From Rubripirellula sp. (GTDB lineage: Bacteria > Planctomycetota > Planctomycetia > Pirellulales > Pirellulaceae): DNA of 64,000 nt. Below are positions 1-64,000 of the stretch, one piece after another (position 1 is the first letter of the stretch; the number at the start of each line of letters is the position of its first letter). A program made the translations under genes and the position numbers. The stretch spans positions 239,782-303,781 of the forward strand of contig JAAXJB010000003.1 in the NCBI GenBank assembly GCA_012270065.1, read 5' to 3'. The notes under the pieces were generated by a model. That model had not been told where the DNA came from, did not search any database, and was given only the letters and a program-made list of their open reading frames with translations.

Positions 1-45
1 GAAGCAACTCCCATGCCAATTCCAAACAACCGAAGCAATTGAAGA

Positions 46-768
46 ATGAAATTATTTGCTTGCATTTCTTCCCATCCGTTCTTGCTGGTTCCCCTCTTGC
101 TCGGCTTTGGTCCGATCACACCTGACGAGGCAAAATCAGCAGATCGAATCCTGAAACAGATCGAAGGCTGGCAAGTTTCGATTGACCCTGAGGTACTTTC
201 GGAAACCAATGGAAAGATTGGCAACGAAGCACTTAAGGCTCTCGCCAATCATTTGCAGAGGATCAAGTACATCGTCCCGGCGGAGCGGGTGAAGCAACTT
301 CAGACACTGCGCATCTGGGTCGATTGGGAGCACAAACTGGGCAACATGCAGTACCACCCGAGCCGAGGCTGGTTGGAAACGAATGGGCACGATCCCAATC
401 TGGCAAAGCATGTGCATGTGCCACGAGCGCAGCGACTGCTGTCAAGAAGCCAATGGGCCAAGCACCCTTACGTGATTCTCCACGAACTGGCACATGCCTA
501 TCACGACCAGATCCTTGGATTTGATAAACCAGAAGTCATTTCGGCTTTCAAAGCAGCTTCAGACGCAGGTCTTTACGAAAAAGTGTTGCTCTATACGGGG
601 CAGCGAGTGAAACACTATGCCTTGACGAATCACAAGGAATTTTTTGCGGAATCCACAGAAGCCTATTTTGGTGTCAACGACTTTTATCCTTTTGTGCGTG
701 CCGAATTGAGAGAGTATGATCCCCGAACGTTTCGTTTGATGGAGGACATATGGGGAAAAATCCGCTAG
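46..768 (+). CDS. Secreted zinc metallopeptidase-like protein (HExxH)
   Basis: The 240-residue protein starts with a hydrophobic stretch (about residues 8-22) that looks like a signal peptide, so it is probably exported. Residues 146-150 are HELAH, the zinc-binding and catalytic motif of gluzincin-type peptidases. A downstream segment NHKEFFAESTEAYFG (about 195-209) offers the Glu that would be the third zinc ligand. This arrangement resembles the lethal-factor-like and other small secreted metallopeptidase domains seen in bacteria. The substrate is unknown. The ATG at 46 is preceded by GAAGA. It stands alone, followed 100 bp later by a glycosyltransferase. I am confident of the metallopeptidase fold, not of the family name. 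Confidence 0.8.
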   Translation: MKLFACISSHPFLLVPLLLGFGPITPDEAKSADRILKQIEGWQVSIDPEVLSETNGKIGNEALKALANHLQRIKYIVPAERVKQLQTLRIWVDWEHKLGNMQYHPSRGWLETNGHDPNLAKHVHVPRAQRLLSRSQWAKHPYVILHELAHAYHDQILGFDKPEVISAFKAASDAGLYEKVLLYTGQRVKHYALTNHKEFFAESTEAYFGVNDFYPFVRAELREYDPRTFRLMEDIWGKIR

Positions 769-867
769 TTCGATCATCAGTATTCAAACCATCAGGGAAA
801 TCGCACTCGGCGGTCGCCCGTTATTTTCGGAAGTGATTTTCACCCCATCTCAGGCAGCACCTCGCTC

Positions 868-1974
868 ATGCAGATTGACTTTGTCATTACCGAGCTATTT
901 GTAGGTGGTGCCGAACGATGCCTGACGGAACTGGCATTGGGAATGGCAGATTCAGGTGACAAAGTACGTGTGTTCTCCATCGGCAGTCTGCCCAAGGATG
1001 AACAAAGTGGCCTTGTCAATCGCTTGCATGAGGCTGGTATCGAAATTGCGTCAGGAGAGGCCAAGACAACGCTTCAGGCGTTCACTGCGTACCGCCGTCT
1101 AAAAAAGTGGCTGACGAAATCCGAAGCTGACATTTGCCAGACCTTTCTCCATCATGCCAACGTACTCGGTACGTTGGCAGCAAAATCGGCAGGTCTCCGT
1201 AACCGCGTTGCTGGAATACGTGTTGCCGAATCAAGAACACTACGTTGCCAGCTTGAAAGATATGCCTTGAGATCAGCCCGGTCTGTCATTTGTGTCAGTA
1301 CCGCAGTCCAGGAATATGCGGCAAGCCAATTAGGATGCCCCCAGTCAAAGTTGATGGTCATCCCAAATGCGGTGGATGCATCGCACTTCATCAATGCTCC
1401 AGAATTCAGCTGGCCAAAAATTGGATGGCCGGAAGACTCAGTGGTCACACTTTTTGTGGGACGTCTGCATCAGCAGAAAGGCCTGGAACTATTACAAGCC
1501 GAAATCGATCGTTTGGCGCCCAGCAATTCCAATCGCCGCTTGCTTCTGGTGGGCGACGGACCACAAAGAGATGCTCTACAGGAGTGGGCAAGCCGATATG
1601 GACAGAACCGCGTTCAATTACTTGGTTGGCGTTCTGACATTGCCCCGCTGATGGCCAGTAGCCGACTCGTAATTTTACCAAGCCGCTACGAAGGAATGCC
1701 AAATGTCATTTTGGAGGCAATGGCCGCCGGCAAGCCGGTTGTCTGTAGCCGTATCGAAGGCAGTCGGGAATTGCTCCAGCATGACTGGGAAGAACAGACA
1801 TTTCCCATCGGCGACAGCAATCGCATGGCGATTCTTGCGAATCGGTATCTTGAAGACTCGTCCATCGCTCACGAGACAGGTGCGATCAACCAGAGGTTCA
1901 TCCAGAAACATCATGTCATTTCCGCAATGGTCAAAGAGTACCGCGACCACTACAGGACAATGCTGAAAACGTGA
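868..1974 (+). CDS. GT4-type glycosyltransferase
   Basis: The 368-residue protein has the two-domain GT-B layout of family 4 transferases. The N-terminal acceptor domain opens with a beta strand followed by a glycine-rich loop (FVGGAERC, near residues 11-18), and the C-terminal nucleotide-sugar domain contains FVGRLHQQKG (about 197-206), LLVGDGPQRD, and the E-x7-E segment EGMPNVILEAMAAGKPVV (about 275-292). It should transfer a sugar from a nucleotide donor to a cell-surface or polysaccharide acceptor in the cytoplasm. No other polysaccharide genes sit beside it, so its pathway cannot be told. The ATG at 868 has no clear Shine-Dalgarno sequence. Confidence 0.9.
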   Translation: MQIDFVITELFVGGAERCLTELALGMADSGDKVRVFSIGSLPKDEQSGLVNRLHEAGIEIASGEAKTTLQAFTAYRRLKKWLTKSEADICQTFLHHANVLGTLAAKSAGLRNRVAGIRVAESRTLRCQLERYALRSARSVICVSTAVQEYAASQLGCPQSKLMVIPNAVDASHFINAPEFSWPKIGWPEDSVVTLFVGRLHQQKGLELLQAEIDRLAPSNSNRRLLLVGDGPQRDALQEWASRYGQNRVQLLGWRSDIAPLMASSRLVILPSRYEGMPNVILEAMAAGKPVVCSRIEGSRELLQHDWEEQTFPIGDSNRMAILANRYLEDSSIAHETGAINQRFIQKHHVISAMVKEYRDHYRTMLKT

Positions 1975-2030
1975 TGATTTTCAACTCCGATACCAGACCT
2001 GACAGCCATTCGCAAACAAAACACTTCCCG

Positions 2031-2666
2031 TCACTCTCCATTTCGAATCGGGAGTGGAATGACTGTTGCCCGTTTCCCTTCGGCGGTGTTGGAAAGCTGA
2101 ATGCTGGAGTTCAGAATCCGGCTGCGAATCGATTCTGAATCTTGCGGATTTGGTTGGAGTGGCTGCAACTGATCCGCAACCGGTGGCTTCGTGTTCCCCT
2201 TGCGTGCTGCGTCGGCATCGCCAAGCGGTGCCACGATTACTGCCGTGTCCAATTCAAGGCTTTTCTGCCCCTCAGCGGCTTGATCTTCCCCATCGGCATC
2301 AATGCTCGGGGATGACGATGAAGGCGCGTCAGACTCAATCGCATCCTGAAGTTCCATCAGTTCATCAAGCATCATCGCATCACAACCATCATCACAGGAC
2401 ACTTCATCGCACCCGGCTTTGAATGGCATCATTGAATTCAGATGTCGCATGAGTGAATTCATGCTTCTCTTGAAGAGGTTCCCATCTGGTTTCCCGGCAC
2501 AAGCACATTTTTCGCAGGTGCAATTCGAGATCGCATGCGAGGTGTGATTTACAGTGCGCAATGAGAACCAGTCCATGGCCTCTGCCTTGCCTTCAGTTTG
2601 CAGGCCAAACCCGCAAACCAGGGCAAATATCACCAGACTGGATGAGAAAACTCGCGGTAAATTCAT
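2031..2666 (-). CDS. Secreted cysteine-rich protein of unknown function
   Basis: The reading frame is open further upstream, but the ATG at 2666 begins a good signal peptide (MNLPRVF followed by a hydrophobic core, Ala-rich cleavage region near residue 30), so I choose it; the product is about 211 residues. The mature part has two cysteine clusters: C49, C51, C54, C56 and C86, C91, C95, with acidic residues between. The rest is Ser/Asp/Gln-rich and looks disordered, ending in a Ser-rich tail. The clusters could bind metal or form disulfides. I recognise no family. It is divergent from aconitase, separated by about 225 bp. Confidence 0.6.
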   Translation of the reverse strand: MNLPRVFSSSLVIFALVCGFGLQTEGKAEAMDWFSLRTVNHTSHAISNCTCEKCACAGKPDGNLFKRSMNSLMRHLNSMMPFKAGCDEVSCDDGCDAMMLDELMELQDAIESDAPSSSSPSIDADGEDQAAEGQKSLELDTAVIVAPLGDADAARKGNTKPPVADQLQPLQPNPQDSESIRSRILNSSIQLSNTAEGKRATVIPLPIRNGE

Positions 2667-2891
2667 CAGATCATGCTCTTTCGGGGCAGGGAAATTTGCG
2701 GCCAATCGGTGGGTCTGCATCGTTATCGTCACGGAATAATCAGAATGACCATAAGAATCGCGATAGTCGGCAAACTCTTCCCAGACCCCCCAGCATGGCG
2801 ATCTCACCACAGGAGACAGTCGATATGCACCCCGTTACACTGACTCCCGGCACAACAGTCATTCAGCATCTATCACGTAGAGAGCAGTACC

Positions 2892-5597
2892 GTGACTTAC
2901 GATCCCTTCGGCGCCCGCGACCAGTTCGACACCGGAAACGGCAGCGCGACCCTTTATCGTCTCAGCAAACTGGAAGAAGCAGGCCTGGGGGAGATCAGCC
3001 GACTTCCATTCTCCATCCGCATCCTGCTTGAGGCTGTCTTACGGAATTGTGATGGTTTTCTGGTCACGGAAGAAGACGTCAGGAACCTGGCAGGCTGGAA
3101 TGCATCTGCTCCCGCAAAGCAGGAAGTTCCGTTCAAGCCGTATCGCGTTGTCCTGCAGGATTTCACAGGAGTGCCTGCAGTTGTTGATCTGGCTGCCATG
3201 CGTTCTGCCATGAAGCGGATCGGCGGGGACCCTGAAAAAATCAATCCACTCATACCTGTCGATCTCGTCGTGGATCACTCCGTCCAAGTCGATTTTTTCG
3301 GTAGCGACGGTGCTCTCCGAAAAAACGTCGATATCGAGTTTGAGCGAAACAAGGAACGATATGAATTTCTGAAGTGGGGACAGCAGGCCTTTGACAACTT
3401 CGGTGTTATTCCACCCAATGTTGGCATCGTTCATCAAGTCAACCTGGAACATCTCGCGCGTGTTGTCGCGTTGAAAGAAACCGAAGATGGTCTGGTCGCC
3501 CAACCGGATACTCTGGTTGGCACCGATAGTCATACAACCATGATCAATGGTTTGGGAGTTCTGGGTTGGGGAGTTGGCGGTATCGAAGCAGAAGCCAACA
3601 TGCTTGGCCAACCACTTTATATGTTGATGCCCGAGGTCATTGGTTTCGAACTGACCGGGACTCTTCCCGCCGGTGCAACAGCGACCGACATGGTGCTTCG
3701 TGTTGTCGAAGTTCTGCGTGCGGAGGGGGTCGTTGGAAAGTTTGTGGAGTTTTACGGAGATGGTACCAATCATATGAGCGTCGCGGATCGCGCGACAATC
3801 GCCAACATGGCCCCAGAATACGGTGCCACCATGGGTTTTTTTCCGGTTGACCAAAGGACGATCGATTATCTTCGTCAAACCGGCCGTGATTCCAAACACG
3901 TGGAACTGGTCGAACGTTACACCAAAACGCAGGGTCTATTCCGGACGCAAGACGGCCCGGATCTTGAATACACAAAGAAACTGTCCTTGGACTTGAGCAC
4001 GATTGTGCCAAGTCTGGCGGGCCCGAAACGTCCACAGGACCGGATTGCATTGAACGACATGAAACAGTCGTTTCGCAATTCCCTGACCGCTCCCATTGCA
4101 CAAAACGGATTCGGACTCGAAGCCGATGCACTTGCTCAAGAAGTCATGGTCGATGGCAATGACCACAACAGCGCAATAGCACATGGCGCAGTTGTGATAG
4201 CAGCGATCACGTCATGTACGAATACCAGTAATCCGTCGGTGATGATTGGCGCCGGGCTACTTGCCAAAAAAGCCGTTGCTCGCGGGCTGTCAGTAGCTGC
4301 TCATGTCAAAACAAGCTTGGCGCCCGGATCCCGGGTAGTCACCGACTATCTTGAGAAGGCAGATTTGATTGACCCACTGAAACAGTTGGGTTTCCACACC
4401 GTTGGCTATGGATGCACAACATGCATCGGAAACAGTGGTCCCCTGCCACCGCCAGTGGCCGATGCAATTCGCAAAGGTGATCTGGTCGCTTCTGCTGTGC
4501 TGAGCGGCAACAGGAATTTCGAGGGGCGTGTGAACCCACTTACGAAAGCCAATTATCTTGCCAGCCCCCCCTTGGTCGTCGCCTACGCAATCGCAGGCAC
4601 AACCGACATCGACCTGACTTCCGAGCCGATTGGCAGGGACAGTGATGGAAATGATGTGTATCTCACGGAACTCTGGCCAACCCCCAGTGAAATCAGCGAA
4701 ACCGTCTCTGCATCGATTGAACCCGAGATGTTCACGAGTGAGTATGAAGCCGCCGTGCGTGGTAATCAGTTGTGGAACGAAATTGATGCTGCCGGTGGAG
4801 CTCTTTACCCGTGGAACGAATCCAGTACTTACATCCAGCACCCACCATTCCTCGACTGCGTCACCGGAGATGCGTCACCAGATATCCAACCAATTCACAA
4901 GGCGCGTGTTCTTGCACTGTTGGGCGATTCGGTCACAACAGATCACATTTCACCTGCTGGCGCGATCGCATCAGATGGTCCAGCAGGCAGGTATCTCCAA
5001 GAAAATGGAGTTCAAATTAAAAACTTCAATAGCTTCGGATCTCGTCGCGGAAATGACCGTGTCATGGTGCGAGGGACGTTTGCCAACATCCGCATTCGAA
5101 ACCAGCTCGCACCAGGAACCGAGGGTGGGATCACCCGACATATGCCCGATGGCGAAATCATGAGCATTTACGATGCCTCCATGAAATATCAATCCGATGG
5201 TATCCCACTCGTCGTGCTTGCAGGCTCCGAATACGGGACCGGTAGCAGCCGTGACTGGGCAGCAAAGGGCACCATGCTGCTGGGTGTAAAAGCGGTCATC
5301 GCTGCAAGCTACGAACGGATTCATCGCAGCAATCTTGTGGGGATGGGTGTCTTACCACTCGAATTTGCAGACGCTACCAGCTGGCAGTCTCTGGGACTTA
5401 CAGGATGCGAGTCCATCGACATCCCTGAACTCTCCAACAAGCTGCAACCAAGATCAACGATCACGGTAATAGCAACTGCCGATGACGGCTCCGTCAAGAG
5501 TTTCCCATGTAACGTCCGAATCGATACACCGGTTGAGATGCAGTATTACCGAAACGGTGGTATCCTGCCGACTGTTCTGCGTAACCTGTCGGAATAG
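2892..5597 (+). CDS. acnA: Aconitate hydratase A
   Basis: This 901-residue enzyme interconverts citrate and isocitrate in the TCA cycle, in the cytoplasm. It has the length and layout of the AcnA/IRP1 type. The three cysteines that hold the [4Fe-4S] cluster are at 442 (TSCTNTSNP) and at 508 and 511 ([11 protein letters not shown]). The C-terminal swivel domain carries [16 protein letters not shown] and [14 protein letters not shown], which supply substrate-binding Ser and Arg. The start is a GTG at 2892, fitting the usual AcnA N-terminus (DPFGAR, then a stretch on folding of the first domain). It is monocistronic or joined with the small parvulin 60 bp downstream. Confidence 0.97.
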
Positions 5598-5657
5598 TCA
5601 CCACCTCGGTGATGCACCTATTGTTCAAACTCTTTCCTTTTAAACTGTGAGAAAATC

Positions 5658-5939
5658 ATGCCGAGCGCTAGTGCCCGTCACATCCTTGTCGACTCAGAAG
5701 AAAAATGCAACGAACTGAAAGCTTTGATTGCCGGAGGTGAAGACTTTGCCGCCCTTGCTGCTGAACACTCTTCCTGTCCTTCGGGCAGAAACGGCGGAGC
5801 ATTGGGGACATTTTCCCCCGGTCAAATGGTTCCTGAATTTGATCAAGCAGTTTTTGGTGGCGAAGTTGGTGTCGTACAGGGCCCCGTTAAAACCCAATTT
5901 GGATATCACCTGCTCGAAGTCACCGAGTTGAACGAATAG
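5658..5939 (+). CDS. Small parvulin-type peptidylprolyl isomerase (PpiC/Pin1 fold)
   Basis: This 93-residue protein is a single parvulin domain with no signal peptide, the same length as E. coli PpiC. Diagnostic pieces are ARHILVDSEEKC at the N-terminus, FAALAAEHSSCPSG, GGALGTFSPGQMVPEFDQAVF and the C-terminal TQFGYHLLEV. It should catalyse cis-trans isomerisation of X-Pro bonds in the cytoplasm. ATG at 5658 follows TGAGAA. It lies 60 bp after aconitase and may be cotranscribed; a hairpin terminator follows at about 6059-6084. Confidence 0.95.
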   Translation: MPSASARHILVDSEEKCNELKALIAGGEDFAALAAEHSSCPSGRNGGALGTFSPGQMVPEFDQAVFGGEVGVVQGPVKTQFGYHLLEVTELNE

Positions 5940-6058
5940 AACCACCGTTCAACATTCCACCACAGAGACACAGGCCATGGCCCCGTCGTCACACGACTCC
6001 ATCGCTGAGAAGTGTGTTACGGCGAGCCGACCAGCCTAGCGCCTCGCAATATCTGCAA

Positions 6059-6084
6059 AGGGGCAGTTTTCACTGCCCTTGTTT
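6059..6084. terminator. Intrinsic terminator between convergent genes
   Basis: GGGCAGT (6061-6067), loop TTTC, ACTGCCC (6072-6078), then TTGTTT. It follows the parvulin gene and lies just beyond the stop of the convergent isomerase gene, so it could serve both. Confidence 0.65.
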
Positions 6085-6097
6085 GGGGTGGACTTTT

Positions 6098-7057
6098 TTA
6101 AGAAAAAGCTTTGCGAAGCATCGCCAGGCTTTTTGGAATTGCGGTTTCGTGCTTTTCCTTGCCCTCAAATTCGAGGGATATATAACCCCGGTAATTTACG
6201 CCTCGCAGAATCTCTGCGACACGATCATAGTCAATGTCCAGCGTGTACCAGGTACCTCCACCAAAGTAGGTTTTTGCCTGTACGAAAACTGCCTCGGGCG
6301 CCAATTCAGCATATTGTTGATATTGATTATCGAGAAAATTACCTGTGTCGAGAGTGGCTCGCAACCAAGGCGAATTGACTGCGTTGATCACTCTCAGCAC
6401 ACCTGCTGCTGTCCGTCCCAGCCCCCAATGATTCTCGAGTCCAAGAACAACGCCACATTTTTCTGCTGCTGCAAGACACTTCTGTAAACCATCCTCGACC
6501 CATTCGAATCCCTCATCATCGGTATACCCCTCCAGTCGAGGCTCAATTCCTTTATTGGCCATCAACTCGTCAAAGTTTTTCGAAGTTCCCCACCGGCCTG
6601 TATTCACTCGAATCGTTGGTATGCCGAGGGCGTAGGCCAATTCAATGCACTTGATCGTGTGCTCAACATTCTTTTGCCTCACATCCGGGTCAGGACTGAC
6701 AAAGGACTGATGAGTTGAGAATCCACAAAGATCCAGACCGTTCCGAAATGCTCGTTGCTTGATCCGCTGCAATGCGCCGTTGGACTGATCCTGCATCTGC
6801 ACATGCAAGATTTCGACACCATCGAAGCCGGCGTCCGCAGCAAGATCAATGCACTCTTCAATCCCGAGCTTACTGTCATCGCGGTATCGCCAATACGAGT
6901 AAGTTGAGACCGCTATAAAATTCGGCCGTATTGGTGTTTCTTTGTCCCGTGCTGGTTTCGGTTCCTGCCCTGCAAGTGGGCTGGCAGAGATCGCAGCGGT
7001 CGCAGCTCCAGCCACTCCGGCGACAAAAGTACGGCGGTCAATTCCAGAAGTCATCAT
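6098..7057 (-). CDS. Tat-exported sugar phosphate isomerase/epimerase-like TIM barrel protein
   Basis: The product (319 residues from the ATG at 7057) belongs to the xylose isomerase-like/AP endonuclease 2 TIM-barrel superfamily. Evidence: FDGVEILHVQ on an early strand, LCGFSTHQSFV, RVNTGRWG, a metal-ligand-like LGLENHWGLG, LDTGNF and a final strand YISLEFEG. The N-terminus contains a twin-arginine signal (DRRTFVAG followed by an Ala-rich core), so it is exported folded, as is common for planctomycete members. I choose the ATG at 7057 because GGAG sits seven bases upstream; an in-frame start at 7087 exists but would put ten residues before the Tat motif. The substrate is unknown. Confidence 0.88.
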   Translation of the reverse strand: MMTSGIDRRTFVAGVAGAATAAISASPLAGQEPKPARDKETPIRPNFIAVSTYSYWRYRDDSKLGIEECIDLAADAGFDGVEILHVQMQDQSNGALQRIKQRAFRNGLDLCGFSTHQSFVSPDPDVRQKNVEHTIKCIELAYALGIPTIRVNTGRWGTSKNFDELMANKGIEPRLEGYTDDEGFEWVEDGLQKCLAAAEKCGVVLGLENHWGLGRTAAGVLRVINAVNSPWLRATLDTGNFLDNQYQQYAELAPEAVFVQAKTYFGGGTWYTLDIDYDRVAEILRGVNYRGYISLEFEGKEKHETAIPKSLAMLRKAFS

Positions 7058-7443
7058 AAAAACTCCAAAGGCTTGCGGAGCTGACAATATAACGATCTGA
7101 AAATCCCCTGCACAAGCTCATGCCGGATGGGCCATGGGCTGAATCACACTTCGCTCAATTCCCATGAGCGACTGATGGAAAGCCGCCGTACTTCAAACTC
7201 GCAGAGTGGCATGGGGGGGGTGCGGCAGATCGATCACGGTTCATGAAACAGGACAGCTGGAAGAACGGCATACTCGAACCACCCGCCATGCCCAACCGAG
7301 TCCAGTTATCAATTCCTGCAAGTCAATTCCCGCCGACCCGAGAATCACTGCCATCTTCCATGAAATTCAGCAACGCTTTTCATCATCAGACAAGCAAATG
7401 CCCATCCGGATAACGATGGACAGGCAAATACTCTTCTATGACT
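7058..7443. other. Intergenic region without a recognised gene
   Basis: About 386 bp upstream of the isomerase and downstream of cysI, both on the minus strand. I see a run of eight G at 7213-7220 and a weak hairpin CCATC/GATGG (7402-7406/7415-7419) some 25 bp beyond the cysI stop that might help end its transcript. No coding signal persuades me. Confidence 0.5.
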
Positions 7444-9153
7444 TCAAACTTTCGGAGCATTTGCGGCGAGTACAGCAAGGTCGTCTTTGCCGACCCTTGT
7501 ACAAAACGTGCCCAACGACTCACCCTCTTCACGATTGGCTTTGAACGCAGCAAAGATGGCAATCAATTCGTCCACAACCACATCATCCGGAACCAGATCC
7601 TTGTAAATGTAGGCAAGCCGATTCCCCAGCCATCCACCGCCAGCATACAACGTGTACTTGTCCTTGGCTTTCCCAACCAGAGCGAGGTCGGCGTTGTAGG
7701 GTCGCGCACAGCCGTTAGGGCACCCAGTCATTCGGATCGTGAACCGTTCTTTATCCAAGCCCAACTTGGCAAGAGGTGCCTCCAATCCGTCAATGATGCT
7801 TGGAAGCCGTCGTTCACTTTCCGTGATGGCAAGCCCGCACGTCGGCAAGGCAACACATGACATCGACCATCGGCGCACCGTGCTGGTTTCCTCGGTAGTC
7901 GGCACGTGATGCTGCTTGACCAGATCAATCAGTTTTTCCCGGTCCCCCTCATCGATATCAGTGAAGATCACACTTTGATGTCCGGTCATCCGCAGTTCGG
8001 TCTTGAACTCCCGGCAGATTGCCCGAAGGGTTGCCTTCAGTTGCCGCTCATCGTTGTCATAAAGCCGACCATTTTCAATATTCAGACCATAAGACCATTT
8101 GCCGTCGCCCTGTTCCTGCCAGCCCATGTGATCATCGAATCCATGAACATCATCTTCAGTACAGTCAGCTAGTGACTGACCATAGTACTTCTCAACCTCT
8201 GCTCGGAACTTTTCGATTCCCCAATCATTGATCAAATACTTCATGCGAGCTGTTTTGCGATCCTGGCGGTTCCCATGATCGCGTTGGACTTTGAGAATCG
8301 CCTGCGAAACGCCCACTGCCTGGTCAGGTGTGATGAACGCCAGACGCTTCGCGAGCGCGGGAAACGTCTTCTTTGCCGAAGGGGTTGTTCCCATACCTCC
8401 GCCGACCAGCACGTTGTAACCGATGATGGCACCATCCCGGACAACCGCCAGAAAACCAAGATCCTGTGTGTAAATATCGATACAGTTGTCTTCGGGTAAC
8501 GCGATGCCCATTTTGAATTTTCGGGGCAAATAGGTCGGCCCATACAAAGGTTCAACAACGCCACCACCTTCCAGGGTCTTCTCACCGGAATCAGGATCCG
8601 TCAGCCACAATTCATGGTAGGCAGGTGTCTGTGGTGCCAGAGCATCTGTCAATACATCGGTCAGCTTTTCCATGTCCTCATGAATGCTACCTGCTCGCTT
8701 GGCCGGACAGCACATGATGTTGCGATTGACATCTCCGCATGCAGCCAAGGTGGACAATGCGATTTCGTTGATGTAGGCAATCGTTTCCCGGAGGTCATCT
8801 TTGAGAATGCCGTGCAACTGGAGCGTTTGACGTGTGGTGATTTTGATGGTGGAGTTTCCAAGCCGCTCACAAAGATCAAGCATGGACAACATCTGGTCTG
8901 ACTGGATTCGTCCCCCAGGGATCCTCAGCCGTACCATCATTGAATAGGCTTTTCCCGCCCCTGTCTTTCTGGCCGTCAAGCGTGCATCACGGTCATCTTG
9001 CTGGTAGGTCCCATGGAACTTCAGAAGCTGTATATTGCTCTTGTCGAAGTGGTCGATTGAATCGGCGATCTCCTGGCCGATCGTTCCTTTCAAATAATCA
9101 CTGCCCTCTTTGATGGTTTCAACTGGACTCAATTTTGGCGCGTCGGTAGACAT
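7444..9153 (-). CDS. cysI: Assimilatory sulfite reductase hemoprotein (siroheme/4Fe-4S)
   Basis: This 569-residue protein matches the CysI hemoprotein in length and order of motifs. It reduces sulfite to sulfide by six electrons in sulfur assimilation. Near the N-terminus FHGTYQQDDRDARL and QTLQLHGILK are characteristic of CysI, with siroheme- and sulfite-binding Arg/Lys residues. The cluster/siroheme cysteines are near 432 and 438 (CVALPTC) and 477 and 481 (CPNGC). Nitrite reductases of the same superfamily are the main alternative, but the N-terminal motifs favour sulfite reductase. No flavoprotein partner (cysJ) is beside it, so its electron donor, NADPH-flavoprotein or ferredoxin, cannot be told. 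Confidence 0.92.
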   Translation of the reverse strand: MSTDAPKLSPVETIKEGSDYLKGTIGQEIADSIDHFDKSNIQLLKFHGTYQQDDRDARLTARKTGAGKAYSMMVRLRIPGGRIQSDQMLSMLDLCERLGNSTIKITTRQTLQLHGILKDDLRETIAYINEIALSTLAACGDVNRNIMCCPAKRAGSIHEDMEKLTDVLTDALAPQTPAYHELWLTDPDSGEKTLEGGGVVEPLYGPTYLPRKFKMGIALPEDNCIDIYTQDLGFLAVVRDGAIIGYNVLVGGGMGTTPSAKKTFPALAKRLAFITPDQAVGVSQAILKVQRDHGNRQDRKTARMKYLINDWGIEKFRAEVEKYYGQSLADCTEDDVHGFDDHMGWQEQGDGKWSYGLNIENGRLYDNDERQLKATLRAICREFKTELRMTGHQSVIFTDIDEGDREKLIDLVKQHHVPTTEETSTVRRWSMSCVALPTCGLAITESERRLPSIIDGLEAPLAKLGLDKERFTIRMTGCPNGCARPYNADLALVGKAKDKYTLYAGGGWLGNRLAYIYKDLVPDDVVVDELIAIFAAFKANREEGESLGTFCTRVGKDDLAVLAANAPKV

Positions 9154-9315
9154 CGGGGCTCAAATCCTGTGTGATTTCGTTTCACGGAGTGGCGATTTGC
9201 GTACTGCAAAATCCTTTACGCTGGATTTTCCGCAAACTTGGCGTTTTAGGCAACTATAGCGGCCAGCAGAAAATGCCACTATGGCGATCACTCAGTAAAC
9301 AGACAAAGAGAATCG

Positions 9316-10215
9316 ATGACTGCTGATCTACTTGATGGAAAACAGGTTGCGTCAGAAATCCGTGCCGAAGTCGCCGAACAAGTGCGGCAATTCGTCCATG
9401 ACGGCGGCCCGGTTCCGTGCCTGACTGCGGTGCTTGTTGGCGAAGATCCAGCCAGCCAGGTGTATGTACGAAATAAGAGTCGAGCCTGCCAAAAAGCGGG
9501 AATCGACGGCAGAACACTCCGGCTTGATGCTGAAACAACACAACAGGAACTACTGGACACAATCCAGAATTTGAACGAAGACCCCGAAGTTCACGGCATT
9601 CTTGTCCAGCTACCCCTGCCTGCAGACGGCAACGGTGGCAATGGATTCGATGAACGCGCCATCCTCGACACAGTCGCTCCCCTGAAAGATGTCGACGCAT
9701 TTTCTCCTGTCAATGTGGGACTGCTGATGCAAGGTCGCCCCCGTTTCCTACCGTGCACACCTCACGGGATCGTTCAACTCCTGCATCGTTCCAACCTCAG
9801 CGTGGAAGGAAAACACGTGGTGGTGGTCGGACGCAGCGATATCGTGGGCAAGCCGATGGCAATGATGCTGGCCCAACGGGACGGTTCGTGTGGTAACAAA
9901 ATCGCCAACGCAACGGTAACACTCGCACATAGCCGCACCGAGGACTTGAAAGCTGTCTGCCAGAGTGCCGACTGTTTGATCGCCGCCGTGGGCGTACCGG
10001 AGATGATACGGGGTGATATGATCCGCGAGGGGGCAATCGTGATCGATGTCGGCATCAACCGGGTCGGGGACAAACTGGTCGGCGATATCGCATTTGACGA
10101 GGCAAAGGAAATCGCATCCGCAATCACACCTGTCCCAGGGGGTGTTGGCCCGTTAACGATCGCCATGCTTCTGCACAACACGCTTCTCGCGGCAAAAATC
10201 CAAAATCAAACCTGA
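9316..10215 (+). CDS. folD: Bifunctional methylenetetrahydrofolate dehydrogenase/cyclohydrolase
   Basis: FolD (299 residues) oxidises methylene-H4F to methenyl-H4F with NADP and then hydrolyses it to formyl-H4F. Motifs: YVRNKSRACQKAGI (catalytic Lys in the YxxxK segment), VHGILVQLPLP, DVDAFSPVNVGLL, PCTPHGIVQLL, VVVGRSDIVGKPMAMML (nucleotide loop) and the C-terminal PVPGGVGPLTIAMLLHNTL. A small insertion (GNGGNGFDERAIL) after LPLP is unusual. It sits between the divergent cysI and the convergent galE and is probably monocistronic. It is of interest because H4MPT-type cofactor genes also occur in the window. Confidence 0.97.
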   Translation: MTADLLDGKQVASEIRAEVAEQVRQFVHDGGPVPCLTAVLVGEDPASQVYVRNKSRACQKAGIDGRTLRLDAETTQQELLDTIQNLNEDPEVHGILVQLPLPADGNGGNGFDERAILDTVAPLKDVDAFSPVNVGLLMQGRPRFLPCTPHGIVQLLHRSNLSVEGKHVVVVGRSDIVGKPMAMMLAQRDGSCGNKIANATVTLAHSRTEDLKAVCQSADCLIAAVGVPEMIRGDMIREGAIVIDVGINRVGDKLVGDIAFDEAKEIASAITPVPGGVGPLTIAMLLHNTLLAAKIQNQT

Positions 10216-10267
10216 AAGAGAATCGACTGAAAGTTCACGCGAGGATAAGAATTGACAGGTTCGCCGC

Positions 10268-11269
10268 CTACGATTGACTTGCTGCTTTGCTTGCGAAGCC
10301 ATGGGGGTGTGACTTATGCCACTTCCACGCAGTCTCGACAATTCCATCGATATCTCTGTATTTCGGATCCCAATCCAGAAGTTCCTTTGCACGTCGGTTG
10401 TCTGCGATCAACTCAGCCGGATCACCAGCCCGACGTTTTCCCATCACGACGGGTATCGGATGCCCAGTGATCCTGCGGCACGACTCTATCACTTCCAAAA
10501 CGCTTGTCCCGCGGCCTGTGCCCAGATTAGCGAATAATCCCCTGCCTGTTTCGATCAATTCCAAAGCCCTCACATGGGCGCTGGCAAGATCATCAACATG
10601 GATATAATCACGCAAACATGTGCCATCAGGAGTCGGAAAATCATCGCCATAAATGGTGATGCTCTCGCGCTGACCCAATGCAACTTGCAAGACGACAGGT
10701 ATCAAATGGGATTCCGGGTCGTGATCCTCGCCAATGGTGCCATCCGGGTGCGCACCAGCTGCATTGAAATACCGTAATGCCACGTAACCGAATCCGTAGG
10801 CATTTGCATAGTCGGAAAGGGCACGCTCGATTACAAGTTTGGTGAATCCATATGGACTGATCGGCCTTTGCGGAGCATCCTCACTGATCGGCATGGTGTC
10901 GGCTTCACCATAAGTCGCTGTCGTGCTGCTGAATACGATTTTGCGTACTCCTGCCTCTTTCATGGCTTCCAACAACTCAAGCGACGCAATCACATTGTTG
11001 CAGTAATACTCACTGGGATTACTGACTGACTCATTCACCAGTGCAAATGCTGCGAAATGCATCACAGCCTCAATTCCACGGTCACGTAGCAAGCCGACCA
11101 GTTTCTCACGATCCGTCAGCTCCCCTACCACCAGTGAATCCTCTGGGATCGACTCTCGATGACCTCGTGAAAGGTTGTCATAAACAGTGACTCGATGACC
11201 TGCAGCAAGCAGGAATCTGACAGCATGTGAGCCAATGTAGCCAGCGCCGCCCACGACCAGAATATTCAT
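10268..11269 (-). CDS. galE: UDP-glucose 4-epimerase
   Basis: This 333-residue extended short-chain dehydrogenase converts UDP-glucose and UDP-galactose. It opens with the NAD-binding GGAGYIGSH motif (about residues 7-15), followed by YDNLSRGHRES, HFAAFALVNESVSNP, and the catalytic SSTTATYGE and YGFTK (YxxxK). RYFNAAGAHPDG and the C-terminal GKRRAGDPAELIADNRRAKELLDW are typical of GalE. It provides UDP-galactose for surface glycans. It ends 52 bp from folD (convergent). Confidence 0.96.
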   Translation of the reverse strand: MNILVVGGAGYIGSHAVRFLLAAGHRVTVYDNLSRGHRESIPEDSLVVGELTDREKLVGLLRDRGIEAVMHFAAFALVNESVSNPSEYYCNNVIASLELLEAMKEAGVRKIVFSSTTATYGEADTMPISEDAPQRPISPYGFTKLVIERALSDYANAYGFGYVALRYFNAAGAHPDGTIGEDHDPESHLIPVVLQVALGQRESITIYGDDFPTPDGTCLRDYIHVDDLASAHVRALELIETGRGLFANLGTGRGTSVLEVIESCRRITGHPIPVVMGKRRAGDPAELIADNRRAKELLDWDPKYRDIDGIVETAWKWHKSHPHGFASKAASQS

Positions 11270-11436
11270 GACAAACGTTGCTTTTTAAGCGAGAGGAATA
11301 AATGTCAGGGTTTGACAACGGATGGAAGTTCAGGAGTTGTATAGTCGATTCACACCAAGGGCGAATAATATCACAACCAGCCAGACAAGATCCGTCTCAC
11401 CCCATCTTAGCTGGAAACCACTGAAGAAAGAGCAAT

Positions 11437-12390
11437 TTGGCCAAACGAGTCACGAAACTACAGAAGCTCAAGCAATCAGGCCCACCCGCTCAAAAGAGTC
11501 GGGCCACGGCGGCCATGTGCAGTGACTATCTGGACTACCTGCGTGGCGAATGCCATCTGTCTGACAATACGATTGCTGCTTACCGGCGGGACATGCATCG
11601 TTTCACAAGCTGGGTTGGCGAACGAAATCTATCCCAAATTCAAGTGGGGGACCTGTCCGACTACGTGGCCAATCTCCACCAGCAGGAGCTTGCCCCTTCC
11701 TCAATCTCGCGGAACATCGTTGCGATTCGGACGTTCTTCAAGTTCTTGCAACTGGAGGGTTTAATTCGCGAAAATCCAGCCGAGCTGATTGCGACCCAGA
11801 AAATGTGGGAACGGATCCCCAGCATCCTGACAACACAGCAGGTCAACGATTTCCTGAATGCACCCAGAAAGTCTGATCAGTACTGCCTGCGTGACCGTGC
11901 TCTTCTGGAAGTACTCTACGCAACAGGATGCAGAGCTTCGGAAGTTTGTGGTCTCCGAGTCCGTGATCTTTCACTTGCCGAGCGATACATCCGCTGTCAG
12001 GGCAAGGGTGGCAAACAGCGACTCGTTCCGATCGGTTCCACAGCCATTGCCGCCATTGAACTCTACGCTGAATCATTGCGTGGCAAACTCGCCGCCAAGA
12101 ATAGCCACCCACCCGAAGAACTGTTTCTATCCCGGAGTGGTCGTGCTCTGGACAGAATCCAGTTATGGCGTCTGGTCAAATTCTACGCAAAGCGTGTTGG
12201 CATTTCCGACGAAGTCAGTCCGCATAGTCTACGCCACAGCTTTGCAACCCATCTGTTAGCTGGTGGTGCCGACCTCAGACTCGTTCAGGAAATGCTTGGA
12301 CACGCCAGCATACAAACCACACAGATTTACACACACGTCGAACACTCACGACTCAAGAACGTGCACACACAGTTCCATCCGCGTGCATGA
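11437..12390 (+). CDS. Tyrosine recombinase of the XerC/XerD type
   Basis: The protein (317 residues from a TTG at 11437, or about 291 from the ATG at 11515) has the SAM-like N-terminal DNA-binding domain (YLDYLRGECHLSDNTIAAYRRD) and a C-terminal catalytic domain. All catalytic residues are visible: Arg in ATGCRASEVCGL, Lys in GKGGKQRLVP, HSLRHSFATHLL, the second His in LGHASIQTTQIYTH, and Tyr within that last motif. It would resolve chromosome dimers at dif together with a partner Xer protein. No mobile element or attachment site surrounds it. The N-terminal 26 residues are Lys/Gln-rich and may not be translated. Confidence 0.92.
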   Translation: MAKRVTKLQKLKQSGPPAQKSRATAAMCSDYLDYLRGECHLSDNTIAAYRRDMHRFTSWVGERNLSQIQVGDLSDYVANLHQQELAPSSISRNIVAIRTFFKFLQLEGLIRENPAELIATQKMWERIPSILTTQQVNDFLNAPRKSDQYCLRDRALLEVLYATGCRASEVCGLRVRDLSLAERYIRCQGKGGKQRLVPIGSTAIAAIELYAESLRGKLAAKNSHPPEELFLSRSGRALDRIQLWRLVKFYAKRVGISDEVSPHSLRHSFATHLLAGGADLRLVQEMLGHASIQTTQIYTHVEHSRLKNVHTQFHPRA

Positions 12391-12416
12391 GTGCCATGCA
12401 GTTGAGAGTCTTATGA

Positions 12417-14327
12417 TCAACGCAAATCAACTTCTCTGGTGCGTTGATCGTCCATTGATCCGCTCTTAACACCGACCAAAGTTTCCTGATCGGGACGATC
12501 CTTGCCAATCTTGATCGTATACGTTCCTGCCTCATAAACCGCTGGGCGGAACCGATCACCCTGAACACGAATACTATAAAGAACTTCACCATCACGTTCG
12601 CGAATGACCTTCACGACGGGCGATTCTGATCCTGCGAACTGAAGTTCCGGCAAATACCCTTTCACCATTCTGCCATCATTTTCGCTCCGTTTGATGGTCA
12701 CCGGCCAGCCTGGAAATTGTGCTTTATCTCCATCCTCAACGCTGGCAAATCTTGACCAGCATTCAAAGGTGATTGACTGATCGTTTTTATTGAATCGTAC
12801 GATGCCATGTCCATCCGCACGCTGTTTCTCATCCTTGCGATCTTCCGGATTGGCGTATGCCAGCATGCGAATGAGATTCCCGAGACCATCCACATACTCT
12901 CCTGTCCACGGCAGTGGGCTGTCACCAACAGGATTCTTTCCCGGTTGCTCGTCTTCGGGATGCCACCAACGACCGTAAATCGTATTGACGATCGCAGGCG
13001 ATGTAAAAGCATAGGGTCCGTCTGCCTGTTTCTCCAATCCATGCTGAACCAATACCGCCAGATGTTGGTCTCCGCACAAATGGGGAGCCAAAACCCTCCG
13101 TAGTCGTTTGAGTGCGTTCTGCCGTCCAGTCTGTGGCCAGCCATTGCAATCAAGATCGGCCAGCAGTCGATTGGAAGGGCTGCCGTGGAGATGTACAGCA
13201 CCACAAAATGCGGTTTGACTCAAAACGGCTTTCATCGTGACGCCACCCCATTCGTCAGCCCAATGATCAAGAAAATCGAGCTGTCGTTCTCCCAGAAGTT
13301 TTAAACCGGGAAGATCCACAGAAGCACGATCGTAAGCTGGGTCGTTGATATGGTCAGGACGCGGTCCCATTTTCGGAATCTTCCCCTGCGGCCCACTCTT
13401 GAACTTGCGGTCCTCAAGAATAGCGAAATCGACTCCGCCGACATTCAAGTTGGTGTAATAAACGCCGATTCCACGTTGTATGGGTGAAGGATCAAATGGA
13501 TCCGGCAAATGCCAGGTCTGACACCTCTGAACCATATTGACATAGGCAGCAGGATAGAAAAAACCGCCAGCTGGACCTGCAGGCGTTCTCGCCTTCTTTC
13601 CATCCTCGCCCCATATATTGGCTTGCCCAACATCATGGTCGTCAGGGATGGTGATCGTTGGACGATCTTTCATGATTTCGCGAAACTGCAAGCCGAACTC
13701 AAGCCATCCAAACGTGTGCTGCGTATGGTGATAAGACTGGTCCCCAGCAAAGAACAACAAGTCCGGATCCTGCTTGATCAGGTTTTCAATCATCCGTGGT
13801 CTTGGACCAGGTGTTCGGCTGCTGTTGCACGAAAGTGAGCCTACGACAATCGTGTCCTTGCCAAGAGGGTCCTTTCGGATGACACCTTCAAACGTTGCTT
13901 TTTCTCCATGCCTCAAACGATATCGGAAATCACGTGAAGCATCCCAGTTCTGGACGCGGAAATGTGCCGACCACCCTGGATACATCACTTTTTCCACAGC
14001 AATTTTTTGCCACTCGGCAGGATCATCCCCGGCGGGACAAATTTCCAATGTCACATCCCGGGATTCCTCAGGGAGGAGCGGAAACAGTTGTGCAGTCAGC
14101 TTCAGAGTACGGTGAGCAACGGTGTACAAGGCAAAACCAAGCACCTCATCCCGGGGAACCATCAAGCGTGGGCCATTCCCACCTTTGCCTTTTGTTTTCC
14201 ACCACTCGCCCACTGCATCTGAATCGAGCCTCGGAAAATCAGGTCCAAAGGGCTTGGCCTGCTCACCTATCAACGGTCCGCAACACGTGAGGATAAAAAC
14301 TGCAACACAAAGGGAGCGGGCAAGCAT
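12417..14327 (-). CDS. Secreted PhoD-like alkaline phosphatase family protein
   Basis: This 636-residue protein has a signal peptide (MLARSLCVAVFILTCCG) and the calcineurin-type metallophosphoesterase layout of the PhoD group: GSLSCNSSRTPGPRPRMIENL, DLLFFAGDQSYHH (metal-binding Asp), TITIPDDHDVGQANIWG (Asp/His), LSQTAFCG and LCGDQHLAVLVQHG (final His ligands). It would hydrolyse phosphate mono- or diesters outside the cytoplasm using iron and calcium, helping phosphate scavenging. The Cys after the hydrophobic core could also make it a lipoprotein. It stands alone, converging on the recombinase gene 26 bp away. Confidence 0.85.
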   Translation of the reverse strand: MLARSLCVAVFILTCCGPLIGEQAKPFGPDFPRLDSDAVGEWWKTKGKGGNGPRLMVPRDEVLGFALYTVAHRTLKLTAQLFPLLPEESRDVTLEICPAGDDPAEWQKIAVEKVMYPGWSAHFRVQNWDASRDFRYRLRHGEKATFEGVIRKDPLGKDTIVVGSLSCNSSRTPGPRPRMIENLIKQDPDLLFFAGDQSYHHTQHTFGWLEFGLQFREIMKDRPTITIPDDHDVGQANIWGEDGKKARTPAGPAGGFFYPAAYVNMVQRCQTWHLPDPFDPSPIQRGIGVYYTNLNVGGVDFAILEDRKFKSGPQGKIPKMGPRPDHINDPAYDRASVDLPGLKLLGERQLDFLDHWADEWGGVTMKAVLSQTAFCGAVHLHGSPSNRLLADLDCNGWPQTGRQNALKRLRRVLAPHLCGDQHLAVLVQHGLEKQADGPYAFTSPAIVNTIYGRWWHPEDEQPGKNPVGDSPLPWTGEYVDGLGNLIRMLAYANPEDRKDEKQRADGHGIVRFNKNDQSITFECWSRFASVEDGDKAQFPGWPVTIKRSENDGRMVKGYLPELQFAGSESPVVKVIRERDGEVLYSIRVQGDRFRPAVYEAGTYTIKIGKDRPDQETLVGVKSGSMDDQRTREVDLR

Positions 14328-14460
14328 TCGTAATCATCTCCGGGAAAATTCCATCAATCAGTCCACAACAGCACCTCATGATACCCAAACAAGAATTAAA
14401 TGTGGCCAAGTCTGAGCGGCCAGCAGGGCTTTTACTTCGACGACATGGTTCAAAAAGCCC

Positions 14461-14500
14461 AGCTTTCATGAAAGCTGCTTCAGGCACCGACCTTGGTGCC
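14461..14500. repeat. Perfect palindrome followed by a hairpin
   Basis: AGCTTTCATGAAAGCT (14461-14476) equals its own reverse complement. Seven bases on, GGCACC (14483-14488) pairs with GGTGCC (14495-14500) across a six-base loop. Upstream of the PhoD-like gene on the minus strand, so either could be a regulator site. Confidence 0.55.
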
Positions 14501-14503
14501 AGA

Positions 14504-14622
14504 AAATCAGAGAACTGGAAATCAGAGAATTCGAATCCGGAATCCCGTGCAAGCTGCACAGACCTGGTTTCAAACGAATTCGCTTTCACTCCCCTGTACT
14601 GACAGATTTTGTACTGACAGAT
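14504..14622. repeat. Two short tandem duplications of 15-bp period
   Basis: AAATCAGAGAA occurs at 14504-14514 and 14519-14529; TGTACTGACAGAT occurs at 14595-14607 and 14610-14622. Both have a 15-bp period but unrelated sequences. Confidence 0.75.
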
Positions 14623-14737
14623 GCATGAAAAGTACGAAGTTCAACCGTTTGCGATGCCCAACAACCACCGCAGACACCCAGCACCGAAACCACAAAGATA
14701 TGGCTGCTGACCCATCAGCAAGCGCAACCACAAAACA

Positions 14738-16291
14738 TCATCTGGACAATTCGGACAATACTGCATCGAGACGATCGTCAATCGCCTCGTAGTCTGTCAT
14801 GCGTTCAGCAGGGTCCGCATGCATCATGCTGGTGATCAACTTTCGAAGCGAATCAGGTGTATCCCGCCAATCCGACTCTTTGGGTTCAAAACGCTGCATT
14901 GAGCTGATGATGGTCTTGGTACTATCGCTGTCGAAAGCTCTTCTACCGCTGAATATTTCGTAGGCCACACATCCGAGGCTGAAGAAATCACTTCTATAAT
15001 CAGCGGGGTATCCCCGCAGCCGTTCTGGTGCAATGAATCCCGGTGTTCCGCTCAAACGTTCCTTCAAGTCACGTTTTTGGCACAACTCGTCAGCCAGACC
15101 GAAATCAAGAAGGTGGCATTTTCTCGAATCAAGACTCAACATGATATTGTCCGGCTTGATATCTCTGTGCACGAGGCCAATCTTATGAACCGCCTGCACA
15201 CCATTCAAAATCTTTTTGAATAGTTCCGTCCCCAGTTGCAGCGAGACCTTACCCTGTCGAATACGCTTTGAAAGAGATTGACCGGCCAAGTGTTCCATGA
15301 CGAAATAGGGGCGATCGCTAATCTTTCCCACATCATAAACACGCACGACATTTTCGTGTGATAAACGAGCCATCGCGCGGGCTTCTTCGATGAAAGCATC
15401 CGATACATCTTTTCCAACGTTGACCGACTTGAGGGTTTTAATTGCAACCACCCGATTCAGAATGTCATCTGTGCCGCGATAGACCACCCCCATGCCACCA
15501 ACGCCGATTATCTCGTTGACCTCATATCTGCCCAGCCGTTTCGGAAACGGAATCAGATTCTGCTTAGAATCACGTGTGCCCGAACCAGGTCGACTACCCG
15601 AGGCGGATGGAAACCAATCAAAGCTGCCTGAGCCTGACGAGACTTGCGAACCGGCGGAGTCGTCCGAAGCAACAAACGTTTCGTCACAATCATCAGCTGT
15701 TGCCGTCGCTCCAAAATTGACAACGTCAACCTCCTCATTCTCACTCTGCTCCAACTCGCGTTTCGCTTCGAAAGTACAGAAAGGATGTCCCTGTTTGGCA
15801 CAGGTGACCTCGCGAATATTGATTTTTTCCCCGTAGAAGTCCGCGATTCCCTCGATGATTCCGTGAGCGAGAGTACACAGACCACGGCGAGACGAATAGA
15901 TGACCTGAGCTTCATCTTCAGTCAAACGAAACGCTTGTATATTGGCTGGCTGCGCCGTGGGGTTCTGGATCCGAATGGTGCGATGAATCAAGGATTCAAC
16001 GTTTGAGAGCAACTCGAACGTCTTCCAATCAGGGTGCAACATGTTACTCGCGAACCCAATCAACTCCGGCCCGGCGAAACGTCCGAGAATTCGCAGCAAA
16101 TCGTCCAGCTCAACCTGCAACAACTCGCAAGCTGCTCCCAGAAGAGCGAATACGGCCTCATCGGGATATGTCTGGATGGGAGACAGTACCAAGCCCTCGT
16201 GCCCTGCATGCTGCAAGATCGAATCCCACGTTTCCGAACCGTAATTCGTGTCCACAAACTTCTTGACGATACAGCAAATGGATCCGTGCAT
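14738..16291 (-). CDS. H-NOX (heme NO-binding) domain fused to a Ser/Thr protein kinase
   Basis: Residues 1 to about 180 look like an H-NOX domain: an MHGSICCIVKKFV start, YGSETWDSIL (17-26), a candidate proximal heme ligand H103 in NVESLIHRTI, P115, and the porphyrin-binding YxSxR motif at 132-136 (YSSRR). A Ser/Asp-rich linker (about 181-250) leads to a Hanks-type kinase with every key motif: GVGGMG (263-268), AIK with K285, HRD (375-377), DN (381-382), DFG (396-398), and an APE segment. There is no membrane segment, so it is cytoplasmic. Inference: binding of NO, CO or O2 to heme modulates Ser/Thr phosphorylation. An FHA protein lies upstream on the same strand. H-NOX usually pairs with histidine kinases or cyclases. 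Confidence 0.82.
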   Translation of the reverse strand: MHGSICCIVKKFVDTNYGSETWDSILQHAGHEGLVLSPIQTYPDEAVFALLGAACELLQVELDDLLRILGRFAGPELIGFASNMLHPDWKTFELLSNVESLIHRTIRIQNPTAQPANIQAFRLTEDEAQVIYSSRRGLCTLAHGIIEGIADFYGEKINIREVTCAKQGHPFCTFEAKRELEQSENEEVDVVNFGATATADDCDETFVASDDSAGSQVSSGSGSFDWFPSASGSRPGSGTRDSKQNLIPFPKRLGRYEVNEIIGVGGMGVVYRGTDDILNRVVAIKTLKSVNVGKDVSDAFIEEARAMARLSHENVVRVYDVGKISDRPYFVMEHLAGQSLSKRIRQGKVSLQLGTELFKKILNGVQAVHKIGLVHRDIKPDNIMLSLDSRKCHLLDFGLADELCQKRDLKERLSGTPGFIAPERLRGYPADYRSDFFSLGCVAYEIFSGRRAFDSDSTKTIISSMQRFEPKESDWRDTPDSLRKLITSMMHADPAERMTDYEAIDDRLDAVLSELSR

Positions 16292-16641
16292 GAAATGCTC
16301 GCTTGCTTCAACATCATTTGAATGGTGTTGAAGCGACTGTTATGAGGTGGTGTTGAAGGAAGGGTAGGAACACGAAGTGTTATTCAAGTTGCGGAAAGAC
16401 TCGCGCTGAATGGTCGACCTCTGTTCATTGCAGAACTGCTTTGCCTGGCAGTTGTTTTTCGAAGGCATCCCCAAGTCTGCATTGATCATCCAGTGTTCCG
16501 TTGCTTCAAGCTTCGCGAAAATCGCGTGGTCAGAATGTACCTGATCGGGCAAGGGTAGTTACAGTTGATCGTATGATCAGCAAAACCATGATCAATCGTG
16601 TGTTCACGATCTCGCCCACACGCGAAGGAATGTCTGGAAGA
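16292..16641. other. Intergenic region between FHA and H-NOX-kinase genes
   Basis: 350 bp. It contains the strong hairpin at 16305-16334, a second copy of GGTGTTGAAG at about 16349-16358, and several TGATC repeats near 16565-16595. No coding region was recognised. Confidence 0.55.
16305..16334 (-). promoter_or_regulatory. Strong hairpin in the leader of the H-NOX-kinase gene
   Basis: On the minus strand a 13-bp stem (one G-T wobble) with a four-base loop lies 14-43 bases before the start codon at 16291, ending just before the ribosome-binding region. Stem arms are 16305-16317 and 16322-16334. It could control translation or be a terminator for transcripts coming from the FHA gene, although no T run follows. 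Confidence 0.55.
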
Positions 16642-17340
16642 TCAGGCATCCGGCCAATCAGGGTCTGCTATCTGACGCGCCATACTGGCAAGCTTAGCTT
16701 GGGTATCCAACATTCGCTGCCATGATGCAATTTTCAGAATCACTTCCTGACTATTTTCATCTGTTCGTGCGGCTTCAATCAATCGTTTGAGTCGCGACTG
16801 CAAGTAATCGAGGATCTCGCATATCTGCGCCTTTTGCCCGGGTGACAAATCATCTGGGATGTCCGGCACCTCCTGAACCTGAATGATCTCTGCGGGTTGC
16901 GGTGACTTGGGTTCCGCACCCAAATTCAGTGCAATTGAGCCATCGCTTTGATGTTCTTCACGGCTCACCGTGGGATTCTCATTTCCCATGGCCGCCAAAC
17001 GGGCAGCAATCTGACTTTCCGAACCAACTAGCATCAAACTTCGACCAACGGAGATAAGATCTCCGTGCCGCAAGATTTTAAGTTGGCACTCAACTCCGTT
17101 CACCTTCGTGCCATTGGTGCTATCGAGATCCGTCAAAACGAGGCGGTCATTGTCTCGTTGCACTTTGAAGTGACAGCGGCTCACCCGTTCGTCGTTGAGT
17201 TGGATTTCATTCCCTTCCTCTCTACCAATCGTCAGAGGGGGAGCAAGATCTTCATAGATCTTGCCACGGTCGGCTCCATGCAGAATTTTGAGCGTTACGC
17301 CCGACATAGGGCTCTCCACTGGTGGGGAATTCTTAGACAA
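16642..17340 (-). CDS. FHA domain protein
   Basis: The 232-residue protein begins with a forkhead-associated domain (about residues 15-105), a phosphothreonine reader. Key residues are present: GR (39-40), SRCHF (54-58) and STNGTKVNG (about 74-82). The remainder is a Ser/Pro-rich linker and a helical C-terminal segment (about 170-225) that may form a coiled coil. No enzyme domain or membrane anchor is seen. The next gene on the same strand encodes a Ser/Thr kinase, so this protein may bind its phosphorylated products. The ATG at 17340 or the second one at about 17307 (MSGVTLKIL) could be the start. Confidence 0.88.
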   Translation of the reverse strand: MSKNSPPVESPMSGVTLKILHGADRGKIYEDLAPPLTIGREEGNEIQLNDERVSRCHFKVQRDNDRLVLTDLDSTNGTKVNGVECQLKILRHGDLISVGRSLMLVGSESQIAARLAAMGNENPTVSREEHQSDGSIALNLGAEPKSPQPAEIIQVQEVPDIPDDLSPGQKAQICEILDYLQSRLKRLIEAARTDENSQEVILKIASWQRMLDTQAKLASMARQIADPDWPDA

Positions 17341-17440
17341 GCCTAGAAAAGATTCCTTCCCATTATAAACACGACTTCTATCCTAGTCATTCGTGTATTT
17401 TTTCTTCCGGACTAAATTATACCCCGGAAAAATGATGCAT

Positions 17441-18637
17441 TTAGCGAATTTCCGCAATCAAACACTTCAGATAATCGCTCTCGGGGCATGAAATTGCGAC
17501 CGGGTGATCTGGCGCGGGACCTCGATTCTCCATCAGCACCAAGTCTCGCCGACGCCGACGACCGACATCGAGCAGCATATTCAGAAAATCTGCACGCGAA
17601 ACACGGCCCGAGCAGCTACAAGTCACCAGAACACCTCCAGGCGGAATCAAATCCAAAGCCATGGAGTTCAGCCTTGCATAAGCCCTCAAAGCGCTATCAA
17701 TCTGATGGCGCGATCCTGCAAAACGGGGAGGATCGAGAATGACAGCGTCGTAATCTCTGCCCTCCTTTGCGAATTTTTTGATCGTATCGAAACAGTCTCC
17801 CTTCTCAAAATTGATATTTCGGAGCCCATTTCGCTCCGCGGCAGCCATCGCAGCATCAAGTGCAGCTTGGCTGGAATCGATTCCCAGAACCTCGGATGCA
17901 CCCTGACTTGACGCAACGAGGCCAAAACCACCGGTGTAGCAACAGACATCCAATACCCGACGCCCAGTGAGGTACCTCGCAACCGCCTGATGATTGAATC
18001 TTTGATCCAAAAAACCTCCCGTTTTCTGGCCACTGCGGAGGTCTACGACTAAATCGAGGCCGTTCTGCCGATATTCCACCGGTAGAGAGACATCCTCACC
18101 AAAACAGGCTTCAACTTCTTGCACACCTTCATGCTTTGCTGTTCTGGGGTCGATTCGAGACACGATTGAACGCGCACCGGTGACTTCCATCAGGTACTGC
18201 AAAATGGGCTCTTTCCATCTGAGCAGCCCCGCAGAAGTGAATTGCACCCCCAAGCAATCGGCGTAACGGTCGACGATCAAACCACTTAGAAGATCAGATT
18301 CACTGAAAACCAGCCTCTCAGCGGACTTTTCATCAAAGGCCTCGGTGAGGCGTCTACGTCGGACTGCCGCATCGATCCGACCTCTCCACAGGGCCTCGTC
18401 AATCGCGATATTCGAATCGTAGACGTACAGTCTGACTCTTAAGCGGCTCGCAGGATTGAGGACACCTCGGGCAATCCAATTGCCATCATGATCGAGGAGA
18501 TCGATCACCTGCCCGCAGGCCAATTCTCGGCCGTCATCCGCCAGCGCATGGGCATGTACCCAGGGATGCCGTGCCAAAAACGGAAACTGCCGCGTTGGCT
18601 TAAGCCGAAGTGGGATTGGCTGCTCGGAAACGGTCAC
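17441..18637 (-). CDS. rlmI: 23S rRNA (cytosine-C5) methyltransferase, RlmI family
   Basis: The 398-residue protein has a PUA RNA-binding domain at the N-terminus (RHPWVHAHALADDG, GQVIDLLDHDGNWIARG) and a Rossmann methyltransferase domain. SAM-binding and catalytic segments are VLDVCCYTGGFGLVAS, VLGIDSSQAALDAA, GDCFD, DAVILDPPRF and VLVTCSCSGRVS, the last with the Cys used for C5 methylation. RlmI modifies C1962 of 23S rRNA in E. coli. The N-terminal extension is typical. It is divergent from the ferredoxin gene. Confidence 0.92.
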   Translation of the reverse strand: MTVSEQPIPLRLKPTRQFPFLARHPWVHAHALADDGRELACGQVIDLLDHDGNWIARGVLNPASRLRVRLYVYDSNIAIDEALWRGRIDAAVRRRRLTEAFDEKSAERLVFSESDLLSGLIVDRYADCLGVQFTSAGLLRWKEPILQYLMEVTGARSIVSRIDPRTAKHEGVQEVEACFGEDVSLPVEYRQNGLDLVVDLRSGQKTGGFLDQRFNHQAVARYLTGRRVLDVCCYTGGFGLVASSQGASEVLGIDSSQAALDAAMAAAERNGLRNINFEKGDCFDTIKKFAKEGRDYDAVILDPPRFAGSRHQIDSALRAYARLNSMALDLIPPGGVLVTCSCSGRVSRADFLNMLLDVGRRRRRDLVLMENRGPAPDHPVAISCPESDYLKCLIAEIR

Positions 18638-18926
18638 GGGAAAACTCTCAATTTTGTTATTGTCCAGAAATCACATGTCCAGAAATGGTGACAAATTCAT
18701 GGGTCCAGCATAAGTCGTCGATTTTTGGGCTTGTCATTCTCCATGCGAAAAATCAGTCTGGCGAGTCGGGTCCCCCATTCGCAAGAATGCGTTTAACTCG
18801 TCACAATGGGCAGTTTGAGGTAGAGTCCCAAGCTTGCCCAGACGATATATTGAACGGGTCCAGTCGCTGGATTGGTGGCCGGTGTTCACATTCGCCAGTT
18901 TTGAATTTGTAAGAAAGGTCTGATTC

Positions 18927-19211
18927 ATGACTCACGTCGTAGCTGAGCCCTGCTCAGGATGCAAATACACCGATTGCGTGGTCGTATGCCCAGTGGAATG
19001 CTTCTACGAGGGCGAACAAATGCTTTACATTCACCCGGAAGAATGCATCGACTGTGAAGCGTGTGTTCCCGAGTGCCCCGTCGAAGCCATCTTCCACGAA
19101 GACAACCTGCCAGAAGAGTGGCAGAGCTACTTGGAACTCAATGCCAGCAAGTCTGATTCCGGTGAGTGCGAAGTACTGACCGAGAAAAAAGAGCCACTAG
19201 CTGACAATTGA
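18927..19211 (+). CDS. 7Fe ferredoxin ([3Fe-4S][4Fe-4S])
   Basis: This 94-residue electron carrier has the two cysteine motifs of the FdxA type: [19 protein letters not shown] near the N-terminus and [18 protein letters not shown] in the middle, followed by the typical acidic tail with WQSYLELNA. It is soluble and cytoplasmic. Partners are unknown; sulfite reductase in the same window is one conceivable acceptor. ATG at 18927 follows AGAAAGG. Confidence 0.96.
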
Positions 19212-19345
19212 TGTTCCTCACCCCTGGAATGACCCGTTAGCGCCGCTGCTGTGGCGCGAACGGCCAACCCGGTGACTTCACACGACGTTTGCGAAGTCAT
19301 CGACTCGGAACGTGGGGTTCCTGATCCAGACAGCCTCGAGCCCAC

Positions 19346-19379
19346 TGATCCGGATTCTCAGTTGATCCGGATTCTCAGT
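19346..19379. repeat. Perfect 17-bp tandem duplication
   Basis: TGATCCGGATTCTCAGT is repeated exactly, head to tail, at 19346-19362 and 19363-19379, in the gap between the ferredoxin and HNH genes. Confidence 0.9.
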
Positions 19380-19392
19380 GCCACCTTCGGCG

Positions 19393-19998
19393 TCACCCGG
19401 CTACCGGCAGGAATGTTTTCCAGCACTCGTAACGTGGATCCTCAGCTGACTGAACCATCACCGGATTGAGTCGTGGCTTCTGTGGCTTGGTGAGCAGCTT
19501 CATCCGTGCTTCTTGCGGGGTGCGACCGCCTTTCCGGTTATTGCACCTCAAACAGCAACACACGATGTTCTCCCACGTCGTCGGTCCCCCATAGGATCGC
19601 GGGATAACGTGGTCCAAGCTCAACTTGTGAACTGGCTCGCTCTTGCCACAATACTGACATGTGTGGTCATCACGGGCGAACAGATTCTTGCGATTGAAAC
19701 GAAGCGTTTGAGCCGGCATGCGATCGAATCGTGTGAGTCGGAGAATGCGAGGTACACGCAACTCCGAATTCGCCGTCTGGATGTAATCTTCACCCTCATG
19801 TTTTTCCAGACACGTCAACTGACTGAGTTCACACCAACTATCAAAATCGTAACTGGCATACTGACCATACTCATTCTCGATCACTTCTGCACAGTTTCGG
19901 TACAATAGGGTGAACGCACGACGCACATTGATGACGCGAACCGCCATGTAAAAACGGTTCAAGACCAGAACGTTTGTTTCTAACACAGTCGTTGACAT
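19393..19998 (-). CDS. HNH endonuclease family protein
   Basis: The 201-residue protein has a C-terminal HNH domain with two zinc knuckles, C114/C117 (CQYC) and C149/C152 (CLRC), and the catalytic LSLDHVIPRS (D129, H130) plus an Asn-rich CNNRKGG. The N-terminal half (VLVLNRFYMAVRVINVRRAFTLL) is shared by a widespread group of stand-alone bacterial HNH proteins that are not part of restriction systems. The role is unknown; repair or processing is possible. It converges on the ferredoxin gene. No methyltransferase accompanies it. Confidence 0.92.
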   Translation of the reverse strand: MSTTVLETNVLVLNRFYMAVRVINVRRAFTLLYRNCAEVIENEYGQYASYDFDSWCELSQLTCLEKHEGEDYIQTANSELRVPRILRLTRFDRMPAQTLRFNRKNLFARDDHTCQYCGKSEPVHKLSLDHVIPRSYGGPTTWENIVCCCLRCNNRKGGRTPQEARMKLLTKPQKPRLNPVMVQSAEDPRYECWKTFLPVAG

Positions 19999-20413
19999 AG
20001 TCGCCTTGATCCCTGGTTGCCAATGGTAAAAAACGCTTGAAAAGCGATGAAATCACGTGTTCCTGAAAGTCGCGAAAAGAATCTCTTGCTGCAAAAACCC
20101 TGAAACCTGTCTTTTTTCTCCGCACCAAACACCAATATCGCTGATTCCCGGACGACTTAGTAGCTTGAAAGCAGCAAGAACACCATTGTCGACTCCGCAA
20201 CCGCCGAATCAGGTTCGCCCGACCAGCACGAAAAAGAACAAACTTAGCCGAAATGACGCATACCAGCGGCAACCACACCTCGCCTTGCTTTATGCAATCC
20301 GCTTGGCGGTGCCACACTTAACTCACGACTCAGGCCGCCTGCAATAATTTCATGATTCTTGGCACTCCGAGGGTCGTCGACTGCTTGAGGCTTCCAGCAA
20401 CAGGTTCCACAAG
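19999..20413. other. Divergent intergenic region without a recognised gene
   Basis: 415 bp between the HNH gene and the DUF456 gene, which diverge; promoters for both must lie here. I could not pick a convincing -35/-10 pair, and no small gene or structured RNA stands out. Confidence 0.4.
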
Positions 20414-21001
20414 ATGTCTCTCCTGATCGCCGATTCAAGCAATTGGCTCACATGGCTCGAGCCCACCGGTTCCGTGATCGCGGCGATCATCATGGTATTG
20501 CTCTGCATCGCTGCATGGACCCTGAATCTCATTGCACTCCCGGGGAACTGGATCGCCGTGCTGATTCTGTTTTGTTATTGCCTGCTGGGGCCAACGAGCG
20601 GAAATACTTCAATCGGATATATCCCGGTCTTTGCCGCTGCATGTTTTGCACTGATTGGAGAAATATTTGAGTTCATCGCCGCGGCACTCGGTGCCCAAAA
20701 AGCCGGCGCCAGCCGTAAGGCGACGCTTTTTGCCATGATTGGCTCGATGGCCGGTGCCATTCTGGGAGCCATTGTTGGATTGCCTGTCCCCATCGTGGGT
20801 CAGGTTCTTGCGGCGATCTTGTTCGGTGGCCTTGGAGCAACCGTGGGTGCCATGCTGGGTGAATGGTCCAATGGAAGCACATGGCGGGAAAGCCTGCCGA
20901 TCGGCCATGCTGCATTCTGGGGCCGAACCATTGGAACCTTGGGAAAAGTTGCGGCCGGAGCCGTGATTGTGGTCATAGCCATGATCAGCGTCGCATTCTG
21001 A
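20414..21001 (+). CDS. DUF456 family membrane protein
   Basis: The 195-residue protein has about four to five hydrophobic segments (near 17-45, 48-85, 105-150 and 170-195) with Gly/Ala-rich helices such as GSMAGAILGAIVGLPVPIVG and FGGLGATVGAML, typical of the DUF456 family of small inner-membrane proteins. A LALPGNW-like LIALPGNWIAVL motif is also characteristic. The function of the family is not known. It precedes another membrane protein gene on the same strand by about 210 bp or more. Confidence 0.88.
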   Translation: MSLLIADSSNWLTWLEPTGSVIAAIIMVLLCIAAWTLNLIALPGNWIAVLILFCYCLLGPTSGNTSIGYIPVFAAACFALIGEIFEFIAAALGAQKAGASRKATLFAMIGSMAGAILGAIVGLPVPIVGQVLAAILFGGLGATVGAMLGEWSNGSTWRESLPIGHAAFWGRTIGTLGKVAAGAVIVVIAMISVAF

Positions 21002-21214
21002 GCTTCCCAACTCAAAAACAGGTCTCCGGGTAACCAACGACAGTTAGCGCAACGAATTCCGGTATTGATAGCAACTGGAGCTTTCTTGACTTGCGGTCTC
21101 GCATTTTCCTAACGTGCAACACCGGTCGTTTCGATACCGCGATCAGCAGACTTCTGGTTCTGCATCCACGATCAGCAAGAGCGGCCTGCCACATGCGAGA
21201 TATGTCAGCCAATC

Positions 21215-22795
21215 ATGCAATCAGGACGCCGAAATAACGACCGACGACGACGCGTTCTCTATTCAGCGCATCAAGCCGACCATGAACCAGCTTCGGCTGC
21301 CAGTCGCCGCGCCGCTGAAAAGCTCCGTGAAGCGCGTTGTCCACAAATGGCTTATGGTTCACGTGTGCACCGGCGCATTCGAGGCCGCTGGTTCTCGCTC
21401 GTCCCTATCCGCTTGAGATCAATGCTGCTGGTAACCATCAGCCTCACGCTTCTTGCGGCACTTTTGTGCGTTGCTCATTACTTGTCCGTCGCCTGGACAC
21501 CACTCTCCAGCAGGCCACAGATCGCCCGTCCTTTGCGTTTGGATCGCCCCGACAGTTTCGGAAGATGGTGCATCGTTGCCATGCTGACTGTAACAGCTGG
21601 CATTTCATTGATGACTTATCAACTGCGCCGTTACCGCAATGATGATTTCGGTGGGCACTACCGGCTATGGCGTGTGGTCATTCTGGTGAGTGCATTGGCT
21701 AGTGTGAATGCGCTTGTATCACTGGTTGACTGGGGAGGGGCAATCGTTGATGCGGGTTTCGGCAAACGTGTTGCCTTGGCTGGCAGTGACTGGGTCAGAC
21801 TTCTGGTCACTCTCGGCGGAGCAGTACTCGCATTGAGAATGGTTGCCGAACTATGGCATTGCCGAACTGCTTTGATCCTGATGCTTACAGGTTGCATCCT
21901 GTTCGTGATCCCAGAAGCGGTGCAATGGAACATTCTCAAAATAGACTCAGCCGTCTACTGGACGATGGCAACAACAGCTCCGTTACTCGGCTGCACAACG
22001 CTGCTGATTGGGATGCTCACCTACCTCCGGATGCTTTACCGAGAAGTCAAGCAGGTCGAAGTCGTTTCAGTCATGGATCGTCTGCGACAGTTCAAAGGCA
22101 ACCTCTTTCGACAAGAGGAAGATCTGGATGGAGGATCTTCATCCAGGGAAACGGATTCTCCTGTGCCCAAATCGGAAAAACGCCGATGGTGGCAGAGCAC
22201 AAGCAAGTCCAAGCTGGAACCTCAACCGACAAAAACGAGCACTGCGACCAGTCGTCCAAAACCTGTGAGCAGGCGAAAACCGGAAAAAACTTCCACGGCG
22301 TCTCAAACCGCAGCGAAAGATCATGTCGAAACAGTGGAGTCCAGCAAAAACGCGGAAACCAAACGACGCTGGCTAGGTTTCAGAAAACCAAAATCTCCTG
22401 CAACCAAAACGAAGTCACCAGCCGACGATAAACACCAAGCACAAGAATCACTCGTCACGACGTCTGCTACCAAGTCCAAAAAACGGGACAAACATGCGGG
22501 AAAAACTCCCGGCGAATCAGGTGTCACGGAGAGCCAACCGGAACGCAAAAGCTTCATGAAGTGGCGGCGAAAAAAATCACCCGATTCGACACCCCCCATC
22601 GAACAGGACGAATCGCCTCAAGCCACGCCTCCAAAACATGTCAGCAAACCCGTCAATCAGACGCCTGACAAACAAATTCAAAACCAGAGTTCGGAAGAGG
22701 AGCTTGACAATGACACAATCGACTGGAAGTCCATGAGTAAAGCCCAACGCAGGCGACTCCGAAAACAGATGAAGCGGCAGAACAGGGCAGCCTGA
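21215..22795 (+). CDS. Membrane protein with a long basic disordered tail
   Basis: The frame (526 residues from ATG 21215) has roughly six hydrophobic segments between residues 70 and 280. The first begins at M70 (ATG 21422, preceded by GAGA), so translation may start there rather than at 21215, since residues 1-69 are Arg-rich and lack features. From about residue 290 the protein is a Lys/Ser/Thr/Pro-rich tail with three spaced aromatic-basic motifs (KRRWWQS, KRRWLGFRK, MKWRRKKS) and ends in SKAQRRRLRKQMKRQ. The tail is probably cytoplasmic and might bind nucleic acid, acidic lipids or a partner protein. I recognise no family. Confidence 0.7.
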   Translation: MQSGRRNNDRRRRVLYSAHQADHEPASAASRRAAEKLREARCPQMAYGSRVHRRIRGRWFSLVPIRLRSMLLVTISLTLLAALLCVAHYLSVAWTPLSSRPQIARPLRLDRPDSFGRWCIVAMLTVTAGISLMTYQLRRYRNDDFGGHYRLWRVVILVSALASVNALVSLVDWGGAIVDAGFGKRVALAGSDWVRLLVTLGGAVLALRMVAELWHCRTALILMLTGCILFVIPEAVQWNILKIDSAVYWTMATTAPLLGCTTLLIGMLTYLRMLYREVKQVEVVSVMDRLRQFKGNLFRQEEDLDGGSSSRETDSPVPKSEKRRWWQSTSKSKLEPQPTKTSTATSRPKPVSRRKPEKTSTASQTAAKDHVETVESSKNAETKRRWLGFRKPKSPATKTKSPADDKHQAQESLVTTSATKSKKRDKHAGKTPGESGVTESQPERKSFMKWRRKKSPDSTPPIEQDESPQATPPKHVSKPVNQTPDKQIQNQSSEEELDNDTIDWKSMSKAQRRRLRKQMKRQNRAA

Positions 22796-22812
22796 TTCGC
22801 CGACCCCTGAGT

Positions 22813-24960
22813 TCATCCCCTCTTGGGTCGGGGCACTTTCACTCGTCCACTCGACTGTATTCCTTTCCGTCGCTTTCGCTGCTTGCCAGCCGATTTACCT
22901 TTTGGCTTTTCGAACTCGACCTCCGACAGTGGCTTCCCGAGGTTGTCCCTGAGTTGTAAAACGCGATCCCGCAGGGATGCAGCGCGTTCAAACTCCAGCC
23001 CCTCTGCGGCGGCAAGCATTTCCTGCTCCAATGCGTCAACGTATTCGACCGTGATGAAAACCGTTTCCGATTCTTCTCGTGCTGCGGCAGCATTTTTCTT
23101 TCGCTTGGCGGCCTCAATCTCGATGCCAGCACTGATCTTCTTGCGTACTGTTTCTGGCGTGATCCCATTTTCATCGTTGTAAGCTTGCTGGATTGAACGA
23201 CGCCTCTCTGTTTCGTCAATCGCAAGTTTCATCGAATCGGTAACTTTGTCAGCATAAAGAATGACTTTTGAATTTGCATTCCTGGCTGCGCGACCAATCG
23301 TCTGGACCAAACTGGTTTCACTACGAAGGAAACCCTCCTTGTCAGCATCGAGAATCGCCACAAGAGATACCTCAGGCAAATCCAACCCCTCGCGAAGCAG
23401 ATTCACTCCAACGAGACAATCGAATCTTCCTGCCCTCAGATCCTGCAACAGATCGACTCTCTCAAACGCATCCAATTCGCTGTGCAACCATCGGCAACGA
23501 ACATTCTGCTCCTGAAAAAACGTTGAAAGATCCTCCGCAAGACGCTTCGTCAGCGCCGTGACCAAAACACGCTCATCTCTCGCAGCACGCTCACGAATCT
23601 GCTCAAGCAAATGCTTGACCTGTCCACGCGCTGACACAACCTCAACGACAGGATCCAGCAATCCGGTGGGGCGTATGATTTGCTCCACCACTTCACCTTT
23701 TGTCCGTTCCAGTTCGTAATCACTCGGCGTTGCACTGACAAAACAGATCTGGGAAGTACGTTGCTCCCACTCATCAAACTTCAGTGGACGATTATCCAGG
23801 GCACTGGGCAACCGAAACCCATGACTGACCAGAGTTTCTTTGCGACTTCTGTCTCCCGCATACATGGCCCGAACCTGTGGCACAGTAACGTGTGATTCAT
23901 CAACGAAAGTGATGAAATCTTCTGGAAAGAAATCGTACAAGGTATCGGGGGTAGCGCCGGGAGGCTTACCCGACAACGGGCGACTGTAATTCTCGATCCC
24001 GGGACAGTGCCCAACCTCTGCAAGCATTTCAAGGTCAAATCGTGTACGTGCTGACAAACGCTGCGCTTCGAGCAACTTTCCCTGAGACTGAAACAATTCC
24101 AGTTGTTCTGCCAACTCCGCACGGATCACCCGCAAGGCATTCTGAATTCGATCCTCAGGCATGACAAAATGTCGGGCAGGATAAATGTAAACGTGATCGA
24201 CTGTGCGGATCGTTTCTCCAGAAACTGGTTTGATGATGGAAATCTGTTCAATTTCGTCACCCCACATTTCAATCCGGTATGCAAATTCCTCATAACTGGG
24301 CCACAGTTCAATGGAATCACCTCGCACGCGAAACTTGCCGCGTTCAAATGCGACATCATTTCGTTCGTACAAAACATCCACAAGTTTCAATAAAAGATGA
24401 TCCCGGCGGGTCCTCTCACCCCGATGCAGCGGCACGATCAGTTCTTTGTAATCCTTCGGTGAACCTAACCCGTAAATACTGCTGACAGAAGCGACAATCA
24501 CCACATCCCGACGACTCACCAGAGAACTGGTCGTCGCCAAACGCAAACGATCGATTTCTTCGTTGATCGACGAGTCTTTTTCAATGTAAACATCACGCTG
24601 GGGAATGTACGCTTCTGGCTGATAGTAATCGTAATAGCTGACGAAGTAATGCACCGCATTCTCTGGAAAGAACTCTTTGAATTCGCTGTAAAGTTGCGCA
24701 GCGAGTGTCTTATTGTGACTCAAGACCAAAGCAGGCCGTTTCAGATTCGCGATCACGTTGGCCATCGTGAACGTCTTTCCGGTTCCAGTCGCCCCCAAAA
24801 GGACCTGAGTACTCCGACCGGCTTCAAAACCGCGCGTCAATGATTCAATTGCCTGAGGCTGATCGCCAGCCGGCTCAAACGGTCTTTGCAAATGAAAGGC
24901 AGCAGGTTCCAGATCCGCTCTGCTGTCCGTCGATCCGTCAACACTGTCTGGTTCTGACAT
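22813..24960 (-). CDS. uvrB: Excinuclease ABC subunit B
   Basis: UvrB is the damage-verifying helicase-like subunit of nucleotide excision repair. From the ATG at 24960 it is 715 residues. It shows the Walker A GATGTGKTF, the beta-hairpin region YYDYYQPEAYIP, DESHVT (Walker B), LREGLDLPEVSLVAILDADKEGFLRS and QTIGRAARN of the helicase C-terminal half, and a C-terminal UVR motif (EYVDALEQEMLAAAEGLEFERAA split over the end) that contacts UvrA or UvrC. I choose 24960 over the upstream start at 25029 because the extra 23 residues are hydrophobic and unlike UvrB. It ends in a Lys/Arg-rich tail. Confidence 0.96.
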   Translation of the reverse strand: MSEPDSVDGSTDSRADLEPAAFHLQRPFEPAGDQPQAIESLTRGFEAGRSTQVLLGATGTGKTFTMANVIANLKRPALVLSHNKTLAAQLYSEFKEFFPENAVHYFVSYYDYYQPEAYIPQRDVYIEKDSSINEEIDRLRLATTSSLVSRRDVVIVASVSSIYGLGSPKDYKELIVPLHRGERTRRDHLLLKLVDVLYERNDVAFERGKFRVRGDSIELWPSYEEFAYRIEMWGDEIEQISIIKPVSGETIRTVDHVYIYPARHFVMPEDRIQNALRVIRAELAEQLELFQSQGKLLEAQRLSARTRFDLEMLAEVGHCPGIENYSRPLSGKPPGATPDTLYDFFPEDFITFVDESHVTVPQVRAMYAGDRSRKETLVSHGFRLPSALDNRPLKFDEWEQRTSQICFVSATPSDYELERTKGEVVEQIIRPTGLLDPVVEVVSARGQVKHLLEQIRERAARDERVLVTALTKRLAEDLSTFFQEQNVRCRWLHSELDAFERVDLLQDLRAGRFDCLVGVNLLREGLDLPEVSLVAILDADKEGFLRSETSLVQTIGRAARNANSKVILYADKVTDSMKLAIDETERRRSIQQAYNDENGITPETVRKKISAGIEIEAAKRKKNAAAAREESETVFITVEYVDALEQEMLAAAEGLEFERAASLRDRVLQLRDNLGKPLSEVEFEKPKGKSAGKQRKRRKGIQSSGRVKVPRPKRG

Positions 24961-25127
24961 CAGGAATGATCCACTCACTATTGAAACGCAGCAGGAAAAG
25001 ACGAAATTCCCTTGCCAACCCTCCATCATCGTAGCGAAGTGACGAGACTACACGTAGGAGCCTCCACGGAACAGAATCAGGGAACAAACACTTGTGGAAA
25101 GCCGAACACCGACCATCCACCAACTGC

Positions 25128-25607
25128 CTATGGATCGACCACAGCCATCTCACGGATCTCAGCCAGTTTCCCAGGCCCAATTCCACGAACTCGCTGCAAA
25201 TCAACGATTCTGTCAAACCTTCCATTCACCAGACGGTCCGAGACAATCCTTCTCGCCAAGACGGGCCCAACCCCCGGCAAGAGCGACAACTCAGATGCAT
25301 TGGCGGAATTCACGTTCACCTCAATCAGCCACTCCCTCGTGTGGATGGTTGGACTCTGGATGAAATCTGAAGCTGCCTTGGCAAGTAAATTCGAATTGGC
25401 TGAACTTCCTGAAGCTGATCCCGCAAAACCAGCCTCCTTTGTAATCACATCAACCGAAAGCCGTTCGTTCGAATCGGAGGATGCAAAAAAACCAAGGAAG
25501 CTGGAATATGCGAACGGCAGCAAGACCGCTGAAACAAAGCAAACGACCATCCACTGGACTGGTCGTCTGGAAAAAACAAGGTCGTACTCGCCATTTGCGT
25601 CTTCCAT
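25128..25607 (-). CDS. Membrane-anchored ComEA-like helix-hairpin-helix protein
   Basis: From the ATG at 25607 the protein is 159 residues: a single transmembrane helix (VQWMVVCFVSAVLLPFAYSSF, about 17-37), a Ser/Ala-rich stretch, and a C-terminal ComEA-type pair of helix-hairpin-helix motifs (NVNSANASELSLLPGVGPVLARRI, then LQRVRGIGPGKLAEI). This layout resembles ComEA, the envelope DNA receptor in natural transformation, although such proteins are often found with no competence genes, as here. The frame remains open to 25928, but TTGAGG seven bases before 25607 and the better domain layout favour the shorter form. Confidence 0.82.
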   Translation of the reverse strand: MEDANGEYDLVFSRRPVQWMVVCFVSAVLLPFAYSSFLGFFASSDSNERLSVDVITKEAGFAGSASGSSANSNLLAKAASDFIQSPTIHTREWLIEVNVNSANASELSLLPGVGPVLARRIVSDRLVNGRFDRIVDLQRVRGIGPGKLAEIREMAVVDP

Positions 25608-25949
25608 ACCAAACCTCAAAGTGAGCTCTTCACTCTGCCAATGCCCTTGATCGACAAGCAGTCCAGACAACAAACTGATTGACGCTTTGTTTCCTGAGCA
25701 GAAAACTCTTCCATTGAAGTCTAACGGTAATGCATTTGATGTCCCGAACCTTGTCGGGGAAAACCAGAAATCCCCACCCGTTGATTTGCAATCATTACAG
25801 TCGTCTCCCCAGCATTCGCTCACCTTGGTTATGATTTCGTTCCATGCAGTCACCGCGACGCTGTACTCGCCGTGACATCCAACAACCGAACCAGATCCGC
25901 TCAGCATTCCACACCGCCTGGATTTCATCCGTCATCCAATTGAACGATC

Positions 25950-26906
25950 ATGCACGAACAGAGTTCACCCAAAGTTGCCAAAGATTATCGAACTGTCACC
26001 GCTGACTCTTTGCTTGAGGCTGATGTTCGATCCCTTGTTCGGCTTGCGATCGCTGAAGATCTACGTGATTCAATCGACTGGACGACGGCATGCATGATCG
26101 AGTCGGAAAACCGTGGCGGATGCCAGATTGTTTCCCGGGAAGAAGGAGTTTGTTCGGGGTTGGCAACTTTGCCTTGGGTACTCGATGAATTCGATGCCGA
26201 CCTTGACCTTGAGTTACTTCTACGGGACGGACAAAGGCTGACCCCCGGCGAACCAATCGCCTACCTGAGAGGGAGTGTGCGTGACCTGCTGACGAGCGAA
26301 CGCACAATCCTGAACATACTCGGTCGCCTCTGCGGCATTGCAACACTCACTGCACGTTTTGTCGAAGCCATCAGTCAATCCCAAACGCGTGTTTACGACA
26401 CTCGAAAAACGACACCAGGCTGGCGTCTCCTTGAAAAATATGCTGTCCACTGTGGTGGTGCTCACAACCATCGAAGCGGACTTTATGACGGTTTCCTCAT
26501 CAAGGACAATCACCTTGCACTGGCAGGAAAGGACGGCAATCCCGTTTCAGCACGAACTGCAGCAGAAAAAGCACTACAGTGGCGCGGCTCCAAAATTGAA
26601 CACCTGACGGCACCTGAAATGGTGGAAATTGAGGTGGACAGCCTCGAACAGCTGAAAGATGTATTGCCAGCTCAGCCTTCCATCATCCTCCTTGACAACT
26701 TTTCGCTCGAAGACCTCCGCAACGCAGTCGCCCTCAGGAACGAATCTGGTTCTGCTGTTGAGCTTGAAGCTTCTGGCAATGTTCGCCTCGATACGCTACC
26801 TGCCATCGCCGCTACTGGCGTCGACCGCATCAGTAGCGGAGCCCTGACACATCAGGCAACTTCCATTGACCTGGGGCTTGATTGGCTTGAAACGCAAGCA
26901 CGCTGA
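25950..26906 (+). CDS. nadC: Nicotinate-nucleotide pyrophosphorylase (quinolinate phosphoribosyltransferase)
   Basis: NadC (318 residues) makes nicotinate mononucleotide from quinolinate and PRPP in NAD synthesis. Visible: LAIAEDLRDSIDWTT near the start, the substrate-site YDTRKTTPGWRLLEKYAV, CGGAHNHRSGLYDGFLIKDNH, EIEVDSLEQL and ELEASGNV at the C-terminal PRPP site, then DRISSGALTH. It is divergent from the ComEA-like gene. A downstream convergent membrane protease gene follows. Confidence 0.96.
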   Translation: MHEQSSPKVAKDYRTVTADSLLEADVRSLVRLAIAEDLRDSIDWTTACMIESENRGGCQIVSREEGVCSGLATLPWVLDEFDADLDLELLLRDGQRLTPGEPIAYLRGSVRDLLTSERTILNILGRLCGIATLTARFVEAISQSQTRVYDTRKTTPGWRLLEKYAVHCGGAHNHRSGLYDGFLIKDNHLALAGKDGNPVSARTAAEKALQWRGSKIEHLTAPEMVEIEVDSLEQLKDVLPAQPSIILLDNFSLEDLRNAVALRNESGSAVELEASGNVRLDTLPAIAATGVDRISSGALTHQATSIDLGLDWLETQAR

Positions 26907-27040
26907 ATCGCATTGAACAGGAATGAATTCCGTCGTCATCGACAACGCATCAAACACGTGATTCAGACCTTGTGGCGACACAAATTCCCGCCACCACCGA
27001 GCGGAAACCAGCAGCGTCTTCTTTTTTCTGGTGCCTGGCG

Positions 27041-27718
27041 TTATCGCTGGTTACCCAACACCCGCATTCCATAGTAGAGCAGGGTCATGATGGCCTGAAG
27101 CGTGCCTGCGACATAAGTCAAGGCGGCGGCGTTCAGGACTTGAGCGACATACTGTTCTTCATTTCCAGCAATGATTCCTTGGGCAACCAATTCTTCCCGA
27201 GCTCTGGTGCTGGCATTGAATTCGACTGGCAGGTTCACCACCTGAAAAAAGACAACACAGGCAAACAGAAGCAACCCGATCACAGCGATGGGTTTGAAAC
27301 TGAAAATCAAACCAACAAACAGCAAGGCCATCCCCGCATTTGAGCCAAAATTGGCGGCGGGAACAGCCAGATTCCTGATGGCAAGTGGTACGTATCCCTT
27401 GGCATCCTGAAACGCATGGCCCGCTTCATGGCAGGCCACCCCAACTGCCGCCATCGACTGCCCGTGGTAAACATCAGGGCTTAACCTCAACACCTTATGT
27501 CGCGGATCATAGTGGTCACTCAAATGACCGCTGACCTCCTCGATTCCGACATCCGACAAACCGGCATTATCGAGCATCTGCCGGGCCGCGTTTGCGCCGG
27601 TCATGCGAGCAGGCACCTTACTCATGGCCGCGAAAGACGACTTGACTTTCCACTGTGCGTACAAGCCCAGAAAAAATGGTGGCAAAACAAACAGGAAATA
27701 GACAGGATCAAAAATCAT
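27041..27718 (-). CDS. YugP-like zinc-dependent membrane protease
   Basis: The 225-residue protein has a hydrophobic N-terminal helix (about 5-20), HEAGH at 97-101 (zinc ligands H97, H101 and catalytic E98), and two or three later membrane segments (about 110-165 and 200-220). NLPVEFNASTRAREEL carries a further Glu seen in the YugP (peptidase_M-like, neutral zinc metallopeptidase) family. It would act at or in the inner membrane; substrates are unknown. It converges on nadC. Confidence 0.9.
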   Translation of the reverse strand: MIFDPVYFLFVLPPFFLGLYAQWKVKSSFAAMSKVPARMTGANAARQMLDNAGLSDVGIEEVSGHLSDHYDPRHKVLRLSPDVYHGQSMAAVGVACHEAGHAFQDAKGYVPLAIRNLAVPAANFGSNAGMALLFVGLIFSFKPIAVIGLLLFACVVFFQVVNLPVEFNASTRAREELVAQGIIAGNEEQYVAQVLNAAALTYVAGTLQAIMTLLYYGMRVLGNQR

Positions 27719-27935
27719 GGCAGATCTCGCAGTAAACGCATGAAAACGGCTCCATAACGGGGAAGTGGCAGCCTCCCACGCCGCACCAATGAAGCAGCAA
27801 TTGCTGGGCCGTCAACGCGACTCGTTGACTTTTTTTCACCAAAAACCAAGTCACTTCGACAGGCTAATTCGCACTCTGACCTTGAATCTTGGCAACCCGC
27901 CAGCACTTCTACTCCCTTCGAGTGAATCAATGAAA

Positions 27936-30900
27936 TCAATCTCGTGAGCCGGGAGTTACTTTCATGGTGACAGTTTTCTTCCCACGCTGCACGACAATCT
28001 TTACTTCCTCACCTATTTTCAGTGCTTCAATCGCATAGGTGTAATCGTAAATATCTTCAATTTTTTTTCCGGCAAGCTGCACAATGATGTCGCCGCCCCG
28101 AACCCCCGCCTTGGCTGCCGGCCCATCTGCAGCGACACCGCTCAACTTGAGACCTTTGACATCTCCGGCCACATAATCAGGAATCGTTCCCAGGTAGGCT
28201 GTTAACCTTGCTCTTGGGGCGTCCTGCTGCGCCTCTCCTTCCTCAAGCTTGAACTCGGGAGCCTCCGCATTGGTCAAGAACCCGCGGGCGATCAAACCAA
28301 ACAGACGTGCTATGTCTGAGATTCCTTCATAATTCAATTTATCAGGAGTATCCCGGGGCGTATGGTAATCCTCATGAGCCCCGGTGAATGCGGAGAGAAT
28401 GGGAACATCGCGTGATACAAAGGCAGAAGCATCCGTCGGCAATCTGGTGCTGGTTTTATCAAGATTCAGATCAAGTCCAACCGGCAGGTTCCGTCGTTGC
28501 ACTTCACTGGCAAACCCGGGAGAAGACCCGATTCCCTGAACGACAAGTTTTTCCCGCAAGCGGCCAACCATATCAAGATTCATGTAAGCAGCAACGGCAG
28601 AATTCAAAGCCTCCGCATCGGGCGTGCTTCCATGCGCATGTGCCACGGCCTTGGCAGTCTCATCATCGTCGTTTGCTGCGGGCCTGGGTGCATCGGGGTA
28701 CAACTTGTAAAAATCCTCCGCGAATGCCTGAGACCCAAACAAGCCCAACTCTTCACCACTCCAGGCAGCAACCAACAAATCACGTTTTGGCTTGAGCCTT
28801 CCGGACTTTTTCTCGGCAGCCAGATATTGGGCAATCTCGAGCATCGCTGCCACTCCACTGGCATTATCATCGGCTCCCACGTGCACCTGCCCACGTTCGT
28901 CATCTTTCGCGAGACTTCCGCCGCCCCCTCCGGTACCTAGATGGTCGATATGCGCACCAACAATCAGAACAGGAGTCTGATGGTCTGCCTTGGCACCCGC
29001 GGTGAGCCGGGCGATGACATTTCTCCCAGTTCCTCTTTTCCTTTCGATTCCAACTGTGGCAGATGCCTTGGCGTTCTGCAAAGGAAAGCCGAGGTGCAGT
29101 GAGCCATCGTCAAGTTGCTGCTGACTCTTTTTCAAATCCTGATCCGCTGCCTTGAATATCTGCTCCGCTACCGCATTGGAAATTGAAACCGCGGCAATAC
29201 TGACACTTGCCTGCGACGCCGCCTGATCAAATCGGATCAAATCGTTTTGCACCTTACTTGTCGGACCGGACACAAAAATGATCCCTTTGGCTCCTAAATC
29301 CCGAGCAATGGATGCCTTGCGTCGTGGGGAACTGTACCGGGCCATCTTTTGACGTTGTTCAGCTGTGATATTCTGTGGCATATCTCGAAGCACCATCACC
29401 CACTGGCCACCAACCGCGAGGTGTACATAGCTGTCATACTCGGCTGTGCCCTCACTTGCTGGTATCTGCATTCCATACCCGGCAAAGACGATTCCGGTCT
29501 CTCCCGTTTCGCCTTCCTTCGAGAATGCCAGGGGCTGCCAATCCTCATTGAGTTGCAATTTTTTCCCGGCAACAGTGAACTGGTTTGCGTCAGTCAAAGA
29601 TGAGCCGGCTGGAAAACCGAATGAATGAAAAAAGGTGCCATTTTCTCCGGCGGGCTGAAAACCCAAGCTTTCCAGGTAGGCAGCGACGTAGGCCGTTGCA
29701 CGCTTCTCACCTTCGGTGCCGGTCAAACGGCCACCGAGGTCAGGCCTCGCCAGAAAATCAACATGACGCATGGAGTCAGTGGGCACAAAACCCGGGTCCG
29801 ATGACTCGGCTGCTGCCAAGGCGGCTGACGTATCTTCATCAGTCACTGACCCATCGAGACCAAGCAGGCTCCGGGCCATCGCATCATTCCAATTTGCCAT
29901 GAAAATCTGCGACTGCTTGGAAGCAGTCCGCGTCGACGTCCAGGAAATTCTGTTTCCATCCGGCAAGAACACAGGCAAACCATCAAAGCCATCAGTCGTG
30001 GTGACTCTCACGGGCTCACCCTTGCCGTCAGCGCGGACAAGGTAAAGCTCGAAATTCGCGAATCCATGTTTGTTCGTCGTGAACACCAGATAATCGCCGC
30101 TGGGGTGGAAATACGGTGCCCAACTCATGGCTCCTATGCTGGTCAAGCGTCGTACGTCACCGCCGTCGATATCCATTGAATAGACTTCGGCAGTCGCACC
30201 ATTCTCCGAAAACCGCCGCCAGCAAATCCGTTTGCCATCCGGCGAAAAGAAAGGCCCTCCATCGTAGCCAAAAACGTCTGTCAACTGCCGGACATTCGAC
30301 CCATCCGCATTCATGATGAAGATGTCAATCATTGAGGCAGGATCGATTGCAAACAGTTCCTGTTCCCGGTCAGAGAGTTTGCGTTTGAACGCGTTGCGAT
30401 TGGAGGCGAAGGCAATCAACTTTCCATCCGGGCTGTAGCTTGCCTCTGCATCGTATCCTTTGACGTTGGTCAGCCGCCTGTAAGTCCCATCGGATAATTC
30501 CTTGGCATAGATCTCGTACTGATTGTCATAATCCCAGGCGTAACGCCTCTGCTTCCCGCTTTCCCGCAGCTCAATTTCTTCCTTCTGCTTGGTCCGCGCC
30601 TCGGGATCATCCTGAGTACTTGAAAACAGAACTCTTTCACCTGATGGGTGGATCCACGCACAGGTTGTTTTGCCATGCCCGGGGGAAACCCGCTCGATAT
30701 CCCCTGTTTCCAGATCGGTCACATAGATCTGGTAGAACGGGTTCGAGGGGTCACGCTCACTCTGAAACACCATGCGGGTGCCGTCAGCACTGAAGTAACC
30801 CTCGCCAGCCCGCCGGCCTTCAAAGGTCAGCTGTCTGGTTTTCGACATCAACAAAGCTTCGTTGTCCGGAGCCGCTTCAGCTTCAGAACCGCCATCGGCT

Positions 30901-30989
30901 GGAGCTTGTCCCGACACCGGACTTAAGAAACCCAATGAAGCAAAGATGAGGAGGAGAGAGACAATCTGCGGGATCGTTACGTTACGCAT
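27936..30989 (-). CDS. Secreted M28-family aminopeptidase with PD40, PA and PDZ regions
   Basis: This 1017-residue protein starts with a signal peptide. Residues about 50-390 hold TolB/PD40 beta-propeller repeats (for example FSADGTRMVFQS, YSPDGKLIAFAS, FSPDGKRICW). A PA-like domain follows (about 480-620), then an M28 peptidase domain with AHIDHLGTG, GADDNASGVAAM, WSGEELGLFGS and HEDYHTPRDTPDKL, which supply the zinc ligands and catalytic Glu. The C-terminus is a PDZ domain (about 925-1005, ending near KVTPGSRD). It would degrade peptides in the periplasm or outside. A structured leader precedes it (see 31023-31090). Confidence 0.92.
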   Translation of the reverse strand: MRNVTIPQIVSLLLIFASLGFLSPVSGQAPADGGSEAEAAPDNEALLMSKTRQLTFEGRRAGEGYFSADGTRMVFQSERDPSNPFYQIYVTDLETGDIERVSPGHGKTTCAWIHPSGERVLFSSTQDDPEARTKQKEEIELRESGKQRRYAWDYDNQYEIYAKELSDGTYRRLTNVKGYDAEASYSPDGKLIAFASNRNAFKRKLSDREQELFAIDPASMIDIFIMNADGSNVRQLTDVFGYDGGPFFSPDGKRICWRRFSENGATAEVYSMDIDGGDVRRLTSIGAMSWAPYFHPSGDYLVFTTNKHGFANFELYLVRADGKGEPVRVTTTDGFDGLPVFLPDGNRISWTSTRTASKQSQIFMANWNDAMARSLLGLDGSVTDEDTSAALAAAESSDPGFVPTDSMRHVDFLARPDLGGRLTGTEGEKRATAYVAAYLESLGFQPAGENGTFFHSFGFPAGSSLTDANQFTVAGKKLQLNEDWQPLAFSKEGETGETGIVFAGYGMQIPASEGTAEYDSYVHLAVGGQWVMVLRDMPQNITAEQRQKMARYSSPRRKASIARDLGAKGIIFVSGPTSKVQNDLIRFDQAASQASVSIAAVSISNAVAEQIFKAADQDLKKSQQQLDDGSLHLGFPLQNAKASATVGIERKRGTGRNVIARLTAGAKADHQTPVLIVGAHIDHLGTGGGGGSLAKDDERGQVHVGADDNASGVAAMLEIAQYLAAEKKSGRLKPKRDLLVAAWSGEELGLFGSQAFAEDFYKLYPDAPRPAANDDDETAKAVAHAHGSTPDAEALNSAVAAYMNLDMVGRLREKLVVQGIGSSPGFASEVQRRNLPVGLDLNLDKTSTRLPTDASAFVSRDVPILSAFTGAHEDYHTPRDTPDKLNYEGISDIARLFGLIARGFLTNAEAPEFKLEEGEAQQDAPRARLTAYLGTIPDYVAGDVKGLKLSGVAADGPAAKAGVRGGDIIVQLAGKKIEDIYDYTYAIEALKIGEEVKIVVQRGKKTVTMKVTPGSRD

Positions 30990-31022
30990 ACAACATTCTT
31001 TGTGATTGATTGGCGATTTTTA

Positions 31023-31090
31023 CCCCGACCGGTTCGAATTACCGGACGTGAGGATGTCTGCCCCCGGAACTGGCAACATCACGGTCGGGG
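31023..31090 (-). promoter_or_regulatory. Candidate structured 5' leader of the M28 peptidase gene
   Basis: Read on the minus strand this 68-nt segment can fold as a three-way junction: closing stem CCCCGACCG/CGGTCGGGG (31090-31082 with 31031-31023), an inner stem GATGTTGCC with GGCAGACATC (31080-31072 with 31062-31053, one bulge), and a CCGGT/ACCGG stem (31045-31041 with 31033-31029) that competes for three of the outer pairs. A TATAAT box lies just upstream. It ends 33 nt before the start codon. It matches no riboswitch class I can name. Confidence 0.5.
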
Positions 31091-31092
31091 AC

Positions 31093-31098
31093 ATTATA
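31093..31098 (-). promoter_or_regulatory. -10-like box for the M28 peptidase gene
   Basis: TATAAT on the minus strand; a start 6-8 bases on would place the 5' end at the base of the structured leader. No good -35 box is seen at the usual distance. Confidence 0.45.
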
Positions 31099-31221
31099 GG
31101 TGCTACGCTCGAACCGGACGTTGGGTCGAATGCAATCCAATCCGGGCGAGGTGACCAGATACCGGCAAGTTTAACGCAATTAGCGTGAATTGAGGCTTCT
31201 TGCTACCTCGATGATCCCAAC

Positions 31222-31620
31222 TCATCTGTCAGTCAGCCCATGGGCGCCCCGCAGGCAGATCAGATCCTCACTCCACCGTGCGAACAACTCAATACGCTCC
31301 TGCTCCTGTTCAAAAAATCGTACTGTGTTGACCTTGTGGCGGATGTCATCCTTAACAAGACCAAATACCTCCCGATACTCGGGTTCGGGGTCCTTGCCAA
31401 CTTCTTCGTCTATTTCAGGTCGAACACGCACTGTCGCGTCAAATCGAAAAACCTGAAGCCAACCCGGGCGTTGCACGGCCACCAACCGCACATTTCGCAA
31501 TTTCGCCGTGCCACCGAAAAAACCATTTTCAGTCAAATGCTTCCTGATGGTGACCTCCATGTCGTGATCGCCGCACCAATCTTCCCAACGCTTACGGATG
31601 TGTTTCAATAATTCCAACAT
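31222..31620 (-). CDS. Conserved-looking small protein of unknown function
   Basis: From the ATG at 31620 (MLELLKHIRKRWEDWCG) the product is 132 residues; a start at 31632 adds four. It is soluble, rich in Arg/Glu, and seems alpha/beta with a strand-rich middle (VRLVAVQRPGWLQVFRFDATVRVRP split over two strands). Cys and His are few. I recognise no domain and cannot assign a role. It is on the minus strand between the M28 peptidase and DUF3500 genes but 230 bp or more from either. Confidence 0.55.
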   Translation of the reverse strand: MLELLKHIRKRWEDWCGDHDMEVTIRKHLTENGFFGGTAKLRNVRLVAVQRPGWLQVFRFDATVRVRPEIDEEVGKDPEPEYREVFGLVKDDIRHKVNTVRFFEQEQERIELFARWSEDLICLRGAHGLTDR

Positions 31621-32081
31621 CGGTGACCCCACTCTGAATGTCCCTCACTACATCTATCGGTAGTCTAGACGCCCGCACAGACCCGATTCTTCACTGCCCC
31701 AATTGGAACAAGAGCATTAGCGTTGCCACATCCACACATGGAACGTGTCCACAGCTTCAAAACTCGAAGATTTGAGGGTCCATGGCTGCTATTCCACGAG
31801 AAAGCATTGAATGAATACTCGGGGAATGCAGTATTAACGAGAAGATGGCACTGACGAATGAATCAAGCTCGATTTGAGAGCATCAGCACATGTTCACCTG
31901 ACCGAGCAACGCCGGACGACCATCATCTCGCACGTCCTCAGAAAATCATCCAACAGGCCAATGCAACGGCATTGGCTTGAAAAAAGAGCGATCAGCGAAA
32001 ATCATCGCGAGAGGACAAGAGGATCAGAACCTGAGCAAATGGACTGATTGGGAGTCCCGCGGGGCAACTCTGTCAGGAGAT
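31621..32081. other. Intergenic region with a perfect hairpin
   Basis: 461 bp. The main structure is an 11-bp hairpin (31954-31979) about 100 bp beyond the DUF3500 stop. Otherwise no gene or clear signal was seen. Confidence 0.5.
31954..31979. terminator. Hairpin downstream of the DUF3500 gene
   Basis: GCCAATGC (31957-31964), loop AACG, GCATTGGC (31969-31976), extendable to 11 bp with one G-T pair. No T run follows on the minus strand, so termination is uncertain. Confidence 0.4.
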
Positions 32082-33122
32082 TTACTTTCTTGCGTTTGGC
32101 AAGTCAAAATCACCGGCCAGATCTCTCCAGACACAATGAATGTGATTGGCAGGATTTCCGGCAGCGTCCGCTTGAGTGTTAGCGAACTCAATCAGGAATC
32201 TGGCACCGCGAATCCGATAATAATGGCCCACACCCGGCTTAGTGGCACCGGCCCACGCAAAATGCACATCCGCCCAGCCATCATCCTCGATCAATGATCG
32301 CCGCTGCTTTGCAACATCGGCCGTAACGGCATCAACATAAACGTTGACCAATTTTTCCAAAACCTTTTTCTGTGAGTCATTCAACTCGCTGTACGGGATT
32401 CCCTCTGGTTCACCTACCGATGCCTGAGCTTCGCCTGCAAATCGGATTTCCTTCAACGCTTTCGGACTGATCACAGCCTGCTTGCTTTGTGCTTCCGTCA
32501 ACGCCTGAACCAGTTTGAACGCAAGATCTTCTTCTTCACGCAACACACGCGTTCCTTTGCCCAGCGGGCCCGAGACTTCGTTCATGATGGTGCCTGGATT
32601 GGCTGCAAAGAACTGTGGCGTACTATCTACCAATTTGCCATCTCGAAAAGCAAAGTTCAGAGAAAGGTGATGCCCCTCAAAACTCAACGCCCAAGCATCG
32701 GTATCACTGGGCTTTCCAAAGATGGTCATGTAATACTTTTCCGGATCGCGGGCCCAGTTTCTGTTTTCACCTTCGAGTTCGCGCAAGACGGCCTCGAGCA
32801 GCATGATTTTACTTGCCTTGTCGTAACCAGCCTCACTCAGGGCAGCTCGCACCAGACGCAAAGCCGCTGTGCGCTGTGCGGCATTCATGTCACTGAGAAC
32901 CAATCCCTTGCGACTCTTCTTCGGGATGAAATGCCAGTCCACTCTTTGAGGTGACCCATATGGCATCACCGCCACGGACTTCTGGTCCTCCGTCAGTGAC
33001 GTGAGAAACGATTCAGCAAACATTTGCATTTGCTTGCCCGGTGGATCCGCGACTTTCAGTCCGGTCAGGGCAATACAACCGAGCAAAGCGCAGGCAAACA
33101 GAACAGAACGGACAACACGCAT
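32082..33122 (-). CDS. DUF3500 family secreted protein
   Basis: From the ATG at 33122 the protein is 346 residues with a signal peptide (MRVVRSVLFACALLGCIALTG). The body fits the DUF3500 family: an early RVDWHFIPKKSRKGL segment, YYMTIFGKPSDTDAWALSFEGHHLSLNF, TPQFFAANPGTIM, GTRVLREEEDLAFKLV and a final HYYRIRGARFLIEFANTQADAAGNPANHIHCVWRD. The family has no established function; it is common in marine planctomycetes and other bacteria. The C16 in LLGCIA could be a lipid attachment site. It is monocistronic and divergent from the methyltransferase gene. Confidence 0.9.
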   Translation of the reverse strand: MRVVRSVLFACALLGCIALTGLKVADPPGKQMQMFAESFLTSLTEDQKSVAVMPYGSPQRVDWHFIPKKSRKGLVLSDMNAAQRTAALRLVRAALSEAGYDKASKIMLLEAVLRELEGENRNWARDPEKYYMTIFGKPSDTDAWALSFEGHHLSLNFAFRDGKLVDSTPQFFAANPGTIMNEVSGPLGKGTRVLREEEDLAFKLVQALTEAQSKQAVISPKALKEIRFAGEAQASVGEPEGIPYSELNDSQKKVLEKLVNVYVDAVTADVAKQRRSLIEDDGWADVHFAWAGATKPGVGHYYRIRGARFLIEFANTQADAAGNPANHIHCVWRDLAGDFDLPNARK

Positions 33123-33639
33123 GGTTTGAATATCCCAAAGGAAACTTGAAAGAATGAATAACGGTAGGATCAACGATCATGTTTTTGCAAGATGATCGGA
33201 GATATCTGCTGAGAGAGGAAGCGAATTCTAATCGACGGTGCAATGAAAAGGGCAAAGGGACGCCATTTCTTTGACGATTTGTCACAAATCCCGGTCGAAT
33301 GATGGAATACCTGGTCACCGGCAAACGGATCATAGCTGTCCCATCTTTCGCTTCACCATCAATGCACTCGGGGCTTTGCTCCTTTACCGGACACGATGGC
33401 CAGAAACCCCACCGCTGGGACGACTGACTCCCTCACTGCTGGCACTACACCCGGCAAACTAGTTTCATGGTGCGGGGTGGTTCGATCTGATAGGCTCTGC
33501 TGATGTAGTACTGACCGAAATTGCTTGGGGTCATCACCTTTACACGACAACCACCGACGCACACAAATCAGCTCTTCACGGCAAACACCAAGTTTACTTT
33601 TCGTTGAGCATCGCACCTCAATTAACTGGCAGGCAACAG
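33123..33639. other. Divergent intergenic region without a recognised gene
   Basis: About 517 bp between the DUF3500 gene and the methyltransferase gene. Promoters for both directions are expected here. I see no clear gene, repeat or folded RNA. Confidence 0.4.
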
Positions 33640-34302
33640 ATGATGGACAGGACACCCGAACCAGATACATTCAGCCCTGTGGAGGAAGCGGCGGAATATC
33701 ACGCAATGGACCATTCCGAGGTCAACCGGAAATTTGTCGACGAATTGCTTGAAGGTCCCACGGGCCCACTTGTCATCGATCTCGGATGTGGCCCCGCCGG
33801 AATTCCCATCGAACTTTGCCAGCGTTCAAATGATTTTGAGGTCATGGCGACCGATGGAGAGATTGAAATGCTGGAAATCGCGAAACAGGAAATTGATATC
33901 GCGGGATGCCTCGGCCAAATTTCGCTTCACCATGTGGCCGTCGAGTCCATGGAACAATTCGAAGACGGGATGGCTGATACGGTCATCAGCAACAGCCTCT
34001 TGCACCATCTGACAGAACCAAGAGTCGGCATGGAGACTGCAGTGCGACTGACCCGCGCGGGAGGCCGGCTATTCATCCGTGATCTGGCCCGCCCGGAAAG
34101 TGTGGACGAGATTGAGGGATTGGTTCAAACCTACAGCGGTGACGAAAGCAGCAACGGTCAACAGCTTTTCCGCCAGTCGCTTCATGCCGCGCTCACACTT
34201 CACGAAATCCAGTCGATTGCGAGGGGTCTTGGCATCCCGGAAGATCACGTTCAAATGACGAGTGATCGTCATTGGACACTTGACTGGTGTCGACCTGAAT
34301 GA
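33640..34302 (+). CDS. Class I SAM-dependent methyltransferase
   Basis: From the ATG at 33640 (AGGCAAC upstream; a TTG at 33604 is possible) the product is about 220 residues. It has the Rossmann methyltransferase motifs LVIDLGCGPAGIPIEL (motif I), VMATDGEIEMLEIA (acidic loop), HHVAVESMEQ and DTVISNSLLHHLTEP (motif IV), then GGRLFIRDLARP. The substrate is unknown; it resembles the small ubiquinone/menaquinone-type methyltransferase fold. It precedes thyA by about 80 bp on the same strand and may be cotranscribed. Confidence 0.87.
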   Translation: MMDRTPEPDTFSPVEEAAEYHAMDHSEVNRKFVDELLEGPTGPLVIDLGCGPAGIPIELCQRSNDFEVMATDGEIEMLEIAKQEIDIAGCLGQISLHHVAVESMEQFEDGMADTVISNSLLHHLTEPRVGMETAVRLTRAGGRLFIRDLARPESVDEIEGLVQTYSGDESSNGQQLFRQSLHAALTLHEIQSIARGLGIPEDHVQMTSDRHWTLDWCRPE

Positions 34303-34383
34303 CTGCCGATTGATTTTCAATCGCCAACGGGAACTGCAAACCAGTGCGATAAAGATCCAGAACAACCGGATATGGTGTGATTC

Positions 34384-35178
34384 ATGCGTAACTACCTTCA
34401 ACTACTCGACGAGGTTCTTAATCACGGACTTGACCGTGAAGATCGAACTGGCGTTGGAACGCGCGGGCTGTTTGGTCGACAAATGCGGTTTGACCTTTCC
34501 CAAGGCTTTCCATTGCTGACGACCAAAAAAGTACACATCAGATCAGTCATTTACGAGCTACTCTGGTTTCTCAAAGGTGAAACCAACATCAAATGGCTCA
34601 CGGAGAACGGAGTAACGATCTGGGACGAATGGGCCGACGAGAACGGTGATCTCGGCCCCGTCTACGGTCATCAATGGCGATCGTGGCAATGCCCGGACGG
34701 CACAACGATCGATCAAATTGCGAACGTTGAAAATGAGATCAAGAACAACCCCCAGTCCAGAAGGCTGCTCGTTTCGGCATGGAATGTAGCGGACGTTGCC
34801 GAAATGGCGCTGCCCCCCTGCCACCTGCTGTTTCAGTTCTACGTTGCTGGAGATCGACTTTCCTGCCAACTGTATCAGCGAAGCGCTGACCTGTTCCTCG
34901 GAGTCCCATTCAACATCGCAAGCTACGCACTTCTCACAATGATGATGGCCAAGGTAACCGGATTACAGCCAGGTGAATTTGTCCACACGCTTGGCGATGT
35001 ACACTTGTACAGAAACCATTTCAATCAGGCTCGTGAGCAACTGTCACGACACCCCAGGCCCCTTCCGCAGATGCAGATCAACTCTTCTCCTGCGTCAGTG
35101 AGCGAATTCGCTTTCGAGGACTTCACGCTCATCGGTTACGATCCACACCCCAGCATCAAGGCGCCGGTGGCAGTTTGA
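34384..35178 (+). CDS. thyA: Thymidylate synthase
   Basis: ThyA (264 residues, same length as the E. coli enzyme) makes dTMP from dUMP using methylene-tetrahydrofolate, which it oxidises to dihydrofolate. Motifs: [12 protein letters not shown] (Arg for phosphate binding), [14 protein letters not shown], the catalytic Cys in [45 protein letters not shown]. The stop overlaps the folA start (TTGA), so dihydrofolate reductase is translated right after it, restoring tetrahydrofolate. Confidence 0.98.
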
Positions 35179-35708
35179 AAGAGAACCCGGAAAATCCGCC
35201 TTTCGAAGGTTCCCCCCCTTTAACGGCGGTGGTCGCGATGACGCCGACAGGGGTAATCGGCAAAGATGGTGACATGCCGTGGCGATTGAGCAGCGACCTT
35301 CAACGCTTCAAACGCCTGACCATGGGCGGCGTTTTGATCATGGGCCGCCGCACATTCGATTCGATCGGGCGAGCGCTACCGGGCCGTCGTACAATCGTTG
35401 TGACCCGCAACGCGGAATGGAGGTTTGACGGTGTAGACACAGCCTCAAGCCCCGAAAAAGCTGTTGAAATGGCAGGCGACACCCGCTGTTTCGTTGTCGG
35501 TGGAGCAGAAATCTACCGACAATTGCTGCCTTTATGCGGGGAATTATGGCTCACACGCGTGTGGTCAACTGTTGAAGGGGACACAAAATTGTCGATTGAC
35601 CTTTCACAGTTCACAGTGATCGAGCAAACTCGTGTCCCTGCAAGTGCCAAGGATGATGTTCCCACCGAGTTTCTGAGAATGATTCGGCAAAATTCTTGCA
35701 AAAAATGA
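35175..35708 (+). CDS. folA: Dihydrofolate reductase
   Basis: The 177-residue enzyme reduces dihydrofolate with NADPH. The fold begins with strand LTAVVAM, then [21 protein letters not shown] (active-site loop and Trp), [23 protein letters not shown] and [15 protein letters not shown]. Since the first strand lies at residues 16-22, the start must be upstream of the ATG in VAM; the TTG at 35175, overlapping the thyA stop, is the best choice and implies translational coupling. The first 15 residues (Glu/Pro-rich) are an added stretch. Confidence 0.95.
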
Positions 35709-35721
35709 TGCCCTGTCCCCA

Positions 35722-35751
35722 TTGAGCAAATAGGGGGCCGGTCGGTATATT
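35722..35751 (+). promoter_or_regulatory. Sigma-70-like promoter before rpsM
   Basis: TTGAGC (35722-35727) and TATATT (35746-35751) are 18 bp apart, about 100 bp upstream of the rpsM start, and fit an independent promoter for the ribosomal protein/rpoA operon. Confidence 0.5.
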
Positions 35752-35847
35752 TCGGGACTACTTAATCGAACTGACGGCGATTTTTGCCGCCAAGACTCGA
35801 TTTCCACTTGCCCTGACCAACATTAGACCTTTCTCCGGAGTCCGGCT

Positions 35848-36231
35848 ATGCCCCGCTTGATGGGCGTCGATATCCCCAACGACAAACAGATTCAATATTC
35901 TCTTACCTACCTCTACGGCATTGGTTTGCACAGTGCCCGGGAGGTTTGCGAGAAATTGGGAATTGACCCTGCGAAGGCAGCCAGCGACATCCAAGAGGAA
36001 GATCTTGGTCGCATTGCCGCGTTGCTGGAACGGGATTACACGGTGGAAGGTCCACTGCGCCGTCAGTTGGCCCAAAACATCGGTCGCCTGCGGGAAATCA
36101 AGTCCTACCGAGGCCTCCGGCACCGCAATGGACTGCCCGTCCGTGGTCAACGCACCAAGACCAACGCCCGCACCCGTAAAGGTCCTCGCAAGACGGTTGC
36201 TGGCAAGAAGGGTGTCAAAGACTTGCGATAG
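35848..36231 (+). CDS. rpsM: 30S ribosomal protein S13
   Basis: S13 (127 residues) sits in the head of the small subunit and forms intersubunit bridges. It shows [25 protein letters not shown] (helix-two-turns-helix-like start), [37 protein letters not shown] split at the usual RNA-binding tail. The ATG at 35848 follows CCGGAG. It is the first gene of a short run rpsM-rpsK-rpoA-rplQ; the usual upstream infA, secY and rpmJ are absent. Confidence 0.98.
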
Positions 36232-36287
36232 TCCGAGATGGCCGTGTATTCCAATTCCGCTTTCCAAAATTGAAGAGATTCTTTGCC

Positions 36288-36671
36288 GTGGCAAAGTCAA
36301 ACAAAAAGAAACGTGTTCGCCGTAATGTTTCGGCCGGCATCGCCCACATTCACGCGACATTCAACAACACAACTGTGACCATCACTGACCCCAAGGGCGA
36401 CACGCTCTGCTGGGCCAGTGCTGGCACAAGCGGCTTCAAAGGAAGTCGTAAAAGCACCCCATTCGCTGGTCAGTGTGCTGCTCAGCAGGCCGCCGAAAAG
36501 GCGACCAAGTTTGGAATGCGGGACGTCGAAGTTCGAGTGAAGGGGCCAGGTTCCGGCCGTGAAAGTGCCATCACCTCACTTCAAGCAGCTGGCTTGAATG
36601 TGAAATTGATCGAAGACGTTACCCCAATTCCGCACAATGGGTGCCGTCCCCGTAAGAAACGTCGCGTCTAA
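36288..36671 (+). CDS. rpsK: 30S ribosomal protein S11
   Basis: S11 (127 residues) lines the mRNA exit region of the platform. Motifs: [62 protein letters not shown] and the conserved end [16 protein letters not shown] (here [18 protein letters not shown]). I take the GTG at 36288 as start, since S11 begins with a short basic stretch and GAAGAGA lies upstream; a TTG at 36270 would add six residues. It is 56 bp after rpsM. Confidence 0.97.
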
Positions 36672-36735
36672 CTCACGGAGCCGCGAACGCGGCGAGTTTG
36701 ACGAGCTAGTAAACCATCATTCGCTCCGCTGAGTG

Positions 36736-36755
36736 GCCGGGTGTGAACACCTGGC
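36736..36755 (+). promoter_or_regulatory. Stable hairpin between rpsK and rpoA
   Basis: GCCGGGTG and CACCTGGC (36736-36743/36748-36755) form an 8-bp stem with one G-T pair and loop TGAA. A weaker CCGC/GCGG hairpin lies at 36681-36692. No T run follows, so an attenuator or processing element is possible, not a simple terminator. Many bacteria have rpsD at this position. Confidence 0.45.
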
Positions 36756-36809
36756 AAATTCAGTAGCTTCACCTCCCACATCTGTCTTTCAGAACTGAGG
36801 TAATCTTAG

Positions 36810-37799
36810 ATGCATATTCGTTGGCGTGGCATGGAACTTCCAAGTGCCCTGGAAGTCGACCGCGAGTCACTGACCGAAACCTATGGCAAATTTTCCGCAG
36901 AACCATTTGAACGTGGATTTGGTGCGAGCGTTGGGAACAGCCTGCGTCGCGTGCTGCTGAGCAGTCTCATGGGAAGCGCTGTGACGCAGATCAAAATCCG
37001 CGGTGCTCAGCATGAATTCACCACCATCCCGGGTGTTCTCGAAGACGTCACGGAAATCGTGCTCAACGTCAAGAGCATCGTGGTTCGCAATCACAGCGAA
37101 GCGACCCGTGTCATCACCGTTGAAAGTGATAAGGCGGGAGTCATTACCGGTGCAGATGTCCAAACTGATTCCGATGTCGAAGTGATCAACAAGGACCATG
37201 TCATTGCAACCCTCACCGACGATGTTCCATTCATGATGGAAATGGTCGTTGAAAATGGTCGTGGCTACGTCCCCAGTACCGAACACAGCACAGTTGATCA
37301 CGAGATCGGCATCATTCCTGTGGACGCTGTCTACAGTCCAATCACACGAGTCCGATACGAGGTCGAAGAGACCCGTGTGGGACAGAAGACAAACTATGAC
37401 AAGCTGAATCTGGAAATCTGGACCGATGGTTCAGTCAATCCGGAAATGGCTTTGGTGGAATCTGCCAAGATTCTGCGGAAACACCTCAACCCTTTCGTGC
37501 AGTATCGCGAACTTGGGCCGAGTATTTTCTCAGCCGCTCGAGGTGGTGCAGGATCGCCGGAGGCCCAGCTGGAAGCGAAGCTGAATATGACACTTGCTGA
37601 CCTACGATTGTCAGTTCGTGCCAACAACTGCTTGGAAAGCGAAAACATTCAGACGGTACGTGATCTGGTACAGAGAAACGAGGACACGCTCTTGGAAGTG
37701 CGCAATTTCGGCGACACAACCCTGAACGAAGTCCGGGAAAAACTTGCCCAGTACGGTCTACACCTTGGAATGCGAGTCCCGAACCAGCCGCTTATGTAA
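36810..37799 (+). CDS. rpoA: DNA-directed RNA polymerase subunit alpha
   Basis: RpoA (329 residues) is the scaffold subunit of RNA polymerase. The N-terminal dimerisation domain includes [24 protein letters not shown]-type sequence (here [19 protein letters not shown]) and GRGYVPS. A Gly/Ala linker (about 235-250) leads to the C-terminal domain with [22 protein letters not shown] and [19 protein letters not shown], which binds UP elements and activators. TGAGGTAA lies ten bases before the ATG. Downstream is rplQ. Confidence 0.98.
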
Positions 37800-37865
37800 C
37801 GAAGCTTTCGAGAATCGCAGTCACCCCCCCATTCCTTTAAGACATGAATTGACGGACTTGATGCC

Positions 37866-38498
37866 ATGCGTCACCGACGACGAGGCCGCACACTGGGACG
37901 AAGCCCGAGCCATCGCAAAGCGATGCTCAAGAACCTGGCAAGTGCGCTATTTTTAACCGAACGAGACGCGAGTCTCGATGACAACGCTCCCAAGGTTGCG
38001 GGCCGCATCACGACCACCCTGCACAAAGCAAAAGAGGTTCGCCCTCTGGTGGAAAAGTGTATTACGATCGCAAAAAAGAGCATTGCTTCGGCCGAAGCTG
38101 CTGAGAAACACGCCACTACTGCCGAACGCGGTACGGACGAGTGGAGAAAGTGGCGACAAAGTGACGACTGGCAGAAGTGGGCGAATGCACGTGCTCCTGT
38201 CGTGGCTGCAAGACGACGCGTGATTCAACTCATCGGTGACAAAGAAGCTGCCCGAATCCTTTTCGACTCGATTGCGGAACGCTACGTAGATCGCCCAGGC
38301 GGTTACACCCGAATCCTCAAGCTGGCTACTCCACGCCTTGGAGATGCGGGACAGCGAGCCATCCTGGAACTGGTAGGAAAAAATGATCGCGTCAAAGTCG
38401 CGGCCGAAAGACCTGCCTTCGATGACGAAGAGTCCGAGGAGGAAGAGGTAGAAGAGGTCGCCGCAACTGCCAGTGCAGATGAAACAGAAGAAGAATAG
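37866..38498 (+). CDS. rplQ: 50S ribosomal protein L17 with an acidic C-terminal extension
   Basis: The N-terminal 120 or so residues are ordinary L17: MRHRRRGRTLGRSPSHRKAMLKNLASALF, TTLHKAKEVRPLVEKCITIAKK, and a C-terminal GGYTRILKLATPRLGDAGQRAILELV. L17 binds near the exit tunnel. Unlike the usual roughly 120-residue form this one is 210 residues, with an insertion (about 75-125, Trp/Lys/Arg-rich) and an acidic tail after about 180 (EESEEEEVEEV, ADETEEE). The tail may be planctomycete-specific. It is the last gene of the operon and is followed by a terminator. Confidence 0.96.
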   Translation: MRHRRRGRTLGRSPSHRKAMLKNLASALFLTERDASLDDNAPKVAGRITTTLHKAKEVRPLVEKCITIAKKSIASAEAAEKHATTAERGTDEWRKWRQSDDWQKWANARAPVVAARRRVIQLIGDKEAARILFDSIAERYVDRPGGYTRILKLATPRLGDAGQRAILELVGKNDRVKVAAERPAFDDEESEEEEVEEVAATASADETEEE

Positions 38499-38512
38499 TA
38501 ACGCCTCGTCGT

Positions 38513-38569
38513 GAAGCTGATGATGATCGGCGAAGCTGCTGATGAACGGCGAAGCTGCTAATGAATAAT
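38513..38569 (+). repeat. Three 19-bp tandem repeats after rplQ
   Basis: Units at 38513-38531, 38532-38550 and 38551-38569 share GAAGCTGMTRATGAa; units 1 and 2 also share CGGC. They lie between the rplQ stop and the terminator. Confidence 0.75.
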
Positions 38570-38570
38570 G

Positions 38571-38606
38571 AAAAGGGCATCTGATTTTCAGATGCCCTTT
38601 CTTTTT
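38571..38606. terminator. Strong bidirectional intrinsic terminator
   Basis: AAAGGGCATCTGA (38572-38584), loop TTT, TCAGATGCCCTTT (38588-38600), then CTTTTT. A 13-bp perfect stem with T tracts in both orientations. It ends the rpsM-rplQ operon and probably the convergent solute-binding gene. Confidence 0.9.
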
Positions 38607-38648
38607 GGCCTGCACATGGCCAGCATTCATCGCTGCAGACGATTTCCA

Positions 38649-39944
38649 TCAGGAACGCATGCCCTGTGCCATCCGCCAAGCTCGCATCTGCTCTTCAAGA
38701 CCTTCGGTGGACGTCAGACTCTGCCATCTCTCAGCCACGTCATCCAACGCTTCCTGTGCCGTGCATTCTCCAGCCAAAGCCCGACGCACCTGCTCGTCGA
38801 GTACCGTGAGGTAACCCATCGCACTGTTCAACTGAGGGCAGGCAGCAATCAGTGGCGCCTGTAACTGCTGGGACAACCATGACTCGTAGGCACCGGCATC
38901 TCCGCTTGAAATCCCTCCATCCCGCAGGTCACCCATGCCAGCTATCTGGCGACGAACAGAGCCACTGCCTTCTCCCCCGCAAATCCATGCAATGAAAAGT
39001 TTGGAAGCACTGGTCTGCCTGCAATTTGCTGACAGCGATACGACTGGCGAAAAGGGGTCGAGCATTACCTTTGACACCGTTTCTGCCTCTGGCAGCGACA
39101 GCAATCTGGCATCCGACTCGGATTCTGAACTTCGCTCAGGGAACCCGATCCCGCCCTGCAACTCCCCAGCCGCAACGAGCGACCAAATCTGGTCGGGCGT
39201 GCAGTCCCGTTGGGTGTAGCGTGAATTGGTACGCAGCATCAGATCAAGCGACTTGACATAAGGCTCGGTATTGATCGTCGGGGCCAAGCTGCCACGTTCG
39301 AACAACCAGTTTTCCAGACCACTGCACCGCCACATGAACATGGTTCCAGCCCAGCCATCAGCAGTTGGCTCAGCAGCCATCCCATCCCATTCATCCTCAA
39401 CAAGCTTGTCATAGGACTCCCATGATTCCAATGGCTCAAGCTTGGAACGCGACAGCAGTGCGGGCAACTTGCAACCCAAGGGTAAGGCGAATGTAGATGC
39501 ACCATAACGGGCGGCGCCATTGCGTGCAGCGGAATAAAGAGGGCCTACCTTGGACTCAATTCGCTGGATGTCGTCGGTCGTTATTTCCACGACAGTATCA
39601 CTACGGGCCGCCTCACCAACGAGGGCGAGTGGATAGATCACGAGATCAGCCTTCGTGGCGGCTTCAAGAAAAACGTCGCCAATTCCGTCTGAATTGGCTC
39701 TTTCCAATTCCACGACCTCGATCTTCAGCTCTTGCTCCGAAATCGCCTGCCAACCACGCGAGATGATTTCCTCAACACCAGGCTGACCAAGCATCAGGAT
39801 TCGTAATGGAGCCTGCTTGCGACCTGTCTCAGTTGGCGCTACGACCTGTTGCTGTTTGTCACAACCCAGTTGCAGACTGCTTGCCACCGTTGCTGAACCG
39901 ATCAGGAAACGACGACGATTCAGATAGGAGTCAGGGTGTGTCAC
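38649..39944 (-). CDS. Tat-exported extracellular solute-binding protein
   Basis: The 431-residue protein starts with a twin-arginine signal (LNRRRFLIGSATVASSLQLGC); the Cys at the end may be lipidated, although the lipobox is imperfect. The mature part has periplasmic binding-protein features: LRILMLGQPGVEEIISRGW, KADLVIYPLALVGE, ASTFALPLGCKLPALLSRSKLE and GWAGTMFMWRC. This resembles sugar- or oligosaccharide-binding proteins of ABC systems (family 1-like). No permease or ATPase lies beside it, so the transporter, if any, is elsewhere. A xylulokinase gene is divergent from it. Confidence 0.75.
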   Translation of the reverse strand: MTHPDSYLNRRRFLIGSATVASSLQLGCDKQQQVVAPTETGRKQAPLRILMLGQPGVEEIISRGWQAISEQELKIEVVELERANSDGIGDVFLEAATKADLVIYPLALVGEAARSDTVVEITTDDIQRIESKVGPLYSAARNGAARYGASTFALPLGCKLPALLSRSKLEPLESWESYDKLVEDEWDGMAAEPTADGWAGTMFMWRCSGLENWLFERGSLAPTINTEPYVKSLDLMLRTNSRYTQRDCTPDQIWSLVAAGELQGGIGFPERSSESESDARLLSLPEAETVSKVMLDPFSPVVSLSANCRQTSASKLFIAWICGGEGSGSVRRQIAGMGDLRDGGISSGDAGAYESWLSQQLQAPLIAACPQLNSAMGYLTVLDEQVRRALAGECTAQEALDDVAERWQSLTSTEGLEEQMRAWRMAQGMRS

Positions 39945-40106
39945 TATTCGAGCTCATGAAATCGGGAAATCGCTTCGGGAATGGGTCGATTTGGTGCACA
40001 ACGACAGCAATCTCCTGACGCGAGGGTTAAGTCCAGCGGTGATACGTACTATAGTGGCTCAGAGTTCACCCAGGCTTTCGCAGAACGATGCAGGAGAAAA
40101 CGACAG

Positions 40107-41639
40107 ATGAAGTGCTACCTTGGAATTGACATCGGTACAAGTGGAACCAAAACACTCGCGATTGATGTCACAGGAAAAGTTCTCGCTGAATCTGTTGCTG
40201 AGTACCCTCTCTACCAACCCAAACCGGGCTGGACGGAACAGGATCCGGAGGACTGGTGGCGTGCAACGATCAAGACCGTTCGGAGCGTGATGAGGAAGGC
40301 CAAGCTGAAGCCTGATGCCATCAAGGCAATCGGCCTCAGTGGACAAATGCATGGTTCAGTCTTTCTCGACCGTAAAAATCAGGTGATCAGGAAAGCTCTG
40401 CTATGGAATGACCAACGAACGACAGCAGAGTGTGATCAAATCACAACGGCAGCAGGTGGCCGCAAGAGCTTGATCAAGATGGTTGCCAATCCCGCCTTGA
40501 CTGGCTTCCAAGCTCCCAAAATCCTCTGGTTGAGAAACAGGGAAAAAAGGAATTACGACAAGCTTGCCAAGGTCCTCCTGCCAAAAGATGACATTCGGCG
40601 ACGTCTGACAGGAGAGTTCATTACTGAGGTAAGTGACGCCAGTGGAACATTGCTGCTTGATGTTGTGAAACGCCGTTGGTCAAAACGACTACTGGGCAAA
40701 CTTGAATTGGATGAAAGTCTCTTACCAACGGTGGTCGAGAGTGACGAGGTCACCGGAACGCTCACTGCAGAAGCAGCAAAACTTCTGGGGCTGACAACGT
40801 CTTGCAAAGTCGTCGGGGGCGCCGGCGATTGCGCGGCCGGAGCTGTTGGCAATGGAATCGTAAGAAGCGGTGTTCTGAGTACATCGATCGGCACCAGCGG
40901 AGTCATGTTCGTCCATAGTGACGAGCCTCAATATGATGATTCGGGGCGACTACATACCTTTTGTCACGCAGTGAACGGAAAGTGGCACATGATGGGAGTG
41001 AATCTCACAAGTGGTGGATCTCTGCAGTGGTGGGTCGATTCCGTTTTGCAGGGACTCGCGGGAATATCCCAAAAAAATCGGTATGCAGCTGCAACAAAAG
41101 AGGCTTCCAGCGTGCAGGCAGGCAGCAACGGCCTGGTATTCCTTCCCTACCTCAACGGCGAAAGAACCCCACACGCAGACCCCAAGGCCAGAGGTAGCTT
41201 CGTTGGCATGAATCTGACGCATACGCGCGGACACATGACGCGCAGCGTCATGGAGGGGATCACTTTTGCGTTACGTGACAGCCTCGACATCATCCAGTCA
41301 CTGGACGTTCCCGTGCGGCAAATTCGTGCTTCGGGTGGTGGTAGCAAAAACCCGCTCTGGCGACAAATGCAAGCTGACATCTTTGGCAAAAAGATCACAA
41401 CACTGGAGGTTGAACAAGGCCCGGCATTTGGCGTGGCGTTGCTCGCAGCCGTGGGTGACGGGGCCTACCGCTCAATCGAGTCTGCATGCAAGGCAACCAT
41501 CAAAGTAGCCGATGAAACGCCTCCAAACCGGTCTGCTGTAAAACAATACAACCAACTGTTTCCTGTCTATCGCGATCTGTATGGTCAACTGAGGGAATCG
41601 ATGGCGAGCCTTGCGGACTACCAGGCATCACAGATCTAA
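40107..41639 (+). CDS. xylB: Xylulokinase (FGGY carbohydrate kinase)
   Basis: From the ATG at 40107 (GGAG at 40093) the product is 510 residues; the frame is open upstream but that part is unlike the family. It has the FGGY kinase N-lobe MKCYLGIDIGTSGTKTLAIDVTG, PGWTEQDPEDWW, LSGQMHGSVFLD, LLWNDQRT, the C-lobe GAGDCAAGAVGNGIV, LPYLNGERTPHADP and the ASGGGSKNPLWRQMQADIFGK. It should phosphorylate D-xylulose, linking xylose use to the pentose phosphate path. No xylose isomerase is adjacent. Confidence 0.93.
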   Translation: MKCYLGIDIGTSGTKTLAIDVTGKVLAESVAEYPLYQPKPGWTEQDPEDWWRATIKTVRSVMRKAKLKPDAIKAIGLSGQMHGSVFLDRKNQVIRKALLWNDQRTTAECDQITTAAGGRKSLIKMVANPALTGFQAPKILWLRNREKRNYDKLAKVLLPKDDIRRRLTGEFITEVSDASGTLLLDVVKRRWSKRLLGKLELDESLLPTVVESDEVTGTLTAEAAKLLGLTTSCKVVGGAGDCAAGAVGNGIVRSGVLSTSIGTSGVMFVHSDEPQYDDSGRLHTFCHAVNGKWHMMGVNLTSGGSLQWWVDSVLQGLAGISQKNRYAAATKEASSVQAGSNGLVFLPYLNGERTPHADPKARGSFVGMNLTHTRGHMTRSVMEGITFALRDSLDIIQSLDVPVRQIRASGGGSKNPLWRQMQADIFGKKITTLEVEQGPAFGVALLAAVGDGAYRSIESACKATIKVADETPPNRSAVKQYNQLFPVYRDLYGQLRESMASLADYQASQI

Positions 41640-41738
41640 CCCGGCGATACCAGTTGTTTTATCAAGCAACACCAAACCGGATTTCATGCCCACCCCGGTA
41701 CCTTACTCACACTCACCTTCAACACCGGAAACACTGCC

Positions 41739-42707
41739 ATGCCACGGATACTTGCACTCATTTGCACAATCACTGTTTTCGCAATGCTGCCAGCAGGCAT
41801 CAATGCAGAAGACAAACTGAACGTTCTGATCATCGATGGCCAAAACAATCACAACGCGTGGCCCAAGACCACAGCCATGATGAAAAAATACCTGGAAGAG
41901 TCAGGTCGTTTCACAGTCGATGTCGAGAGAACAAGGTACACATGGAAGGGGGGAAAACTGCTGAAAGAATTTCCGCTGGATGATGGCAAGACGCACGATG
42001 ATCTTCCTCAACCAAAAACGGACCCTGACTTTAAACCGGACTTCGAAAAATATGATGTCGTGGTGAACAACTTTGGCTGGAATGCTGCTCCATGGCCGGA
42101 TTCAACCAACAAGGCTTTTGACGACTTTGTCCAGAATGGTGGCGGGGTAGTCATTGTTCATGCCGCAAACAATTCATTTGGTGACTGGCCAGCTTACAAC
42201 AAAATGATTGGACTTGGCGGCTGGGGTGGCAGAAATGAAAAGTCCGGGCCGTACGTTTACATTGATGAAACAGGCAAGACGATTCGCGACACAACCCCCG
42301 GCAATGGTGGCTCGCACGGGCCTCAGCATGAGTTCAAAATTGTGATTCGAAATCCGGATCATCCGATCACCAAGGGTCTGCCACGGACATGGCTCCACGC
42401 AAAAGACGAACTCTATCAGCAACTGCGTGGTCCTGCAGACAACATGACAATTCTCGCAACCGCCTTCTCAGACAAGAACTTCAAAGGCACTGGACGCAAT
42501 GAACCGATGATGATGACGGTGGAGTACGGTGATGGACGGGTCTACCATACACCCATGGGTCACGCCGATTACTCAGTCGCATGCGTGGGCTTCATCACAA
42601 CGTTCCTGAGAGGCACGGAATGGGCCGCAAGCGGAAAAGTCACACTGAAAGAAGTGCCGGCTGATTTTCCAACTGCTCAAACGACAAGCTCAAGAGCCTT
42701 CGACTGA
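41739..42707 (+). CDS. Secreted ThuA-like domain protein
   Basis: The 322-residue protein has a signal peptide (MPRILALICTITVFAMLPAGINAE) and then a ThuA-like (trehalose utilisation, glutamine amidotransferase-like) fold: LNVLIIDGQNNHNAWPKT, KYDVVVNNFGWNAAPW, GGGVVIVHAANNSFG, HEFKIVIRNPDHPITKGLPRTWLHAKDELY and GDGRVYHTPMGHADYS. Family members are frequent in planctomycetes beside sugar- or sulfate-ester-degrading genes; their biochemical role is poorly known. It follows xylB by about 100 bp and may be cotranscribed. Confidence 0.88.
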   Translation: MPRILALICTITVFAMLPAGINAEDKLNVLIIDGQNNHNAWPKTTAMMKKYLEESGRFTVDVERTRYTWKGGKLLKEFPLDDGKTHDDLPQPKTDPDFKPDFEKYDVVVNNFGWNAAPWPDSTNKAFDDFVQNGGGVVIVHAANNSFGDWPAYNKMIGLGGWGGRNEKSGPYVYIDETGKTIRDTTPGNGGSHGPQHEFKIVIRNPDHPITKGLPRTWLHAKDELYQQLRGPADNMTILATAFSDKNFKGTGRNEPMMMTVEYGDGRVYHTPMGHADYSVACVGFITTFLRGTEWAASGKVTLKEVPADFPTAQTTSSRAFD

Positions 42708-42752
42708 GCACCTGGAATTTGATGATTGATTCGGAGGGCAGGGAAGGGCAGT

Positions 42753-42770
42753 GTGACATGTCAATGTCAC
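42753..42770. terminator. Weak hairpin between convergent genes
   Basis: GTGACA (42753-42758), loop TGTCAA, TGTCAC (42765-42770), after the ThuA-like gene. No T run; a possible but weak terminator. Confidence 0.3.
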
Positions 42771-42842
42771 GATTGGTTCGAGCGGCGGGCCGACAGCCCA
42801 ACACCTGTTCAGTCCCGGCCGAAACTTCAGGCAGACGAGGCT

Positions 42843-43913
42843 CTACCTCTGAAGAACATTTACAAAAGGCGGCCGCCAACTGGGAGCCAGAGTAGCGTCG
42901 TCGACACTGACGCCTGCTTCAACTTCTCCCCGATGATTCAGTAACGGATGATCGGGCATCCGCTCCAGTGCGGGAAGCTGTAGAAATCTCACCCTCCCAT
43001 CCTCATAAAGAACGTTGATACCCGTGGCGTTGTGCCCGACAAGCCTCCCATGCTGGGTCGCTTTCGAAATGCCAGCCAAGGGAGCATCGGACAGAATTGC
43101 AAAGGAAGCCCGTGATTCAAATCTCGGTGACTTGAGCCTGTTCTCCTCCATCACACCGAGGTTGTAGGCATAATGCCCGCCAGCGAATTGCTGGATTTGT
43201 CGGAGCTGATCAACATTTGCATGATGCAACTCACCAAGCGATGGCACACTGGTCAGGTCTGTCAGTGCAGCCTCCGTCGCCGAGGGCTGGTCGAGCGACG
43301 GACACCAGCGCAGGTCGGGGTCGGACAGCAAACCGGCTTCGTTCAACCGGATCATGAATACGCCGGCGAATGCCTCTCGCCCTGTCTCAGCAACCGCTGG
43401 CATACGCTGCTGAGGACTATGATTGACGTACTGGGTGATTGCCGTCCCAAATTGACGCAAACGATCCTGACATGCGGTTTTTCTTGCTTCGAGACGCCCT
43501 GCCGCTAACGCAGGCATGATCACGGCCACCATCACAATCGCAGCGGCGACGGCTCCCAGCCAGTCTGTCCAACCGTATCCGAGATCCGCTGTGTTCTCAA
43601 CGGCTGGCTCGAGCTTCGGAAGATCTCTCAAACCCTCCGAATCGTTTTCCTGAACCGCGTTTTCCTGACCAGCACCTTCGAGAGCATCGTCAGCGAGTCC
43701 GGGCATGGGTGGGAGTGCAGCGAGGGTTCGAGCAACCAGATCCTGCGAAGGCGGCTCTGGCGGCTCGTAGGATTCCTCCAATGGCCTCAGCGACTTTTCA
43801 ATCGCATCCAGCTCACGCCGCGCCTCTGCACTTTCCTCAAGCAACCGGGCAACACGCCGCATTTCATGCGGTTCAAGAGCGCCAAGCAGGTAACCGAGGA
43901 GGTCTTCGTGCAT
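42843..43913 (-). CDS. Anti-sigma-like protein fused to a DUF1559/pseudopilin-like domain
   Basis: From the ATG at 43913 the product is 356 residues. The N-terminus (MHEDLLGYLLGALEPHEMRRVARLLEESAEARREL) looks like the helical sigma-binding region of anti-sigma factors, but without the Cys/His zinc motif. An acidic linker follows, then one transmembrane helix (about 132-152) and, right after it, ARKTACQDRLRQFGTAITQYVNH, typical of DUF1559/pseudopilin-like proteins. The C-terminus keeps the Planctomycete-type end GHNATGINVLYEDGRVRFL, close to the H-x9-DG motif with one extra residue. The next upstream gene encodes an ECF sigma factor, supporting an anti-sigma role with an extracytoplasmic sensor. 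Confidence 0.8.
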   Translation of the reverse strand: MHEDLLGYLLGALEPHEMRRVARLLEESAEARRELDAIEKSLRPLEESYEPPEPPSQDLVARTLAALPPMPGLADDALEGAGQENAVQENDSEGLRDLPKLEPAVENTADLGYGWTDWLGAVAAAIVMVAVIMPALAAGRLEARKTACQDRLRQFGTAITQYVNHSPQQRMPAVAETGREAFAGVFMIRLNEAGLLSDPDLRWCPSLDQPSATEAALTDLTSVPSLGELHHANVDQLRQIQQFAGGHYAYNLGVMEENRLKSPRFESRASFAILSDAPLAGISKATQHGRLVGHNATGINVLYEDGRVRFLQLPALERMPDHPLLNHRGEVEAGVSVDDATLAPSWRPPFVNVLQR

Positions 43914-44040
43914 CGCCAGAGTGAGAACGCTGAGGGTAAGGAAAGGGCATGCTGTCACCAGTGAGGACGGTTACAGCCAATACCCTTTACATTACGCGCT
44001 CGACCCGTCCCCGGTTCGGAAATTCCTGAGAATTAGGTGC

Positions 44041-44679
44041 TTACTGGTCCGTCCCGTGGCGAGTCTCATCCCAAAGAAGCCCCAAACGCTGAACAGCCGC
44101 GTGCAAGCGACTTTTCACGGTCCCCACAGGAATCCCCAAGGCATCCGCAGCTTCCCTGTATTTCAATCCCTGATAGTAAACGAGATGAATGACCTGCTGC
44201 ATTGATTCACTCAGTGAGTCAACGGAATCATGCACCCAGCGGCTGTTTTCCTGGTCTGACGCCGCCCGAGAGGGGTCCGGAGAATCGCCAACCAGTTTCT
44301 CTGACCAGCTGTTGCCCCTTTCGTCTTTTTCGTTGGAAGACGAGCGATCCAGACTAACCATCCGATGCCGCTTGTTACGACGCTGGACATCAATCGCCTG
44401 ATTTGTGGCAATTGCGTACAACCAGGGACGGAATCGGCGATCTGGGTCAAATTGGTGACACTTCAAATGAACCTGTAAAAACGTACCCTGAAATGCATCC
44501 TCGGCCATCTCGGTATTACCGATGTAGCGTCGAAGATAGCTGTACATTTCACGCTCATAGCGTCGCATCAGGACTTCAAAAAGGCCGCGATCACCGCTTT
44601 CTCGATATTGGGCGATCAGGCTCTCGTCCGAGACATCGCCTTGCAGATTTTTAGATGTTGCTGGTGCTAATGCATTCAT
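44041..44679 (-). CDS. ECF-type RNA polymerase sigma factor
   Basis: The protein is about 212 residues from the ATG at 44679 (MNALAP); a start at 44694 would add five. Region 2 includes YRESGDRGLFEVLMRRYEREMYSYLRRYIGN, DAFQGTFLQVHLKC and RFRPWLYAIATNQAIDVQRR; region 4 is QQVIHLVYYQGLKYREAADALGIPVGTVKSRLHAAVQRL, a helix-turn-helix. A Ser/Asp-rich linker lies between. It would guide RNA polymerase to a small regulon in response to an envelope signal read by the downstream fused anti-sigma protein. The gap to that gene is about 127 bp. Confidence 0.94.
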   Translation of the reverse strand: MNALAPATSKNLQGDVSDESLIAQYRESGDRGLFEVLMRRYEREMYSYLRRYIGNTEMAEDAFQGTFLQVHLKCHQFDPDRRFRPWLYAIATNQAIDVQRRNKRHRMVSLDRSSSNEKDERGNSWSEKLVGDSPDPSRAASDQENSRWVHDSVDSLSESMQQVIHLVYYQGLKYREAADALGIPVGTVKSRLHAAVQRLGLLWDETRHGTDQ

Positions 44680-44968
44680 CGAATGATCCACCATCGTTAG
44701 AGAGAATTAGATAAGAAAACCAAAATAAGGGCGTGCGTGAAGCACAAAATCTAGTGCCGTGCCAACCGAACATTGAACTACGCGGAGAATAAAGTAAAAA
44801 GCCGCAGTTCTCTTACCGAAAAGCACTCTCTCAGTATCCCCAAAATCCCAATAAAGTCAAAAATGAATCCGTTATTTCACGCAAACCACCCTGTGGAGCT
44901 ATATGGATCAGCAAAGACATGACCATTACAACAACGGTTTTGCCCTTCATTGATTGAGATAAACCACC

Positions 44969-46639
44969 TTGAATACACAAGAAAATGGCAGGCCGGCTTA
45001 CAAGTGGGCTCGCCCCGGCGATATCAACGCATTTTTTGGGCTGATGCTCGACAACATCGCCGGTCTGATTTTGATGGCGACTCTACTGAGCGGATTTGGC
45101 ATCGATGTCAATTTCGTTGTCTCGGCCATGGTTCCGGGAACAGCTCTGGGTGTTCTGGTTGGTGATCTGGCGTTCTTCGTCCTTGCCTTCTGGCTGGCCA
45201 AACGCACTGGCAGGGATGATGTCACCGCAATGCCATTGGGCCTCGACACTCCAAGCACGTTTGGAATCATCCTATTCATCTTGGGCCCCTCCTATCTACA
45301 GGGCCTCGGTATGCAACTGAGCGAGCAAGAAGCAGCCTACCGCACATGGCACATTGGTATTTGGTGCATCGTCCTGAGTGGTGTCCTCAAATTCGCAATG
45401 GCTCCCTTCACCGAACTTATCAGACGCGTAATTCCTCGTGCTGGACTCTTAGGTTCCCTGGCAGCCATTGCCTTGGTCTTGATCAGCTTCATTCCTCTGC
45501 TGCACATCTTTGAACACCCATTACCCGGCATGATCGCCCTGGTCATTGTGCTCTGCGCTCTGGTTGGTCGACTCCCCCTCCCGGGCAGAACCCCAGGCAC
45601 TCTGGGTGCCCTGTTGGTTGCCAGTCTTGTTTTCTATGTCATGTGCTTGATTCAGGTTCCTCCTTACAGCATCCCGGAAGCGCCTGAAGGTGTTCAGTGG
45701 CTGCCAACTCAATGGCTGGAAGCTTGGCAATTCGGCTGGGTTTCCAGCTTTGATGATGCTCTTCCTTACCTGCCAATCGCCCTGCCATTTGCAATCGGAA
45801 CGGTCGTGGGTGGAGTCGATTGCACGGAGAGCGCAGCAGCAGCAGGTGATACTTACGACACAAGAACCATCATCGGAGTGGAAGCTTTTGCAACCTTGCT
45901 GGCGGGATTCTCCGGAGGTGTAATTCAAACCACACCTTACATAGGGCACCCTGCCTACAAAGCAATGGGCGGTCGTGCTGCTTATACACTGGGTACGGCG
46001 GTACTGATCGGGTCCGCTGGGCTGGTAGGTTACTTTGGCTGGATCAACGCTTATGTTCCCGAGGCCGCGGTCTATCCAATACTCGTTTTCGTTGGCCTTG
46101 AGATAACAGCCCAAAGTTTTCTGGCAACACCGAAGCGTCACTACACAGCTGTCGCACTTGCATGTCTTCCTGCCCTTGCGTTTCTGGCAATGAGTTTTCC
46201 AAATCAGATTCTCGGCGACGCTTCATTGCGTGAAGCTGACATCACCAGATCGAGCTTGCAGAGTGAGGAACTTGTCTCACAGCTTAAACTGCTGGGGATG
46301 CTGAGCAGTGGCTTCATCATCACAAGCCTGCTCTGGGCTTGGGCATTGGCAAAAATTGTCGACCACAGGCTTCCAGAGGCGGCTGGGGTCATGTCGGTGG
46401 CTGGGTTACTGACAGCCTTTGGGGTCATTCATTCACCTCTTCCTGGAAACCAACTGTTCGTCCTGTTCGGGCCGGAGAGCTGGGGCAGTTTTGTTCTGGA
46501 TCCGGTAAGCCGAGGCCCGGTTCTTGAATTTGTTGCAGGCTACTTCGCCTGCGCTATCCTGCTGGTTTTATGGTCGCTTCGGAACGATATAAATCCACGT
46601 CCCGACGAAGATGATGTTTTAACACCAGAACACCATTGA
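44969..46639 (+). CDS. NCS2-like (xanthine/uracil-type) permease
   Basis: This 556-residue integral membrane protein has about twelve hydrophobic segments. The start is probably the TTG at 44969, since the first helix region (DINAFFGLMLDNIAGLILM) needs it. Features such as MVPGTALGVLVGDLAFFVLA, DDVTAMPLGLDTPSTFG, GGVDCTESAAAAGDTYDTRTIIGVEAFATLLAGFSGG and a later FTP-like TTPYIGHPAYKAMGGRAAY fit the purine/pyrimidine permease (NCS2/AzgA-like) superfamily. The substrate cannot be told; a related SulP-like anion carrier is the alternative. It is divergent from the sigma gene. Confidence 0.72.
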   Translation: MNTQENGRPAYKWARPGDINAFFGLMLDNIAGLILMATLLSGFGIDVNFVVSAMVPGTALGVLVGDLAFFVLAFWLAKRTGRDDVTAMPLGLDTPSTFGIILFILGPSYLQGLGMQLSEQEAAYRTWHIGIWCIVLSGVLKFAMAPFTELIRRVIPRAGLLGSLAAIALVLISFIPLLHIFEHPLPGMIALVIVLCALVGRLPLPGRTPGTLGALLVASLVFYVMCLIQVPPYSIPEAPEGVQWLPTQWLEAWQFGWVSSFDDALPYLPIALPFAIGTVVGGVDCTESAAAAGDTYDTRTIIGVEAFATLLAGFSGGVIQTTPYIGHPAYKAMGGRAAYTLGTAVLIGSAGLVGYFGWINAYVPEAAVYPILVFVGLEITAQSFLATPKRHYTAVALACLPALAFLAMSFPNQILGDASLREADITRSSLQSEELVSQLKLLGMLSSGFIITSLLWAWALAKIVDHRLPEAAGVMSVAGLLTAFGVIHSPLPGNQLFVLFGPESWGSFVLDPVSRGPVLEFVAGYFACAILLVLWSLRNDINPRPDEDDVLTPEHH

Positions 46640-46667
46640 TGTTCGGCACCCGACACACCTGCCCGGT

Positions 46668-47669
46668 TTACTGGCAGCAATCCAGCACGCGGATTGATCT
46701 GGGCGCATTGCGCACGGTGGTGAGCACGACCAACTCAATATCAGCCGGAAGAGAAGCAAGACACGTCTCCGCCGTCTGTTCAGACTCAAACCAGGCAAAC
46801 ACCCCGGGCCCCCAACTACTCTGACCGTAGCCAGAAACACCCTGGTCGTGGAGCCAATCAATGACTCGAGTGACGTGTGTTCCATTGTAAGTTCCGCCCT
46901 GTACGCTGGCGAACAACTGTCCACTCAACATGTTGTAAGACCGGGTACTTTCGCAGAAAGCATCAAAATCACGACACTTGGCCGCAGCGAGAATCCCATT
47001 GACCGCCAGGTTGTCCAGCTCTCTCCGAACTTGCTTTGGTGCAGGGGATAGCTCCGCAAATTTCTCGCGCTCTGACCTTCCGCTAACAGACTCTTCACAA
47101 TCGACAGGTTTCAGCACAGCCACATGCCATTGAGAAGGCAACCTTACTGTCTGATGTGTTCCATTATTGGCTTGAAAATCCAAAGCCTCACGGTTTCCTG
47201 TTTCATAGATCACGCCACCATGCAAATAACCATAACAGCCGACCACTGAACGTTTCGCGCGACCAGCCAATGAGTTGGCGATAGTATCGAATTCAACATT
47301 CACTGCCTGATGCCGGCAAATTCCTTCGGCTACAGCCAGAGACAGTTGGGTACCACTGCCAAGTCCACAATGTGAGGGCGCATGCCTTGGCACTTCAACA
47401 CGACAGGGCGGCAAATCCTTGTCACCTCTGAAGTCGCGGATTCGTTCTGCAATCGGATCACAACGCAACCGGAATTCTTCGGGACATTGGAACTTTTCTG
47501 CCGTTGAAACAACAACCTCCGTTAACGGATCTTCCAGCATCACACCCACACCACCAAAGGGATGCACGGTATCCAGCAATCCAAAATGCAAACGTGATCC
47601 AGAACAGATTCTCGCCGTGAAGCCATCACCACACCGCATCGTTGAATCAATGATTTTTGATGCGTTCAT
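46668..47669 (-). CDS. beta-Ribofuranosylaminobenzene 5'-phosphate synthase-like GHMP protein
   Basis: The 333-residue protein belongs to the GHMP kinase-like superfamily and looks like beta-RFAP synthase, which condenses para-aminobenzoate with PRPP in methanopterin-type cofactor synthesis. The key motif SGSRLHFGLLD (about 23-33) and the glycine-rich HCGLGSGTQLSLAVAEGI are present, with a C-terminal GVSGYGQSSWGPGVFAW. It overlaps the DUF447 gene by 23 bp and follows a PabA gene that could supply para-aminobenzoate. Planctomycetes are known to carry H4MPT-linked C1 genes. It is the last gene of a long minus-strand block. Confidence 0.85.
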   Translation of the reverse strand: MNASKIIDSTMRCGDGFTARICSGSRLHFGLLDTVHPFGGVGVMLEDPLTEVVVSTAEKFQCPEEFRLRCDPIAERIRDFRGDKDLPPCRVEVPRHAPSHCGLGSGTQLSLAVAEGICRHQAVNVEFDTIANSLAGRAKRSVVGCYGYLHGGVIYETGNREALDFQANNGTHQTVRLPSQWHVAVLKPVDCEESVSGRSEREKFAELSPAPKQVRRELDNLAVNGILAAAKCRDFDAFCESTRSYNMLSGQLFASVQGGTYNGTHVTRVIDWLHDQGVSGYGQSSWGPGVFAWFESEQTAETCLASLPADIELVVLTTVRNAPRSIRVLDCCQ

Positions 47670-48243
47670 TGATTGTCTTTCTTAGAAATTGGAATGCTGC
47701 TTCTTCCTTCTGGCCACTGGTCTTGTCGATCAACGGCTGTAATCGATCCAGATCTGCATTGATTTGCTCGACAGAAATCAGATGAGTCCTTGTTGCCAGA
47801 ATAGCAGCTTCAATGACCGCAAACTTGGCGCGATTGAACCCAAAGAAAGGTTTCTCAACTTCGGAGTGGATCACTCGACAATCCATTTCAACGCGAAGCG
47901 TGTGATCCGAGACATTCTCTACCTCGACCGCTATCCAACGATGGCAATTTCGCAAACGCCACCATGGTGAATCTTCCCATTGCTCCACCAGACCACAAAT
48001 TTCACTCTGACTTAAATTCCCCACCGCTGCCCGCGCAAACAAACTTACATCATCAGTGACATGCACGACTGCCTTTCCTGTGGCGATCAGATTCCGGTAA
48101 GTCGTTGATGAACGGAATGGTTTGAGAAGCAGACGTTCAAGCGACTGACACTCTGCAAAGTCATCTGGAACAACCGGCCCCATCGGTGCAAGATTGACAT
48201 TCCCGTTGACATCAGCCGAGGTCACGATCGCTTCAAGGATCAC
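47647..48243 (-). CDS. DUF447 family protein (methanopterin-linked)
   Basis: The 198-residue protein begins MILEAIVTSADVNGNVNLAPMGPVV, with FRSSTTYRNLIATGKAVVHVTDDVSLFARAA and NVSDHTLRVEMDCRVIHSEVEKPFFGFNRAKFAVIEAAIL, the typical layout of the flavin-reductase-like DUF447 family. The family is shared by archaeal methanogens and by bacteria with H4MPT-dependent C1 metabolism; its exact step is unsettled. The start is a GTG at 48243, overlapping the pabA stop (GTGA), and its end overlaps the beta-RFAP synthase start, so translation is coupled. Confidence 0.85.
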   Translation of the reverse strand: MILEAIVTSADVNGNVNLAPMGPVVPDDFAECQSLERLLLKPFRSSTTYRNLIATGKAVVHVTDDVSLFARAAVGNLSQSEICGLVEQWEDSPWWRLRNCHRWIAVEVENVSDHTLRVEMDCRVIHSEVEKPFFGFNRAKFAVIEAAILATRTHLISVEQINADLDRLQPLIDKTSGQKEEAAFQFLRKTINERIKNH

Positions 48244-48896
48244 GAGGCTAATCCCTCACGAGTAGGATCACGATTTTCCGAGCGTCGAATTTCTTTCGAA
48301 TGATGTGGTGCATGATGGATTTCCGTACGATTCATGCCGACAACAAAATTTCCAAGCAGTGCCATGCCATCCTCGGTCAACACTGACTCCGGATGAAACT
48401 GCACGCCATGCACCGGCCTTGAAACGTGACGTATCCCCATGATCAAATCGTCATCCTGACTTCTTGCCGTGACGATCAACTCAGCGGGCAGACTATCCTC
48501 ATCGACGGCAAGGGAATGGTATCTGCCAACATTGATGATTTCCGGGAGGCCGGTAAACAAACCTTGGGAATCATGTGTAATCGGGCTGGCCATCCCATGC
48601 CTCGGAGGGCAGGGACTGACGGATGCCCCAAACGCCGCAGCGATGGCCTGATGCCCCAGACAGACGCCTAAAACGGGGATTCGGGGATCCAGGTTTCGGA
48701 TGACATCAACGGAACATCCTGCTTCAAACGGGCCTTTCGGACCAGGCGACAGAACAACTGCTTGCGGGGCAAGTTCCTGACAGCCGCTGCAATCAATCTG
48801 ATCACTGCGAACAACGAGAGTGCGTGCCCCAAGGCGTCGCAGATAGCGAGCCAGATTGTGGACAAATGAGTCGTAGTTATCGAGTAGCAGTATCAC
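48240..48896 (-). CDS. pabA: Aminodeoxychorismate/anthranilate synthase glutamine amidotransferase (PabA/TrpG)
   Basis: The 218-residue class I glutamine amidotransferase releases ammonia from glutamine for the synthase subunit. It has MILLLDNYDSFVHNLARYLRR at the start, VVLSPGPKGPFEAG, the nucleophile Cys in VLGVCLGHQAIAAAFG, and the His/Glu pair in GVQFHPESVLTEDG. PabA and TrpG are not distinguishable by sequence alone, but the neighbours (beta-RFAP synthase uses para-aminobenzoate) favour aminodeoxychorismate. The GTG start lies three bases after the ExbD stop, so it is likely cotranscribed. A basic C-terminal tail follows the domain. Confidence 0.9.
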   Translation of the reverse strand: MILLLDNYDSFVHNLARYLRRLGARTLVVRSDQIDCSGCQELAPQAVVLSPGPKGPFEAGCSVDVIRNLDPRIPVLGVCLGHQAIAAAFGASVSPCPPRHGMASPITHDSQGLFTGLPEIINVGRYHSLAVDEDSLPAELIVTARSQDDDLIMGIRHVSRPVHGVQFHPESVLTEDGMALLGNFVVGMNRTEIHHAPHHSKEIRRSENRDPTREGLAS

Positions 48897-48899
48897 AGA

Positions 48900-49376
48900 T
48901 TATCGACGTGGTTTGGCAAACTTGATCTTTTCAATCAGTTTGACAACTTCGTTGCCCTGTTTGTACCCACTAACCGCAGTAATTGAGCGAATGACGTATT
49001 CGTAGCGGAGATTGTAATCCGTATCGATCTCGATTTCCGGACCATCTTCGCCCTCAACAGGAGCGGTTGTCCCGATCAAATCGACCACATTTGCACGCAA
49101 CTGATCAAAATCGGTCCCCAAACTGATCTCGTTCAGCGCCATGCTGGTCAACTTGCCGTTTTCGTCGGCCTGAAGCCTTAATTTCAGTGGCAAGTCTGTG
49201 GGATCCATTGTCATGGAATCACTTCCTGCCAATGGCATTCGAACACTGAAATCGCCCTCAAGCTCAACAATTTTAAATGTCATCACGAAGAAGATGAGCA
49301 GCAGGAAGACCACATCAATCATGCTGGTCATGTTCAAGCTACTTTTTTCAGCTTCGCCTCGGTTCCGGATTTTCAT
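48900..49376 (-). CDS. ExbD/TolR family protein (second copy)
   Basis: The 158-residue protein has a short cytoplasmic tail, one transmembrane helix beginning NMTSMIDVVFLLLIFFVMTF with the proton-relay Asp at about residue 20, and a periplasmic domain (about 45-155) ending in a Lys-rich tail. ExbD/TolR works with ExbB/TolQ to turn the proton gradient into force on an envelope partner. Its ATG overlaps the stop of the preceding exbD by four bases (ATGA). It differs in sequence from its neighbour outside the membrane segment. Confidence 0.92.
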   Translation of the reverse strand: MKIRNRGEAEKSSLNMTSMIDVVFLLLIFFVMTFKIVELEGDFSVRMPLAGSDSMTMDPTDLPLKLRLQADENGKLTSMALNEISLGTDFDQLRANVVDLIGTTAPVEGEDGPEIEIDTDYNLRYEYVIRSITAVSGYKQGNEVVKLIEKIKFAKPRR

Positions 49377-49810
49377 GAATTGTCCTCCTTCACCCGCAAA
49401 GCGAAGTTTTCGAGCTTCTGCTCCTGAGCAACCCGAATCACTTCCTGAACGTCACCAGCAGCCGTGTCTTTGTGGGCACGGATAACAACGTTCGCGTCTT
49501 CCACTGTTTTACCTTCGGCCTTGATGACCGCGATTTCCTTTTGCAGACCGACCCGGAGCGTCTCAGCCGTATAGTCGTCTCCTCCCAAAATGATTTCACC
49601 ATCCTGGGCAACATGCAAAATGATGGGAAACTCAAGAGGAACTTCCGGAGGCTTCACCAATTGGCTACTAGGTAGCTTGACGCGGTCATTCGATTCCGTC
49701 TGCGCAAAGTTGATCAGAACCATGAAGAACGCGATCAACTGAAACACCATGTCGATCATTGGCGTCAAATCGCCTTCAGCCAAGTCGACTTTCTTTGACT
49801 TGACCTTCAT
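49373..49810 (-). CDS. ExbD/TolR family protein (first copy)
   Basis: This 145-residue protein has the membrane segment DLTPMIDMVFQLIAFFMVLI with the Asp near residue 20, then a periplasmic domain with a beta-rich end (NVVIRAHKDTAAGDVQEVIRVAQEQKLENFALRV), the usual ExbD/TolR C-terminal fold. Its start directly abuts the ExbB stop (no gap), and its stop overlaps the next ExbD start. Two unlike ExbD subunits with one ExbB suggest a hetero-oligomeric motor. Confidence 0.93.
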   Translation of the reverse strand: MKVKSKKVDLAEGDLTPMIDMVFQLIAFFMVLINFAQTESNDRVKLPSSQLVKPPEVPLEFPIILHVAQDGEIILGGDDYTAETLRVGLQKEIAVIKAEGKTVEDANVVIRAHKDTAAGDVQEVIRVAQEQKLENFALRVKEDNS

Positions 49811-50659
49811 TTAGTTCTTGGCTCCCTGAGGCTGAACATCCTCGAAGCGACTCATCAGGTTCTCACTCGTCACACCAACTTCCAGAAGCAGACGCGAAAC
49901 ACGGTTACGGAGAATGTTGTAAGCCGCAATGGCCGGAATCGCGACAGCGAGACCAACCAGCGTCGTGAACAACGCAGTGGAAATACCTTCTGCGAGTTCA
50001 GCAGGCTTTGGCGACGCGCCTCCCAATGCGATCACCTGGAAAGATGCGATCATACCCTGAACCGTACCGAACAGTCCGATCATGGGACTGAGGTTCCCAA
50101 TCAAGGCCATGTAACTGAGACGATGCTCCAATTTCATGCTTTCCTCTTCGCCTACTTCCTGCATGCCCTCAATTGCCTTGCCGTAACCTCGCGACAACTT
50201 TGCAAGACCTGCAGAAAGGACCTGCCCGAGAACTGATTCATCCGTGCGTGCCATGTCGTACGCGCCCTGAAAATCTTTTTCGTTCAAGCGTTCTTCGAAG
50301 GCATCCACGAGTTCCTGCGGGCACAGGGTATCCCGTCTGGCAGCCAACATATTCATGACGAACAACGATACAAGCGTCACCGAGAGTGCGAGGAACACAA
50401 GCAGATATCCCCAACCCAGCGAGCTGATTGTCCAAGCCAACAGATTCTGGTCGCTTTTGCTCCCACCATCTCCGCCTCCTGCATCTGCGTTGCCTCCTGC
50501 ATCTGCATTACCGGGTGCGGGACCTGCGTCAGCTGGCTGCTCCTCAACCACGACCTCGTCGCCGCCACCAAACTCATTCTCCACGTCCTGCGCAATCACA
50601 GGCGAGAACGAAAACACGGCTGCCAGCAACACCACCGCAATCGTAAATGTTCGCATCAT
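49811..50659 (-). CDS. MotA/TolQ/ExbB proton channel protein with a signal peptide
   Basis: From the ATG at 50659 the protein is 282 residues; upstream in-frame residues are not needed. It begins with a signal peptide or first helix (MMRTFTIAVVLLAAVFSFSPVIAQ), an acidic Gly/Asn/Ala-rich periplasmic linker containing the repeated NADAGG (an 18-bp DNA repeat at 50475-50510), then the three-helix MotA/ExbB domain: WGYLLVFLALSVTLVSLFVMN, SYMALIGNLSPMIGLFGTVQGMIASF and FTTLVGLAVAIPAIAAYNIL. It forms the pentameric ion channel of an ExbB-ExbD motor. The added N-terminal linker is common in planctomycete members. Confidence 0.93.
   Translation of the reverse strand: MMRTFTIAVVLLAAVFSFSPVIAQDVENEFGGGDEVVVEEQPADAGPAPGNADAGGNADAGGGDGGSKSDQNLLAWTISSLGWGYLLVFLALSVTLVSLFVMNMLAARRDTLCPQELVDAFEERLNEKDFQGAYDMARTDESVLGQVLSAGLAKLSRGYGKAIEGMQEVGEEESMKLEHRLSYMALIGNLSPMIGLFGTVQGMIASFQVIALGGASPKPAELAEGISTALFTTLVGLAVAIPAIAAYNILRNRVSRLLLEVGVTSENLMSRFEDVQPQGAKN
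50475..50510 (-). repeat. 18-bp imperfect tandem repeat inside exbB
   Basis: Two units (50475-50492, 50493-50510) share CCTCCTGCATCTGC and encode the repeated NADAGG of the low-complexity linker. Confidence 0.75.
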
Positions 50660-50932
50660 TGAACGAGCACAAGGCAACTGGGGAAAACACACAAAACGGG
50701 GAAGAATTCCACAAGCATCGAACATCAACGAGCCGCTCCGGGAGAAGAGTATTGGTTGGGAGGCAAAACTGAAATCAGGCGAATTCCTGTCTCAGCCGTG
50801 TATCAGATAAACATAGTCTAGCAAACTTCGATTGACAGCATGGACCCCCGCGACCACGAATCCATGGAATAAAAAAAGTAAGGTTGGGGGGAATGACCAA
50901 GTAGTAGTGATAAGCAGGATTCAACAAGGAAC

Positions 50933-51970
50933 TCAGAAGCCTGGGTAGCGGCTCTGCAATTCCTGACGCGCCTGCGCTGCTCGCTCCGGCTTGCCAACTC
51001 TTGGCCACAATTCTACCAATCTCTTGAGTGCTTCTGCATGTGCATCTGGCTGTACCGAGAACATCAGATGTGTGTGCAAATATGCCATGATCGCACCCTC
51101 AATATCGTCAAGAGCCTCACAACTTGCACCGCGAGCGTTGTAGATTCTTGCAGCAATCTCAACATCTTCAGGATTCAATTCAGCGATCAAAGTGTCCGTC
51201 AGAGCATTTGCCTGTTCTCCGTTCCCCTGAATAGCAAGCGCGACAGCTTTCCCGGCCTTGCTGAGCGTCTGCAGTCGCACGATTTGTGTTGTCTGCGATT
51301 TGAGACCAAGGATTTTGTCGAAGTCAGCGACCGCCGCATTCCCCTGCTTCAGCTTGAGTTGCACCAGACCCTGCAAGTAACGGGCCTCGATTTTGGTTGC
51401 CTCTGCCGGAGCGTTTTCCAAAGACTTGTAGTACTTCAGAGCCTGTTCGCTGTTATTGGATGCCAATGCGAGATCCCCAAGCAGTTTCCCCGCTTCATAG
51501 AAATGCCAGGAATCACGATTCGCACCGGCAAATTCGATCAATCTTCGTGCGGCATCATCGATTTTACCCTGACCAGAAAGCGCTAATTCTGCTTCGCACA
51601 TCGCGTAGTAAAACGCAACTTCTTCCTTGATCACATCTCGGTTGATGGTGTTCAATTTGACCTTTTTCAATTCCGTCAGCGCTTGATCATATTGCCCATC
51701 CAACGCAAACCCTCTCGCTTTTGTGAGCGAGGCAGGATCACCCTCGAACATGATTTTCGAAATCTCACCAGCCTTGAAATCCTTGATCGCCCCAGCTTTC
51801 TCCAGCTTCACGCCATCTTTGCTCCTTTCAACCACCGCACCACTGACATTGTCTCCTTGCAAGTCATAAACACGATCGAGTTGCGCCTGAGCAAAAGGGG
51901 CAGCCAGCATCCACGTAAAGGCGAAAACGAGCAGACGGGTTGGTGAAAAAATAGGTTTCATGGAGGTCAT
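50933..51970 (-). CDS. Secreted TPR protein
   Basis: The 345-residue protein has a signal peptide (MKPIFSPTRLLVFAFTWMLAAPFAQAQ; ATG 51970 or 51961). The start of the mature part (VYDLQGDNVSGAVVERSKDGVKLEK) resembles a small SH3-like beta domain. The rest is helical with tetratricopeptide-like repeats (DQALTELKKVKL, SEQALKYYKSLENAP, AVADFDKILGLK, GAIMAYLHTHLMF). It is probably periplasmic and binds partners. It sits between a giant TPR gene and exbB on the same strand, suggesting that it works with the ExbB-ExbD motor. Confidence 0.82.
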   Translation of the reverse strand: MTSMKPIFSPTRLLVFAFTWMLAAPFAQAQLDRVYDLQGDNVSGAVVERSKDGVKLEKAGAIKDFKAGEISKIMFEGDPASLTKARGFALDGQYDQALTELKKVKLNTINRDVIKEEVAFYYAMCEAELALSGQGKIDDAARRLIEFAGANRDSWHFYEAGKLLGDLALASNNSEQALKYYKSLENAPAEATKIEARYLQGLVQLKLKQGNAAVADFDKILGLKSQTTQIVRLQTLSKAGKAVALAIQGNGEQANALTDTLIAELNPEDVEIAARIYNARGASCEALDDIEGAIMAYLHTHLMFSVQPDAHAEALKRLVELWPRVGKPERAAQARQELQSRYPGF

Positions 51971-52032
51971 AGCTATCTGGAGAGACGGGAGAATTCAAAA
52001 ACGAAAAGACGGTCAGACAAAAACTTGAACCC

Positions 52033-55000
52033 TTACGTTTTAGTGGCTTTGGGTAAACCTTTGGCGGGTTGTCCCAAATCACTTTCAATCTGTTTGAGCA
52101 GTTTATTGAACTTGAGGAAATGATCTTCACCACCCATTGCTGGATAGAGCGCGTGCACCGTGGTGATGTCTTTCTTTGCTGTTTCAATGTAGGACTGTTT
52201 GCCGGTTTTCTTTCCACATTGATAGCGGCACAACGCAATGTGGTACCGGGCATTGAAGAACATGTCTTTGTATTTTGGATTCGGCTGAGTCAGTTTGCTC
52301 AACTTACCCCATCCCCAAATCAGATTCTTGCCCTGTGAGTCAGCTTTCCCTCCGCTCAGGGCTTTTCGATACGCTGCCTCTGTAAATTTTTCGGGAACGA
52401 TCTGTGCCCACTGTTCATAGGTCAGGGCGGCAGCTACTTGAGCGTCCAACATGGTTGGTTTTTTCTTCAGGATCTCGACATATTCCTTGATGGCTGAACC
52501 GTAATTCCCCAGCAATTGCTGTGCTTTTGCGAGCTGAAATTCCACGGTGAGAGGCACTTCCTGCCCCCCTTGCTTGATCCTTTCGAACGTGTCAACCGCT
52601 GTCTCCAGCAACTCGACTGTATTTCCGGTCGCTTTGATTGAGTTGGCAGGCATCGATGTCTCAGCGAGCGCCATCAGTGTTTGCCCAACCCACTGCCGGG
52701 TTGCCGAATCATCAGTGGTCTGGGAGATCCGATCGAGAAAGACCCGGAAAGCAGAAACAAGAGACTGTTGTGACGCCCCTGAAGCTGCTTTCAGGGATTC
52801 CCGTATTTCACGTGATGCCCTCATGTAAATCGCTGTCAGCCTCTTTTGGGAATCCGGCCCGACGACGCTTTGTCGCAACTCATCCATGACACCTGTGGCA
52901 CGCGTCAACAATTCCTTGGAATTGCCTGGGGAACTCGCCATTTTCTGCACCAGCACCAACAGTTCGGTGCTGTAGGTGTCACTTGCAAAACCCTGATCTC
53001 CGCTGCCAAGTCGATCGAGAATCGCCCTTGGACCGTAAGTTTCGTTTTCCATCACTTCCGAAGCAGCATCAATGTCATTCAGACGGAGGTGAATCTTCAT
53101 CAGCACCAAAGCTGCCTTTCCCGCGTCAACATCGGCAAGTTTGCCGTTGATGGCTGCCAATCCCCCGGCAATCTGTGCGGACGCCCTTTTCAGATATCCA
53201 CTCGCTTTAGCTTCCTCACCAGAACTTTGTGCCCTGATGTACTCGTTCCACAACAACACACCAAGCAATCGCATGAACGCACTACGTTCAGCCCCTTCTG
53301 GCATGGCTCCAATCCGTGTTTCAGCCTCGTCCCATTTTTCCTCTTTCAATGCCAGTTTGATAATCACTCCCTGAGCCCGTGCAGCTTTTTCATCTTTGGG
53401 CCAGGACTTGAGCATAAAATCCGCAAGCTGTTCCAACTGGCCAGATGCTGACTTGTTACCGGAATCCTCAACCAACAAGAGCTGCAACGCGTTCAGAGCT
53501 ACCAGACCACCGCTAAGGCCCGCGTCCGATCCGGGAGCGTTGCGGGCAAGAAAAAGACCGACCACTGTCGCATCGCGGTAATGTTTTGACTTGAAGAGCA
53601 GATAAGCAAGGTACTGCCTTGCTTGATTCAAGGCCTCGACATCCGTGCCGGTCTCCACCAGGCCGAGCCCTCTTTGCAAGTACTGGATCGCGAGCATGCG
53701 GTTCTCGAAGAGACTCTTCGTGAGGTCATCCAGTTGCTGTTGATCAGCCGCATCCGGCGTTGGTTTGTTTCTAAGCTGCTCAATGGCTTTTTCCAACGAA
53801 TCCATTCCCGGCTGCAAATCACTCGCTTTCTGAAACGCAGCCTGCAGACTTTCGGGTTGCTCGGCCTGAGGCATTTCAGCAGGCGCTTCCCGGTCGATTC
53901 CAAGTTCCGCCAGAAGCTCGATCGCCTCCTCCGCTTGCGGGCTCGGTATCCGACTGGCCTTGTTCAACAGATCTCGGGCACTGCCTTCGGCTCTCTTGCG
54001 TTCTACCGGCTTCTTGACCTTCTCGGTGTCCTTGGATCGTAAAAGATATGCCTTTGCCAAGGCAATTCGCAGATCCTGAACGTTCGCGGAAGTACGCTCA
54101 TTGGGCCTTACCTCTTCGATCAAAGGTGCTCCCCGATCAATGCCCATCTGGTAGTTGGGTGGCGATTTTTCAAGTCCAAGACGAATGATGCCATTGACCG
54201 CTTGATATTTCGCATCACGCAAAGCATCAGCGTCAGGCTGCTCTAGCATTCGAATGTAGCTATCCAACGCCTTGGCTTTGTTACCAAGCTGTTCCTCGAC
54301 TTGGCCACGTTGCAGCGTCGCGATCGCTCCCTGCGCGTACCGACCATAGTTCTCACTCAGTTCAGTGAATGACTTGAGTGCTTTCTCCAAAAGCGGTTTA
54401 GCATCTTTCAAGGGGTCAGAATATGTTCCCGCCGCCAGACGTCGCGACTCGGCCGCGCTGTTCATCGCCTGCAGAAACTCACCCCGATAACGATCGCGCT
54501 GTGACTTGACAGCAGCATCGGGCGATTTCACGACCGCCATTTCTTTGAGCTTTTGACGAAGATCCTCAACGATCGAATCAAATGTCTTGGCTGCAGAGAG
54601 ATAGGATGCAGCCGCTTCGGAGCGAGCGTTGTCATCAGGTTCACCTGACATCAACTGGGTAGCCCGTACCAATTGCAGTTTTCCGAGTTTCAAGCGGGCT
54701 TCTGAAAGTCGTGGGTGATTCTCCTGCTTCAGAAACTCCTTGATTTCCGCTTCGGCTAGCCGGAAATTCTCGATTCTCCGGTCGCTGTTCCGCGAACTGA
54801 TTGCCAAATCGATGTAGGTCTGTGCTTTTTCAAGCGGAACAGCAGACAAAAATTCTGCTGAAACTCCGGGGTAATCAGCGATTCGATCCAAGTAAGTCAG
54901 GGCCGTATCAAGATACTTAGCCGCGCGAAGTTGCTTGACAAAACTCTCTGCAGGCTCCCCCGCAGCACAAAACGGTGTGATCCCAACAGCGACTGGTAAC

Positions 55001-55056
55001 AACAGGGCTACACACAGCAATCGCGGTATCACACGGAATCCTGAATAGAGTGGCAT
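52033..55056 (-). CDS. Giant secreted TPR/alpha-helical repeat protein
   Basis: The 1007-residue protein has a signal peptide (RLLCVALLLPVAVGITPFCAAG) and is otherwise almost all helical. TPR-like repeats recur throughout, e.g. LRAAKYLDTALTYLDRIAD, NARSEAAASYLSAAKTFDSIV, GNKAKALDSYIRMLEQ, LNQARQYLAYLLFKSKHY and YGSAIKEYVEILKKKPTM. A hydrophilic Glu/Lys-rich section lies around 330-440. It is probably exported to the periplasm as a scaffold. It is first in a same-strand series leading to exbB-exbD-exbD. Its function is unknown; I see no catalytic motif. Confidence 0.8.
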   Translation of the reverse strand: MPLYSGFRVIPRLLCVALLLPVAVGITPFCAAGEPAESFVKQLRAAKYLDTALTYLDRIADYPGVSAEFLSAVPLEKAQTYIDLAISSRNSDRRIENFRLAEAEIKEFLKQENHPRLSEARLKLGKLQLVRATQLMSGEPDDNARSEAAASYLSAAKTFDSIVEDLRQKLKEMAVVKSPDAAVKSQRDRYRGEFLQAMNSAAESRRLAAGTYSDPLKDAKPLLEKALKSFTELSENYGRYAQGAIATLQRGQVEEQLGNKAKALDSYIRMLEQPDADALRDAKYQAVNGIIRLGLEKSPPNYQMGIDRGAPLIEEVRPNERTSANVQDLRIALAKAYLLRSKDTEKVKKPVERKRAEGSARDLLNKASRIPSPQAEEAIELLAELGIDREAPAEMPQAEQPESLQAAFQKASDLQPGMDSLEKAIEQLRNKPTPDAADQQQLDDLTKSLFENRMLAIQYLQRGLGLVETGTDVEALNQARQYLAYLLFKSKHYRDATVVGLFLARNAPGSDAGLSGGLVALNALQLLLVEDSGNKSASGQLEQLADFMLKSWPKDEKAARAQGVIIKLALKEEKWDEAETRIGAMPEGAERSAFMRLLGVLLWNEYIRAQSSGEEAKASGYLKRASAQIAGGLAAINGKLADVDAGKAALVLMKIHLRLNDIDAASEVMENETYGPRAILDRLGSGDQGFASDTYSTELLVLVQKMASSPGNSKELLTRATGVMDELRQSVVGPDSQKRLTAIYMRASREIRESLKAASGASQQSLVSAFRVFLDRISQTTDDSATRQWVGQTLMALAETSMPANSIKATGNTVELLETAVDTFERIKQGGQEVPLTVEFQLAKAQQLLGNYGSAIKEYVEILKKKPTMLDAQVAAALTYEQWAQIVPEKFTEAAYRKALSGGKADSQGKNLIWGWGKLSKLTQPNPKYKDMFFNARYHIALCRYQCGKKTGKQSYIETAKKDITTVHALYPAMGGEDHFLKFNKLLKQIESDLGQPAKGLPKATKT

Positions 55057-55161
55057 ACGATTTTTGTATATCTAGAGGAGAAAACGTGTCACGGGAGATC
55101 TAAACGCAAACGGTTTTTTTAAAAGCTGAATGCAAGCCCGCCCACAAACACTAGATTAAGA

Positions 55162-55175
55162 GGGGCAGTCGCCCC
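55162..55175 (+). promoter_or_regulatory. GC-rich hairpin before a membrane protein gene
   Basis: GGGGC (55162-55166), loop AGTC, GCCCC (55171-55175), 33 bases before the ATG at 55208, in the gap between divergent genes. Role unknown. Confidence 0.35.
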
Positions 55176-55207
55176 ATTCAAGCATAGCCCATTCAGCGGA
55201 TCATCCG

Positions 55208-56496
55208 ATGCGGATTCCTTCCCAGTTCGACGAACAAAGTCTCTACCGAAGAAAAATTCCTCGCAATGAATCCGTCAGGACTTACCGCAAGCTGATTCGG
55301 CTGGCCCTGGGACTCGCTCTGGTCGTCGTCGTGATGCTGGAAGCCGCAAAACCCGCTGTATACAGGCCTTTTTTCGGAAGCTCACCGTCTGACAACGGAG
55401 GTGCAGCGGCAAACCTGCCTTCTGCAGTTGACCGCAGAACACGTAATTTAGACGGCAAGCAACCGGAATCATCGCGAATTGCGTATTCCCCCAAAGACCG
55501 CCAGACTGCCAACGCAATCGTTGCTCAACTTCCAAGAGATCAGCAAGTTCGCTGGACAGTTGCGTTATCGCGGTCTCTGCGAGGCGAAAAAACAGCGTCA
55601 GCAACTGACACAACCGCTACAACCGTTCAAGAACTTAAATTTGCCGCTGACCTGCCCATTGAATCGCTTTCCATCTGGAAACAGATCGTTGGCGAACTCA
55701 GTCGCGACCTCGATACGTCTGCTACTGATTCCAAAGTAGGGCTGGCTCAGAAATATGCTCTTCTGAATGCATTGGATGACGCCGCGTCCAACCGGGTCAT
55801 CGATGGCAGTGTTTGGAGATCAGAAGATTTTGACTTCTTCTATCGAACTCTGGATGCTGCCAGGGAACTGCCCCAGGCTGGATTCGCAACCGTGGGTGCC
55901 CTGCCATTACTCCAGCAGCCAGACGTTTACTTGAACCAGACCGTCACGATCCATGGCAGTTTGGCTTTGGCGGAAAACATCAAGGCTCCACAGAATCCCT
56001 ACGGAATCGGAAACTATTGGCAACTTTGGATAAAACCGGCCGAGGGCGCGGATCGACCCATTGTCGCATGTGTTCCTGATGTACCACGCATTGTTGCCGA
56101 TCAAGCAGGCAACGCCGAGACTTCCATTGCTGACGGGCCCCCATTGACTGTGGTAGGAACATTTTTGAAACGCCTGGCTTATCGCTCAGGAGCAGGAGCA
56201 GATTTAGCGCCCGTTGTGGTGGGCAGGATTACCTATGCTCCGTTCGCTGAGGGCGAAAAAACCACCGAATCGACCAATGAAACCACCCCCGTTCCACAAG
56301 GCAAATTCTGGTTGTTCGTGTCAAGTTCCTGCATTGCCGGAATAGGACTGGCAGTCCTCCTGATGTGGCGAACGAGTGTGTCGGCACGGGAATCGCGGAG
56401 TCTGCGTGTTGCATACCGTGAAGCCCCAGATGACTTTCTCAAAGGCTTGAGTACGTTGCCTGCCAAGGAACCTCCCGAATCGGAACAGAAACATCC

Positions 56497-56500
<4 letters not shown>
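55208..56500 (+). CDS. Membrane-anchored protein of unknown function, first of a related pair
   Basis: The 430-residue protein has an N-terminal membrane helix (LIRLALGLALVVVVMLEAA, about 29-47), an outer part, and a second helix near the C-terminus (FWLFVSSSCIAGIGLAVLLMW, about 365-385) followed by a basic tail. The centre (about 235-345) is a beta-rich region: VYLNQTVTIHGSL, YWQLWIKPAEGADRPIVACVPD, PLTVVGTFLKRLAYRSGAGADLAPVVVGRI. Its order is like the OB-fold domain of the next gene. I recognise no family. The stop overlaps the start of the next gene by four bases. Confidence 0.65.
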
Positions 56501-59032
<2,532 letters not shown>

Positions 59033-59200
59033 ACAGCAGCACGTTTGCGTAAGAAACGAAATTCACTTTTTAGCCGCCTTGGAATCCCATCAGCGTTGAC
59101 ATCAGTCCAAGCGCGGCCTTAGTTTCTTGGGCAACAGATCATTCACGCAACGCATTCCTCAGTTGCGTTGTTTAAAACCGCCTTTCTTTTCGCAGAAGCC

Positions 59201-60046
59201 ATGGGTCGTTTACACAAGTCGATATCATGGAGTCAAAACACGGAACCGGAATCCGACAAGCAGCAAGCTAGCCCCAAAAACAAGCAGTGGGAGAGCGAAT
59301 CCACTTGGGCAAAAATTTCCAATACCGGGTTCACACTTCCTGAAACGTGGTCGCACAATTCATCGCACCATAGTTTCTTTCTACCGGTGAACTACTCGGC
59401 CAATTATGAGTATCCTCTGCTGGTATGGTTTCACAGCAATGGCTTCAACGAACACCAAGTTGAGCAGGTGATGCCGCACATCAGCCTGCGAAACTACGTC
59501 AGTGTTGGGATTCGCGGGACCAAAGCAGCAGATTCGGTGGGACACCGCTTTGACTGGCATTCTGGCCCTGCGGGAATTGCGAAAGCCCAGGAAGCCGTGA
59601 TCCAAGCTGTTGATGGTGCCACAAACCGCTTCTCGATTAACCCGAGTCGGGTCATTCTTGCGGGCTACCGTGAAGGCGGGACAATGGCGTTAAGGACGGC
59701 ACTTAATGACCCAGATCAGTACGCAGGCGTTGTATCTCTGGGTGGTCGAATGCCATCTGGCTCGATCCGGAATCTTCCTCAATTACGTCAACGCCGAATG
59801 CACATGCTGTGGCAGTGGTGTGAAGAGAACCCCCACTACAGCAACCACAACCTGAAAGTCGATTGCCAGACGTCGATGGCCATCGGAAGTCGAGTTGAGG
59901 TCAGGCTGTACCCGGGTGACGATGAGATGACGACCATTGCGCTCCACGACATCGACGATTGGATCATGCGGCATGTCGTCGCGGATTCAGCCGTACAAGA
60001 CGGTCACCGCTGGTCATCCAGCCCAACACTCTATTCGAGTAATTGA
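59201..60046 (+). CDS. Carboxylesterase-like alpha/beta hydrolase with a replaced nucleophile
   Basis: From the ATG at 59201 (a TTG at 59168 adds eleven residues) the protein is 281 residues and has an alpha/beta hydrolase layout close to phospholipase/carboxylesterase type: FFLPVNYSANYEYPLLVWFHSNG, VSVGIRGT, VILAGYREGGTMALRTAL. The nucleophile elbow, normally G-F-S-x-G-G, reads GYREGG, so the catalytic Ser is Arg157. The usual acid (DPVVP-like) and His (GHE-like) segments also look changed: ENPHYSN and YPGDDEMT. It may thus be a non-enzymatic binding protein. No secretion signal. Role unknown. Confidence 0.78.
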   Translation: MGRLHKSISWSQNTEPESDKQQASPKNKQWESESTWAKISNTGFTLPETWSHNSSHHSFFLPVNYSANYEYPLLVWFHSNGFNEHQVEQVMPHISLRNYVSVGIRGTKAADSVGHRFDWHSGPAGIAKAQEAVIQAVDGATNRFSINPSRVILAGYREGGTMALRTALNDPDQYAGVVSLGGRMPSGSIRNLPQLRQRRMHMLWQWCEENPHYSNHNLKVDCQTSMAIGSRVEVRLYPGDDEMTTIALHDIDDWIMRHVVADSAVQDGHRWSSSPTLYSSN

Positions 60047-60250
60047 AAAAACCCAAATTCGTGTCTTGTCCGAAATCAACCCGGACAGTGGATTCGGTTT
60101 GACAAGTTTCCTGCTCTTTCATGCTGCCACGTGTGCTGCCATCGGGTAGACTGGGGTGGTTGCAGACCACTATCGTGTGGGTGTCTGGCACCGGGCAGTC
60201 TTTGCAAGAAAACTGCAGTGCCAAGGAGTAACGAAGTCAACCCGACAAAT

Positions 60251-60697
60251 ATGCCTGACAATGCCATGCCTTCATCCGATGACCTACACACCAGCGATCA
60301 AGCGGAGTCAGAGCCCAAAGTGACTGCAACAACTGGCAAGACTGTGCTGCTCGTGGACGACGACATTGAGATAATTGAAGCCGCGCGTTACGCGTTGGAG
60401 GGTGCCGGTCACAATGTGGTGGTGGCCCGTGATGGCAATCAGGGCCTTGCCTTGGCGGAACGGGAAAACCCTGATTTGATAATTCTGGACATGATGATGC
60501 CGAAAAGAAGCGGCTTTCTCGTGCTGGAAAAACTAAGACGACTCAGGAGTGAACTCCTCCCGGTAATCATGATTACTGGCAATGAAGGCAGTCGGCACAA
60601 AGCTTACGCTGAACTCCTTGGCGTAAGTGACTACATACGCAAGCCATTTCCGATGGAACGATTGATATCCTCTGTCGACAAACTGATCGGATCATGA
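60251..60697 (+). CDS. Single-domain response regulator
   Basis: From the ATG at 60251 the product is 148 residues: a short acidic leader and a CheY-like receiver domain. It shows the acidic pair in LLVDDDIEI, the phospho-acceptor Asp in LIILDMMMP, the Thr in VIMITGNEG and the Lys in YIRKPFPMERL. There is no output domain, so it must act through a partner, perhaps in a phosphorelay. GGAG lies at 60225-60228, a bit far from the start. Its stop overlaps the next gene start (ATGA), so DUF423 is translated with it. Confidence 0.88.
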   Translation: MPDNAMPSSDDLHTSDQAESEPKVTATTGKTVLLVDDDIEIIEAARYALEGAGHNVVVARDGNQGLALAERENPDLIILDMMMPKRSGFLVLEKLRRLRSELLPVIMITGNEGSRHKAYAELLGVSDYIRKPFPMERLISSVDKLIGS

Positions 60698-61134
60698 CTC
60701 CTGTTGATGTCGACCTGCAAGAAACGCAGCAACTATCACATCGCATTGTGATCATTGCAGCAATCTCGGGAGCCTTGGGAATCGCAATCGGCGCTTTCGG
60801 AGCCCACGGATTGGAATCCCTTTTTGAAAGCCGGCAGTATGATCCCGGTTTTGCCGCAAAACGAGCCAGTCAATTTGACGTTGGGGTGCGTTATCACCTG
60901 CTGCAATCCGCCATGTTGTTGGCACTGGGAGCCATATCGTCAGGTTCACAGAAGTGGCGTCGGTGGTCCATGCGTCTGAGTCTGGCAGGCCAGACAATAT
61001 TCAGTGGCAGTCTTTATCTGCTTGTTCTCACCGACACACCAAAATTGGGCATGATCACCCCGATAGGTGGAGTTTGCCTCATTTTTTCATGGTGCATGCT
61101 TGTACCCATGTGCTGGAAAACAGGCGGCCAATGA
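60694..61134 (+). CDS. DUF423 family membrane protein
   Basis: The 146-residue protein has about four membrane segments (near 17-35, 65-88, 95-115 and 120-140). The GAIGAFGAHGLESLF motif (here IAIGAFGAHGLESLF) and VRYHLLQSAMLLALG are typical for DUF423, small inner-membrane proteins with no settled function. It is coupled to the response regulator gene by an ATGA overlap, an uncommon pairing. It ends about 120 bp before pyrB. Confidence 0.9.
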   Translation: MTPVDVDLQETQQLSHRIVIIAAISGALGIAIGAFGAHGLESLFESRQYDPGFAAKRASQFDVGVRYHLLQSAMLLALGAISSGSQKWRRWSMRLSLAGQTIFSGSLYLLVLTDTPKLGMITPIGGVCLIFSWCMLVPMCWKTGGQ

Positions 61135-61251
61135 GTCCTTCAAACGGGAATCCGCCAGAAAACTCTGGTCGGGTCCTCGCCGTGACCGTCGTAATCGCTT
61201 AACGTGTTGCAAGCACAAAATTCAAGTTTCCAGCTCAAGCAACTTCCGCCG

Positions 61252-62241
61252 ATGTCCACTGCGGTTCAACCAGCTATCGAGTTCCCCCATCACTGGCGGC
61301 GTCGTCATTTACTTGATTTGGAAAGCCTCTCCCCAGAGGAGATTTCCACCTTACTGGATGTGGCGCAGCGTCTCAAAGAATTGACCAATGGGTGCCGCAA
61401 CAAAATCTCACTGCTTGCCGGCAAAACGTGCGCCAATCTGTTTTTTGAAAACAGCACGCGTACACGTAACAGCTTTTCGCTCGCTGCCAAACGACTTGGT
61501 GCCGACACGGTTGAATTCAGCAGTGTTGGAAGCAGCGTCGCCAAAGGCGAGACTTTCGTGGACACAGCCAAGACCATCGAAGCCATGGGTGTGGAGTGGG
61601 TAGTGACGCGGCATGGCACCCCGGGTACGCCTCACCTCCTGTCGCGTGAACTCGACTGCTGCGTTCTCAATGCCGGGGATGGTCCCCATGATCATCCGAC
61701 ACAGGGATTGCTTGACATGCTGACAATCCGTCAGCATCGAGGAAGCATCAAGGGTCTCACGGTGGCGCTTGTAGGAGACATCGCTCATAGCCGCACGGCA
61801 CGCAGCAATATTTGGGGACTCAGCAAACTGGGAGCCCATGTCATCATTTGTGGTCCACCAACTCTGGTAAGCCCGCGTTGGACAGAACTCGGATTCGAAG
61901 TCGCTCACAATCTGGACGATATTCTCCCACGATGTGATGTTCTCAACCTGCTTCGAATACAGTTCGAACGTCAGCGTGCCAGACCCTTTCCAAGCGTTCA
62001 TGAGTACGCTGCACTCTACGCAATGAATGGTGAAAGAATGCAGCGAGCGAAAGATGACATCCTCATCATGGCCCCTGGCCCTATCAACCGGGGAGTCGAA
62101 ATCACACCAGAGGTAGCTGACGGTCCGCACTCCGTGATCCTCGAGCAGGTCACCAACGGCATCGCTGTTCGCATGGCTGCGCTGTGGCTGCTATCCGGAG
62201 CAAACGAACGAGCCAAGGCGAAGAGTTCATCTGCTGACTGA
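61252..62241 (+). CDS. pyrB: Aspartate carbamoyltransferase
   Basis: PyrB carries out the first committed step of pyrimidine synthesis, carbamoyl phosphate plus aspartate. From the ATG at 61252 it is 329 residues; a GTG at 61204 is also in frame. Motifs: [21 protein letters not shown] (carbamoyl phosphate loop), the Ser/Lys-containing [57 protein letters not shown] and the C-terminal [12 protein letters not shown]. It is followed 61 bp later by a dihydroorotase homologue on the same strand. Confidence 0.97.
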
Positions 62242-62302
62242 CCCAATTTTTCCTCGAAGATCGGTCAAGTACGGTTCAAAGCCCAGACCAGCAAACAACT
62301 TC

Positions 62303-63625
62303 ATGAACGCAACAGTCAAGAAAGATCTGCTCATTGAAAATGCCCGACTGGTCGATCCCAGTCAGGACCTCGATTGTTCAGCAAACCTGCTGGTCATCAA
62401 TGGTCATGTTGCAACACTTGACCCCGCGGACGAGGAAATTCCTGCTACCTGTGAACGTCTCGACGCAAGAGGCAACATCGTTGCACCCGGCCTCGTCGAC
62501 CTGGGCGCCGAATTGCGTGAACCCGGCTACGAAGAAGACGAAACCATCGCATCGGGCAGTCATGCAGCTTTGGCAGGTGGTTTCACTTCTGTGCTCTGCT
62601 GCAGCAGCACGAGACCCTGCATCGATTCTCCTGGCGCAGTTGAATTTGTCAGGCAGAAAGCCACCAAGGCACGTGGCGCCCGCGTCCATGTAATCGGCTG
62701 CCTCAGTAAGGGCCGGGATGGTGAGCAGATGGCGGAACTGGGCTTGCTATCGGTCGCGGGTGCGGTCGCCTTCAGCGATGCTCCCAAGTCCATGCCCAAC
62801 GACGCTCTCCTGAAGCGTGCCCTCGAATATTGTCGCATGTTTGATCTTCCCATTTTTGACCGTCCCGAGGTGCCCGAATTGGCAGAAGGTGGGATGATGC
62901 ACGATGGTCAGACTTCACTTGTCCTGGGTCTCAAGGGGCTCCCGACCGAAGCAGAGGACCTCGCTGTTGCCCGTGACGTACGTCTGGCCGAAGCCACATC
63001 AGGACGCTTGCACGTGGGTCCGGTCAGCACGATGGGCGCCGTCGACATGATACGAAGGGTCAAATCGCGCGGCATTGATGTGACCGCTTCAGTCTGCCCG
63101 CACAATTTGTGCCTCTCAGATGTCAAACTGCGTTCTTTTGATTCGAAATACAAGGTCCACCCACCTTTGCGCAGCGAAAAACACGTGGAGACACTCCGTC
63201 ATGCGTTGGCTGATGGAACGATCGATGCCATTCAAAGCGGCCACATGCCGCGAAGTCGAGAGAAAAAAATGGATGATCTCGACCTCTCACCCTTTGGCGG
63301 ATCAGCATTGGAAACGACGCTGGCTACCACAATCACCTACATGATCAATCAACAGTTGATTGATTGGAAAACAGCCATCAACCGACTCTCGACGGCTCCA
63401 GCACGGATTGCGGGAGTCGATGGTGGTTCCTTGAAACCCGGAGCCACTGCCGATATCGTCATCATCGATCCTGATGCAAGTTGGAAGGTCGATGGCAACC
63501 ACTTCCGCTCACATTGCATCAGCAGTCCACTTGATGGAGAGCAACTGCACGGCAGAGCGACTCACACAATCGTTGGTGGTGAAATCAGATACCGATTGAA
63601 TCCTGACTTGGACCATCTGGCCTGA
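62303..63625 (+). CDS. pyrC: Dihydroorotase homologue lacking the metal-binding residues (pseudo-dihydroorotase)
   Basis: The 440-residue protein has the full length and order of a type I dihydroorotase: IVAPGLVDLGAELREPGYEEDETIASGS, AGAVAFSD, VARDVRLAEATSGR, LSTAPARIAGVDGG, KPGATADIVIIDPD. But all metal ligands are changed: the HxH is G68-A69-E70, the DHCED His is R187, the His of the HVxH site is P240, and the ATDHAPH segment reads QSGHMPR (G313, R317). It cannot bind zinc as family members do. Non-catalytic dihydroorotases that pair with ATCase are known (for example pyrC' of pseudomonads), and this one follows pyrB. A working dihydroorotase must lie elsewhere. Confidence 0.9.
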   Translation: MNATVKKDLLIENARLVDPSQDLDCSANLLVINGHVATLDPADEEIPATCERLDARGNIVAPGLVDLGAELREPGYEEDETIASGSHAALAGGFTSVLCCSSTRPCIDSPGAVEFVRQKATKARGARVHVIGCLSKGRDGEQMAELGLLSVAGAVAFSDAPKSMPNDALLKRALEYCRMFDLPIFDRPEVPELAEGGMMHDGQTSLVLGLKGLPTEAEDLAVARDVRLAEATSGRLHVGPVSTMGAVDMIRRVKSRGIDVTASVCPHNLCLSDVKLRSFDSKYKVHPPLRSEKHVETLRHALADGTIDAIQSGHMPRSREKKMDDLDLSPFGGSALETTLATTITYMINQQLIDWKTAINRLSTAPARIAGVDGGSLKPGATADIVIIDPDASWKVDGNHFRSHCISSPLDGEQLHGRATHTIVGGEIRYRLNPDLDHLA

Positions 63626-63645
63626 ACAGAACCGGCGCTGCGGCA

Positions 63646-63674
63646 GCATCGAAAACAAACACGTGCTTCGATGC
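63646..63674. terminator. Hairpin between convergent genes
   Basis: GCATCGAA (63646-63653) pairs with TTCGATGC (63667-63674) across 13 bases, between the dihydroorotase homologue and the ASPIC/UnbV gene. No T run; moderate terminator candidate. Confidence 0.4.
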
Positions 63675-63714
63675 CGAATACCAGAGTCCTTTGATGGCAG
63701 ATCAACAGGGAGAT

Positions 63715-64000
63715 CTAACTCTCTGGGCCGCTCTCCACATCTTTGGCAAGGCCTTCACCCTGCCGCAAACGGATGGTCGTATCGATTACAGGAACAGCGA
63801 AAACCTCACGCTGTCCATTCGGCCAATTGATCGTGATTGAATTCACAGCCTCCTGTTGTCCCAAGCCAAATGTCAATGCTTTTTCGCACTGGCTGAGATA
63901 ACTGCGTGTTGGCATGACCAACTGTTTCTGCAGACGCCCACCCACTTCAAGCTCAACAAGCGCCCCAATCCCATCTTGATTACTGCCAACTCCCTCCAAC
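63715..64000 (-). CDS. ASPIC/UnbV domain protein (C-terminal part, runs off the window)
   Basis: The 3' end of a gene on the minus strand, with its 5' part beyond position 64000. The visible residues (GVGSNQDGIGALVELEVGG, YLSQCEKALTFGLGQQEAV, ITINWPNGQREVF) match the C-terminal ASPIC/UnbV domain of CRTAC1-type secreted proteins, common in planctomycetes and often joined to FG-GAP or VCBS beta-propeller repeats and TPRs. The full protein is probably exported. The role of the family in bacteria is unclear. The first codon shown (TTG at 63997-63999) is internal, not a start. Confidence 0.9.
   Translation of the reverse strand, partial: LEGVGSNQDGIGALVELEVGGRLQKQLVMPTRSYLSQCEKALTFGLGQQEAVNSITINWPNGQREVFAVPVIDTTIRLRQGEGLAKDVESGPES

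Follow-up and report, generated by a model that had tools for sequence, protein, structure and literature searches.

The window (the whole stretch of 64,000 nucleotides of Rubripirellula sp. DNA that was analysed) carries on its reverse strand a gene whose product joins an H-NOX domain to a complete Hanks Ser/Thr kinase in one chain of 517 residues, with a gene for an FHA protein upstream (Table 1). This fusion had already been proposed in the initial annotation, and Pfam bears it out: residues 3-160 match HNOB with 104.4 bits (cut-off 25.5) and residues 256-504 match Pkinase with 185.6 bits. The residues singled out at that time are all found where they had been placed, i.e. H103, P115, Y132/S134/R136, K285, the HRD at 375-377 and the DFG at 396-398. 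The ATG start is supported, since the His and the Gly that follow the start residue are conserved family-wide (in 64/66 and 66/66 fusions, respectively). The protein looks soluble, as none of its 19-residue stretches reaches a mean Kyte-Doolittle value above 1.26, so that a strongly hydrophobic stretch is lacking.

Table 1. Positions in the window of the fusion gene, of its parts and of the upstream FHA gene
Feature	Positions	Strand	Basis
H-NOX / Ser-Thr kinase fusion gene, 517 aa from ATG	14738..16291	-	ORF list and Pfam
H-NOX (HNOB) domain, residues 1-180	15752..16291	-	HNOB 104.4 bits; AF2 pLDDT 93.4; Z 24.4 to S. oneidensis H-NOX
H103, predicted proximal heme ligand	15983..15985	-	66/66 fusions; S. 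oneidensis His103 (PMC7108781)
YxSxR heme motif, residues 132-136	15884..15898	-	66/66 fusions
V4R-like C-terminal part of the H-NOX domain, residues 132-177	15761..15898	-	V4R 35.3 bits
C139, first Cys of the three-Cys site	15875..15877	-	66/66; S. oneidensis zinc ligand Cys139 (PMC7108781)
C164, second Cys of the three-Cys site	15800..15802	-	66/66; S. oneidensis Cys164 (PMC7108781)
C172, third Cys of the three-Cys site	15776..15778	-	66/66; S. oneidensis Cys172 (PMC7108781)
Linker, residues 181-250, mostly predicted disordered	15542..15751	-	pLDDT <50 at 182-202 and 206-244
T205 of the linker motif [DE]-T-hydrophobic, candidate phosphosite	15677..15679	-	motif in 54/66 linkers
Hanks Ser/Thr kinase domain, residues 256-504 (K285, E303, HRD 375, DFG 396)	14780..15526	-	Pkinase 185.6 bits; catalytic residues; Foldseek
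Upstream FHA protein, gap 351 bp, possible genus-specific partner	16642..17340	-	FHA 65.8 bits

We think that the N-terminal domain is an H-NOX domain rather than one of the V4R type, a reading that is supported by the profiles and by the predicted structure. Both comparisons had been suggested at the outset as a way to challenge the H-NOX assignment, and neither refuted it. The AlphaFold2 model of the domain (pLDDT 93.4, from an input alignment of 40 domains, and lacking heme) superposes with its residues 1..180 on residues 1..180 of the heme-bound S. oneidensis H-NOX 4u9b (Z 24.1, rmsd 1.9), and the alignment puts H103 at the proximal position. The top PDB match is another S. oneidensis entry, 4u99 (Z 24.4, 183 residues aligned); altogether, the H-NOX proteins of S. 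oneidensis and Nostoc match best (178-183 residues aligned at Z 23-24), among the lower entries are human guanylate cyclase beta and T. tengcongensis H-NOX, and a profile search of PDB sequences returned 29 distinct sequences of the same kinds of chain.

Could the protein nevertheless be a small-molecule sensor of the V4R type, comparable to the phenol sensors MopR and PoxR, which has kept the H-NOX shell and holds an organic ligand instead of heme? Residues 132-177 do match V4R (35.3 bits, cut-off 31). All 38 fused proteins of one alignment (A1) match both HNOB (E 0.001 or better) and V4R; in a second one (A2) V4R matches 32 of the 40 rows, which is the number of fused rows, in an output that leaves the matching rows unnamed. 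A fold akin to TRAPP/Bet3 also appears among the structural matches, at Z 9.6. Moreover, a three-Cys cluster, present in 66/66 fusions, is described in V4R domains (relevant passages of PMC5847659), and this explains why the V4R profile also recognises the fused H-NOX domains. Both marks of the MopR/PoxR type, the profile match and the cluster, are thus present, but HNOB is the better match, with about three times as many bits; TRAPP/Bet3 chains come after 42 structural matches that are all H-NOX or guanylate cyclase chains, and the heme residues do not vary across the fusions. We therefore regard such a V4R-type sensor as quite improbable and treat the domain as H-NOX.

The C-terminal part belongs to the Hanks Ser/Thr kinases by its profile score and by its catalytic Lys, Glu, HRD and DFG. 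K285 and E303 are kept in 66/66 fusions, and the HRD and DFG aspartates in all rows that have a letter at the position (62/62 and 60/60, respectively). In a Foldseek search of the PDB, the first match for the kinase was 6b2q (an M. tuberculosis PknA/PknB entry), followed by DAPK1 and CaMKII; the profile NF033483 gave 220.4 bits, a value that lies below its full-length cut-off of 450. The full-length model has a pTM of 0.56 and so provides no confident interface between H-NOX and kinase. The linker between them is mostly disordered by prediction and varies from 34 to 284 residues across the fusions (as delimited by the alignment columns that we chose), which makes a rigid lever from the H-NOX domain to the kinase unlikely.

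Most linkers share a short pattern, [DE]T[VIFLMT], which occurs in 54/66 of them as compared with a mean of 13.1 and a maximum of 22 in shuffled linkers, and, after thinning, in 41/51 as compared with a mean of 9.4 and a maximum of 19. The pattern was picked after viewing the sequences, and the shuffles preserve composition, not relatedness; since the choice was post hoc and the sequences are related, we take the motif as a lead. Acidic-Thr phosphosites are bound by FHA domains, and the linker motif resembles these. As a possible FHA-readable phosphosite it would fit a kinase encoded beside an FHA gene.

How widespread is the fusion? A first scan, limited to the best 80 of 572 relatives, was no census. 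One listed match, which starts at residue 133 (L024), was discarded as an H-NOX protein: it does not match the H-NOX profile, and its genome (G784) contains no HNOB match. For the census itself, genomes were sampled from the order and from the phylum of the window; HNOB matches are present in 92/396 and 42/392 of these, respectively. Every frame above 300 aa was taken from both samples with the exception of one below the cut-off (in G391), while frames cut by contig ends (e.g. in G061 and G281) are classifiable neither as fused nor as unfused. Removal of identical proteins left 68 fusions and 45 H-NOX frames without kinase. Two fusions with a degenerate H-NOX domain (L181 and L187) were set aside, which gives 66; three unfused frames were dropped, one at a contig end (L139), one that has no kinase in frame and yet falls inside the fused clade (L179) and one with an in-frame TGA (L148). 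The remaining 42 are a subset taken for comparison out of the unfused H-NOX proteins of the two samples.

The 66 non-degenerate fusions comprise 62 loci in 61/396 genomes of the order, one in a further metagenome-assembled genome (L005) and three in a single genome of another class (L183-L185). Of these fusions, 61/66 have an almost complete kinase domain and five a partial one; three of the five run into a contig end (L133, L144, L157), whereas the frames of the two others (L156, L165) stop early. Full-length identity to the window protein ranges from 28 to 82% among the 37 fusions compared. No fusion was found in 194, 188, 199 and 194 sampled genomes of four other phyla; these samples were centred on genomes whose loci bear the titles Verrucomicrobiales, Nannocystis, Acidobacteria and Obscuribacterales, and every row with an open frame above 300 aa was taken, except one below the cut-off in G1436.

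In the alignment of the 66 fusions, H103, P115, Y132, S134 and R136 are kept without exception; counting the two degenerate proteins, the proximal His and the YxSxR motif are found in 66/68. These two have lost both and still match the kinase profile, so that heme is not needed in every fusion. One of them (L181:1577-3268) is the second fusion of a single-contig genome of the family of the window (G117), whose other fusion (L148:2549-3637) is broken by an in-frame stop; the other degenerate protein (L187:1493-3478) comes from a genome of another class (G502), and the stretch after its kinase resembles TPR repeats by eye.

Within the genus, the two domains and the linker evolve differently. Between the window protein and its full-length orthologue L003 (82% identical), the proportion of nonsynonymous sites that differ is 0.068 for the H-NOX part, 0.088 for the kinase part and 0.286 for the linker; the corresponding values for synonymous sites are 0.765, 0.705 and 0.66. 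In two within-genus pairs, each domain has a nonsynonymous proportion of a tenth to a fifth of the synonymous one, as against about two fifths to three fifths for the linker. Synonymous sites are near saturation, and we therefore use only the contrast between the parts. As nonsynonymous change is far below synonymous change, both the H-NOX and the kinase domain are under purifying selection. This has to be weighed against the idea that the kinase is constitutive and the H-NOX domain a vestige that merely serves as scaffold or dimeriser. The two proteins without heme residues would suit such an idea, as would the variable linker, but the other 66 of 66 fusions keep every heme residue, and within the genus the constraint on the H-NOX part is no weaker than that on the kinase; we find a vestigial domain highly improbable, and prefer a working sensor.

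As to the ligand of this sensor, O2 had been proposed at first alongside NO and CO. Position 141 of the fusions corresponds to the distal Tyr140 of T. tengcongensis / C. subterraneus numbering by an offset of +1 from the YxSxR motif, an offset based on what we take to be the T. tengcongensis numbers of that motif. This position is Leu in 63/66 fusions and Tyr in none (0/66). O2-binding H-NOX proteins have Tyr140, and O2 binding is tied to that residue (in the passages concerned of PMC7356049 and PMC8738867). Since O2 binding depends on a distal Tyr that is absent from the fusions, NO is the more likely ligand, and the substitution suggests that O2 sensing by the fused H-NOX is unlikely; on this point the original proposal is disfavoured.

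Where would NO come from? Copper nitrite reductase, considered as an endogenous source, was discarded: it does not exceed the cut-off in any of 66 genomes of the order, 33 of them with the fusion, and weaker matches occur in 14/66. In this search the control exceeded the cut-off in 1/14, and the copper family alone was covered, as distinct from cd1 nitrite reductase and NO reductase. With no copper nitrite reductase above the cut-off, an internal source of NO finds no support.

The fusions have a second conserved feature, absent from the initial annotation, as was their spread over the order. Cys139, Cys164 and Cys172 are all kept in 66/66 fusions as compared with 4/42 of the unfused H-NOX proteins. 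In S. oneidensis H-NOX the zinc ligands are Cys139, Cys164 and Cys172 together with His161 (part of PMC7108781). By analogy the three Cys probably hold zinc in the fusions. At position 161 the window protein has Glu in place of the His or Gln of an S. oneidensis-type site, and so does most of the family (Glu 53, Gln 8, Lys 4, His 1), which indicates that the fourth ligand differs or is absent.

This site raises the question whether the protein is primarily a redox or zinc sensor kinase, in which the three Cys rather than the heme are the working input and a disulfide switches the kinase. In V. cholerae, oxidation of the zinc-site Cys of H-NOX to disulfides makes H-NOX inhibit the histidine kinase HnoK (as reported in part of PMC7108781), and the heme-free V. 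cholerae H-NOX would be the model for such a sensor. The invariance of the three Cys, so rare among the unfused proteins compared, speaks in its favour, and so does the failure of copper nitrite reductase to exceed the cut-off in the 66 genomes; but the residues that serve heme, H103, P115 and YxSxR, show the same invariance, the Cys may be merely structural, and the position of the fourth ligand is mostly Glu. A redox sensor first and foremost is in our opinion unlikely, if worth keeping in mind, and heme is retained below as the main input.

When 93 H-NOX domains, thinned at 90% identity, are placed in a tree (bootstrap not settled, at 0.987; long branches flagged), 53 rows fall together on the same side of a branch supported at 100/98; these are 51 fusions and the truncated frames L139 and L179. 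As the fused H-NOX domains form one clade, the fusion looks to have arisen once and then to have been retained. The nearest outsider in a quick tree is an unfused acidobacterial H-NOX protein that has the three-Cys site (L206); with it added, the support of the fused clade is 68, and the clade still occupies one side of a branch. This protein points to the type of unfused ancestor that may have given rise to the fusion. Beside its gene (L206:1528-2541, in G1178) there are many near-identical short repeats in frames that look by eye like a CRISPR array.

The FHA protein encoded upstream had been put forward as a possible read-out. Its orthologue is the upstream neighbour in 3/66 fusion loci, all of the genus of the window, and a profile search of the ORFs of the loci found a single further FHA-like frame upstream of a fusion (710 aa, L185); the upstream flank is shorter than 1.7 kb in 6/66 loci, including the retrieved locus of the window gene itself. 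As the adjacent orthologue is confined to one genus, there is little to support an FHA read-out across the fusions at large, and we reject it in that role. Other lineages have different neighbours beside the fusion. In another family (f8, L135-L178), hisS lies convergent and downstream of the fusion (a cluster in 26 loci, with one representative checked by Pfam), a conserved upstream gene is found in 27 loci (the one representative tested has no Pfam match), and a DUF4159 protein is encoded nearby in 30 loci (one representative tested). The initial annotation thus holds for H-NOX rather than V4R, for the place of H103 and for the kinase fusion, and needs correction for O2, which is unlikely, and for FHA if this is taken as a general read-out.

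The genome of the window also encodes the usual H-NOX arrangement: on contig C79, a stand-alone H-NOX (L195:4934-5512) is directly followed by a hybrid histidine kinase (5513-7831) with GAF, HisKA, HATPase and receiver domains. The fused protein is consequently additional to the usual pathway.

Taking together residues, domains and predicted fold, we think it reasonably likely that the fusion is a cytosolic NO-sensing Ser/Thr kinase, a soluble one-protein enzyme that possibly senses redox state as well. For the heme, its ligand, the zinc, the direction of regulation and the targets, we infer the following. The N-terminal H-NOX domain would hold ferrous heme on His103, and this heme would take up NO, and in vitro also CO, but not O2. 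Once NO is bound, the Fe-His103 bond would become weaker or be lost, upon which the two halves of the H-NOX domain would shift; this shift would alter a contact with, or a restraint on, the C-terminal kinase across the flexible linker of about 70 residues, and phosphorylation would be switched. Zinc at Cys139/Cys164/Cys172 may make the same switch sensitive to oxidants, and the conserved linker Thr is a candidate autophosphorylation site at which FHA proteins could read the state of the enzyme. Whether NO turns the kinase up or down is not readable from the sequence; where H-NOX works with HnoK, it inhibits the kinase in its NO-bound form (parts of PMC8846402 and PMC8738867). A more ambitious version, in which one H-NOX domain throughout the order integrates NO through heme and oxidants through the three-Cys zinc site, and sets a fused kinase that marks its own linker Thr for an FHA protein to read, with no need of a histidine kinase or a cyclic nucleotide, is to us an attractive but doubtful extension.

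The signal of bacterial Hanks kinases is seldom known. A kinase with its own heme sensor names its likely signal, and it can be tested in one tube. If our reading is true, gas and redox sensing would be tied directly to bacterial Ser/Thr phosphorylation, a route that goes unmentioned in the relevant passages of the H-NOX literature. Fusions of H-NOX to other outputs are known, as are H-NOX proteins that act on separate kinases; for a fusion to a Ser/Thr kinase we found no paper among those seen in the open literature, as distinct from subscription papers, supplements and domain databases. In the passages concerned of PMC12670364, PMC10611200 and PMC2754085, H-NOX and kinase terms occur apart; HNOBA, a different domain, was not seen joined to kinases in a eukaryotic set (same part of PMC2754085), and Acanthamoeba has H-NOX proteins without cyclase (part of PMC4053784). 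The main texts of a study of planctomycete kinases (PMC11032199) and of one on prokaryotic kinase architectures (PMC1262709) do not mention HNOB, and their supplements, or domain databases, could list the fusion. The fusion was possibly overlooked because copies such as L003-L005 come from metagenome-assembled genomes.

The closest known systems are the H-NOX-HnoK pairs of S. oneidensis and V. cholerae, with which the fusion shares the H-NOX fold, the proximal His103, YxSxR and a kinase output. The likeness to S. oneidensis H-NOX, the best structural match, extends to Cys139/164/172 at the same numbers; by contrast, the His161 or Gln zinc ligand of these systems is mostly replaced by Glu, and their separate histidine kinase by a Ser/Thr kinase in the same chain. 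An N-terminal H-NOX domain in a multidomain enzyme is also found in animal soluble guanylate cyclase beta (Z 21.5 to 8hbe), but there the output is a cyclase, and in the fusion no further Pfam domain lies between H-NOX and kinase. The H-NOX-chemotaxis receptors of anaerobes (Tt/Cs H-NOX) also unite H-NOX and output in one chain; unlike the fusion, with its Leu and no strongly hydrophobic stretch, they are membrane proteins that carry the distal Tyr and bind O2 (part of PMC8738867). Finally, the kinase domain with its motifs, the NF033483 match and the fold match to 6b2q relate the fusion to PknB-type Hanks kinases, from which it differs in that no PASTA or transmembrane part was found in it and that its sensor is an N-terminal H-NOX domain.
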